Made by a program: the position numbers and the translations under genes. Below the pieces are notes generated by a model that saw only the letters and a program-made list of their open reading frames with translations, searched no databases and had not been told where the DNA came from. A stretch of DNA of 64,000 bases from Cyanodermella asteris. Lineage: Eukaryota; Ascomycota; Lecanoromycetes; Ostropales; Stictidaceae. The stretch spans positions 342,633 to 406,632 of the forward strand of contig UYJD01000018.1 of NCBI GenBank assembly GCA_900618795.1, read 5' to 3'. Shown here one piece after another: positions 1 through 64,000 of this stretch; position 1 is the stretch's first letter; each line of letters starts with the position of its first letter.

Positions 1-805
1 AAGACTGCCGAGAAAAAGGCTCATCTTGCAATTGAGTAGATAGCTGCGGAGGGACCTGAAGTATTGGCTCCTGAGGAGCAAGATCCTGAGGAGCAGAAAC
101 CGCAAAAGGCACTTGAGGAGGTATCTGGAGAGGTGCTTGAGAAGGCGTTCGCGGGTTTACTCCTGAAGAACTGGAATATTGCGAAGGAGTCTGCGGCAAA
201 TTGACGTGTGGAGGTCCTTGAGAGAGTGGTTCGACAGGGGGCTGACGAGGTGGAATAGGAGTCTGCTGGTGATCTTGTTGCGCTCGTGGCAATGATGCAG
301 GTAGAGAGTGCTGGCTTTCAGGCGTGCCCTGAATAGTCGGCGATGATTGATCACTGTGAACACCAACATCATCGTCATCACAGCTTGTATTTGGACGCTC
401 AACTGCACCTTGGTCCGAGACTGAACTCTCCCTCACTTCGGTACGTTCGTTGGCGATCGTCCTGCCACTATGAGAAGGCGAGCAGTGACGGTCGTTGGGA
501 GTCACTGTATTGCCTCGCTTGAGGCGACGAAGAGACTCCATGTACCGGCCCCTTTTCTCGTGCTCAAGTACCTGTTGTCCGGGATGTTCCAATTCCCATT
601 GGGCCGCCCATTCAGTTGCTTCTTGCAAAGCCGCAGTCATTTGAGGTGTCATTTGCTTGGGCATGCTTGTGCTTGCACTTGGACGACCAGGGCTTTGCAC
701 TCCCCGCTGAGTCGCCCTTGGTGTTCCTTTCTGGAAGGCCACAGTCTTCCGAGGCGTTGTCCGCTTAGACACGCCTGCGCTTGCCCTGCCACTTATGCCA
801 GCCAT
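1..805 (-). CDS. Pro/Gln-rich hypothetical protein, C-terminus off the left edge
   Basis: An open frame starts at an ATG at 805 and runs without a stop for 268 codons to the window edge, so the gene is partial. The N-terminal ~45 residues are basic and rich in Ser, Thr, Gly and Arg. Residues ~50-95 form a possible helical segment with two Trp (a TEWAAQWELEHPGQQ stretch). Beyond ~130 the protein is low-complexity, with repeated PPQ, APQ and TPSQ motifs typical of a disordered nuclear or adaptor protein. No family was recognised. The long open frame with fungal-like codon use on this strand is the main support. An intron near the edge cannot be excluded. Confidence 0.6.
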   Translation of the reverse strand, partial: MAGISGRASAGVSKRTTPRKTVAFQKGTPRATQRGVQSPGRPSASTSMPKQMTPQMTAALQEATEWAAQWELEHPGQQVLEHEKRGRYMESLRRLKRGNTVTPNDRHCSPSHSGRTIANERTEVRESSVSDQGAVERPNTSCDDDDVGVHSDQSSPTIQGTPESQHSLPASLPRAQQDHQQTPIPPRQPPVEPLSQGPPHVNLPQTPSQYSSSSGVNPRTPSQAPLQIPPQVPFAVSAPQDLAPQEPILQVPPQLSTQLQDEPFSRQS

Positions 806-1404
806 CGTGACGGTGTTGATCGATAGCAAGGTTGAAATATGGCAATAGAGCACGGAGTTGATGGACTAGATATGCGTTGTTCGCTTCATAGGCAGCAACT
901 TGTTGTTCAGAAGTTCATACTCGTAGCCGCATGTACGGTTCCTGAAAGGTCGGTGTTGCCATGCTTCACGTACTGTGGATGAGCAAAAGCGCAGGTCCTC
1001 CCCCCTGTCAGCCAGGAAGGGCGTGCGGTTGTCTTTGAGCTGCTTCGGGCTGATGCATACAACTTGCGTCCAAGTCACGGAAACATGACTTTGGACCCGG
1101 GAATTTGCGTTATGTCAATCATCCACGTAGCCAAGTTTCAAGCCAACCGCGGGTGTCTCGGATGGTATCCGTAGCGCGACACTTTGGCGAGACCGATGCT
1201 TCTTGACGCCTGTAAGGCCCTTCTCCAGGCCGTCATAGAATAGACTGCTTGGTTAGTGGAGTGAAAGCCCCACCGCTCTTGTCAGAAGTTCTTGCTCTCG
1301 AAGCTGACCGACAATGTTTCAGAAGATATTAGTGGAGAGACCTTCAGCGAGATAAATGGTTATGGGCATGACAAAGGCCCTCCTCCGGGTTGTCATTGGC
1401 TTTA
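806..1404. other. Intergenic, nothing recognised
   Basis: This holds the upstream region of the left-edge gene and the 3' flank of the DUF924 gene. Only short, non-homologous frames are present. No RNA gene or repeat was seen. Confidence 0.5.
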
Positions 1405-2220
1405 TCACTTAGTCGGCTGAGCAAACGGTCCACCCCCATTATCCAAAAACTCCTGCTCCTCAGGCGTATTCTCCCTCCCCAGCGCCTTATTCCTCCACGG
1501 AAACCTCCCAAACCGTCTCAGCGCATCAATATGCGCCGTATTCGCCCTCGTCTGCTTGATAAACTCCACAGCCTCAACATCGCCATTCTTCTCCGCCAAG
1601 TTTAACATCTGCAACCTCTTCTCATCCAGCAATTCATGATCGGCAAGGCTCTCGCTGTGAATCAACGGCATATAAAAGAATTGACGCCACGAGACAGCCT
1701 GTTTCCAACGTTCCGCTCGGTCGAAGCCTGCGTCGCATGCTGCGCTTGCGACGGCGCGTGCGAGACGATCAAAGTGCGTGAAGACGACCACCCCGGCTTC
1801 GCCGCGGAAGCAGACCCGGGTCATTTGATCCAGGAGGAGGACGAGGGCATACGCCGCGTTCTCCCGATCTTCGGCTCCAGGTTTGGCAACCCTGTCATTG
1901 AACTCTGATAGGAAAGGGGCAGCTAAGGTCGGATACAGCTTACGATCCGCATCGTGACTTTCAAACGGCGGGAGCGAGAGCTTCGACGGGTCAATGGAGG
2001 ACAGCGCAGGCGAACTGATGGCGCTGCAGTCTTTGTCGAAAGCTGCCCGCTGTTCCGGGCTGGCGCCGATGCCGAACCAGTCGCGAAGATCGGTCGAGTC
2101 GGCTATTGTGTGGGCAGTTGGCCAGCTAGGGAGCTGTCGTTTGAGGACGCCGAGGTAGAGGTCCTGGTTGAAGAGGGCGGGGTCGAGGTGGAAGTTTTTG
2201 ATGCTTTGTTTGTTGGCCAT
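1405..2220 (-). CDS. DUF924 family protein (TPR-like fold)
   Basis: A single-exon protein of 271 residues. The start is the ATG at 2220 (MANKQSIKNF); an extension to an upstream ATG at 2301 is open but unlike the family. Family hallmarks are visible: an FHLDPALFNQDLY opening, a YALVLLLDQMTR helix, a WRQFFYMPLIHSE segment, and a C-terminal block around HIDALRRFGRFPWRN followed by TPEEQEFLDNGG. In DUF924 proteins this last block is strongly conserved. The family is widespread in bacteria and fungi and predicted to form helical repeats, but its biochemical role is not established. The length is slightly above the usual bacterial ~200 residues, as in other fungi. Confidence 0.9.
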   Translation of the reverse strand: MANKQSIKNFHLDPALFNQDLYLGVLKRQLPSWPTAHTIADSTDLRDWFGIGASPEQRAAFDKDCSAISSPALSSIDPSKLSLPPFESHDADRKLYPTLAAPFLSEFNDRVAKPGAEDRENAAYALVLLLDQMTRVCFRGEAGVVVFTHFDRLARAVASAACDAGFDRAERWKQAVSWRQFFYMPLIHSESLADHELLDEKRLQMLNLAEKNGDVEAVEFIKQTRANTAHIDALRRFGRFPWRNKALGRENTPEEQEFLDNGGGPFAQPTK

Positions 2221-2996
2221 GGTGGACGTACAACGATGATTTGCAATGCGTATTTGATCTCGTCGGATCAGACGAGAAAGATACGAGGGCTTGAAGAGCA
2301 TCTGATGGCCGTGATTTGGAGAAGTCGCGCGCCGTATAGCTATATATCGTTGTTCGGCGACTATTTTGGCGGCTCAAAGCGTACTCCACGAAAAATTCAG
2401 AGAGCCGGTCGAGTGTCCGAAGAATTGATATAGTAAGGTAGGCCACAAAAGAAGTGGCTCCGATGGATGGTGGTAGCAAACATGATGAAGTTTGTTCAGG
2501 CGTGAGGGCGTGGTCCGAGCGTTCGCAGCATTTATTTCTGCCGAAGCTTTGTGTAGATGATGCTATAGTATGCCACTGAGATGTACCTCGAAGCGCTCAA
2601 TACGACCATGACAGTTCCTATCGAGAACGCGATACCTTGACTGGCCCATCCTGAGTAAAAATCCCGGCTCACCAGAGCACAGCAGCCAAAGTCGATTTCG
2701 GTCAGCGTGCCGAAGTGAGTCGGCACCAGGCCGAAGAACACGAATGTTTATCTGTCGGGCACTTTGTCCCAAACTGCACCTGAGTACATTCGACAATTGA
2801 AGCGAGTCTATAATGCACGTCGTGAAGGACGAAACCAAATCTGCGGCCATCACGATGCATTTCACGCTGGATGCCCGGCCTCGTCTTCCTGGCGTCGTTG
2901 TTGCGCATTCAGTCATTTCTTTCCTTAGAATCATAATCTATTTAAATAAACCGTGGCCCGCCATAATTCAGCTTACAACCCCCAAAACTCTCCAAC
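2221..2996. other. Intergenic; possible minus-strand remnant around 2532-2934
   Basis: Two overlapping minus-strand frames cover 2532-2741 and 2563-2934. The first contains a hydrophobic stretch (IAFSIGTVMVVLSA) that would fit a membrane helix. The second starts at an ATG at 2934. They do not join through convincing splice signals and resemble nothing recognised, so no gene is called. The region between them and 2996 is the 3' flank of the transketolase gene. Confidence 0.3.
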
Positions 2997-5424
2997 TTAA
3001 ATCAGCTGCTGGAATGCACGGTTGAGCTGCGAGCGCGGCTTCAAGCCCTTGTAGAAGTCAACGGTGGCAACAGCGCGCTTGGCAATGCCCTCAGGTGTGA
3101 ACTCGAACTTCTTGTAGAGGTCCTTGTACGCGCCGGAGGCACCGAAGCGGTTGAGACCGAACTGCTCGTGAGCATATCGCTCCCAGCCGAGAGTGCTCAG
3201 AGCCTCGACAGACAATGCAGGGATTCCGTCAGGCAGGACACTGAGTCTGTACTCCTTGGACTGAGCGTCGAAGACCTCGAAGCAGGGAATTGAGACGACA
3301 CGGGTCTTGATGCCCTGGTCGGCAAGAGTCTTGATGGTGTCAATGCAAATGGACAGCTCAGAGCCAGTTGAAACGAGGGTGATGTCGGCGGCCTTGTCCT
3401 CGTATGCGACATAGCCTCCCTTGATCGCGTTCTCGATGGTGCTGTTCTCGAGATGAGGCAGGTTCTGACGTGTAAGAGCAAGGATGGAAGGAGAGCTCTT
3501 GTTAGTCAACGCCATGTAGTAGGCAGCGCTGGTCTCGTTGCCGTCGGCTGGGCGCCAGACGTGGCAGTTGGGAAGAGCGCGGAAGTGTGCAAGGGTCTCT
3601 ATAGGCTGGTGAGTGGGACCATCCTCACCAAGACCAATAGAATCGTGGGTAGCGACGTAGATGACCTGGTGGTGGCTCAGTGCTGAGAGACGCACGGATC
3701 CGGCAGCGTACGAGACGAAGTTGAGGAAAGTACCACCGAACGGAATGATACCACCGTACGCAGCGAGTCCGTTCATGATACCGGCCATGGCGTGCTCGCG
3801 GACACCGTATCGGAAGTAGCGTCCCCTGCGGTCACCGAGACCAGTCTCTGGGGGCTGAAAGTCAACAGCGTTCTTCCAGCGGGTGTTATTTGAGCCAGTC
3901 AAGTCGGCAGAACCACCGAAGAGCTCAGGCAGCTCGTTGTGAAGAGCCTCCAGAACCGACTCGGAGAGCTTTCGGGTGGCAATAGCCTTATCTGTTGGCT
4001 TGTAGGTTGGGAGCTTCTTCTCCCAGCCATCTGCGAGCTTGCCGGCCAAGCGACGAGAGAACTCTGCGGCCTCGGCCTTGTGCTCCTGGCCGTATTTCTC
4101 GAAGAGCTTGTTCCATTCGGCCTCAGCAGCAGCGCCCTCGTCAGAGTGCTTGTGGTACTGGTCGTAGACCTTCTGAGGAACGACAAACGACTCGTCCTTG
4201 TTGAAGCCGAACTTCTCCTTGATCTGCTGAGCGTCGTCCTCCTTGAGAGCGTTACCGTGGACACCACCAGTGCCCTGGAGCTTGGAACCATATCCGATGG
4301 TGGTCCTGAGTTTGATGACGGATGGCTTGTTCGTGACCTTCTTGGCCGCAGCAATTGCCTTTTCAATGGCCTCAAAGTCCTCATCGCCCTTGTCGACGGT
4401 CTGCGTGTGCCAGCCGTAAGCCTCGAATCGCTGCAGAACGTCCTCAGTGAAGGCGCAGGCAATGTCGCCGTCGATTGAAATGCGGTTGTCGTCATAGATC
4501 ATGATCAGGTTGCCGACTGTTTTGGTCAGTTTCTGGACCAAGATATCCTAAAATTGTACTCACGCTGCTGGTGACCAGCAATCGAAGCAGCTTCGCTGGC
4601 AATACCCTCCTGGGCACATCCATCACCGAAGAAGCAGTAAGTGTAGTTGTTCAAAAGCTCGAAGCCGGGCTTGTTGAACTCAGCAGCAAGGTGAGACTGA
4701 GCAATGGCAAGTCCGACAGCGTTGGCGAAACCCTACTTCGAAGTTAGTATTTTGTTTCCCTTTGCCCTCTAGCATATATCTTACCTGGCCAAGAGGGCCA
4801 GTGGTGACCTCGACGCCGGGAGTGTCGTGAGCTTCGGGGTGACCCGGGCAAATGCTGCCAACGGTACGGAAAGCCTTCAAGTCGTCGATGGATACTTCGT
4901 AGCCGAAGAGGTGCAACAGAGCATACTGGAGCATGCATCCGTGGCCGTTGGACAGAACGAAACGATCTCTGTTGATCCAGCTCGGGTTCTTCGGGTTGAA
5001 GGTCATGAACTTGTTGAAGAGAACGTGAGCAGCCGGAGCAAGACCCATGGGCGCACCGGGGTGGCCGGAGTTCGCCTTGGAGGTGGCATCGACCTGGTGA
5101 GCGAGAATGTCAGCGTGTCTGCCCCCACCCGAAGGTAAATTGGGGGTGGATTGAGTATGTACTTACAGCCAAAATTCGGATGGTGTTCACCGCCAACTGG
5201 TCGTCCTGCGAGAATGTCAGTGTCAGTGTCAGTGTCAGAGTCAGAGTCAGAGTCAGATGTCAAAGATCAACAATTGCAGCCCAATTGCCAGCCAGCAAAG
5301 CGGACAAAGCCATTCAGAGGTCCTCATCGTGGTCGACAAGGCGGTAGAGACGGCCACGGCGGCTGATCAGGGACGTTCTCGACGCTGGATTGGAGTGACT
5401 GGAGCTTACCTGAGTGTACGGCAT
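2997..5424 (-). CDS. TKL1: Transketolase
   Basis: Thiamine-diphosphate enzyme of the non-oxidative pentose phosphate pathway that moves two-carbon units between ketose and aldose phosphates in the cytosol. Hand-built model with five exons: 5410-5424, 5167-5205, 4785-5093, 4564-4732 and 2997-4516. Introns are 204, 73, 52 and 47 nt, and all junctions keep frame. The product is 683 residues, the normal length. Visible motifs: SGHPGAP near residues 27-33 with the substrate-binding His29, the ThDP motif starting GDG at 157-159, and in the C-terminal half [10 protein letters not shown] and the [13 protein letters not shown] transketolase signature. The tiny first exon encodes only MPYTQ. Intron 1 carries a hexanucleotide microsatellite. 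Confidence 0.96.
5217..5256. repeat. Hexanucleotide microsatellite in transketolase intron 1
   Basis: Alternating tcagtg and tcagag hexamers, about six to seven copies, lie just inside the 3' half of intron 1. On the transcribed strand this gives CTGACA/CTGACT repeats, each resembling a fungal branch-point sequence. Confidence 0.85.
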
Positions 5425-7989
5425 GTTGGGCAAGCTGTATGATGGAGATTGAGGTGTGTGAAGGAGCAAAACGAAGCTCTCGAAGATTTTCGCGGCCAGG
5501 AAGAAGAATTGCTCAGCGTCGTCGGCCAGCAATGACGACAGGTGGGGAGCAAAGCGCTCAGAGCCCCGCGGCCAACAATTCTCCCTCTCATGATTTGCCG
5601 CAGCTTATTCACCGTTCAGCAGCGTCGGCTAATCACCATCAGCGTCCATCTTCTCTATCCTCAATTCGCTGCTCTTGAGCGAGTCCGTCGAGGCCGCCAT
5701 GCACCTCGTCCGACATCGCCGCCCGGCAGCACCGGCCGTTTACCGCACAATCAGCACCAGCAAAGGATAAATCTGCGGCTGCAACCTGCTCCGTGACACG
5801 TTGTACTCAGCCCGCGGAGGTGCAGAGGTACCTGGTACTTGACATGCCAGAGGCTCGTCGTGGGTGAGGCTTGTGGAGACAGGAGCAAAGATAGCAAGCT
5901 AGCTCTTCGCCGGTTTCTGGGCCGGCCGATATGTACCTCCCAAGATATGCTCGACAAGCGTTCCCAATCTCCCATTGGGACACCCACAACTTATAGCGGC
6001 TAAATTCTGGAAGCATGTTCGCCATCTCGCCAAAGATTTTAGCCCCAGCAACGTGATTTTTGCCCAGCCGCTCCGACAGGGCTGAACCTCTTTTGCCAGG
6101 TACAAGCACGCTTCCGTCTCTCAGCCACCATGGCCTTGTCAGGTCGAACGCTCCATGTCGCACTTGGACTGGAATAGACTGCGCTTCTACAGCTGCTGTC
6201 CACCGACATTTCGAGTGGGTGTGCCGCCAACCGGACACACTTTGACACGTCCGTGGAACAACCATGACACGCGCTCCCAAACGTTCTGGAGGCTGACGAG
6301 ACACGCTGATGCCACCGAGCCTGATTGAGGAGGCCGGCGTCGCGGTTGCCAGAACGCGACATGGTCATCTTGAAGATAACACTGGAAATGGAAATCCAGC
6401 ACACACGAACCACCGAGCCTCCTGCGTCGACAAGCTCAATGTCTTCCGTGGTGTAGGTAAATTTTGACCGTGTCGGTTTCAATTCGAGCACACGTCGCAT
6501 GTTTTCTACTGCATAACCTGGTTTAGCAATCATGTATTTGGCCGCGGGCGATCTATACATAACGTGCTATCAGGCCACGCGAGACGCCTCTGGCCTGACG
6601 GTCGTGGCTGAGCCAAGCTTTTCCATCGTCGCAGCACCCGCCGAAAAGTGTCTCCGAAGAGGCGAATCTCTCAGGCTCGCTTTCACCTGCCTGGCTGCAT
6701 TTCCGCAGGGCTGCCGAGATGGATGGCCGACCTTAGTCATTAGCGGCTTCGAGAGCTTCTGGAATGCGTCAATGACAGGTGAGCTGGCATGCGTTTCATG
6801 CTATGCGCTGCAACACGACCCATACCGTCCAAATGGTGTCAGGGCCGCACCGCGGCTCCAAAAGCAGGTGTCAAACAGTCAGACTGATCTCGCAAGCAGC
6901 CGAAACATTGCATTGCGGCTCTGGAAGTGCTCCCTTCACCAGATGATAGGGGGTTACCACTTGTACGATGTGAAACTTCCATAATCGAGCTTGAAGAATT
7001 GTCATAGGACTTGCCATGTCCAAGGTTGAGAACCGGAATCTTGCCGATCCCAGCACACCGGGTCTGTCGGTATGCTATTGTGGATCATCTACGTGCAGCG
7101 CATACTTTGCATGCTCCGACCTAAGGCCAGTTGAACCCCGGGCATCACACCGCAGATCCCCCGGGGTGGTGGGTAACGACTTTTTTCAATTGGCCTTAAC
7201 CCGAGCTTCACTTTGACCAGTTGTGGGGCTTCCGTGCATTGTCACACGGTGTGCCATTCGTTGTATGACAACAACCACCCTGGGCAAGATAGCGCTCGCC
7301 GAGAGTCGAACATCGCAAATGTTTCGACAAGGGGCTCACTCGGGAGCATGGCTGTTCGAAAGATGCCTCCTAAGCTCCTCATTATCGTGCCTGCGCCGCG
7401 CATCAGACCAAATTACTATCCACCACTGATTGTCGTGTTCGAGAGCCGCAATCAAAGTGACCGTGTGAGTGGGTGAGTGTTGGCTTGAGGTGTGGCTGCT
7501 CACTAGTACCACGCGGCCGAGTCTGACCTCACCTTCCTTCGCCTGCTCCAATGATCGAGTGGTCCGGAGTACGTCTGCTCATTGGTCTTTTTGGTTTCAT
7601 CTGTCTTTGAAGCTTTTGTCTTCCTCGGCCAACGACTGGGTCAAGTCGGATCCTAGCACTTGACTTTATTGCATACGTACAGCGTCGGAGCCCAGGCTCA
7701 GCACTAGTTTGCTTGAAACTTCTTCCGAATTCGAATGTTGGCAGCGGTCCCATCCGTGTGGCTGCAGCGGGAACCCTGAGACCTAGCCTTTTGTCTTCAC
7801 GCTATAAGCCTCAAAGGCTCATAAGGCTGCATCCATCACAACTTCCATCGGATCCACATCTCTACTGTCCAACATATCCACCCGTATATCCTGCTTGACT
7901 AAGCTTATATACATCCTATGAACACCAGTTTCCGACGGCCCGTGACGCACCAAACCCATCTCCGAATTTTATCAATCACAAAACCAACC
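5425..7989. other. Long intergenic region, no gene recognised
   Basis: About 2.6 kb between the divergent transketolase and bZIP genes. The frames seen are short, lie on conflicting strands and match no family. The left end should contain the transketolase promoter and the right end the bZIP promoter. A G/C-rich palindrome-like stretch lies around 7135-7165 (cccgggcat...ccccgggg) with no assignable role. Confidence 0.45.
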
Positions 7990-8885
7990 ATGACTTTTCA
8001 GCCTCATACCCATCAACAACCATCGTACTATACAGCGAATGGAATGATTTACGAGGACGTGACAATGTCACCTGCTATCTCGACGCCCGGTATACGTGCA
8101 CAACACGTCAGCCAGCGAAGCGTGAGGGTTCAGCAGGGTCAGAAATACGATTTTGTTACCTCGCAAGCTCCAATGCATCACCCAAGCGCCACTCCATATG
8201 CGGCCAGCTCCCACTACGCACCAGCTACACCAGCCAATTCTCTCGACATGAGTCCTGTCGAGCATGTACAGGTTGAATATACGGATATTTCTGCTCCATA
8301 TCCCGAAGATCTCAACTACAGGCCTCGCAAACAAGATGGAAGTCGACAGCCTAGCACAAGCATGCACATGGTGAGTAGGTCCGATTTTCAACATGCCGTG
8401 TATGGCGACCCGATCAACATATCCTTCCCGATATGTGCCTTCTCGTGTTCCAGGCCACCTCAGCTTTCCGATATCTTGGCTGTACACTCGGCTGACTCCG
8501 TGCTTAGCGGCGAAGAGCACAGAACCGGGCCTCGCAACGAGCCTTCCGCGAACGGAAAGAAAAGTATACACAGGACCTCCAGCGCCGCCTCCTTGAAGTC
8601 GAGCAGCAATACGAGGAACTCAAGCAAAGCTACGACGTTGTCCACAAAGAGAAGTGCCAACTGGAAGCCGCGAGTCGTCGTTGCTCGTGCGGTGGCAGCA
8701 TCGTTGCAAGTCCCGGAAGCGTGGGGGGTTTTAGCCAAGCCTCTGATTGTGGCGACTTACCAGGCGAGCGAAGCAGCGCTGGCGGCGAACATTACAGGAG
8801 AGAGGCGGTGAGCATGGACTTCGACCTAGGCGAAGATCCAGATGGAGTATACGAGGTTGTGGACTGGGGCCTGGCGGGCCAATGA
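7990..8885 (+). CDS. AP-1-like bZIP transcription factor
   Basis: Two exons (7990-8370 and 8508-8885) with a 137-nt intron that has a GTGAGT donor and a CTGAC branch site near a TTAG acceptor. The product is 252 residues. The splice brings SMHM directly onto a basic region beginning RRRAQNRASQRAFRERK (residues ~128-144), the NRxxQRAFRxR pattern of the Yap1/Pap1 group. It is followed by a heptad-spaced zipper rich in Leu, Val and Tyr. The N-terminal half is Tyr/Pro/Ser-rich and probably disordered. Cys residues after the zipper (CSCGG, SDCGD) recall the redox-sensing Cys of Yap-type factors, but they are too few to claim redox control. The start is the ATG at 7990 in a CAACCATGA context; an upstream in-frame ATG at 7918 is possible. 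Confidence 0.88.
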
Positions 8886-11305
8886 TGATGTGGAGAAGTA
8901 AAGTTATGAGGCGCACCGCTCTGCGGCTGGAACTCTGGTCACCCACAAAGCGATCTTCGCAAGAGGATGGAAGGCAAGGGTTTTGAGGCTTCAATATTCG
9001 GCTGCCACCGCATATGGTCTGCGTTGCACTGGCTAGATCAGACGATGCCGGGTACGGGCACGTTATGCGGAGACCAGTTTACATTGTTGTTCAATTCGGT
9101 AACTGCCAACCTGGTCTTGACCCTGCATTTGTTTGGCATTCTAGACCGGGTGTCGTGTCTGAGGCGCTGGCCTGTCATGGCGAATACCATTCGAGCGCAG
9201 TATTTGCTGAGTACATAAAGACGGGGAATATTGAACTGTCTGGCAGAAGCGACGAATCGCGGCATCGACGATGCATATACAAGCATGGAACAGGGATGGG
9301 TTATAGTACGAGGTCCAAGCGCTGGCACACTTGGTCTCCCGTCAGGATGTTACAGAGCCGAGATGTTTCAACAGCGGAACGGATGAGCTACATCCCCACT
9401 GGCTGAATTTATCATCACGATGGTAATTTCTCTATAATCTGTGAGGTTTTGCTCTTCGATGTTCCCACAACGAGGTCTTCTGCGCGTTGAGGGCGTGCTG
9501 CTACGCAAATACATGTCCTGCCGAGCAATATGGGACACGCAGCGCAAGTCAATTCCGTGCCTCTTTCATCGACGAGTGGTACGAGTGATGCCATGCTTGT
9601 CTACCACGACCGAGAAGTGGCAGTCCAGATGCTAGGCTGCAGGCACAGAAGCATCGTTGAAATAATGACCGGCGGACGCAAGTCTGTAATGGTCGATTTC
9701 CTTGACGAGTCTACTGTACTAGCTACAGTCACAACCCACGCTCACCCAGCAAAAGCAGGCCCAACAGGGATAGTGCATCGAGCTTAAAATTCAAGCTGAC
9801 AGGAGCGGGACTGCAACCAGCCTGTGGTTCGTCCGATAAGGGACACCCTTTCAACCAGCCGAGAAAAGCCGCTGGCTTCTAGCAATCAAGGTAGCACAAA
9901 GTCTAGTTCATGCCCCGGGCCCGGCTTGGAGCCACACCACCAGGACAACCGGCTTGGAAGACAATCAGGGCTGAGGACAAGCGCCAAGGTCGCCGATAAC
10001 GATGGATACTGGAGAACATACCAAGCAGTCCACACGATTTACACCCCCCATACCTTGACAGACGGCTCGAGATTGTCGTCTTAGTGCTTACAGGCGGATT
10101 CTCGATGCTCCACTTGAACGGGGCATCGTCGATATACTAGAAGCCCTGGCGCAAGTTTAGTCAAAAGCCCAATCCACCAGAAGACCCTTCGTAAGCTCAT
10201 ACAAGCTGCCACCGCCTTTGCGAGTCAGCAAAAGCGACCCCTGCCATTGGAATGCTCGGACGTGGGATACTGGATTTGTGTTGGACCGAGGCGAGATGGG
10301 AGCTCTGCCACCGCACACACATTGCGTGACGATGGCTCACAAGCTCGGCCTATCCAGACGTTCGCGTCAAAGCCTAGCTTGTCTATGACACGAGGATGAC
10401 AATTGCCGAATTGTGCGCAGGTCTTGCGGCCCGAGGGATGAACTAGCATGCAGTGTTGGCACCGTGCTTTGCTTGACGCACGCTCGTATCATTATGAGTA
10501 CTCGCAAGCGAGAAGTTCATTCTATTGGTTCTCTTCATTCGCCAGCAACCACATATCGAGATGCGCTCACACCGGCCTTGCGACTCAATTGAGGGGCAAC
10601 ACGGCAATAACGAACGATTAATGAGCATATCTTCCAAGAAGTTCGTGCCGCAGCCGAGCTTTCATCATCTGAACCAGATTGTCGGAACGAGGCCGATGAT
10701 CTCCCGCAAATGTTGCATGCGTGTCTCTAAAGTCCCGAAATACTGTCGGCGAATCGAGCGGTTATTTCAATCGAACTGTTGACAAGGACTGTCTCGTGGT
10801 GACAAGAACCAAGTAAATTGGATCGACCTCGACCGAGTTCCATTCCACGCACCGCCAGCTTTTTTCATTTTTGTCACAGACCGTGGCACGCCAGTGGTAG
10901 GCCCAAGAATCGAATGCCCGGGTTACCTGATTTTTCTATCGCGCCGTGAGCGTTGGAGATCTCCAAATTCTGCACCCAGCGGTCGGAACAAGCCAAACCG
11001 GATCCTAGCGGGTCGTCACCTCCGCTGCGGAGCTCCCTCTTACAGTAGCGTGGCAGTGGCACAGTCATGGGACGTAAGTACTAACCTCCTCAAATCTAGT
11101 TTGCTGACATGCTCGTCGGCCGCGACCTGCGCGCCGTCCAATCGCAACCTAATTTCCAGAACAGGTAAAAACGTGGCCGCACCACCGACATCTCGGCCCA
11201 ACTTCAACTTCGATGCCCACTGGTAGCAGCTGCGGTGGGCAACATCAAGGTTGCGATCTTACACTTTGACGTGTCAACTCCTTAGGAGTGATGACTGCTG
11301 CAGGT

Positions 11306-11336
<31 letters not shown>

Positions 11337-14300
11337 GACAATGAAGCCACGTTCCCGGTCGAGACCTATCTGACAGGCGAACGCCCGGAACCAAACTTTT
11401 GCAGGATAGACCATGCGCGCGCGCCTGCTGAGCGGATGTTGCGGTTTGTTTGGCTAGATCGAGGCAATCGATGGCCTTCTGACGCCCTCCTATTTTTGCA
11501 CGGTACAGCTGAGCGTCACAGCGGCGAAGCTGGTAAGCTTGATTAATCTTCTTATTCAGTCAAAGTTTGGGGCGTTCGCCAGAGTGGAGCGCCTGTCTGA
11601 TATCACGGACTCTCAAACAAATCAATGTCATTCGATGCGTGTTGGCTGTCGTCTCGGAGCTCGGAAAGTCCAACCCTTTGAATGGGAGGAACTCAGGTGG
11701 AAGTTTCCAATCGACTCATTTTACTCCTTGCTTTGAGTGGTAACGTTCGTGTGCTCGACTTTGAAGACCCGAGCTCCTCACGTTTTCAACCGATTGGCTT
11801 ATACTGAGGACTATCAGAAGCATGCGGATGGTCTCTTTGACTCTGGGGAATCCGAGTCCTGTTCCTGGACGGAATCGCCTCCAACCAACACCGTCTACCC
11901 GTCCACCACACGGTTCAGGACATCGGCAGTCTACAGCTTTGACAGCTGATACCAGAGTCCTTTGGAGCTTCGCTTCGTACTCTCTCTACCTCTTCGAGAA
12001 CTACCATACCGTATTGGCTATACCTGAGACGTGCCAGACACTTGGACATAGCTTCCTACTCATTTGCGCCGAGGTGCGTCGCCATCAGGATTCAACAAAC
12101 CACAACTTAATGGAACGTCAGGGCATAGTGTGCCAGTCAAATGCAAGAGCAATGATACTGTGCTCTTGTCCTCGAGCAAACCGGCATCTGCCCGGCGCCT
12201 TCGATCATCCTCCTCCTGGGACAGAGATTCGAGATGCGCACAGTCGCCCCAACTCGTTACACGCTCCGTGTCTAACGAACTCAAACTCCTCCAAGCTTCA
12301 GCTTCGAATCCTGCCGGCAGTCGATGAGGTTCAGCTGCATACGCCCAGCTTCTGCACCTGGGACGTGCGTGCTGCAGTCAGAAAGCGTGGTTGCTGGGCC
12401 GATCGTCGCACTCAATGCGTCTTCCACATGGGCCTAACCAGTGTGCAAGATGTTGGTGCTGGATTTCATACCTCCCATTGGACAGTCTGACGCGGCAAAT
12501 TGCGTGTGACAATTACGTGCCTCGCTGTTTTCGCTCCGTCCGACACAGACCTGACGACTTCAAAGACTAGGCTGATAGCCTGGGAGGGGACAATTTCCAG
12601 ATACTCTGGGTCATGTGCCACAAACATGTGAACATGGGATCTCTTGCTGCTGTCCGGATGCAGTCTTATTGGCTCATTTTGCTGCCCGATGAAGCGCGGT
12701 AAGTGATACTCGAGCAATTGAAAAGAGGCACAATCACTTGGCTTCAAGGATTGAGGCTGTGACTAAAAATTGTGTGGGAGGGTGGGGCACTTTTACCAAC
12801 GAAATGCCCCTGTAAGTGATCCAATTACGGCGGGGCAGAGTCATCGCGCAGACTCTATTCAGTCTCCTCTGGGTAGCATCTTGGTGGTAGCGTCTTCAGG
12901 CACAGATACGGACGCTGGAATCAAGGCACAGCTTGTCACGTAAGGTTTCAAGGTAGGTTTGACAGTCGACAAGACCATCATAGCCGAGGTAAGTCAGAAT
13001 ACCTCACTGCCACAGCTTTGTCAGCCCGCCTTGGATTTCCTCCCTCAAGCCCGACAGCAGCCTTCCTGTTGTCAAGGGTGCGGAAGAACGCCGAGGAACC
13101 GAAAACAGCAGCCCGGTGTTGTCTTGTGTCCGCCCATCAGAATGACCATCACTGTATGTGACTCTCACTGATTGGTCCACGCTCCACAGGAAGGGTACCA
13201 GACAGACTTAAGCATCCACAGGAAAAACGATCCCGTATTCGCGGATTCGAAACGGACGAGCGGCCCGATTAGGGCCTGACAGACAGGGAAGCTCGAGTGG
13301 AAGTCGCGGTGGAGCTCTTATCATCCCTGCCACGGAATACGTGTCTATGCGCCTTTTCGGGTGTTCCGTGACAGATGTTTCAAAGGGTCCATGCTCCTGT
13401 TCTTTACACTGATGTCCTTGTAGTGACCCCCACCAATGACCAGCTGAGCCTCGAAAAGCTGATTTAGACAGCTACTTCAGTGATGAATCATCCCCTGCGC
13501 AGATCGAATGTTTTCAATCCGAACGACATGTGGTGCTTTGCGAGCAGCATGTATTGACTGATTAGGTATTCAATCCGACGACTTTGGCTATCTCGAGTTC
13601 ATGTCTTTCCATGTGCAAGAACCGAGAACCCGGAACTTTTCACGGAATTCGTGCACAAAAGGACTATGATGAGCTCGCGACAGATGCGTCATGGAGTACG
13701 TCTCGCACCTGGTTGGCGATCACCGCCGCGAAATTCGAAGATCACACCAGGGGCTCCTAGCCTTCTTCGTACGCCAGGCGAAACAAAATGAATACATGGC
13801 TTACTTGGTAAGAGTACCCAGGCCGGCACCATTATGACCCCTTTTCAGGCACCAAGCAAGATATCTGGCGAGCTGCTGGAACAATCATGACCGCGAGTAC
13901 ATGTACCATTCCTACTGCCAGTATGCACATCAGACCTCAACAACATAGCTGAGCGAATTGACGATGAAATACCTGGGCAGGGACTTGAATTCATATGAAT
14001 TGCATTCCAAGACTTCGAAACATCAAGGCGTGGAGCATCATTCCAAGCTGTTCTCACCCTCTCGAGGGACCCGGCATTTATTGAACCAAAAATGGTCTCT
14101 TTGTGCACAATATTCTGGCGTGCTCCATGCTACGACTGGCATTTTCAGACTTCGGTCTCCTGGATTACTGCTTCATGACGTTTATATGGCGATCGCGGAC
14201 CTTGGAAACAAAAGTCTTGTCTCCTCCTTTCAGCTCGTCGGTTGAGAACTACCATGGTATCCTCACCTCAACCCCTCAGTTCTGTATGTTCTAGAAAATT

Positions 14301-14493
14301 CTGATCGCATGACCACAATTCCTAATAGTTTGTCTGTCTTTCTGCCCGAAATTCGTTCTTTCTCCATTCCCACAAAGTTCTGGAGGTTTTCCTTTGTCTC
14401 CTACTTTCTCGACTCCAACCCAACCAACACCAGAGTTTCGAGAACCAGTCCCGTCCGTGTCCCGTAACAGGACGCTCAGCATCAATCCTACTC
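8886..14493. other. 5.6-kb gene-free or undetected-gene region
   Basis: No frame in this stretch shows a recognisable domain. The longest, 11822-12490 on the plus strand (222 codons), reads like non-coding translation. An overlapping Ser-rich plus-strand frame at 12064-12327 lacks an ATG. A minus-strand frame at 12466-12747 looks slightly protein-like but matches nothing known. GTAAGT donors occur near 11073, 12985 and elsewhere without consistent frames. It may be decayed sequence or hold lineage-specific spliced genes or ncRNAs that cannot be read by eye. Confidence 0.4.
11305..11336. repeat. Pyrimidine (TTTTC)n tract
   Basis: An uninterrupted T/C run of about 32 nt built from ttttc units ending in a T homopolymer. 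It is a simple-sequence repeat, with no evidence of function. Confidence 0.85.
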
Positions 14494-15555
14494 ATGATTG
14501 TGTACACCGAGACGCCGTCCCCCGAACAAAAATTCACCACCGACCCAGTCAAGATGGCAAATCACAAAAACATGGACAGCAACCCACGCGCTGAGGAACA
14601 AATCGAGTTCCCTGACCCCTTGCAGAATGCTGCCGGCGAGAGCATCACGTACGGTCTCCTGATGGCCAAGTGCAGCCGGGACTCGCTGAGTCTCGCGTAC
14701 CATTGGTATTATGGCGATGATGGAATCCTGGCCCGTGAGCGCTGGGCTGAGATCGACAAGCGCAAAAAAGCCGCCAAAGATCGCACACGAACCGACATCA
14801 AGACGCCATTTCCCGAAAATAGCCCGCTTCAGGAGGAGTTCGATCTCGAGAGACCTCGCCGAGTAGACACCGACGCAACTGAAGTCGGTGAAGCGGCGAC
14901 CGACACCGACGTCCAAATCGACGGCAAGCATGACAAGGCACCACTTCTCGAGACCAACATTTCCGGGGCAGCTGCTTCGGCAGCATCTTAGGAACCGGCA
15001 CAAACACCGCCTCATAAGCCCGATCAGCCCGACTCTCCGCATCAAGACACGACTCCAGCTAAACCGCGCTCCGAATTGGGATCGCTCAGCGGGATCTTCT
15101 CCCTATTGCAAGACGTCAGCCTCTTCGCCCTGCTCTCCCACCTCATGGGCTTGACGAACAAGATCGCCACCCTGTCCACCTCCAAACAGATCACCGCCAA
15201 ACTGGGCTCCCTCGGTAACATGCTAGAGTTCCTGCGCATCGCGGCGCTAGTCTCAATGGCATTCGAACTCCTTTTCGTCTTCGTGATGAGCAATGCCCCC
15301 GACAAGGACGAGTCGTCGCAAGGCAGAGAAGAGCGTGCTGGAGCCGAGGACTCCGAGGCACTGACGCGGAGAGAAGCGGAAGCGACAAAGGCGGACCTGC
15401 CGAACTTCATGCTGGGTTGTGGGTGCTTTCGGGCTGTGGTGATTTTGGTTTTCACTTTTGTCTTCTGGTTGGCGGGCGTGATGACTCATGACGAGAGTCG
15501 TGCGATGGAGGAGCTGTATCGCGGAAATTCTACCGCCGCGGCGTGGAGGGGATGA
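14494..15555 (+). CDS. Hypothetical membrane protein interrupted by an in-frame TAG
   Basis: One reading frame runs from the ATG at 14494 to the stop ending at 15555 and is broken only by a TAG at 14989-14991. Both halves read as one protein. The N-terminal half is acidic, with a SLAYHWYYGDDG segment. A Pro/Thr-rich disordered linker follows around the TAG. The C-terminal half has two or three hydrophobic segments (around LQDVSLFALLSHLMGL, LRIAALVSMAFELLFVFVM and FRAVVILVFTFVFWLAGVM). No family was recognised. The TAG could be a nonsense mutation, a sequence error, programmed readthrough, or part of an intron with weak signals (a TCTTAG acceptor fits, but upstream donors such as GTCGGT at 14884 are poor). 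Starts at 14554 or later are also possible. Confidence 0.6.
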
Positions 15556-15675
15556 TGGAAGTCGGCGGTGTGATGGGGTAGAGGATGAGGTCGTTCGCAG
15601 GCGATTGGGTTGCGTGGCTATCGAGTAATCATCTGGCTTGTGAGTCAAGTATTTCGTCTGGTACTCGGTCAAATA

Positions 15676-15795
15676 TCCATTCGAGTGTTCGATCAACTGT
15701 CCATCAAAATGTCTATTCAACTTTCCATTCGAGTCTTCATTCAAGTGACCATTCAAATGTCCAATTAACTATCTGATCGGGTATCTGGCTAATCG
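15676..15795. repeat. 12-bp minisatellite, about ten degenerate units
   Basis: Consecutive 12-nt units resembling tccattcaagtg occupy 15676-15795. Examples are tccattcgagtg, tctattcaactt, ttcattcaagtg and accattcaaatg, with the last units more diverged. The repeat lies in the 3' flank of the preceding gene. Because the unit is a multiple of three, repetitive peptides appear in several frames, but none belongs to a supported gene. Confidence 0.8.
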
Positions 15796-16225
15796 CCAAG
15801 TTTAAGACGAAGTCAAGCTTGATCCCTTCAACAAGAGAACCAGGGGAACGCAAGCATTGAAAACATTGTCTGATCACTTGGCACGTGCAAGTACCCTCAT
15901 TGATCCTGCATGAAGAACTATGAGCTAGCTGGATGGTCAGATACACGTTGTCACCGATGTTGTGGGAACACGTTCGTGATGTATAGTGAAGCGCCCATAC
16001 ATGCTGCTTGGAGCAAGCACCAGAGGGGGCATGTGTTCGAACATCTACTCGAGGCCGGTCTCACGTCAGAATGCCCATGTCGTAGTTCTCGCAGAGAGAC
16101 TTCTATTCGTAACGAAACTAAAACCTGCATTTCATGCATACTAATCATTCTATTGCTCCCAGGAACCTTGCATGCACGCACTCGAAATTCGCACCCTTGC
16201 CTGCCATTCACCACCCCTAAAACGA

Positions 16226-17958
16226 TCAGCCAGCTCGGAACGGGCCGCCTGATGACCTCCCCTGTCCTCCATCATTCGGCGGGCGCTCGTATGTCACGAT
16301 GCCCTTCTCACCGTTCTTGTACAGCCATGCCTTGTCTTCAGGGACCCAAACGCAAGTCCAACCTTCCGGCAAGGTCGACCTTTGTGGGATCTTGGAAAAG
16401 GCTGATCCCTGGCCTTTTGGAGCTTTGCACTCACGCGAAGGGCGTTCCTGGCCGGCATCGACCGTTGGCTCCTCCAGTCCAGGACCATAAGAAGCTTCGT
16501 ACTCGTCCCGTTCCATCGCAATCGCTCGCAGCCGGTTGAGCGAGCTTTTGTATGACATGGCCGGATGCTCGGCGTTCTGCCAACGCTCGCGAATTTCTCT
16601 GAACGATCGCCGTCTGAGCGCTGTACGGCCTTTGATGTCGATGCCGGATTCCTGGGGCTCGGGACCCGTCGTTCTCGGAAAGCTGGAAGCCTGACGCGGG
16701 TGTTTGAGGTCCGGCAAACTCTTCGCCTCCTTGTAGGCTTGCATGAAGATTTGTACGAGAGCCCGCTCTTCGTCCCGGTCGATTTCCAGGTCGGTCTTCT
16801 GCAGTCCTGCTGAGACACACTCTTCCAGCTGCGACGGAACAATAGCCATTACCATATCCATTGACGGACCAGGCTGTGGAGCTTGAAACAGCGGAGCTCG
16901 ATTTCCAGTGAACATGAGCCCTCGGAGTTCATCATCGTCACCAGGCACAATCGTGAACCATTCTCTCTTCAGGGCTTGAATACAAGCTTGGACAGCAGCC
17001 TTTTCCTTTGCTTCGCTCGTTCGAAACACGGATTCGGCCTCGAGTAGATCGTGATGCAGCAGCTCTGCCAGTTCGGTTGGCCTTCGTCTCGAGATCACGT
17101 CCGCCATGCCCGAGTGGAACTTGGCGTTCCGCTCTACGTACAATATGACTGTTCGCCGGAGGCGTCCGAAGCCAATCCTCAGGAGATTCGCTGCTTGCCA
17201 AAGGGTCTTCGTCGTTGGGCAGGCACTCATATCGAGATTGACATCCCAGTCCGTTGACTCTTTCTCCAGGTCCGCTGCAAGTTTTGGCCAAAATTGGCGC
17301 ATCTCTCGGTCCAATTCCTCCGCGATCTGAGACGTCCGCAGCTCGATATCCTCGAGGTCTGCTAGACCGTGCTTCCGAGCGCAACGTCGGACTTGGTCGA
17401 CTACGTGGCTTTGGTAATCGCCGTAGCGGCTCAGGATATGGAGCTTGCGAATTTCGACACACTTCACCATGAAAGTTGCTCTATCGAACCTGGGCGACGA
17501 AAATCCACGCACGCCGGCACCTTCGGACGGAAGAAGTTGATGTCTCCCCTCTGGCTGCATGTACTCGTTTGTTCGGACGAGGTCTTCAATCTCATATATA
17601 CAAGCTTGAGAAACGGTCACTTCGTCGGGTGTCATTGACGGCAAGTGCTGGAGGTGATCGAAGCATTGGGCGCGGTAGATGCGCAGACATTCCTCTGCGA
17701 CGGGGGTGATTGTCTGGATATGTCTGAGATGATGTTCGGCGTATTGTTGGCCTTTGGCGATGCGGGCGGCATCGTAGGATTCACGGAGAGCTTCGGGGAC
17801 TGGCAGAGGAGGGCCATTTCCTAGACGGAAGAGGTCAGCGTGGTTCATTCACGTACGTGGCAGACAGTCATTTTCATACCTGATATGTCTTCTTCAGGGA
17901 GGGCTTGGACTTGGACTTGGATTTGGGCTTGGGCACCGCCCTGTTCGAGTACGGCCAT
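16226..17958 (-). CDS. WW-domain protein of unknown function
   Basis: Two exons (17880-17958 and 16226-17820) with a 59-nt phase-1 intron (GTATGA donor, CTAG acceptor). The product is 557 residues from the ATG at 17958; an in-frame ATG at 18030 would add 24 residues. The N-terminus is Gln/Val-rich (AQIQVQVQAL). The middle ~450 residues are helical and charged, with no recognised domain. The C-terminus holds a WW-like module at about residues 508-540: LPEGWTCVWVPEDKAWLY, then G...TYERPP, with the two key Trp/Tyr positions and the terminal Pro. WW domains bind Pro-rich ligands, so an adaptor role is plausible. The central region does not match splicing factor Prp40 or Rsp5-like ligases. Confidence 0.8.
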
Positions 17959-18732
17959 GTCGACAACCGCTGATGCCGATGCCGTCCAACCTAGCTGTAG
18001 CTTCGAGGTAAAATGATGCAGGAAAGACAAAAGCGTGAGCGCAGTGCGCTGTGATCAAGTCCTGATCCAGGATTGCGGATTCGACCACAGAAAAGTCTTT
18101 GGGATGACGGTAACCGTTGGGTATTTATCACCACAGGTAACGATTACGCAGCCAGACGCTGGAAGAGGAAACACAAATGGTTACTGAACATTTTCGAAGC
18201 AGACACGCCTGTGGGAGTCATTTGCCAACTACCCAAGTGCCGACTTTTGGTAGTACCTCTCGGATGACCTTGGTCTCGAGTTGTGTAAGTACCCACTGCA
18301 GTATCCATCACGGGAGATGCTCAAGTACTTGTGTAAGTGAATGTTAAAGGACTTGCACAACGACTACTGTAAGTATCTGCAGAAGTGTTCGTCGAGGTAA
18401 GTGTTCTTGTCATTGTTTGAGTAGATGTCGAAATACTTGCGTTACGACTTCTGCTTACCCACCTGTGCTTTCGGTGCCCGATGCACTGTTTGCACCTGTT
18501 AATCAACACACGAGAGCGAGCGTCGGCGGAACACGACTCTCGTTGCATGATCCGCAGAGAAGCGCGGTTGGGCATATTTCACGATCCAAATGTAAGCTCG
18601 CAAAAGCGCGACGAAGGCGCTTGCAGGGGTCTACTCACCTGTTACATTCCACGAATTCACGTGACCATACTGGACCCGGGAAACACGTAGAACCTTTTCT
18701 ATACAGTAACTCAAATCGTGTCGTCTCTTCGT
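17959..18732. other. Intergenic with degenerate TGTAAGT-type repeats
   Basis: Around 18280-18440 short related blocks recur (agtacttgtgtaagtga, ctactgtaagtatctg, gaggtaagtgttcttg), giving a diffuse tandem-repeat look. The rest holds the WW-gene promoter and the 3' flank of the desaturase gene. No coding frame is supported. Confidence 0.5.
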
Positions 18733-20442
18733 TCAATGCAGACCACTCTCGCCAGTAGCAGCCATATGCGCCTGACAAGCAGCCATCAACTTGGCCTGAT
18801 CCGCCACCTGCTGCAACTTACCCAGCACGCCCGAATTGCCATCAAGAAACCCCAGTATTAAATACTCAATTCCAACATCGGCGCAAAACTCCTTCACCAG
18901 AACCTGGACCTGTCGCAGGTTGTGCCGTGGCACACGGGGGAACAGATGGTGTACCGCCTGAAACTGCAAACCACCGTGAATGAAATCCAACCAAGGAGGA
19001 CACGCGATATCTAGCGTCGTGCGGAGCTGGCGCTGCGCGAAAGCTTCCGTCGGACCCAGATTCGAGGTGCTGGTTCCCCAGTGCGAGAGCGTGATTTGCA
19101 CGTGCAGCGGCATCGTGACTAGGTGGCTGACGAGCAGGAAGACGGCGCGGTCCCACCAGGTTGGGATGCTGCACCACAGGATCAGGTAGCCGAAGGTGAA
19201 GAGATAGAATATTATGCCACAAATTTCGGTCGGCCGGATCCAGGAGGCGCTACCGCGCACGACGGAACGTTGGGAGAGCAGATGGCCCCAGGAGAGGAAA
19301 TAGAGGTTGAAGCGTGCGACGGCCATGACGGGGTAGTAGGTGTACTTTTGGTATTGGACCATGAAGTCGGCCGCGCTGTCCCAAACAAAGCAGAAGCGGT
19401 CGTAGTAGGAGGAGCAGATGGAGGTGAAGAAAGCTGGTGAGGTAGCGAACAGAGGAACATTTTGAATGTCTGGATCGTGAATCTATGCAAAATCTGCGTC
19501 AGCCTCGGTCCACATTGACGTCGTCGTTCAGAAGGTACTTACAGGATCGTTGGTTACGAAATGGTGCACGTTGTGACTGGTCTTCCACCAGCCTATGGAC
19601 AGACCAGAGCAGAAGTTTCCGATGAAGATGCCAATCAGGGAGTCGACGACAAAATTGTGTGTAATTCCACGGTGACCAGCATCATGCGCTGTGAACATGA
19701 TCTGATGCCAAAACGCACCGAGGAAGCATGCAGACGCAAGATACCATCCTGATCGTAGGCAGAGCAGAAACATTGAGAATAGCGCCGCGTAGCGTACACA
19801 TTCTTTGCCATACTCCTGAGCGCGACACTTGTAGAAACCACCATCTTTGACTCGTTGATGCAGAGATCGGAAGCGGCGGGTGATGTCGGCCTGCGTGACT
19901 GAATCCAGCGAAGGATACTTTGCAATGTCGGCATCGAGCTCGTCTTGGACCAACTTGGCTGTGTAAATTGCCTCTGGCGAGGTGTCTGTTTTGAGCGCCT
20001 CGTCCAGAAGAATAGGATTCTTCTCTGACAGTCTGGCGCGCTTCCTGAGCCCCTCAATCGTATCGCTACACCTTCCGAACGTGCCACCCTGGATCGGCGG
20101 GACGAAGTTGGACCATTCTCCTTCGATGCGTCCAATTCTGTAGCGCTGCATGGATTTGAGAGTTTCTGGAGAATGAGATCTTGTTCGCAATCGCAATGTC
20201 AGTCAATGCCCATTCAGACACACCGGGGAGGCTCCACAACCTTTTAAAAAGCTAGCTTACATGTTCAATTCGTCCGTCGCATCTCTTCCAACCATGTGCT
20301 GTATGACCAGGCGGCCGCCCGGATGGTAGTTCTGCCAAATATCGAGCTTGAGGACATGATTGTCTGCAATGACAAGAGTGTGACCAGCTGCAATCAAGGT
20401 CTCAACCTCCCGTCGAGAAAAGACATGGTTTCTGTCACACAT
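18733..20442 (-). CDS. Cytochrome b5-fused fatty acyl desaturase, probably delta-8 sphingolipid desaturase
   Basis: Front-end desaturase expected to introduce a delta-8 double bond into the long-chain base of fungal glucosylceramides in the ER membrane. Three exons: 20261-20442, 19543-20179 and 18733-19482. The 81-nt intron 1 must end at an AAG acceptor to keep frame; intron 2 is 60 nt. The product is 522 residues. The N-terminal cytochrome b5 domain has the heme-ligand HPGG at residues 40-43. Then come the three His boxes of the desaturase: HDAGH, HNVHH and the QAVHH box with Gln replacing the first His, which marks b5-fused front-end desaturases. Hydrophobic segments flank the boxes. Delta-6 acyl-lipid activity cannot be excluded from sequence alone. 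Confidence 0.92.
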
Positions 20443-21961
20443 AATCTGTCAATTGAGAAAGGGGGAAGGTTGCGCAAAGTTCTGGGCAGCGTCGAGGAGG
20501 TAGAGAAAGGATGCTCGAGAGACAATGAGCTGGCTAGCCGGTGGGAAGGCTAGAGGGCTAGCGTCGAATGGCCTTGGAAGAGGGAGGTGCAAGCTCCAGG
20601 CGTCTTGTGCTTTCGGAGCAAGGCCAAGGGCAGGCAGTGGAGTTTCATGGAATGACGTGTCGGGCAATCATGGCTACACAGAGGAAGGTGACAGTGTTCA
20701 ATAGAAAAGCCGTGACTCGTGCTCCATGCGGCCAAGGTTCCAAATAAACGGCATTGCGCCTAGTCACGGCGTGCCCAGAAGGCTGGACTGGCGGCAATCG
20801 ACAGGATGTGCTCTGGATTCATGTGGAGGCGAACTCGATTGAATTCCCTCCCTTTTGCCGGCGAGGAGCAGACGGGCAGATTGATTTTCCCCATGTAAGG
20901 TCAGCCACAGGTACAGGTGATTGGAACGGAAGCAGGATGCGAGTTGAAAGTTGCCCGTCGCTCACTTTTGCGGGCTACCGGGGTCGACTCCGGCCAGGGC
21001 AAGAAGGCACAAAAAAGGTGTCGAGCAGCAGCAAGACAAGGAACACGACGCGTCCGCACTTGGCATTGCTCCATGCCAATCGTCACCACCCCCTGTCTAA
21101 TAGAGTTGAGTCGATTTGCATCTCGTACGTCCAGCTGAACACGTATGCAGGATGATCAGCACTTGCAGCTCCGCAACGCAAAGGATCAAAGAGTCCCTGA
21201 GATGTCAATTTCGTTCCTGAACCGCGGCGCCATCTGTCCAACCGGCTTAGCGCTCCACAAGTTTGCCGGCTGTGAAACTCCATCAAAAGGCTTTAGATGG
21301 TCTAGTGCGAGTCTCGCTGCGCCCTGGGCTCAGGTGCGTCCACATGGAAGCCACGCATTCAAGATTCCAGGCTCCAGGGAGTGAGGTGGGTGGCGCGGCA
21401 GAAATCTTGTTCCTGTGAGAACTAGCAGAACCACCAAAACGAACCATCTCGCTTGACTGGACCCTGATTGAGCCACCGGACGGGCTCCGATATATGTCCG
21501 ATTGGCCGTTTGTCGCGCCGAACTCGTCGTGTCCGTTCTGCAGGGGGCCGTCGGGCTGTGCATGGAACGTGCCCGACAGATGATAAGAAAGGACGCGAGA
21601 TCGAAAAGACGAGAAGACGGAAGCGAACGACAAGTTTGACACGTACATGATGAACATGGGTCAGCTCTGTGCGGGTCCATTCCACTCCAAGCGTGGCCGA
21701 CCTCGATATCTTCGTGAGGACTGAGGATTGACCATTTGGCGAGGTACATGGACGGTACTTACTGAGGACTGACCAGGTACCAATTTATTATTGAACTGAG
21801 TGTTTGCCAGATCGCCATGCTCATGCAACTCATGGTTCCTCTGATCTTGTGAATGCTTCAGAGCTGTTGCCATTCAGCAGACTTAAAAAAAGGGGGGAAA
21901 GAGCCAAGAAACTCACAAACAGATTCACAATCTGAGCGCATTCCTCTCAAGACTCGTCTTC
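20443..21961. other. Intergenic, nothing recognised
   Basis: About 1.5 kb containing the desaturase promoter and the 3' flank of the methyltransferase. A tentative 5'-UTR intron acceptor (AATTGACAG) lies just upstream of the desaturase ATG. Short frames conflict on both strands. Confidence 0.45.
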
Positions 21962-23363
21962 TCACTCACCAACCCAAACAGCCTCAACCAACGCTTTTCC
22001 CGACCTCTCCAGGAACCTCTTACTCCTAACCTCAAACCTGGGTCCCGCCCTCTCAAACAACCCGTCCCACTCCCCCAATCCCCTAAATCCCCCATTCTCC
22101 AACGCCAACGCCAACAAATCCGTACTCCTGAACTTTCGTTCCATCCACCGCGAACACTCTCCTCCCGGTTCCGGCACCGCAAAATCATGCACAAGCACAA
22201 CATCCCCCTTGCCCAAAGCCGGCCTCAACGCCTTCAGTATCTTCACCACATCCTCATCCGGCCACTCGACGAGAACGGAGCGAAAGTAGTAGACCTTCGC
22301 GTCGCGCACGGGCTGTTCGTCGAAAATATTGTGTCCCATGAACTCGACCCTGTCTCTGATTGTAGTGGGTAAGGGATCAGCAGGCCGTTGGTCGATTACG
22401 GCAGGCAGGTCTTGGACGACGAAGGTGAGAGAAGGGTATGCGGTGGCGAGGATTTTCGCGACGTCACCGTGCGAGCCGCCAATATCGACGACTTTTGCGT
22501 GCCCGAGAGAAGACCAGTCGTAGTCGTGGATGATATGCTCGAAAGCGTAGGTGCTGTCGCCAGAGAAGGCTTTCATCGAGCGTGCGTATTGGAGGCGGCG
22601 GCGTTCGTCGGACTCGAGTTGCTCGTAGAGGGGTTTGCCGTTCGCTAAGACGTAGCCCTGTTGAATGACGGATGAGTATTTTCGATCTTCTTGTTCGATG
22701 GAGAAGATTGTCTCTGAACGAACGTACCGCATGTTTGGGGTCATTTGAACCAGGCCACTTCTGAATGGCATCGACCGCCTGGTGCAACGTCAGCAATTGG
22801 CCTCGCCCCGAGATCTAAACCGGGGAAATGGGCTTTACTTTCAATGCAGCCGGCCAACCTTCCTCACAAATAGCCCCGATATAATCTTTCACATACTCGT
22901 TCTCAACAAGCAACCTCGAAGCACTCGTATGCTCTATCAACCCCGGCTCAACCTCCCGAAAGACGCGCCCGAGACACGCCTGTCGAAGGAACCTTTCACA
23001 GATCTTCTCCGGCAGGCCCGCGGCATCCGCAATCTGCCCGATACTCGCACTCCCGTCGACGGGCACGATCCTCGCAAACTCGAACCGATTCACGGCCTGC
23101 AAGGCCATCAAGTCGCTCACGCCGGACCCTCGCAAGAGGAGTTCTCTCGGATGCAGGAGAAGGTCGCGGAGCTCGTCCAGGGAGTCTATGAGGGAGACCC
23201 GCAGGTCTTGCAGAGCGTCGTTGTCGTCGAAGACGGTCGTTTGCTCGTCGAAATTCGGGAATTGGCCATTTGCGGACTTGATGCTGTTGTCGAGTTGAAG
23301 GACGTGTTCGTAGATTTTGGAGCCGAGCTCCAGAATGCGTGAGGGATTCTCTGGCGTCGTCAT
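21962..23363 (-). CDS. COMT-type O-methyltransferase, catalytic His replaced
   Basis: SAM-dependent O-methyltransferase of the plant-COMT/fungal secondary-metabolism class. Three exons: 22839-23363, 22728-22778 and 21962-22657, with introns of 60 and 70 nt, both phase 0. The product is 423 residues, a normal length. The N-terminal half has the winged-helix dimerisation region (SIGQIADAAGLPEKICERFLRQA). The SAM motif is VVDIGGSHGDVAKIL, followed by FVVQDLP. In the segment that normally reads R-x-x-L-H-D/N-W-P-D-E, this protein has RSVLVEWPDED, so the general-base His is Val. That suggests altered or lost methyl transfer, or a regulatory paralogue. Substrate is unknown. The ATG at 23363 is preferred because no ATG lies upstream in frame. 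Confidence 0.88.
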
Positions 23364-23691
23364 TGTAGACTCGGTCAATTTCGAGGGCAACGATGTGGAT
23401 GGAGGTTTCGGGTTTGAGGTGGTGCAGACCTCGCCAGCGAGTGGTGCATAATTCGAGATGAACGGGTCTCTGAATGGGTGCGGCTGACTTTGCTAGCCCC
23501 CCTCAGGGTCTGAAAAGCGTACTTCTTCTCCCATTGGCAATGACAAGTGATCGAATGATTTTTTAAACATGTCGACGTTGCATTCCATGATATCCAGTCA
23601 TATGATGGGTTTGCTTTGCGACATACGAGGGAGGACTCACAGCCTGTCAAGAAATTGTATCTCCAAATGATCAATTTGAGGCGGAGAAGAC

Positions 23692-24020
23692 ATGCGGCTT
23701 CTGGGAACAAGTCCTGTTGACCCAAATATCCAGAGTATCATCCACAAGGACAAAGATATACTTGTTGAGATCGAAGCAGATGCTCAAGTGCTTGACTGGG
23801 CCTCAACAGAATACTCGTCTAAATGCCCGGCAGGTATGTAGCCATGTATTCGGCTAGACATGAGGTTGAATAGTTGATCTAGTAGCTGAGACAATTTTCA
23901 GGCCCATGGTCTGAGTATCTTGGAAAGGTCAATACAATAACATTTCTCTGTATGCCTAGCTTCGAAGAGTATCTGGACCTCCACAATCCACTTTCAGCAC
24001 GCGGTTGCGCATGGCACTGA
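23692..24020 (+). CDS. Tentative small two-exon protein, unknown
   Basis: Exons 23692-23833 and 23902-24020 join across a 68-nt phase-1 intron with a GTATGT donor, an AGCTGAGAC branch-like site and a TTTTCAG acceptor. The product is 86 residues, acidic, with a WASTEYSSKCPAGPWSEYLG stretch across the junction and a C-terminal CAWH. No family was recognised. The strong splice signals and continuous frame are the only support. It could be the end of a larger or decayed gene. It lies divergent to the O-methyltransferase, 328 bp away. Confidence 0.3.
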
Positions 24021-26877
24021 AGTCATCGCATCTGTGCCCCAGCAGGAACTCAACCAGATACCAAGCACGCGACCAAGTTGCAACTGTCGACCGTGCTCAA
24101 GGAGAAGACGTAATCATTTGCGTCCATAGTGAACTCCGCGCTCAAAAGTGACGTTTTCTCGCAATGACGACAACCTGAGCCTGGTTGCACTGCCTCGATC
24201 ATCAGCTGCTGTTTCAGCAACATCTCGGACACAGGGCGGCGGGTGATCAGAGGACCGGCGGCCGGCACCAACGCATCGTGTCTCGGCGTGGACCAATAGC
24301 TGCACATGAACTCCGTTTCAGGTGTGCGTATCGATCGCTGGACCTTGCTGGCCAGGTTGCATCGCCACTACGCCAGCCCAGCTTTCAGTGTAAGAGATTG
24401 GTCTGTCTTCCGACGAGTGCGTGCCTAGGCCGATGAGGAAAATAGTTGCGACTACCCCAGAGACAAGGATGGACAGGACGGGTGGGATGGGCAAAGTGAA
24501 AAGCCGATAGTTGCGCGGCGGCTGCAGCAGGAAAAGGTTTACAGTAAGCAATTTCCGAACTGAGGGGCGTGGTCGGCTGATTGTGGGTGATTCCAGTGCT
24601 GTAAAGTGGTTTACGCCCTCCTACCATGATGAAGACACTGACTGGGCGTCTGCCGACCGCCAGACAAGACATTGTTTCCACTTCCTGTGGTTGCGACGAT
24701 GCAGGGCTCTTTGATGCGTGTCTTAATATCCAAGACGCCGCATAACAAACAAATACCCTTCCTGTTCGTCCTGTCAAAGTTGTACTCACGATAATCGATG
24801 AACAAGGCTCTAGTGCGCCACTGAGCGATCCTGGTCTTGGTGACTGTCCGAAGCGGGTAGTCAATGCTCTTATTCGGTCAGCTGATGGCGATGTGGCACG
24901 GGCCAGATTACTCTCGGTTCCTCCTTTTTCGGACAGCGCGAGTCCACGATAGATCATGATGACAAGCCCGCAGCATGTCTTGCGAACGCCTTCAGTGTCG
25001 TCTTGTCGAACATCGCATGCAGGGAGGTCTCGACGCCGATGGGCCATAAGTTGCGATTGAAAGAGGTGTGCTTTAACTCGTGGACGCAGATGCATTCTGC
25101 CCGCCTACACTCAAGTTGTGCAGAGTCAGAGATCAAACAGCTTTGCGGCCATTGATCAGGCCGCCGACGAACGCCACGTTGTCGCTCACGCCTGTGACTC
25201 TCTATCTGCGATACAGTACTCGCTGCATAATGATGATGCTCACTGTTCACCGACTCACAAAATTCACAGTACAATAATTGCCCTCTACTTTGAGAGTCAG
25301 CTCAATGCGGGCCTGATCGTCGCTTTGATCCTAGAACCAAGAAACGGAATGGCTAATTTCAGACGGACCCTGAATCTTCTGAACTCCTGAATACACGTCG
25401 CCCTTGATCGGTGAGTGTGATTCCCGTTTGACGAGGGATAGCTTCTGTGCCGTACGGGTGGTATGGGATCGACTCTCCTTGACGGACGATGTACTGTCGC
25501 ATTCTTGTGATGGTGGCTTTCAACTCGCAGAAAGGAAGCGGCTATGGCGCTATCAAGGGCATATCGTGGCCGCTGATACTTCGTCCGCCGGCAGTCATGG
25601 AACAAAGCAGATGTCGACAGGAGCTCGGGACAGGGGTGCGTCAAGTTGAGCGGACCGCAATAGGCATCGTGCTGGCGTAGAAGCAGCAAAATCGTCAAAG
25701 AAGCACGGTGAGTGGCCGGATTCCCGCCGTCAACACAGCAGGGATTGTGGGAGACGAGCGGCGATGGGCCAATGGACGAGCTGGAAGCAGAGGGCGTTCC
25801 AAAATTGGGAGAATTAAGGTCGCTGGCGAGCAGAGCGGCTGGTCCGTGCATGCGCCCGTCGCTGCTTCCCTCTCCCTCTGGACCGGCGGGCTGCTGCTTT
25901 TTCGCGGCGCGCGTGGCAGGAGCGACCCAGCCAGCAGCTCTGCCACGCCAAGCCGGCCCCTGCACTTTCCTCTTTGCTGGCTGAGGCTCCATCGCTCTTT
26001 CTTCTCTTCGCTTGCCCTCGCTCCCTTCGTCTTGCTTGCTGCTCGCTCCAAGGACTGCTGGCCCTCTTCACCTGCTGCTTTTTTTGCCATTCATTATTCT
26101 TCTTCCCAAACCTTCTTCGACAACAAAACATAGAAACCACTGATTAAAAAAAACACATTCACCTCGTCGGATCTGCCGCTTTCCACCCGTGACGCGCGCT
26201 CGCCGTAATTCACTGCCCTGCACACCGTCGAGAGCAACCACCAGCACGCACGTCCACTCCGACAACCAAAGCAGCAAACTAATATCCTTCTTTCGGCCAG
26301 TCCTGATCCCCTCTCCCAGCGAGAGCACAGCGACAACGCAACAGCAAGTCTGCCATCGCGTCCAGCTTCGCCTTCCCGGTCGCACTGCACCGCTCACCGC
26401 ACGCCCAAGACCGCTTTCGCGCCTGCCAGCACGCCTTCCCCCACCACTCAGTGAAAGAAAGATAGGAACAAAGGGACTCAACTCGATCCAGACGCATCCT
26501 CGCAAAGGAGTCTACACGTCCTGCCGCACTGCCGACCTGCCCGCAGTCGCCGCCAATAACTCCAACGTGCTTCGGCCGTCTTCCTTGGCTTCTCACTTCA
26601 CTCTCCAGGTAGTAACACTTGCCCCGGCGAGTCGAGCTTTACTCCGGCCAGATTTTCGTTCCTTGATTGAATAGCGGTTGCTTTGAGGCTTCCGTCTGGC
26701 TGCGATCTATTCGCTCTTCAACCCCCACTGTCGTCTCGTGTGTCTCCATCGCGAGTCACCAACTTGTACAAACTTGCAAGCTTGATACCCACTACAGTTG
26801 ATCTGTCAGCACTCCTTCTACGACACTAACGATAATACCCGACGAACCAACCCTCATACTCAACCAACACAGTCACT
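24021..26877. other. Intergenic, with a pyrimidine-rich leader before 26878
   Basis: About 2.9 kb. From roughly 25850 to 26870 the plus strand is very C/T-rich with few AGs, typical of the promoter and 5' UTR of a well-expressed fungal gene. The open frames there are compositional. Around 24300-25280 several minus-strand frames overlap, one with a possible membrane helix (IPPVLSILVSGVVATIFLIG) near 24450 and a GTGAGT donor near 24790. No consistent gene model could be built. Confidence 0.4.
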
Positions 26878-28449
26878 ATGAGTTTCGGCGCTGGCGGCCT
26901 CGCTCAGATGACTTACAATAATCTCAATGGCGGAATGGGCCTCCCCAACTCCGGTCTCTCCTCCCGCGGCGCCAACATGAAGCGTCTCACCATTTCTGCT
27001 CCTTCCCCCAATGATGAGGTCGCGCAGGCTCCCAAGAGCAGCCGTGCGCAGTTGCTCTCTGGATTGCGTACCCAGAAGAACAACGCTGGCTCTATTCCGG
27101 GTACCGCGCCTGCAACCCAGACTCTGTTCCCCAACAACAGGAAGTCGAGCCCGCCTGCTCAACAGAACCATCTTGCCGTCCCGCAAACTGCTACCGCTGC
27201 CAGCTTCAGTCAATCCAATCAACTGAACGTGCCCGTAGTGGGTCCGAGAGGTCACCACTACACGCCTTCCCAGGTCCTGTCGCCCCCGTCTATCACTCTC
27301 GAAAGCGAGGAAGCCGAGGCTCAGCTCGACCCAAGCTACTACCAGGAACTGCTTCGCATGAACCAGCACCTGGCACAGCAGCAGGAGCGCCTTAAGCAGC
27401 AGCTCGTGGCTGTTACCCAGCAGGCTCAGCAAATGGGACTGAGCCCTCAACAGGCTCAGTACTACGCTCAGATGATGGCTCAGCAGGCTGGTCTTTACCC
27501 TCAGCAGATGCAAATGCCACAGCAGCCCATGGTCGAGGCTGTTCCCGGACAGCCTGGTCTGTTCATCATCACAAACCCGCTTACTGGTCAGAGCCAGTAC
27601 TACTTTGATCAGAACTCTGCTGCTCAACAGATGGCCTACGGCATGGACGCGAGCATCAATGATCACGGCCTCAGCCACTCGCCCCCTCCTGCTACCCCGA
27701 CCTACAACAAGACCTTCGAACAGCCGACCCAGAACCACGCAAAGTCCAACAACTGGCGCAGCATCTCGCCTCCAAAGCACACCTCTACTCCACCCACTGA
27801 GGAGCCCGTGTCTCTGCCTCCTCAGTCCGCCAATGCATGGCGCCCTGGCCACAAGAAGACCACGTCAATGATGCCTACTTCCACTCCTAGCACTGAGAAC
27901 GTTCCCAAGGCGGCTCCAGCTGTACAGGGCAACTTCGGTCCGGGCCAAAACCGGGAGGGCGAACACCCTGTCCGTCAGCCTCGTGGTCCGCCGGCGCTCG
28001 ATGAGCTCGTTAGCAAGCCGACCAGCAAGCACGAGGGCAGCAAGAATTTTGCTTCTCGCCAACGTCGTGCCGCCCTGCACAATATCATCTCTGCTGGTGC
28101 TGCTCGTCGTTCTTATGCTGGAAGCAACCCGAGTCTTAGCCCGACTTCGGAACGTGATGAGCTTGTCTTCTCTAGTGCCGAAGACAATGACACTGCTAGC
28201 ATCAGATCGGGCGGTAGCACTCAACGCGCGATTGGCAGCGAGCGCAAGGAGCGTGCTGAGCGCGAGAGCCGCGAGCGTGAGCGCAAGAACAGCTTTGAGG
28301 CTGAAACCAAGAGCGTCAGCAGCGAGGAGGGTCTGGTTGACGTGCAGAACAAGATGGCTACTGTCGGACTCGACAACAAGGAGAAGCGTCGAAGTGCCAT
28401 TCTAGGTCTCAAGGATGCCACTGGCGAGCGCAGGAAACTGATGTTCTAG
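26878..28449 (+). CDS. Conserved-looking Gln/Pro-rich protein, function unknown
   Basis: Intronless 523-residue frame starting MSFGAGGLAQMTYNN after a long pyrimidine-rich leader. Residues ~165-215 are a Gln-rich coiled-coil-like segment (AQQQERLKQQL, SPQQAQYYAQMMAQQ). A hydrophobic patch PGQPGLFIITNPLTGQ follows. The middle is Ser/Pro-rich with repeated SPP and TPP motifs. The C-terminus is highly charged (GSERKERAERESRERERK) and ends in a compact basic tail EKRRSAILGLKDATGERRKL. It resembles fungal cytoplasmic RNA-regulatory or cell-polarity scaffold proteins in composition, but no defined domain is seen and no function is assigned. Strong codon bias suggests good expression. Confidence 0.85.
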   Translation: MSFGAGGLAQMTYNNLNGGMGLPNSGLSSRGANMKRLTISAPSPNDEVAQAPKSSRAQLLSGLRTQKNNAGSIPGTAPATQTLFPNNRKSSPPAQQNHLAVPQTATAASFSQSNQLNVPVVGPRGHHYTPSQVLSPPSITLESEEAEAQLDPSYYQELLRMNQHLAQQQERLKQQLVAVTQQAQQMGLSPQQAQYYAQMMAQQAGLYPQQMQMPQQPMVEAVPGQPGLFIITNPLTGQSQYYFDQNSAAQQMAYGMDASINDHGLSHSPPPATPTYNKTFEQPTQNHAKSNNWRSISPPKHTSTPPTEEPVSLPPQSANAWRPGHKKTTSMMPTSTPSTENVPKAAPAVQGNFGPGQNREGEHPVRQPRGPPALDELVSKPTSKHEGSKNFASRQRRAALHNIISAGAARRSYAGSNPSLSPTSERDELVFSSAEDNDTASIRSGGSTQRAIGSERKERAERESRERERKNSFEAETKSVSSEEGLVDVQNKMATVGLDNKEKRRSAILGLKDATGERRKLMF

Positions 28450-28997
28450 GTCATTGCTGGGCGTATTGCACATTGCTTTTCTCTGAAGCTCATTTTCTCC
28501 ATCGCAAGCAAGTAACTTGCATTCACTTTTTCACTTTTGGACGAAGCTGTAGATTGAATGAGTTACTCAAAACCTCGAGTTCAGGAGGGGAAATGATTGG
28601 AGCTTTTGGATCGGCGCGGACATCTCAGTCCAGGTTCTGACTTTCAGACACGAGTCACTCGTTATCGTAACGTGTTGGAGATGTGAATCTGTGGCGATGT
28701 GTATCATTACAAGAATGAAATGAAGAAATGAACTCAAGATGAAGTCTGGAATGCAATTTGCTGTGAACTGTGGCGATGTACTTAGTTTGGATTATGTTTG
28801 CTGCCTCCGATCTTCCCTGCCGCAACAACATGCTGGCCCGACAGCGTTTCGAAATTTCGAATTACTTCTTGCATCGGTATTATCGACGCACCAGTAGACC
28901 TTTTCAAAGCCCGCGAGTATCGTTAGCAGCCTGCTGCAGCTTTCCAAGCCTCACATTCTCCCCATAACATTCAGCCTTCAACGCCGCCCTCGGCTCC
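28450..28997. other. 3' flank, nothing recognised
   Basis: T-rich 3' untranslated-type sequence follows the stop at 28449. No gene or structured element was recognised. Confidence 0.5.
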
Positions 28998-29850
28998 TCA
29001 AGCTCCGTATACACATTCCCCCATCACCAGTATCGCCCTCCCATTCCACCTCCCCGCCTCAGTCCCCGGCCCATCCAGCCCACACTCCTCCACCCTCCGT
29101 TCCTGCCGCGCCGTTGCCGCACACACCATCGCCCTCGCGACCGTCTCCGCTTCACAAACCGGCGTCTCCGCATCCCTGAACTTGACCCTCAACCCCTCCC
29201 CCATCATCAGCGGCGTCGCCGTCCAACCCGGACGGACATAATTGATACCCATATCATCCCGCGGGAGGACAGTCCGCTGCGAAAGCATGAAAACTCAGCA
29301 GTCCAGCCTTCATGGCCTGCGTAGACGGGCGGTTTCCATTCGGGTGAATATCTGATTGGAAATGGAGGTCAGCACGATGCTGCCGCCCCGTCCTCGCCGG
29401 CGCATCCGTGGCTGCGGCGAGTTTGCATAAGGACAGCGCGGCCCGCAGGTTTGATTTGGATGACGAACTGGTGGGGTGAGGGTTCGAGGAGGGTGGACCC
29501 CGTCGGGGGACCAGGTGTCGGTGTTCAAATCGGTTCCGCCGCTGATGCCGGCGTTGGCGATGGCGATGTTGACACCCCCCCGCGTGGTTGAAGGCGGCGT
29601 TTAGGTCAGATCAGGAGGTTGTGTCGCATTTTGTGAAACTGGCGCTGGCGGAGAGGGGGGACAAGGGGGTTTGGAGGTCGAGGATGTGCACTGTGGCACT
29701 TTGGAAGAAAGGAGGTGGAATGTTGAGAGGCCGATTCCGGATGAGCCGTTTTGAGGGATGTAAGCGTTTGGGATCTTGATCTATGTGGATTTGATCGAGC
29801 AGGTTGGGGCATTAGACTGGAAGGGAAAGGCTGGAAGATGTATTTCAAGG
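28998..29850 (-). pseudogene. Decayed short-chain dehydrogenase/reductase (SDR)
   Basis: SDR landmarks appear in order on the minus strand but in different frames. A cofactor-binding NGSSGIGLS motif (~29750) is followed by VHILDL and by a stop-interrupted DLNAAFNHAG. Then come VNIAIANAGISGGTDLN (~29570), an out-of-frame LRAALSLCKLA, GGSIVLTSISNQIF (~29370), QAMKAGLLSF, INYVRPGWTATPL (~29230) and a terminal GRAILVMGE. At least three frame changes and one or two stops separate them, and the usual catalytic YxxxK block is damaged. A C-terminal frame (28998-29288) remains open. The multiple indels argue for a true pseudogene rather than one sequencing error. This SDR type is common in fungal secondary metabolism. 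Confidence 0.75.
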
Positions 29851-31262
29851 CTGTATATGATACTGACGTCGCCTTAGCGCGGCGGCTTCATGCTGGGCTC
29901 GGAGAATGTTCGTTCCTGTCACGATGGCAATCGTTCCTGTCAAGTCGGAGATTCCCGAGTCATCGATCTGACGTGAAGTCATCGCGGTAGCAAAGTCTCG
30001 GTTTCGAATCTTACCTCAGCCTGCATATGCGTGGAGTGTGTGGTGGATTTGTTCTGGCAGTTGTAAGCTTTTTGTAATCTACCATCAACAAATATGCATC
30101 ATGAGTCAGCCGCAAATACGACCTCAACCATTTCAAAGAGACCTTTTTGTGGGTCATATTATGAAGAAAGCTTCTCACCCAGATAGACTTACAACCGGAC
30201 CGCTGAGGTCACGATCGGCCACACAATACTGCGCGTGGGACTGCTGGTAAATCCAGATGCTGAAAAGGATAATGATAATGATAATATGCTTATCTCATCA
30301 TACAAATGCGCGGGGACGAAGACATGATTAACGTTTCGGTGAACACATGATTGAGGGTCTAGAAGGAATTTGGATCAGCGAGCAGAACGAAGACGAGTTA
30401 TCGATTGATCGATCCCTGCTCGAATCAGTCATCTTTAGTCGTCTTCCGTACATCGTAACGTTGCGCGCTACTATCCTCTTGTGCATACGACAGCATTATC
30501 CGGCTCTACCGTAATGCTTGCAAACTTGGCCTGCTTATCGATCATCGGCGACGGGTATTTTGCGCAATGATGACACAGTCTCTGTAGAACAAACGCCTTT
30601 TCTGTCGGGGTGGATCTAGCTTGATGTCAATGCGTACAGCTCGCAGGAAAGGCCCTTTGTAGCGGATACCAGCCTGTGTTCAAGCTCGTCCATCGACACT
30701 GACAGCGGTACAAACTGAGTCAATAGTTCAACGAAGTTGAGGAAATCATTCTTGTTCGGGATTTACTTGACCTTCTTCGTCCTTGGTTGCTAGCTGTGCC
30801 GCACAACTACATGGCTCTGGACGGAGTACGTGAATACTCGCCCGTGGCACTCGGGGTAACTGAGTATATCATCAGAGGTGATTATTACGATACCTTCATC
30901 CGCCATATCCCGCAACAAGAGCTCGACGCTCAGACCGGCGAGGGGTTCACTCAATAGCGGATCGACCATGTCTTCTTGCGAAGGGCGGAAGACGTGTTGC
31001 AACGTTCACAAACATTGGATACTTCTTCTTCCCTTCCGAAGTATAACGAGTGCAGCAGCAATCAAAGCTTTATCCAAGTTCACGACCGATCCGAGGATTC
31101 AAAGTCCAAATATGGAGGCTGTTAGCATGGTTCGGACCGGCATTCGTCCTTTCCAAACTTCCTGAGCTACGAAGTCGGATTATGGGTCGGCCAGCCCCAA
31201 GGAACGAAAAGATACGAAGGCATCGACATCGACATCGACCTCACACATGCAAGTGAACTCAC
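29851..31262. other. Intergenic, nothing recognised
   Basis: About 1.4 kb of unremarkable sequence. A short tgataatga repeat occurs near 30270. No supported gene. Confidence 0.45.
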
Positions 31263-31770
31263 TTTCAAGCTTCCACTCCACCAAAGCTGATGATGTATGC
31301 TCCAGTCTGGCCATGATAGCTTCCATCTCACTCCGATTGCCTCAGCGGACGAGCTGCGTACATGGCTGGGCCAAGGTCAAGATGTAAACTCACCAAAAGC
31401 TGCAGCCCATCCAGTGCGGCTCTCAGTACATTTATGGCCAGGGAATCTGCCATTTTAAGACGCCGTTTCCGTTCGAAAATGAATTTGTCGCTGGAGATGT
31501 CATCAGCAGTTCGGGGTTGCCCAGAACGTACCTCTACATCCTCGCCCGCAATAGCTATGGTAAGGTCGCAATCACCACTCAGTGGAACACTGTCTGAACA
31601 AACTTCCCGCTTATAGCTCCGTTCAAACTTCAGTACGATGGCGGCCCAGCCAAAGGCCACATCCATTGCCAATCGGCACAATTTGCAAATTACTTCACCG
31701 GTATGGCGCTATCGTACGACGCCCGACGTGGCACAACATGCGGCTTTCTCTGCCTCGAAAGCAGCCAATC
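31263..31770 (-). pseudogene. Possible remnant of an AflR-like Zn2Cys6 regulator C-terminus
   Basis: A minus-strand frame ending near 31397 contains ICKLCRLAMDVAFGWAAIVLKF, then DKFIFERKRRLKMADSLAINV and LRAALDGLQLL. A GTGAGT donor follows, and a possible next exon begins MEAIMARLEHTSSALVEW. The order of a Cys pair with a hydrophobic helix, a charged linker, and a helix pair after a short intron resembles the C-terminal (PF08493-type) region of fungal AflR-like regulators. Upstream the same frame meets TAG at ~31706 and further stops. No Zn2Cys6 binuclear cluster was found. It is a weak, pattern-based call and could be chance. Confidence 0.25.
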
Positions 31771-32759
31771 GGTCCATTCTTCCATCTGCAGCAACTGAAA
31801 CAATACATGGCACGCCCCCTGCTCCTCTCCATTCTCATCCTCAGACAGCGAGCAGACTTTCACCAGACGGGGTCGCAAATGGCCAACAACATGACGGGCT
31901 CGGTGCATTCGGGATCGGGCCTCTTGCACAGATCCTGCTTCTTCGACCCACACGTCGTCAAATCGCAAACATCTTTTTCCAAGGTTGAAGATGACTCGAC
32001 CACGGGTCGCTTGCATGCAACGGTTGTGAATTCGTGCGGCCATCTGACGCATGGCGCCATGTGTTTCCTGGGAGACGTGGCCGAAGGGATCCAGAGGTCG
32101 TTCCCGCAGGTCCCTTGCGCTCTTCTCGACGACCAGCTGGCGCATCTGAACACGATTTTTGACATCACGAGTGACGAAGCTATGATTGCGTTGAACCACA
32201 AGGGCAATCTCATCGCAAGCATGAATGTGTAGCTACAGGCTGTGGGTTGAGCTTCAGACCTCGATGATATCGACCAATGACTGACATGTGCAAGCCTTAC
32301 AATATCGTGCAGCAAAATTCAATGAAGCAAGCGCGACGAGATGTGAAGATTACCTTGATGGACTCGGCCCAGATGAAAGCCATCGCCTTGATGACGATGA
32401 TATTCCTGCGACCAACAGCTCTCGCTGTAAGCAATAAAGAATCGCCGATCAGATGCGCAGACGCTATGGGTCGTAGACAGTATTTAGTATATCTTCATTC
32501 TTCGGTACGGATGACGATGGCAATCTGAGTGTCCTTCCGCGCTTTTAGGTGTTTTGAGAAATCTCCTCGCCTGTGACCTTCACGGTACTCGCTCAGTACC
32601 TCGCTTGAATACGGTGGATAGGCAGGATTAGAAGTCAGATATGCTAGCGTAACATATCACTTCGGAAAATACCAAGAAGAGTGGTTTGGAAGTTCAAGAC
32701 AGGACCAAGCGCAAGTCACGATTTGAGTGAGTCTTTCGCAAGAGCGCTCCGGAATGCGT
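31771..32759. other. No supported gene; overlapping frames on both strands
   Basis: Frames of 150-216 codons overlap on both strands (a plus-strand one ends at 32232, minus-strand ones span 31690-32315). None shows a domain. They may be decayed coding DNA linked to the upstream remnant. Confidence 0.35.
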
Positions 32760-34193
32760 TCACGTCCCGGGTAACAGTGTCCTAGCATCATCCTGCTGCC
32801 CATCCTTCTCTAGTTCCGCAAGATAGCCTTTGTCGCCAAGGTACAGTATGTGCTGCAACACGAGCTCATCACTAATCTCCTGCTGCTGCTCAGTCAACTT
32901 CTGATAAAGAGACTTCCTGCCAACTGCGTTGCCTTTTGCATTACGCCCTCGATTCATCTTCGACGGGTCTCCGGGTTCGTGTTTGAAGTAGCACCTGGCG
33001 CCTCGAGAGCATTTGCCAAAACGGGCGAATTCGCGACAGACTTGCTGCTCTTTACGTTCTCTAGCCGGTAGTGGCACCTTGTCGGGAGCCTGTCGTCTGG
33101 AGGACTCCTCTACTGGTGGGCCGTCGTCTTCGTCTTCGTTGTCGGAAGATTCATCGCTGCTCCCGTCGGAGGAAGTCTCGTCATCGCTCGCGTCGTCTGG
33201 AAGATTGTTGTCTTCTTCGGCATCCGAGACAGCATTGATCGAAGTCTTAGTCGTCACATCGCCGTTTGGTGATCCCGCAAAGTGGTGAGTCTCGCTTGCA
33301 GGCACCGCTGTTTCCGAGGCCCTCTTCTCGAGCTCAGCAATTCGCCTACGAGCCTCAGCAAGCTCGAGTTGCAATTTTTCCGCCTCGCCCCGCCCTTTCG
33401 TCGTCTGCTCCTGGCCTTCCCGACGTTGTCTTCCACCGCGGCCACCTCTGCTCGGATTCGATTCAAGTCTTTGCCGCCTCTCGTCCGCCGCCTGGGTTCT
33501 TCGCTTGGCTCGCTCTTCCGCCTCTACTTCTGCCTTGGCTTTCGCCGCTTCGACCTTCGCCTTTGTAGGGAACCGTTTCCTCCGCTCGGCGATCCATGAT
33601 GCGATGTCCTCGGGCGTATTAAGCGATGCCGTTTGCCCGCGGAACGTGAACTGAAGACTGTTTCCAGCAGATACTTGAGCTGCTAGCTTAGCTTCTTCAT
33701 CCTCATCGCCCTGGTCGTTCTTATCATCAAAGCTCGGAGTCAACCCAAGCACATTCTTCCTCTGCGGCGTTGTCCTGCTCGTTGAGCCTGCCACTGGCTG
33801 CACCGGCTTCGCATTTGCAGGGGGCATCTCGAAGCCAAAGCTAGGGACCGGTGGTGGCGCTGATGAGGCTCCAGCGTAGCGCCCGTTTCGCTGGAAAGCT
33901 TGATCATGCCGGCGTTTCTGCCCTCGCTGGTTTTGTGAAGCGCCACCTCCACGATTACCGGAATCGTGACGAGAGGATCCACGAGATGGGGAGTTGTAGT
34001 TGTTGTAGCCGCTGCCTCCTCTTGTGCTTCGAAAGTCATCCCGTGAGCGATCGGACTGGCCGCGTCCGCGTCCGTAGCCGCCCCGGCCTCCGCGGTTTGG
34101 CGGTGCATCCCATGACACTGATCCGGACTGAGAGTTGGTGTGCTGAGGAGGAGGAGGCGGGGGAGGAGGAAAGACGAAGTTATTTGAAGTCAT
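32760..34193 (-). CDS. NUFIP1/Rsa1-like protein with CCCH zinc finger
   Basis: Single-exon, 477 residues. It starts with a poly-Pro run, then RGG/RG-rich sequence (GGRGGYGRGRG) of RNA-binding type. Around residues 175-215 lies the NUFIP1-type segment (LQFTFRGQTASLNTPEDIASWIAERRKRFPT), in which the EDIxxWIxERRKxFPT core is diagnostic. A charged coiled coil and acidic Ser/Asp tract follow. Near 390-410 a CX8CX5CX3H zinc finger begins CREFARFGKCSRGARC. NUFIP1/Rsa1 proteins act in box C/D snoRNP assembly in the nucleus with R2TP, so a role in ribosome biogenesis or RNA processing is likely. The C-terminal helix (YQKLTEQQQEISDELVLQHILYLG) also fits this family. Confidence 0.85.
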   Translation of the reverse strand: MTSNNFVFPPPPPPPPQHTNSQSGSVSWDAPPNRGGRGGYGRGRGQSDRSRDDFRSTRGGSGYNNYNSPSRGSSRHDSGNRGGGASQNQRGQKRRHDQAFQRNGRYAGASSAPPPVPSFGFEMPPANAKPVQPVAGSTSRTTPQRKNVLGLTPSFDDKNDQGDEDEEAKLAAQVSAGNSLQFTFRGQTASLNTPEDIASWIAERRKRFPTKAKVEAAKAKAEVEAEERAKRRTQAADERRQRLESNPSRGGRGGRQRREGQEQTTKGRGEAEKLQLELAEARRRIAELEKRASETAVPASETHHFAGSPNGDVTTKTSINAVSDAEEDNNLPDDASDDETSSDGSSDESSDNEDEDDGPPVEESSRRQAPDKVPLPARERKEQQVCREFARFGKCSRGARCYFKHEPGDPSKMNRGRNAKGNAVGRKSLYQKLTEQQQEISDELVLQHILYLGDKGYLAELEKDGQQDDARTLLPGT

Positions 34194-34707
34194 CGGTATT
34201 GGTGATGCTTATAGTTCACAACGCGGCGCTGCGCCGATTAAAAGAATGGGCCAATGCGGTAAATCCCAGGTCGCGGTCGACCAGTCACGTCTCGCAAGCG
34301 CACGGCGTCGGCGACAGCCTCGACTCGCATGATCACCGGGGCTTTTCACAACATAGACAGCAAGTGGCACAGCGTGTACACATACTGCTTTACTCGGACA
34401 GCATCTACGGCCCATTCCGTCCGAAATCAGAGCAGATACATATATGCACGAACGCGCACTTTCTTTGGCGGCGCTTCTTGCCCCGGCCAATGTACGATGT
34501 ATATCTACTCATCCACCATCAGAGGACAAAGACATGGAAAGGACACGACAAACACGCTGTCATTGAATGTGCTTCTCCAGAGTTGATGGCAGCCCGTGAA
34601 GCAAGGACTCACTCTGTGCAGCAGCAGATTCCGTATCCCATGCAGCGGTCAAGAAGAGGCCTGCATCAAAATTGCCCACGTTCAAACATCGCTATATCAG
34701 TTTGCAA
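34194..34707. other. Intergenic, nothing recognised
   Basis: Promoter side of the NUFIP1-like gene and 3' flank of the next minus-strand gene. Confidence 0.5.
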
Positions 34708-45684: not shown

Positions 45685-47253
45685 TCACGACCTGCGTCTC
45701 GGCGTCAAGCTGACCTTACACCCATTATAGCTCGCCACCGTCAACGCCAACATCTCCGTCCACGGCTCATCGTCCCTCGCCTCGATCCTCTCAAAGTTCT
45801 GAATCAACCTGATCGTCGTATAACTCGCCTCCGTCAACGCAAACTGCTGCCCAATACATATCCTCGGGCCCCCATTGAACGGCAAATACTCCCAACCGGG
45901 CCGCAGCCCATCCGGTCCCAACCAGCGCTCAGGCACAAACTCATCCGCATCGGCTCCGTAAAAGTCCTTGCGCCGGTGCATGGTGTAGATGGACCACCCG
46001 ACGGTGCAACCTTTGGGTACGAATACGGGTGATTTCCCGTCTGGTCCGCCGCCGACGGGCAGCACGGTGTCGGCGAGGGCTTGCCGTCCGTTTCCGGGGA
46101 CGACGGGGTGGTAACGCAGGGACTCGTTGAGGAAGGCTTTGAGGTATTTCATATCCTTGATCTGCTCGAAGCTGGGAGCGTCGGTGTCGAGGGCATCGAC
46201 CTCAGCCTTGAGTTTCGCCCAAATGTCCGGACGCCGAGCGAGGACGAACCAGGCGTTTGAAAGCAGGGATGCAGTCGTGTCGCGCCCAGCGAGCAGGATA
46301 TTCAGCAATTCGGCGCGGATCTGCAGCTTGTCTGTTGTCTGCTTACACAATTCGTCGAGGAAGATGTAGCGGCCTCCAGTCTCTTCGGTGACGGCGGCAG
46401 CCTGGGCAGGGTCTTTTTCCGTTTCCGCACGGCGGGCTAGGCCCTTCTCGACGTATCCGTCGACGAAGTCCTGGACGAATTTGGTGTCTTTGGCTAGTTG
46501 CGACAAGTGGCCTAGTATGGGAAGCTTGCTTGCGAAGCGAGCTTGAGTACCGATGATTTCTTGGCCTCTCATGAAACATTCTGCGAATTTCGAATGGCTG
46601 ACTGTCGTTAGTCCTGGTTTCAACGTGCCGCAAGATTCACCGAAAAGGAATTCAGTCGCAGAGTCCATTGTCAGTCGGAAAAAGAGGGCCTGAAGGTCGA
46701 CTGTCGAGCCGTCGCGAGGGATAGCGTCCAGAAGATCATGGACATGCGACTCGAAGGTTGCCCGGTCTCCAACCTGCTTCCGATCAAAATTTGGTCGCAA
46801 CAGTGCCCGACTATGCTGCCACGCAGCGCCATCCGTCGAGAATATCCCCGGGCCGAAGAAAGCACTAAACGCCTCGATACGAGCATCACCCAGACTCCAA
46901 TTCTTGAAGTCAGTCACCAACATGGATTTGAGATTCTCCGGCTCGATGGTCATGATCATGTTCCGACCTAGGATTTTGACCTTGAAGGTGTTGCCTCGCT
47001 CGGCGAAACGGACTGGACCGACTTGGAGGACGGTGTGCTCTTTGAAACGACGACGCATTCTGAGAAAGTGTCGGAGGCCGATCAGAGCGTATGGGTTCTC
47101 TTTCTGTGGTTCCTGACATCCTCGTTCGGCGATTATTTTTCTTCGCGATGCGCCGGTGGTAAGTTCCCAATAGACGGCATAGATAAGGTATGATGCTGCA
47201 AGCAGTAAAAGACCCGCGTACAGGTTAGACGCGAGGAACCGTTCGAGCGCCAT
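45685..47253 (-). CDS. CYP52-like cytochrome P450 (alkane/fatty-acid omega-hydroxylase type)
   Basis: Microsomal monooxygenase, probably terminal hydroxylation of n-alkanes or fatty acids. Intronless, 522 residues from the ATG at 47253. An N-terminal anchor lies at residues ~13-30 (LYAGLLLLAASYLIYAVYW). The I-helix is LLAGRDTTASLLSNAWF, the K-helix ExxR is ESLR within LNESLRYHPVVP, the PERF-like motif is FVPERW, and the heme loop is FNGGPRICIGQQ with the thiolate Cys at about residue 466. The FNGGPRxCxGQQ form and the WSLGDARIEAF segment are CYP52-like. All key residues are present, so it is probably active. Nothing ties it to the RiPP locus 8 kb away. Confidence 0.93.
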   Translation of the reverse strand: MALERFLASNLYAGLLLLAASYLIYAVYWELTTGASRRKIIAERGCQEPQKENPYALIGLRHFLRMRRRFKEHTVLQVGPVRFAERGNTFKVKILGRNMIMTIEPENLKSMLVTDFKNWSLGDARIEAFSAFFGPGIFSTDGAAWQHSRALLRPNFDRKQVGDRATFESHVHDLLDAIPRDGSTVDLQALFFRLTMDSATEFLFGESCGTLKPGLTTVSHSKFAECFMRGQEIIGTQARFASKLPILGHLSQLAKDTKFVQDFVDGYVEKGLARRAETEKDPAQAAAVTEETGGRYIFLDELCKQTTDKLQIRAELLNILLAGRDTTASLLSNAWFVLARRPDIWAKLKAEVDALDTDAPSFEQIKDMKYLKAFLNESLRYHPVVPGNGRQALADTVLPVGGGPDGKSPVFVPKGCTVGWSIYTMHRRKDFYGADADEFVPERWLGPDGLRPGWEYLPFNGGPRICIGQQFALTEASYTTIRLIQNFERIEARDDEPWTEMLALTVASYNGCKVSLTPRRRS

Positions 47254-48817
47254 TTTGGCCACGACAATCACGATCAGCAGTTTCGAATGTCAGATTAGGA
47301 TACAAAACTGAGCGGATGCATGGGAAGGGTGATTGTTTCTAGATGGAAAAGCTCAAAACGTAATGTGAAGCGAGCGGGCCAGCCTTGTAGTGAATGCACG
47401 TACGCCGTACAAGGACGTCGGCACAAGTGGAGACTCGAAACTGGGGTCGATGGCCGGTGGTGGTGACGGAAGCTCGCTTGAGAAGTGGAAGTGCGAGCTG
47501 TGCGAGGTGTGAAGCGTGAGACCCACAAAGAAAAAGCCAATAGAGAGAGGCTCCAAGGCTCATACTTAAGGCCTCGACTTTATGATCGGAACATGGCCTT
47601 GTTGACTGACATCAGCTGTATGGTCTTGGAGCCAAGTATGCGCCGGGGCCGAGCCATCGCCTCATGCCGAATTGCCACTCTGGTGACGAGTCGTGACACA
47701 CTCAGAACAGGACCGCAAGGCCGGCAGTGTGGGTGACCATAATCAATGATCCTCCGTCCGTAGTGGTGCTACGCGACTCAACGGCCGAAAGCTTTTAGTG
47801 CGAGTTCAGGTAAGGACACCTATGTTGGGGTGGCTTCCGGTCATCGTACATACCGACTGATCGGTTGCGCATCCGTGGTTCGTGTTTGGGGCTTGCTGCG
47901 ATGCAAGGTGTCGACTGGCTGTTTCGCATTCGACTCCACGCCTCGGACTCGTGCCTCGTGGCATGACTTTCGATCTGTATGCTGCGGGGGCAAGCATGTG
48001 CGCCGGCTTACAATCCCATAGGATCCATGCGTCTGACATGGTTGTCTGTATTCACCATGTTCGCTGTCGTGAGACGTCTCACAACCGGACTTCTCTATTG
48101 TTGCTGACTCGCACGATCAAGCCCATTCTTTACCTGGTATGTTGCCGGCGATCTCCAGAGTCCGTGCTCGGTTCGGACAAGGCAAGCAGGACTCTGGACA
48201 TACGAGTGTTATTTGGCCATGTAAGCAAACTGCCAGCGACGGATTTGATCGCGTCGCTTCTGCCTGGTGCACTAGCTTTGCCTCAATTGTTGTCGTGTAG
48301 TAGATTCAACAAAGCAGCCCGACAAAATCCGGGTTGGAAACGTGATTATTGAGCTTTTCTAAACAGTGAGTTTCAAACATAAACCAACATCAAGGAACGA
48401 ATACTGCTCATATCAAGATCTTCATGCGTAGCCTTAATGTCATTTTATCGAGCGATCTGCAAGCGCTTATGAAAATTGGATTGAACTCTGACATGAATGC
48501 CCTCGCAAATTGGGTGCATCTCAAGTACAACCGCGCAGGGCGACTCTAGGTCTTACACCCTGACATTAACCCAAAAATTGTTTTTGTTATGTATCAGCTC
48601 TCTTGAAATTGACTGCGCGATCGTTTTCGACCTCAATTAACGCAATTCTCTGCCACGGACAATTGGCTCATGCAACATCTAAGCACAAAAATAGAAGACC
48701 TCAATTGCAGCAATACGATTGTCATTTTGAGGATTGTTTCCCGGCCCTGTGAGTATGACCCTGCGCCCAACTCCGTTTTAATGCTCTCAAGTCCGTTACT
48801 ATATTGATCACCACGCT
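47254..48817. other. Intergenic, nothing recognised
   Basis: 1.56 kb holding the P450 promoter and the NSA2 3' flank. A plus-strand frame at 47882-48352 is domain-free and not called. Confidence 0.45.
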
Positions 48818-49658
48818 TCAAACCAGCAGGAGAGCATTGATGCATCCATCATTTTCGGGGTTATTGGTAACTTGCTGTTCGACATGTCAGTAACGTGCCT
48901 TTGGAAACAACTCGACCGCGGATACTCACTGCAAACCGACCCCAGACGACCTTTCCGCCTGTCGTGACCATTCCGAGTTCGCTGACATTGACCTCAAGCA
49001 CCGTACCCTTCGTCAAAACTCCCAGCTGGGTATACAGCGGATTCTGCGGGTTCTTCTTGACACTGATGATGGGCAGTTGCACCGTAACACCCAACTCCGG
49101 ATGCGTGACGTTCGCCTTCTTGTACCTCAAACCCATCGGGCGGATGAAGCGCTCATATTTGACCGGACGTCTCGTGAAATCCCCACCCACAAACGTCGGC
49201 TTCGTAATCATGCGCTTCCATCCCTTCTTCGCCGTCTTCTTGCCCGTCTTGACAACACTGAACACCTCCTCCTCAGAAATACCTCGCACCTTCGGCAGCG
49301 GCACCGAAAACTTGGCCGCCTTCTCGCTTCGCTTGTTCTTGATCGCCGTCGAGAGAGCTTTGGCCTGGTTTCCCTGCGATCGGTCGAGCAGATACTGCGG
49401 CAGCGGGTTCTTGGGATCTTGTGCCGGGCCGGCGGAGGAGACATCCTTTTGTTCGTGAGCTTTGATCTGCTTTTTCATCTGAATCTTTTCGGCGTGGCGC
49501 TTCTTTTGGTAGAGCTTGGCTCGTAGACCAGTGAGTTTCTGGGCATCTTTGCTGATTCTGTGACCTTCGCGGGCGAGGCGCTTGCGGGTTCGCTCTTCGT
49601 GGTCGAGACGCTTGCCGTGCGTCTTCGTCCATCTCTCGATATACTCGTTCTGAGGCAT
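48818..49658 (-). CDS. NSA2: Ribosome biogenesis protein Nsa2
   Basis: Nucleolar/nuclear pre-60S assembly factor required for 27S rRNA processing. Exons 48930-49658 and 48818-48874 with a 55-nt phase-0 intron. The product is 261 residues, matching the family. It begins [27 protein letters not shown] and contains [19 protein letters not shown]. The eS8-like C-terminal domain includes [21 protein letters not shown] and [20 protein letters not shown]. The second exon supplies the last 18 residues ([18 protein letters not shown]); without this splice the protein would end in an unrelated tail. The start is the family Met at 49658, not the longer open frame upstream. Confidence 0.97.
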
Positions 49659-49895
49659 GTTGGCGGTGTACTGAACGTGTTGGGCGGGTGGGCGATTCGA
49701 CAGTCGCTGCGGGACAAGAAAGTCGCCGCTCTGAATTCTTGCAATGGAGGACGAAATCTTGGCGCGAAAAGGCTGGTGCGCGGACTGAAGCTCCGTGCCG
49801 CCAAGCTGCATTCGGACATGAAGTTCGACTTGAGTGAGCTTCTCGAATTTCTAGCCTCGTGCTGGACAACACGCATCTCCAACGCCACGTTCAAC
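49659..49895. promoter_or_regulatory. Compact bidirectional promoter NSA2/MRPL21
   Basis: Only 237 bp separate the divergent ATGs of a cytosolic ribosome assembly factor and a mitochondrial ribosomal protein. Both long frames extend into it, but neither family starts there. Shared control of the two ribosome-related genes is a plausible inference; no specific binding site was identified. Confidence 0.5.
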
Positions 49896-50573
49896 ATGTT
49901 TAGCAGAAGCGTCAGGCGGGTGGCGATCGAGTCGCCATGGCGCGTACCACCGACCTTCCTTCTTCCTCTGCGCGCCCGCCTGCATACCACGCCCCAATTC
50001 GTTGAACGCGATCCTCCTCCCCCGACTCGAGCTAGAACAACGGATACCATCAGACCAGCTGCCGATTCCACAGAGGTTCTGCCAAACCAACAGATACCTC
50101 CATCTCAGAGCAGTGCCGACGCAGCCAACACCGCTCAGTCGACTCTAAGCACAACCGACGCTCCCCTCTCCCACTCCGTAACCCAACTCCTCCCTTCCCT
50201 CGCCTCCCAACCACCTCATTACGCCACAATCCACATCCACGCACGCGCATACATGGTCACCGAAGGCGACACCGTCACGCTCCCCTTCCACATGCCCAAG
50301 GTCAACCCGGGCGACGTACTGCGATTGAATAGAGCATCCTTGATCGGAAGCCGCGATTTCACCCTTCAGGGGCAGCCGTACGTTGACGACAGGCTGTTTG
50401 AGTGCCGGGCGGTGGTCATGGGTGTGGAGACGGAGCCGATGCGGTTTAAGGAGAAGACGAAGAGGAGGAATAGGCGGGTTAAGACGGTCAAGAGTAAGCA
50501 TTACTTTACGAGGATTGCGGTTCAGCAGTTGCGAGTGAAGCAGTTGGATGAAGTGGCATCAGTGGGAGCATGA
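49896..50573 (+). CDS. MRPL49: Mitochondrial large-subunit ribosomal protein bL21m
   Basis: Component of the mitochondrial 54S ribosomal subunit. Intronless, 225 residues from the ATG at 49896. The N-terminus MFSRSVRRVAIESPWR is basic and Ser-rich, as expected for a mitochondrial presequence. A variable Pro/Ser/Thr-rich stretch follows to about residue 105. The L21 domain then shows YATIHIHARAYMVTEGDTVTLPF, GDVLRLNRASLIGSRDFTLQG and the basic KTKRRNRRVKTVKSKHYFTRI C-terminal block. An in-frame upstream ATG exists (49560) but gives a non-family extension. Confidence 0.93.
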   Translation: MFSRSVRRVAIESPWRVPPTFLLPLRARLHTTPQFVERDPPPPTRARTTDTIRPAADSTEVLPNQQIPPSQSSADAANTAQSTLSTTDAPLSHSVTQLLPSLASQPPHYATIHIHARAYMVTEGDTVTLPFHMPKVNPGDVLRLNRASLIGSRDFTLQGQPYVDDRLFECRAVVMGVETEPMRFKEKTKRRNRRVKTVKSKHYFTRIAVQQLRVKQLDEVASVGA

Positions 50574-51056
50574 GGACTTTGCGGGAGGAACATGTGTATC
50601 ATAGAGGCAATGGCCACTTCTGGGCTTGAGGCCGCTGGAATGGACTTTGACTGTCCATCACATGCGCCGCGAAACTATAGACATGTAGTGGAGCGTGTTC
50701 ATGGCTTATTGATTGGCTGTTGATTCAATTGTATAATATCCATTCAATTTTTCTGCCCAATTGGTGGACCCTCGAATATTTGGTGCAATCCTTCTTCGTG
50801 TGCCTTACGGTCTCTGGTGGAGGTCAGTCCATCAAAAGTAATTTCTGCCTAGGACACACTTGTTGAGCGTTGTTGCATTGTTTGCCAAGATTGAGACAGC
50901 ATCAGAGAAGCCTAACACAAGCTTGAGCTTGGATTCGTAGGTTTTCATGACCTTGAAGGAACCGCGGGGACAATTCCCACTGTACAAACCGCAAGCTTTC
51001 CGAGCACCTACCGGCATACTCATTGACACAAAAGCACAGGAGCCCTTCTCCCACCC
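50574..51056. other. 3' flanks of convergent genes
   Basis: 483 bp between the MRPL49 and translin stops. Nothing recognised. Confidence 0.5.
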
Positions 51057-51920
51057 TCACGAGACCTCCATCTTCTCTTTTCCCTCCTCCCCACCCGCCT
51101 TCGGAATCAAATTCCTCAACGACAAATCATAAACCACGTCCTCCACCTTCTTCACAGCATACTTGATCCCATCACTCCTCCGTCTCAAACTATCATTCTT
51201 CAAATTCAGAAGCTGAAACCCCGCATGAACCTCCTTCACAAATCTGCTAATCTGTAACGGGCGCTCATAGTCCCCCAACGTGACGCTGTTGACCGCCAGG
51301 CGCGACAGCTCGTCGATCACGGAGATGAGTGCTTGCAGGTACTCTTCGATCGTGATGTGCAATTCGTCGCGGTCTTTGATGTTTGCGGGCACGGAGAGGA
51401 GCTGCGCGGATTCGTCGAGGGTGAGGAGGGTGGAGGTCCGGAGCCATTGGGTGGTCAGGAGAATGGTGACGAGGTCTTGGATCTGCCGGGACCAGGTCGG
51501 GGCGTATTTGTAGTAGGGATAGGCGTTTGCGATGGTTGCGAGGTTGCTGACGGTGGTTTTTTGTTGGCTGAGGTTGGCGGTGACTTCATCCAGGGTGGGA
51601 GTGACTGGATTCTTTTAATCAGTCCTATGAGACATCGTTGTAACGGGGTGGTGGGCTCGACGTACGTTGAGACGAGGGTGTCGAATGAGCTCTCGCGAGC
51701 AGCGCTTGAGATGATCGAACTGAAAGATCTGTGTTAGCTTTATTTCTGTCTGCTTCTGTCTTGAGCATTTGGTGAGGATGATCTGGCTGGCTTGCTTTTT
51801 CATACTTTGCTTCTCGAGTCCTTGGATCACGTCTTTCAACTTTTCGCGGACTTCGGACTCCTCGTCGATTTTGGCCTGCAAGCTTTCGAAGATGCGTGAA
51901 TCGACCATCTCTTGTGCCAT
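51057..51920 (-). CDS. Translin
   Basis: Single-strand nucleic-acid-binding protein that with Trax forms the C3PO ribonuclease; fungal translin takes part in tRNA and small-RNA processing. Three exons: 51806-51920, 51666-51728 and 51057-51604, with introns of 77 and 61 nt, both phase 1. The product is 241 residues. The N-terminus reads MVDSRIFESLQAKIDEESEVREKLKDVIQGLEKQ. Exon 2 gives ALLARAHSTPSSQ, the conserved AHSTP motif that fixes this splice frame. Later blocks are the ITIEEYLQALISVIDELSRLAVN helix, VTLGDYERPLQIS and KNDSLRRRSDGIKYAVKKVEDVVYDLSLR. These are diagnostic. Confidence 0.93.
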
Positions 51921-52637
51921 CTTAAAAGATTGACGAGGTGGAGGTAGTGTGGTGTGGAGGGGCAGTGTTGGTTGTGAGCTGGCAGTTGAAAGCCGGCGTC
52001 AGTGATTCATCAGTCCGTGCTCAGATCCGGCAGACACAACTCAGGTAGGGCTGCGCGGGTGCACTGATTCAACGGCCAAACGATGCTCTCATTTCGATTT
52101 GGTAATTCATGCAACTTAGGTAAATTACCTACTGATCTACTAACACAATCTTGATGCAACGATGATTATTTCGTTCATCAATTCTACAACATGCGCCACG
52201 CATCCAATGCTCAATGTTGAGCGTCCAAGTGTGGGATGTCGATGCACCAAAAACTATTCTTGTCGAAGCCAATTGCTACGAGCGCCAGGTGGATCCATGC
52301 TTTTCAATTTACGGAACGGAGCTTGGCTCACTTCTCCCTCGACCCATCAATTTCAGTCTGCCCGAAGAAAGTAACACGCATCTAGACCTTGCGCTCGCCA
52401 TCATTCATGCCGTACCTCTCAGGACTGGCCCATCTCATTGAGTATGTCATCGTTCTCAGTAGGACCATTACAAGGCTCTGACTGCTCTCCGCTGCTGTCG
52501 TTTTGCCTCTCATTTCCTTTGCATTTAGGACAAGTAAGTGCCTGTACATATGTTCTGTTTCTGAGTACACGTGGGTGCTTCCGTCGTTGCTGCTCGTTGC
52601 TTCGTTATTTCCTGCTATGTAGGCGCTTTCGTCAACT
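51921..52637. other. Intergenic, nothing recognised
   Basis: Translin promoter region. Short frames only. A minus-strand frame overlapping 52382-52735 is out of frame with the adjacent zinc-knuckle ORF. Confidence 0.45.
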
Positions 52638-53144
52638 TTAATACAGCCATGGAGGGCATTGTCGCGTCTTTCGTCGGCACGGGGTCTTGCGATCTGAGTT
52701 GGTCCTCGGTTTGCCCGATTGTCTTGATCTTCCATTCGCCTTGCCTTCCGATATTCCCTTCGCTCTTCTTTTTTTCTTTCTGATCAGATGGTAGCACTTG
52801 TCCCTGGCGTGGCCCGGCCGATGACAGTGTGTGCAATAAGGTCTAGCCTTGGGCGCTTTCGGCTGCCGGAGCCGGATTGGCCTGACATGATGCTGGCGAT
52901 GGAGATCTTCGCGTTGTGGCATTGTCACTAAAAGTCTTTGGTTAAGCTTTGCGATGAGCTCTTGTGGTTGATGGATGAGTTTCACACGAATGTGGCACTT
53001 CGCTGGTGACAAGAGACATTCCTTTACACCATCAACAACAGGAGAGAGGTGATTGAAGATGTCAATTTCAGTCGGTGGTTTTCTCCTCTCCAATTGTGGT
53101 TGGCTTGCATAAACAGCTTGCTGGAAACGGGTTGATGATTGCAC
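52638..53144 (-). CDS. Zinc-knuckle ORF lacking an ATG, possible fragment
   Basis: An open frame of about 168 codons whose first in-frame ATG is internal (MPQREDLHRQ, 88 residues before the end). It contains RPYCTHCHRPGHARDKCYHL, a CX2CX4HX4C zinc knuckle as in retroviral Gag and Cnbp-type proteins, followed by a Lys/Arg-rich tail. The upstream part (FNHLSPVVDGVKECLLSP) looks protein-like and the frame continues open further upstream without a Met. It could be the 3' exon of a gene, or a decayed gag-like fragment. No reverse transcriptase or repeat ends were seen nearby. Confidence 0.4.
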   Translation of the reverse strand: MQSSTRFQQAVYASQPQLERRKPPTEIDIFNHLSPVVDGVKECLLSPAKCHIRVKLIHQPQELIAKLNQRLLVTMPQREDLHRQHHVRPIRLRQPKAPKARPYCTHCHRPGHARDKCYHLIRKKKRRAKGISEGKANGRSRQSGKPRTNSDRKTPCRRKTRQCPPWLY

Positions 53145-53404
53145 TGGACGTTGACGATAATGTAGCAGCGAGCGCTCACGATGAGATCTGGAGTGAAGAC
53201 ACGAATTGCCCCTTTTGCTCTGTTGTGAAAGCCTAGAGCACCAGACTTTGTATAATTGGCGTCAGCTGCAACGTGACTGGCGTTTCAATCTTTCATGGTT
53301 GAATAACAATTCATTCGAGTACCCTGGGTATCTAGTTGTTTGAACGCCTTCGAAATGCAAGTCATCCGCATCATGTATAGCCGTATACTTCCGTTGCGGT
53401 CGAT

Positions 53405-54556
53405 TCAGTCTCCCTTCAAACTGGCATACTGCACCTCCTCTTGCCCAGGTGGCGGCGCCGCGACGAGCAGATTGGCCTGTGATGGGTTGCCGCCTTGTTC
53501 TGTTCCGGTCGCGGAAGCACCACCTTCGACTGATTTCATGGCCTTATGCATCTCCCGGCCTTGTCTTGCGAGCTTCATCCGTTCGTCATTATCCATGCTG
53601 TCCAGCTGTCGCGGCTTGCCCCAGCCAACTCGCAATGGACATCCCTTTACGACGGCGCGGCCCTGGCACGCAGCAGCAGCTTTCTCCGCACTCTGCCTGT
53701 CAGCATAGTTGATGAAAGCACAGTGCGCTCTGTGACTGCAGACCAGACTGCGCAAAGCACCAAATGGGGCGAAGAACTTTCTGATTTCGTGTTCGGGCAG
53801 ATCGTCTTCGACGCCGGTGATGAAGAGTGAGGTGATGTTCGGATCTGACGGAGGTGCAATGTCAGCTGCTGTGGGAGCGGCAGCCGGGTTTGCTCGCCCT
53901 GCACGTCCGCTAGGTCTTCCTGGCCCAGAGCCTGCTGGTTTGTCGTACGGGCCCGGTCGCGCTGCAACTCGAGTATCTGAAGTTCGAACCGGTCCAGGCC
54001 CTGCTATGATACGTTTCGGGCCCTCTTCGCTGTCGCCAGTCTTTTCCTTCTCTTCGTCTGCCTCTGCTTCGAGCCTTCGCTGCTTTTTGTAGTATGGTTC
54101 AGAGTTTGCAAGCCTCCTCAGCAATTCGCGTGCCTTCTCGTCGGTTTTACCATACGCCTCTTCTATGGCGCCTCTGCCCTGTTCGATTTCCTTCTCGTGC
54201 TCCTGTGCATAGTATTCTCTGTTGATATCACTTCTTGGCCCTGGGGCGACCATCTTCAAGGCAGCATCTCTGACGGCAAGGGGCAAACCAAATGACAAAT
54301 CAAGCATGCAGCATTGGCAGCAGTTTTTGAGACGCGCGCAGGTCAGACAGATGCTTGTAGCCTTCTGCCGCGATGTGCGGTCTGCTTTCCACTTGAACAA
54401 TGTGAACGGGCGTGTACATAACTTGCACTCTGAGCCGTAGTCCTCTTTTAGCATCTGCACGTAGGGATTATCGGGCAGGCAGTTTTCGCAGACGGAGGGG
54501 AAGTCGGTAGTTTCCCAGCCGGATCTGTTGAGATCCTGCTTGATCTGAGGTGGCAT
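53405..54556 (-). CDS. SLT11: Pre-mRNA-splicing factor Slt11/Ecm2 (RBM22-like)
   Basis: NTC-related spliceosome component that stabilises U2/U6 and the catalytic core. Intronless, 383 residues, ATG at 54556. The N-terminal ~100 residues carry the Cys-rich zinc domain (CENCLPDNPYVQM, CKLCTRPFTLFKW, CLTCARLKNCCQCCMLDL). A helical EYYAQEHEKEIEQG region and a Gly/Pro/Arg linker follow. An RRM lies at ~245-320: SLFITGVEDDL as RNP2 and the degenerate AHCAFINYADRQSAEKAA as RNP1, then LRVGWGKPRQLD. Domain order and length match the fungal family. A copy of its start/promoter region recurs at 58942-59006. Confidence 0.96.
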   Translation of the reverse strand: MPPQIKQDLNRSGWETTDFPSVCENCLPDNPYVQMLKEDYGSECKLCTRPFTLFKWKADRTSRQKATSICLTCARLKNCCQCCMLDLSFGLPLAVRDAALKMVAPGPRSDINREYYAQEHEKEIEQGRGAIEEAYGKTDEKARELLRRLANSEPYYKKQRRLEAEADEEKEKTGDSEEGPKRIIAGPGPVRTSDTRVAARPGPYDKPAGSGPGRPSGRAGRANPAAAPTAADIAPPSDPNITSLFITGVEDDLPEHEIRKFFAPFGALRSLVCSHRAHCAFINYADRQSAEKAAAACQGRAVVKGCPLRVGWGKPRQLDSMDNDERMKLARQGREMHKAMKSVEGGASATGTEQGGNPSQANLLVAAPPPGQEEVQYASLKGD

Positions 54557-54613
54557 GATCGCGGTCAGCGAGTGTTATGATACCGCGGTAGGACAGGCCT
54601 CGTGGTGGAGTCG
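54549..54613 (+). repeat. Direct repeat copy A (slt11 start/promoter)
   Basis: Begins aggtggcatgatcgcggtca (including the slt11 start codon, CAT at 54554-54556) and continues to ggtggagtcg. It aligns with 58942-59006 in the same orientation at about 80% over 60 bp by hand count (11 mismatches, one gap), starting with 16 identical bases catgatcgcggtcagc. Confidence 0.75.
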
Positions 54614-54851
54614 GATGTTGAAGGACGCACTTTGCTGCTGGACATGACGAACGCCGCGAGCATCACATTTCGTCGGAGTTTGAACACAAGCTTGCGCTAT
54701 CACGTGACCTTCGATTCCAAAGCCTCATGCCACGGTGGATGCCCGCCTCCATTATACGGTCATAACGAATCAGTGGACGGAGAGACCACGTAAGGAGAGA
54801 TTCAAATCCTCAGTCTTCCAAATGGCTCAGTGCCAATACCGATGCTCATTC

Positions 54852-55885
54852 TTATCTTGGAGGGTGGTCTAAAACAACGTCTACTGGAAGCGGCTGCAAG
54901 CTCGCTTCAGAGAGCCCACGGATCTGTCGAGAACGTCCCCAAGCAGCAATGTCGTCAAAATTTCGACACTTGTGCACATTGCTGAAATCCGGATATGGGC
55001 TGGTTCGATTCTCGACCCACCGGTAAGTGATAATACCGGTATCTGCATGGCAGATCAAATTCTGTCGAAGCATTTCAACGCAATGGTCTGCATCTCAGTC
55101 AGATCGATATACAACAAGGCCAAGCCACATGGACAAAACGCAGAGGATACGACGTACCGAAATGCGCCCGCAATGTGGGCTCAGAATCCGCAAATTCTGG
55201 CGACTTGTCGTGGTAATGCTCTCTGTTCCAGGCGGATGATTTCCGAATGAAGTTCTTTATTCCTGGTCAGGAGGCGAAGAGGACACAGGACACTGAAAAC
55301 TTACCAAGCAGTGGATCTGGTGAAAGACCTCCAGGTTTGCCAGATAGCCCCCGCCGTAATCCTCGGACAGACGAGCAGCATCTTTGTCTAGGTCGGCGTC
55401 GATCAATTCTTCCTCGGATATCGACATCATGCCGACTATATTTCTCAGTCAGAATCGATCCGAAAATAAAACGGAGGGACTTACCGTGCTCGAGATGCTC
55501 CCAAGCCTCGTCTAAGCTTGGAGTTATTTCTCCGCGGTAGGGAGAGGGATGGTGCAATGATCCATTGAAACGAGCGTCATGATATGAGATATCCACGAAC
55601 GCATCAGCGGGTGCTGAAATAAATGTTATTCCGTGGAACAAAAACGGTTTCAGTAGGACAGAACAACTCACATTTCGTGCTGTGAGACTGCCAGCACTTC
55701 TGAGTGGTATGTGTATCACCAAAGCCGCGACCCAGCAGGAATCCTAACACAGCTGCACCGATCACCACCACAGCCATTGACCCCATCCTACAGAAGCTAC
55801 TCGAATATGAGGCATGATCGCGGTATCGGCTGGGGACTTCTTCATTGCGAGGGACCTTCTCATAGAAATATGCACTGTATTTCAT
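54852..55885 (-). CDS. UstYa-like (DUF3328) oxidative cyclase-type protein 1
   Basis: UstYa-family proteins modify ribosomal peptides (ustiloxin/dikaritin type) in the secretory pathway, forming side-chain ether links or other oxidations. Five exons: 55672-55885, 55485-55613, 55305-55435, 55158-55254 and 54852-55087. Introns are 58, 49, 50 and 70 nt, and all junctions keep frame. The product is 268 residues. One membrane segment lies at residues ~37-51 (MAVVVIGAAVLGFLL), preceded by a cytosolic N-terminus. Both family HxxHC motifs are present: HQIHC in LEVFHQIHCL and HFDHC before VEMLRQNLICHADT. The C-terminal HKCRNFDDIAAWGRSRQ block also fits. Intron 3 uses an AAAG acceptor, the only one keeping the HCL-N-xx-R pattern. 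Divergent to the second UstYa-like gene. Confidence 0.9.
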
Positions 55886-56254
55886 GGTCTTTACTCACAA
55901 CGAACAGTAGATGAAAGAGGAATGGTAAACCTCGAGAACATGAGCGAAGATGCAGTGGGATCCCTTGAGCTGCGCTCCGCCTCGTTGAATTAGTGCGTGT
56001 GCGTATGAAATGTTATATAAACACCTTCGCCGCCTATAGCGCATGAAGGCTGACAGACCGTTGGGGGCTTTCACATCACGAGATGACCTAGAATAATGTT
56101 AAGCGAGACGGTATCCACTGGCGAGGACCCTCGTTAGTCGTATCTCACGCCGCCCCTGGGGTTTGTCGCCATCGGAACTAAATTGAGCACTTCGCGGACC
56201 ATTTGTATACTTTCACGGTTGGCCAGTTCTTTTTTCCTATCAGTCACCGCGGAC
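55886..56254. promoter_or_regulatory. Divergent promoter of the two UstYa-like genes
   Basis: 369 bp between the two ATGs. It contains a symmetric TATATAA at 56014-56020, an 11-mer cgcctatagcg at 56031-56041 and gttgggggctttcac at 56060-56074. The 11-mer (as its exact reverse complement) and a close match to the G-rich motif recur upstream of the precursor gene at 57488-57518. Function is inferred only from recurrence and position. Confidence 0.55.
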
Positions 56255-57329
56255 ATGTCTATTGAGAGTGATACAGATTGCTCTCAAACCAGCACCTTGC
56301 TGGAGAAGGGCTTACCGAGAGATGTACCAACCCGAGATGGCGACGCTTCCTGGCTACCGTTCTTCTTCAAGCTGTCAATAGCAGCGAATGTTTCTACCGT
56401 CATGTTCATTTTGATCACCTTAATTACCAGACAGCAAGCGGGCCAGCACGATCTCAGCTACTGTGAGTGTTTTCTTTGGCTTGAAGGGGCCTATGCTAAA
56501 TCCAGAATCAGCGCCGATGAGCGGCAGTGTTGGGTATGAGTCGAGGGCGTTCAACAACACATTCCCGGCTACTTTCCCCTCAGTCTACTTCGGCAAGCCC
56601 TCGCCGGATATTGACAAGGCTTGGGACTCGCTGCTGCAATGTATGCTCCTCCTGGCCGCGCATATCACAGCCCGCTGACCGATCAGATAATAACATGTGG
56701 TTCACGGAAAGCGAGATTCGAAATTTCTTTGTGCCTGAGGAGAGATTGCTTGGGCCTGTCGAGCTGCACAACGGCACATATTTCGGATCAGTTTTCATGT
56801 ACCACCATGCTCACTGTATTGTGAGTGCCGAAGTCATCCACCTCGCAGACACGATGCTGACTGAAAGCGATCAGAAACGGATTTACCGCAGTCTCTTTCC
56901 CGACCACTACTATCCCAACCTCACAAGCTTAGAACAGGAAACCTTGGAGAAGCACAATCGTAAGTACAAAGTATCAAGGGTCTAGGCAGGTCCCCACTCA
57001 TCAAACTCCAGTTCATTGTCTCGATTTCATACTCCAGGGGCTTCTGTGCCAAGGGGACACAACGCCCTTCGTCTACGAATGGCATCCGTCCAATCGCAAG
57101 CCGACTTTCAATCCTCGTACGAACCACACTTGCGCGAAGGTCGACGACGTGTTATCCTGGGCCGAACGAAGATCATTCGCTCCTCGGCTCTCGGGCCTGA
57201 TGCACCCCGCCCTTGGTAGGTGTTGTCGTTCCGACGTTGAAAGTATCCCCACTAACTGGTGGCGCAACAGGTGACCCTTATGCAAGCGAAGCTGGAGTAG
57301 ACCTTGGTGCCGCCGACGTGCATGACTGA
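56255..57329 (+). CDS. UstYa-like (DUF3328) oxidative cyclase-type protein 2
   Basis: Six exons: 56255-56462, 56512-56640, 56687-56820, 56875-56959, 57012-57215 and 57271-57329. Introns are 49, 46, 54, 52 and 55 nt, and frame is kept throughout. The product is 272 residues. A single hydrophobic span lies at ~36-58 (WLPFFFKLSIAANVSTVMFI), typical of the family. The first HxxHC is HHAHC, followed across the intron by KRIYRSLFPDHYYPN. The second is HNLHC, followed by LDFILQGLLCQGDTTPFVYEW. In family members this second block reads HCxxxLRQxxMCxxD, so the canonical Arg-Gln is shifted here to Leu-Gln. Presence of two different UstYa-like proteins is usual in such clusters. The first ATG in frame is at 56255. 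Confidence 0.9.
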
Positions 57330-58152
57330 CTTGGGGGCCAAAATGTGGAACTATCGTAGATATGCCAGAATAGAAGGGACTGCTCTCAACCTGACCTTTT
57401 CGGAAGGTGGAGTCTGTCGTTGCAGGAGCCTTGGCCCGAATAAGGTTGCGATTTTAGATGTTAGTGCGATTATGTAGTCCCTGCGAACGCTATAGGCGGA
57501 GACGGTTGGGGACTTCACGTGACTAGATCCTGCACTTCGAATCGATTTTGCAACCCACACTCATATCCTTGCTCTACTCATCGATCAAAATGTGAGCTAC
57601 GCCGTATTTCTCGGAGAGTTGTTTTGTTACCATCTACCTTGTAGCAGTCTCCAAACTCATAGCACAGCAATGTGGTCTTCAGCTGCGCAAAATACGCCAG
57701 GCGGCGATACATCGCATTCCGAGGATAGTGTTGCTCGTATAGCCTAATTGTGGAGTTGCCGTCTTCCAAACTTAAGGTACGTGCTAGCAAACACCGCCTG
57801 TGGCTTCAAAGCTTGTAAGGTTCGGAGTCTACTTCTTATCTTCGATCGCGTGCTTCTGCTCTTTGATCCCGAACTATTCTTTGAGCGATGTAACCTCTTC
57901 ACTCAGCCACGCGACCGCCATGCAACGAATCCAGGATGCTCAAGTTCGTGCCTGCGAACGAGCAAGAACACAATCAAGCGGTCAAAGTCCACTTGCGATG
58001 CACTATGAACTCTCGGCTCGAGAATCCAAGCAAGAATTGATATTGGCACGCCCTCGAAGCAGCCAGCTGCTTCACATAAATAATTGCCTCTGCCTTGCTA
58101 TCTCCATATTGTCACAGACGCGAGCAATCTTCAACGCCAATCTACCGCAACA
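57330..58152. promoter_or_regulatory. Upstream region of the RiPP precursor gene
   Basis: 823 bp. Carries cgctataggcg (57488-57498) and gttggggacttcac (57505-57518), matching elements in the UstYa divergent promoter. A CACGTG palindrome overlaps the end of the second motif (cttcacgtgac). A cataaataat sequence near 58076, about 75 bp before the precursor ATG, is TATA-like. A minus-strand frame at 57578-57790 looks mildly protein-like but has no ATG start and is not called. Confidence 0.45.
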
Positions 58153-58582
58153 ATGCATTCCAAGCTTCTGATCCTCCTCGGCGTTGCCGCTGCCACGCTG
58201 GCGGCTCCTTTGCCTCAGGGTGAGCACAAAGACGCATAGAGCCTGTTGAACAAGAGACTCACATGTTCCAGCCGGCATTGCTGCGAGAGCCGAGAACGAT
58301 GCTGACTACGAGATCACGGCCAAGTTCGAGAGCTACGACCAGAAGCGAGCCGAGAATGACGCTGACTACGAGATCACTGCCAAATTCGAGAACTACGACC
58401 AGAAGCGAGCTGAGAATGATGCTGACTACGAGATTACGGCCAAGTTTGAGAACTACGAAGAGAAGAGAGCCGAAAATGATGCCGACTATTCGATCTCGGC
58501 CAAGTTTGACAGCTACGACCAGAAGAGAGCCGAGAGCGACGCCGACTACGAGATTACGGCCAAGTTTGCGAAGTATGACTAA
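58153..58582 (+). CDS. Candidate RiPP precursor: secreted five-repeat, KR-processed peptide
   Basis: Two exons (58153-58219 and 58272-58582) around a 52-nt phase-1 intron (GTGAGC donor, TTCCAG acceptor). The product is 125 residues. Residues 1-18 are a clear signal peptide (Leu-rich core, LAA cleavage). After a short GIAAR spacer come five tandem units of 20 residues at 29-48, 49-68, 69-88, 89-108 and a 17-residue last unit 109-125. The DNA period is 60 bp. The first four units end in Lys-Arg, the Kex2 site. Each unit starts AE(N/S)DADY and holds Tyr-Glu-Ile-Thr (Tyr-Ser-Ile-Ser in unit 4), then AKF and a second Tyr. The repeated, KR-flanked design next to two UstYa-like genes is that of ustiloxin/dikaritin-type precursors. 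Core boundaries and product are unknown. Confidence 0.85.
58289..58579 (+). repeat. 60-bp tandem repeat inside the precursor gene
   Basis: Units 58289-58348, 58349-58408, 58409-58468, 58469-58528 and a 51-nt partial unit 58529-58579. Units differ mostly at synonymous positions, and amino-acid changes are few. That pattern suggests selection on the peptide. Confidence 0.9.
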
Positions 58583-59322
58583 GCATTCTGCGGTCGTCAA
58601 GTGCAAGCCGACTTCGACATTGAATGAAGAACTCAGAGAGGACCACCAACGTCCATGTGGCCAGTTTTGTTGCTCTCCATACAGCTCAAGTGAGGTCTCG
58701 GATGAAAAAGCATTATGTCTTGAGGCTAGCAGACGCAATCTCCCCAATTGATAGAATGTGCAATGATCCCAGATTTCGAAGTTCAAAGTCCATGTTCCAT
58801 ACTGCACCATTTCATCTTCTTGAGAACAATGCTACCATCTCTTTGCAGGGATGTTGCTCGTGCAATCAAAGTTCTGCATTAGAGGCTAGATCTCGTGCAA
58901 GGCGTCGAGACGTTCTGCCATGCCGGCTGAAGATGATATTAGGTGACATGATCGCGGTCAGCAAATGTTCCGGCATCACGGTAGGACGGATTCGCGGTGG
59001 AGTCGAGTCCTGGAAGCAACGAGCGCAAGCTTTCTGCCACGAACGAAGTACGGGGGCGGAGTTGTCGGAGTTGACGATTCAGGGATCGCAGGTGGCTGCA
59101 GCTCCCCGGCCGCGCGCGCCAATCAGCACTCTTCCATCCTGAGTGGCCGGGCCGGCTCGTCAATAATTTTGTGCCGGCATGGTCTGATAAGTCGAGCTTG
59201 ATCGTCTGTTCCAGCGGTAATCTCCCCTTTATATCTCGCCCTCGTCGTTCAATCGAGAACCACACCAACGCCTGATACTCAATCCTCGATTACTCCCTCC
59301 TGCCCTACTGTCAATTTCAACA
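58583..59322. other. Precursor 3' flank and ERG6 promoter
   Basis: 740 bp. The right part should contain the ERG6 promoter and leader (C/T-rich before 59323). It includes repeat copy B (58942-59006). No gene recognised. Confidence 0.5.
58942..59006 (+). repeat. Direct repeat copy B of the slt11 start/promoter
   Basis: Sequence ggtgacatgatcgcggtcag onward aligns with 54549-54613 at about 80%. Its minus-strand reading would begin Met-Ser-Pro like a mutated slt11 start but soon ends, so it is a truncated copy, not a gene. Weaker similarity continues for some tens of bases to the right. Confidence 0.7.
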
Positions 59323-60518
59323 ATGGCGCCCTCAAAGCTCGAGAACGAAGACCACGCGCGTGATGCCGCCTTCAACAAGGCCATGCACGGCAAATCCGCC
59401 GAGGCCGAGGGTGGCATGAGGGCCATGTTCACAAAAGACAGGACCGCACACAAGGCTGCGGTTGATGAGTACTTCAAGCATTGGGACAACAAGGCCGCCG
59501 AGGTCGAGACAGAGGAGACCAGAGCCGCGCGAAGAGCGGAATACGCTACCCTTACCAGACAGTAAGTTCGATTGCGTCCAGTTGGCGTCCAGTGACGAAG
59601 TTGCCGTATAATGACAAGTAACCCAGCTACTACAACCTCGCGACCGATCTGTACGAAAACGGCTGGGGCCAGTCCTTCCATTTCTGCCGCTTCGGTCACA
59701 GAGAAGCCTTCTACCAGGCAATCGCAAGACACGAGCACTACCTCGCGCACACAATGGGCATCAAGCCGGGCATGAAGGTTCTCGATGTCGGATGCGGTGT
59801 TGGAGGTCCAGCCCGCGAAATCGCGCGCTTTACAGACGCTCACATCACCGGGTTGAACAACAACGACTACCAGATCGAGCGCGCGACAAGGTATGCCGCC
59901 AAGGAGGGCATGGCGAACCAGCTCAACTTTGTCAAGGGCGACTTCATGCAGATGAGCTTCCCGGACAACTCTTTCGACGCCGTGTACGCGATCGAAGCAA
60001 CGGTGCACGCTCCCGAGCTGGTCGGTGTCTACAGCGAGATCTTCAGGGTGTTGAAGCCGGGCGGCGTTTTCGGTGTCTACGAGTGGTTGATGACGGACGA
60101 GTACGACAATGACAACGCCGAGCACCGCAAGATTCGCCTGGGAATTGAGCAGGGTGACGGGATCTCAAACATGGTGAGGGTTTCGGAAGGATGGAAGGCC
60201 GTCAAGGACGCCGGCTTCACCTTGGAACACCACGAAGATCTCGCAGACCGAGCCGACCCCATTCCATGGTACTACCCCCTCGCTGGAGACTTCAGCATGA
60301 TGGGCAGTGTCTGGGACACCCTGACGATTGCCCGCATGCACCCCATCGGCCGCAGCATCGTTCACAAGTTTGTTGGAGCTCTGGAAACACTCAGGATCGC
60401 TCCTCACGGCACGCAGAAGACCGCCGACAGTCTCGCCGAAGCAGCTGACTCCCTTGTCGCCGGCGGCAAGCAGAAGCTTTTCACACCCATGTATTTTATG
60501 GTTGGAAGGAAGCCCTGA
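59323..60518 (+). CDS. ERG6: Sterol 24-C-methyltransferase
   Basis: Transfers a methyl group from SAM to C-24 of zymosterol or lanosterol-type sterols in ergosterol synthesis (ER/lipid droplets). Exons 59323-59561 and 59627-60518 with a 65-nt phase-2 intron. The product is 376 residues, the normal length. The splice restores [26 protein letters not shown], the Erg6 signature region. SAM motif I is VLDVGCGVGGPAREIARF. Further blocks are GLNNNDYQIERA, ATVHAPELVGVYSEIFRVLKPGG, YEWLMTDEYD and the C-terminal sterol-methyltransferase domain with WYYPLAGDFSMM. All expected residues are present. It stands next to the RiPP locus, but as a housekeeping gene it is probably not part of it. Confidence 0.97.
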
Positions 60519-62078
60519 AAGGCATAAATTCGAATACCCGCACAAAACTGCATTAGGGATTTGGCGTTCTGGTCGGCATGTACAGAAGGAGGCCGGAAAA
60601 AGAATAGATTTATAATTGACGCCCTTGTCCTACGATCAGGACCGGTAGACGCTTCATCTACATGGCAAGGAGACCCGCCCTGCTTTGTTTCCCGAGTTAG
60701 TCATGTACGCAGTTTTAATCGAAGACGAGGCCGCAAATTCGGGCAGTATCATAACAAAGCGCGAGCTCATCAGTGTTTAGCTTACGGTGTGCCCAGAGAA
60801 GCTGCGTTGGCTTGGTGTGAACGCAAAAATGATATTCGATTCATGATGCGTATGTAATCACGTGTTCCGGATACCAAATGCTTGTAATACGCAACTGCTT
60901 TCCCACGTGCCTATCGTGTCTCATGCCCTGTGATGTCCGTGGTCCCATTTCAACCACGACTGCTTCGACGCGCTCAATTCGTACTTGCCGACCGCCTCGT
61001 AGGCCTTCGGATCGAACGCACCGCTCAACTAGTCAACTCGTCAGCAGACCACGAGCTCAGATTGCAAGCTCTTGGCAGGTTCGAGACCATGGTCCGAAAT
61101 TGATCAATTCTTCAGGTTGTGCCGCCACGGGCGGATCGCATACGGCGGTCCACGAGCTCACACAAGGTACGAAAATAAGAGACACGCTATCTGATCGTTA
61201 TTGAGATCTCGTCCATTCGCTGTATCTGCCCGAGGAAGAGAAAAGAGGGAAAAGGGCATGTGAGTTTCCTAGAACGATTATGATCGCAACAACATGTCTC
61301 TCTCGACGCAAACAAACATCGCGAATATCTCAAAGCACTTTGGTACTAGTTCAGGCAGTATCAAGCGTACTCAATGGCCTCAGCGACCGTCGTGAGAGCT
61401 TCAAAGGAAACAACGAGCAAGCAACAAGCTTCTGAGCATGCCGTGGGGCTTCACTTATCGCTGACTCAGCTTTGGTTGGCACATTGCTCTCCTCACATGT
61501 CAGGCATGTATCAAGCTCTCGATGACCATCAGTATAAGAAGGGACACGAGCAGACAATTGCGTTTGGTCAGATAGTTCCTGCGGGGTGCAGTAGCACATG
61601 AGCAGAGGTTTGAGCCGCCTTGATTGTATTTCTTGGATGACATTTGCACGGAGGGTGATCGAAGGTCGTGGCACGTACGGTCGAGAACACCTCTCAAGAT
61701 CCTGTGTCAACGACCTGGATATCGGTGTTTAGTGGTACCTCGTGAAGTGCGCTAGCCCCAAGTCTTGTGATACCTATAGTAGTGGCCATCGAGAAAGATA
61801 TGAAGAGTATGAAGGTAGCTATGCAAGTAGATGTTCCAGGACTTCTGAATACCCTTGTGTCGGGCCGTGCGCAACCGAGGCTTGACGGCACGAAGCGCGA
61901 GCTTCACATTATTTTCTTTCAACCTGTCCGAGTCTGATACCAAGCCTCATAACTCGGACTGAAAGGTGTAAAGACCAGGAGCAGTTGAGCATACTTCGAC
62001 CTGGTAAGACAGCACCAGGTGTCTCCCGCTTGCCTCCAATCATATTTACGTCTGTCTCCGCCAGCAATCACATCAATC
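60519..62078. other. Intergenic, nothing recognised
   Basis: 1.56 kb with short frames only. The right end should hold the dehydrogenase promoter. Confidence 0.45.
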
Positions 62079-63032
62079 ATGTTCGCACGCTCGATATCAC
62101 AATCCGCCCTCTCCGCAACAACCCGCTCCTTCAGCACCAGCACCAATCTCCATGCCGCTGCCCAAGTCAAAAAACTGGGTGTCTTGGGCGCCGGCCAAAT
62201 GGGCCTTGGCATCGCCCTGGTCGCCGCCCAGAAAGCCAACCTTCCCGTAACCGTTATCGACAGCTCCCAAGCCTCCCTGGACAAAGGTCTCAAATTCGCC
62301 GACAAGCTGCTCGAAAAGGATGTTTCCAAACAGCGGATCTCGCGCGAAGACGCCGATGCCGCCAGGGGACGCCTGACCCCATCAACCAAGATCGAAGACC
62401 TGGGAGATGTGGATTTTGTGATCGAAGCGGTGCCCGAAATTCCGGAACTGAAGATGAAGATTTTTGCGCAGCTGGCGGAGGTTTGTGCGAAGCATGCGGT
62501 GCTCGCGACGAACACGTCTAGCATCTCGATTACGAAGATCGCTGCGGCGACGACGAAGGATCCGACAGATCTGAGTGCGCCGTCGCGCGTCATCTCGACG
62601 CACTTCATGAACCCGGTCCCCGTCCAGAAAGGCGTCGAGATCATCTCGGGTCTGCAAACCAGCCAATCGACCGTCGATACCGCCATCGAGCTGTGCAAGG
62701 CCATGGGCAAGATTCCGTCTCAGTCGGCGGACTCGCCAGGCTTCCTGGCAAACCGAATTCTGATGCCGTATATCAACGAGGCGATCATTTGCCTGGAGAC
62801 GGGTGTTGGCGGCAAGGAGGATATCGACGCGATTATGAAGAACGGCACGAATGTGCCGATGGGACCGTTGCAGTTGGCGGATTTCATTGGCTTGGATACG
62901 TGTTTGGCGATCATGAAGGTGCTGCACACGGAGACGGGAGATTCGAAGTATAGGCCGGCTGTCTTGTTGGCGAAGATGGTCGATGCGGGCTGGTTGGGGA
63001 AGAAGAGTGGCAAGGGTTTCTACGAATACTAG
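62079..63032 (+). CDS. 3-hydroxyacyl-CoA (3-hydroxybutyryl-CoA) dehydrogenase, mitochondrial
   Basis: NAD-dependent oxidation of 3-hydroxyacyl-CoA in short-chain beta-oxidation. Intronless, 317 residues from the ATG at 62079; the frame is open further upstream but without an ATG. Residues 1-28 (MFARSISQSALSATTRSFSTS) form a Ser/Arg-rich mitochondrial presequence. The NAD fold starts VKKLGVLGAGQMGLGIA, with GxGxxG at 37-42. VIEAVPEI, ATNTSSISITKIAA and ISTHFMNPVPVQKGVEII follow, the last with the catalytic His. The C-terminal dimer domain has DSPGFLANRILMPYINEAI, PMGPLQLADFIGLDT and the typical end GWLGKKSGKGFYEY. It ends without a peroxisomal SKL, which supports mitochondria. Confidence 0.96.
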   Translation: MFARSISQSALSATTRSFSTSTNLHAAAQVKKLGVLGAGQMGLGIALVAAQKANLPVTVIDSSQASLDKGLKFADKLLEKDVSKQRISREDADAARGRLTPSTKIEDLGDVDFVIEAVPEIPELKMKIFAQLAEVCAKHAVLATNTSSISITKIAAATTKDPTDLSAPSRVISTHFMNPVPVQKGVEIISGLQTSQSTVDTAIELCKAMGKIPSQSADSPGFLANRILMPYINEAIICLETGVGGKEDIDAIMKNGTNVPMGPLQLADFIGLDTCLAIMKVLHTETGDSKYRPAVLLAKMVDAGWLGKKSGKGFYEY

Positions 63033-64000
63033 AAGCCTGACGCGATCTACATGTGGGATGTACTTGGTAAACGTTCAGAAATTGAAAATGCCGGGCTGGC
63101 GATTCCTCGTGGGTTTTTTTCTTCGTGTGACCTGGTCGAAAGCCTTGCGGCGCGAACGAACCACCATACATGACCTTCTGGTGATCGACGTATCTGTGCG
63201 TCCATGTTCGAGTCCGCCTTCTGACCGTCTCGTCCCGAGTGAGATGCTGCTGCTTTGAGCTCACATTCCAACTATTCTCCTGTGAGAGTTATTGTCGCTC
63301 ACATAACCGGTCTGCTGCCGGTCCAAGCCATCCCGCAAGGATATCAGGGTCATCGACAGGCTCGCACACGGCCCCTCGACCAATGGGCGTGAAACCAAGC
63401 TATTTCGTTTATAGTTCATTACATATTGAAGTTCATGACACAGATCACTGAGCACCCGCCTGTGAAGACGGTCCGGGTCGCCGCACATGTATGGTGCCCC
63501 TTGCGCCTCTCTCAAGAACGCTTAAACCAGCGCAGGGTGGGATTCTTTGAGAACAGTAACGAGGTGCGAGGGATATCCCGGACGTACACTTACGTCGCAG
63601 CTTGCCTCGCCGCCTTGCTAATACGTCATCTCTTAGTACAACCAACGTCAACGTACTTCCCTGTCTGCTTACCGTCGCGACTCCGTGGTTATACTTGAAA
63701 GCCAAACGCGGTCGTGTCCAAATGCGCGGCAGGTCCTCGCCGAGGGCGTACGCAAGATATGCATCGCCGTCGGGTCCCTTGATTTCACCTCAACACTCAC
63801 GCGTCTGATGAAATCAGTTCACCGGACCTTACGGCCTCGTCACCAATTCTGACACAGTTTAGATGCTATCAGCGGATTTGACAGATATTGTCAATGCCGA
63901 AGATGGGTTGAGTTTCACCCCAGACGTCCAGTGTAACGCGGGCACGGGTTGGTTGACTATGTAGGCGACCAATGAAGGTCGGCGTCAAGTCTGAAGGTGT
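63033..64000. other. Right-edge intergenic, nothing recognised
   Basis: 968 bp with short frames on both strands and no recognisable domain. Confidence 0.45.

Follow-up and report, generated by a model that had tools for sequence, protein, structure and literature searches.

A compact three-gene locus in Cyanodermella asteris with the gene-level marks of a dikaritin-type RiPP cluster

The window, i.e., the whole 64,000-nucleotide stretch of the Cyanodermella asteris genome that was analysed, contains a gene trio comprising UstYa-A, UstYa-B and a repeat precursor, flanked by STL11-family and sterol methyltransferase genes. All parts listed in an earlier, sequence-only reading of this DNA were found where that reading had placed them, and with the modelled exons each of the three genes reads through without interruption. 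The features are as follows.

53405..54556, minus strand: STL11-family gene with STL11_N and RRM_1 domains (Pfam); left neighbour, outside the cluster.
54541..54613, unstranded: left copy of the flanking direct repeat, containing the start of the STL11-family gene (ATG at 54556, minus strand) and its upstream sequence.
54852..55885, minus strand: UstYa-A, 268 aa; five exons (54852-55087, 55158-55254, 55305-55435, 55485-55613, 55672-55885).
55886..56254, unstranded: divergent promoter region of UstYa-A and UstYa-B, with CCGCCTATAGCG at 56030-56041 and, 14 nt on, GACCGTTGGGGGC at 56056-56068.
56255..57329, plus strand: UstYa-B, 290 aa; five exons (56255-56462, 56512-56640, 56687-56959, 57012-57215, 57271-57329).
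57488..57513, plus strand: matching element upstream of the precursor, with CGCTATAGGCGG at 57488-57499 and, 1 nt on, GACGGTTGGGGAC at 57501-57513.
58153..58582, plus strand: repeat precursor, 125 aa; two exons (58153-58219, 58272-58582), with the units from 58289 on.
58934..59005, unstranded: right copy of the flanking direct repeat, between the precursor and the sterol methyltransferase gene; it keeps an ATG and similar first codons.
59323..60518, plus strand: sterol methyltransferase-like gene with Sterol_MT_C (frame 59622-60518 scanned; two exons by eye); right neighbour, outside the cluster.

UstYa-A and UstYa-B are divergently oriented. The sequence-only reading had described two divergent multi-exon genes with paired HxxHC motifs, and each gene indeed has five exons and two such motifs (HQIHC and HFDHC in UstYa-A, HHAHC and HNLHC in UstYa-B). 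All nine predicted introns of the trio are GT-AG (46-70 nt); among three in-frame start options for exon 3 of UstYa-B, 56687 alone is preceded by AG. A Pfam profile search, the check that the earlier reading had proposed for membership in DUF3328 (PF11807), places both proteins far above the 25-bit cut-off of that family (UstYa-A, E 2.8e-55, 188 bits; UstYa-B, E 5e-38, 131.6 bits), and both have an N-terminal hydrophobic segment, as judged by eye. An alignment of 15 sequences (UstYa-A, UstYa-B and 13 database relatives) shows no variation at the four His and two Cys that make up the double motif, and two of the motif His are conserved at ≥90% in a 35-sequence alignment of relatives. A DUF3328/UstYa-family gene has been suggested as the class-defining enzyme of dikaritins (PMC12048977).

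UstYa-A was compared with P0001 from Patellaria atrata (48% identity over 86% of the query). The UstYa-A splice junctions near the motifs agree with this independently annotated, itself predicted, protein, which has LNFMRKSS and HFDHC at these points. For UstYa-B, none of 423 candidates from the protein search reached E ≤ 1e-3; its full-length alignment to relatives of UstYa-A gives 22-30%. The predicted structure of P0001 (mean pLDDT 77, pTM 0.61) shows an extended helix at the N terminus (42-79), and its two HxxHC motifs sit one each on a pair of adjacent helices (161-183 and 194-214), a layout that agrees with the description of CctR, a DUF3328 enzyme for which binuclear copper and O2-dependent oxidation are reported (PMC12435403). 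A PDB fold search with the P0001 model returned 4 matches at E ≤ 10 and none at 0.001, and PDB sequence searches with UstYa-A and with the 35-sequence profile gave no match.

The precursor ATG lies 823 bp downstream of the UstYa-B stop codon, and its two exons encode a signal-like leader (read by eye), MHSKLLILLGVAAATLAAP, followed by five near-identical units of 20 residues each: AENDADYEITAKFESYDQKR, AENDADYEITAKFENYDQKR, AENDADYEITAKFENYEEKR, AENDADYSISAKFDSYDQKR and AESDADYEITAKFAKYD. Units 1-4 end in KR and unit 5 runs to the stop codon, so that the two-exon precursor 0.8 kb downstream, with five 20-residue units and four KR sites, has the structure that had been described for it. With units split by Kex2 sites and a leader that looks signal-like by eye, it fits the Kex2-processed repeat proteins (KEPs). 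The array has the top score of the 8 Tandem Repeats Finder rows for the window (score 387, period 60, 4.9 copies). Differences among units are mostly synonymous (pN/pS 0.15), and over the ten unit pairs they number 8, 18 and 66 at codon positions 1, 2 and 3, respectively, which argues that the repeat is constrained as a peptide. One antisense frame, which has its wobble position in common with the precursor frame, also has a low pN/pS (0.18), and pN/pS alone therefore cannot choose the strand; this is set by the leader, the start codon and linkage. Tyr7 and Ile9, separated by one variable residue, are invariant in the units, but Tyr-x-Ile is only a hint, since it appears in 10.6% of shuffled units.

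The repeat unit had matched none known to the sequence-only reading, and in the protein search none of 38 word-sharing candidates reached E ≤ 1. Searches against Pfam gave sub-cut-off matches alone (best E 0.01), those against NCBIfam, a prokaryote library, gave no match, and four 8-residue strings of the unit had no occurrence in the papers covered by a literature text search. The best other match of the precursor in the genome, C18:2979-3278 (21 bits), turned out to be a distinct repeat precursor next to a further UstYa gene.

A promoter element links the enzymes to the precursor. CGCTATAGGCGG is the same 12-mer as CCGCCTATAGCG in the other orientation, and this 12-mer has just two exact matches in the 28.5 Mb genome, one upstream of the enzymes and one upstream of the precursor. 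Two of six promoter comparisons had scores reached in 2 of 300 simple shuffles, while the other four were unremarkable. The common element suggests that the three genes could be co-expressed.

Within the block, neither a peptidase nor a tyrosinase, methyltransferase or transporter could be recognised: genome searches for tyrosinase and P450 gave no match inside it, and ten further frames from its intervals had no match in Pfam (for transporters, the Pfam scan was the sole search). This agrees with the earlier statement that no tyrosinase, P450, methyltransferase or transporter gene is seen inside. The genome has 8 tyrosinase matches, all more than 50 kb from the nearest UstYa match (the smallest distance, 53.6 kb, is on C19). 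S41 peptidase and P450 matches occur close to other UstYa loci.

PF11807 matches occur in 34 loci of the Cyanodermella asteris genome. In 14 of the 22 UstYa stretches examined, the trio locus included, a repeat-peptide ORF lies within 2.3 kb (294-2233 bp from the UstYa exon match), with a different repeat unit at each of the 14. Before counting, ORFs were removed by eye if they read the same repeats antisense or out of frame, or if the repeat scored low or was non-dibasic (e.g., in L033, L036, L038 and, in the window, 28898-29176 and 42528-42764). L023 may hold a second array (7786-8286), which is not in the count. A signal-like leader is in-frame in 8 of the 14 (one of these, L020, has a single R in place of the dibasic site) and is reached via splicing at the trio; in the other five (L021, L022, L026, L028, L035) it would lie in a putative upstream exon. 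The mean distance between repeat ORF and UstYa within stretches was 1340 bp vs. 1900 bp for random placement (p = 0.051), a weak result because the stretches are centred on UstYa. The remainder of the window and published rates served as controls for the count: no other flagged repeat ORF in the rest of the window was judged precursor-like, and the 14 pairings in 22 stretches compare with a reported average of 5.25 repeat precursors in a whole Ascomycota genome (PMC7329392). With its 34 PF11807 loci and a minimum of 14 repeat-peptide partners, the Cyanodermella asteris genome offers a wealth of peptides yet to be characterised.

The same gene pairing characterizes the DUF3328-linked, Kex2-processed repeat proteins of Umemura 2020, who report 1647 such precursors in 1024 Ascomycota strains and, for all phyla, 1.7 DUF3328 genes per linked precursor (PMC7329392). 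Ustiloxin and phomopsin resemble the trio in having a multicore, Kex2-cut precursor with a Tyr-containing unit together with DUF3328 proteins (two and five, respectively), but are reported to need a tyrosinase for cyclization (PMC7329392), an enzyme that is not class-defining for dikaritins and that was not recognised in the trio block. The 15-gene ustiloxin cluster (PMC10512285) is also far larger than the trio, and the units of both compounds differ from that of the trio. In both compounds an N-terminal Tyr is linked to an internal Ile (PMC9233826). The trio unit also contains an invariant Tyr and, two positions on, an invariant Ile. This spacing is comparable to that in ustiloxins and phomopsins. 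The asperipin-2a cluster of Aspergillus flavus is also very small, with a precursor and a UstYa-family cyclase, and is not known to contain a tyrosinase. It is described as having four genes (PMC10512285) and one DUF3328 protein (PMC7329392), whereas the trio has three genes with a divergent UstYa pair. Epichloecyclins and victorin also derive from multicore, likely Kex2-processed precursors with side-chain cyclization, but the former have an N-terminal Ile and internal Tyr and the latter is cyclized via Phe and Leu (PMC9233826).

We read the locus as a dikaritin-type RiPP cluster of minimal size, with three genes (probability about 0.85). It carries the gene-level marks of such fungal RiPPs, namely a leader-like start, five constrained units, KR sites and two DUF3328 neighbours with complete double HxxHC motifs; the product itself is a prediction. 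The pairing of Kex2 repeats with UstYa-family oxidases recognised by the sequence-only reading is thereby supported, with DUF3328 matches for both proteins beside a five-unit KR precursor. It can still be described as a minimal cluster, subject to two reservations. Enzymes from other loci may take part, and the locus, as one of at least 14 similar pairings in this genome, is less singular than had been implied. The precursor would enter the secretory pathway and be cut by Kex2 after KR, giving peptides of ~18-20 residues. On these the two UstYa proteins, as membrane-anchored copper oxidases facing the lumen and working as homodimers or together as a heterodimer, would form at least one oxidative cross-link at Tyr, with a loss of ~2 Da per ring. 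For unit 2 with KR removed, the calculated [M+H]+ is 2135.904 for the linear peptide, 2133.888 with one ring and 2131.873 with two; for the part that starts at Tyr7 it is 1520.690, 1518.675 and 1516.659, respectively. As a first guess, Tyr7-Ile9 is the candidate linked pair, with Phe13 and Tyr16 as alternatives. The peptide is probably modified and so far undescribed, and the cluster is best read as a new minimal member of an already known kind with a predicted oxidative Tyr cross-link.

The small size of the locus could also mean that it is what is left of a once larger dikaritin cluster, with peptidase, transporter or tyrosinase lost or located elsewhere, and a pathway that needs trans enzymes or is dead. 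The two housekeeping-type neighbours enclose just three recognised genes, the flanking repeat records an earlier rearrangement, and the S41 peptidase and P450 matches near other UstYa loci would fit; but all three frames are intact, the units are constrained, both catalytic motifs are complete, and asperipin-2a is reported to be made with four genes (PMC10512285), so that we regard a remnant as unlikely. Rather less probable is that the precursor yields linear, secreted Kex2-processed peptides (signal, effector or surface), with the UstYa pair acting on another substrate or modifying residues by hydroxylation, halogenation or desaturation without cyclizing them. DUF3328 proteins are implicated in hydroxylation and halogenation too (PMC12435403), and in a published set of 7878 Kex2-processed repeat proteins, 6120 lack a neighbouring DUF3328 gene (PMC7329392). 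Against this stand the direct linkage at the trio, the similar pairing in 14 of 22 UstYa stretches, the 12-mer common to enzyme and precursor promoters, and the Tyr in the units, a residue found in 65.6% of DUF3328-linked vs. 38.2% of unlinked units (PMC7329392).

A mating-pheromone or structural repeat-protein gene beside UstYa genes by chance is very improbable. The yeast alpha-factor precursor is also multicore and Kex2-processed (PMC9233826), but DUF3328 neighbours are reported to be absent from almost all pheromone-type precursors, with three exceptions (PMC7329392), while the trio has two, and 14 loci with different units do not fit one pheromone.

The two copies of the flanking repeat share 79% identity over 73 columns in the same orientation and form a genome-unique pair (two places in the genome search). 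Because this direct repeat flanks the trio, we suggest that the three genes may have arrived together, in a single inserted block, on the upstream side of the STL11-family gene, the duplication being a possible trace of the block's entry into its place. The GC content of the insert (50.4% vs. 52.4% and 54.3% on its sides) is no strong foreign mark. A more far-reaching and doubtful possibility is a self-contained cassette, in which the UstYa pair, probably a heterodimer, would suffice without tyrosinase for a Tyr-Ile (or Tyr-Phe) ring on the Kex2-released peptide, placed between two essential genes by an insertion that duplicated 73 bp or more, so that both genes kept a promoter, and belonging to a large cassette family diversified within a single genome. 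If the dikaritin-type reading is true, the three-gene pathway would allow one to separate the roles of two UstYa enzymes with no tyrosinase, peptidase or P450 interfering, and would serve as a test of the pair as a heterodimer.

A flanking-repeat search at all 22 UstYa stretches found repeats at two others, L027 and L041. The 75.7% repeat pair of L027, judged by its translation, belongs to the coding regions of two related genes. The 170-190-bp element of L041, unlike the two-copy repeat of the trio, is dispersed (31 genome matches); two directly oriented copies flank three UstYa exon matches there, and a third copy is inverted.

The observation at 54852-58582 was right: gene models rebuilt from the DNA placed two UstYa-like genes of five exons each, with two HxxHC motifs in each protein, where the sequence-only reading had put them, and its repeat precursor of five units, four followed by KR, was borne out by a two-exon model. 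The dikaritin-type interpretation is supported at gene level.

45688-47289: P450, Pfam match
left neighbour of the trio: STL11-family gene
54541-54613: left copy of a direct repeat
54852-55885, minus strand: UstYa-A, five exons, 268 aa
56030-56041, minus strand: 12-mer CGCTATAGGCGG, upstream of both UstYa genes
56255-57329, plus strand: UstYa-B, five exons, 290 aa
57488-57499, plus strand: 12-mer CGCTATAGGCGG, upstream of the precursor
58153-58582, plus strand: precursor, two exons, 125 aa, five units with KR after units 1-4
58934-59005: right copy of the direct repeat
right neighbour of the trio: sterol methyltransferase-like gene

All nine introns of the trio are GT-AG and 46-70 nt long. The DUF3328 (PF11807) profile, proposed earlier as a check, matches both proteins (UstYa-A, residues 28-243, 188 bits; UstYa-B, residues 40-257, 131.6 bits; cut-off 25). 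The nearest named relative of UstYa-A is from Patellaria atrata, and the exon junctions near the motifs are consistent with the annotated protein P0001 of that fungus (48% identity). Exon 3 of UstYa-B has three possible in-frame starts, and AG precedes only 56687. The published DUF3328 hydroxylase CctR is a homodimer that associates with membranes, depends on dioxygen and holds a binuclear copper center at the double HxxHC (PMC12435403), and in vitro activity is cited for the family, including formation of the Tyr-Phe ether of asperipin-2a (PMC12186524). In an alignment of 15 sequences, UstYa-A and UstYa-B share the motif His and Cys plus two further Cys, and in a model of P0001 (pLDDT 77, pTM 0.61) a single long N-terminal helix is accompanied by two adjacent helices, each with one motif. 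Based on these residues, the model and the published enzymes, both proteins are probably active copper oxidases. Their identity (25%) and head-to-head order would fit two different roles or a heterodimer.

The precursor begins with a leader (MHSKLLILLGVAAATLAAP) that is signal-peptide-like, as judged by eye, and its array has the top score among eight Tandem Repeats Finder rows in the window. An imperfect tandem repeat (12/24/48 bp) lies at 15669-15773. Across all ten unit pairs (first 17 codons of the units), changes are mostly synonymous (pN/pS = 0.15), with 8, 18 and 66 differences at the three codon positions. The ratio is 2.31 and 1.89 in the remaining forward frames and 3.85, 0.91 and 0.18 in the three antisense frames, of which the last has the same wobble position; the codon statistics thus show peptide-level constraint on the units but do not alone settle the strand. 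A1, E2, D4, A5, D6, Y7, I9, A11, K12, F13 and Y16 are invariant in all five units, with a variable residue 8 between Tyr7 and Ile9. Since an N-terminal Tyr is joined to an internal Ile in ustiloxins and phomopsins (PMC9233826), Tyr7-Ile9 is our first guess for a linked pair; Tyr-x-Ile is present in 10.6% of shuffled units, making this a lead rather than a result. The trio is best described, at gene level, as a minimal dikaritin-type cluster whose unit had no match in the protein and literature searches made, and a cyclic peptide is its predicted product.

Pfam matches were found in six of ten frames scanned from 37.7 to 63.1 kb of the window: the P450, SPT2, Bud13, ribosomal S8e, ribosomal L21 and 3-hydroxyacyl-CoA dehydrogenase. 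Ten further frames in intervals of the trio block gave no Pfam match at E <= 0.01. Genome-wide there are eight tyrosinase matches, the nearest 53.6 kb from any UstYa match, 102 P450 matches, some a few kb from UstYa loci other than this one, and five S41 peptidase matches, two of them less than 7 kb from such loci. For these two (G000:C15:364177-364815 and G000:C12:856141-856317) the distances to UstYa matches are 1.9 and 6.2 kb. The stretches holding or adjoining them, in which the search for repeat ORFs gave none, may be larger clusters of this type.

In 28.5 Mb, the 12-mer CGCTATAGGCGG matches exactly at just two places, both at this locus (about 3.4 expected by simple arithmetic; reversed control, 4). 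It is followed in both promoters by GACSGTTGGGGRC, 14 nt further in the UstYa promoter and 1 nt further in the precursor promoter; GACSGTTGGGGRC has seven genome matches, two of them here (control, 0). UstYa versus precursor promoter comparisons, one per strand, gave scores reached in 2 of 300 shuffles, and the remaining four of six local comparisons were not outstanding against shuffles. The shared elements suggest common regulation of the UstYa genes and the precursor.

The direct repeat flanking the trio (73 columns, 79% identity) occurs in two places only in a whole-genome search (E 9.2e-10 for the second). Its left copy includes the STL11-family start codon and upstream sequence, and its right copy retains an ATG and similar first codons. 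The straightforward inference is that the trio block would have been inserted into the region upstream of the STL11-family gene, duplicating that region and leaving one copy at each neighbor; alternatively, the repeat may stem from some different sort of duplication and have changed afterward. No two-copy flanking repeat of this type was seen in the other 21 UstYa stretches. A pair in stretch L027 (7038-7106 and 9840-9908) was rejected as coding sequence. The two stretches are related, lie near UstYa genes and carry the pattern CNCGxSIxEA, the first followed by a VAHC motif, and are possibly a diverged UstYa relative. An element of 170-190 bp in L041 (172-344, 7855-8032 and 8624-8791), which brackets three UstYa exon matches on contig C17, was rejected as dispersed (31 genome matches); another copy lies on contig C7, 1.2 kb from a UstYa match. 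A third, partial copy of the flanking repeat (GGCATGATCGCGGT) inside UstYa-A exon 1 (55806-55824) is perhaps a coincidence.

PF11807 has 68 exon matches in the genome, grouped into 34 loci, of which 22 were inspected for repeat ORFs. Fourteen of the 22 (this locus and L020-L028, L034, L035, L037 and L040) have a repeat-peptide ORF near a UstYa exon match, at distances of 294-2233 bp. A published survey puts the mean number of repeat precursors per Ascomycota strain at 5.25 and counts 1647 precursors linked to DUF3328 in 1024 strains (PMC7329392), and nine dikaritin clusters are reported for Venturia inaequalis (PMC9632046). Against these rates, the genome is rich in UstYa and repeat-precursor pairings, and the present locus is one of many. 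The units all differ (e.g., TNIYPGVKYEGDVEKR in L027 and SQSVDETNNQAGWGKR in L034), with Tyr in 8/14; a leader is in the same frame in 8/14, is joined by splicing in the present locus and is not shown in 5/14, and one ORF has a single R instead of a dibasic site.
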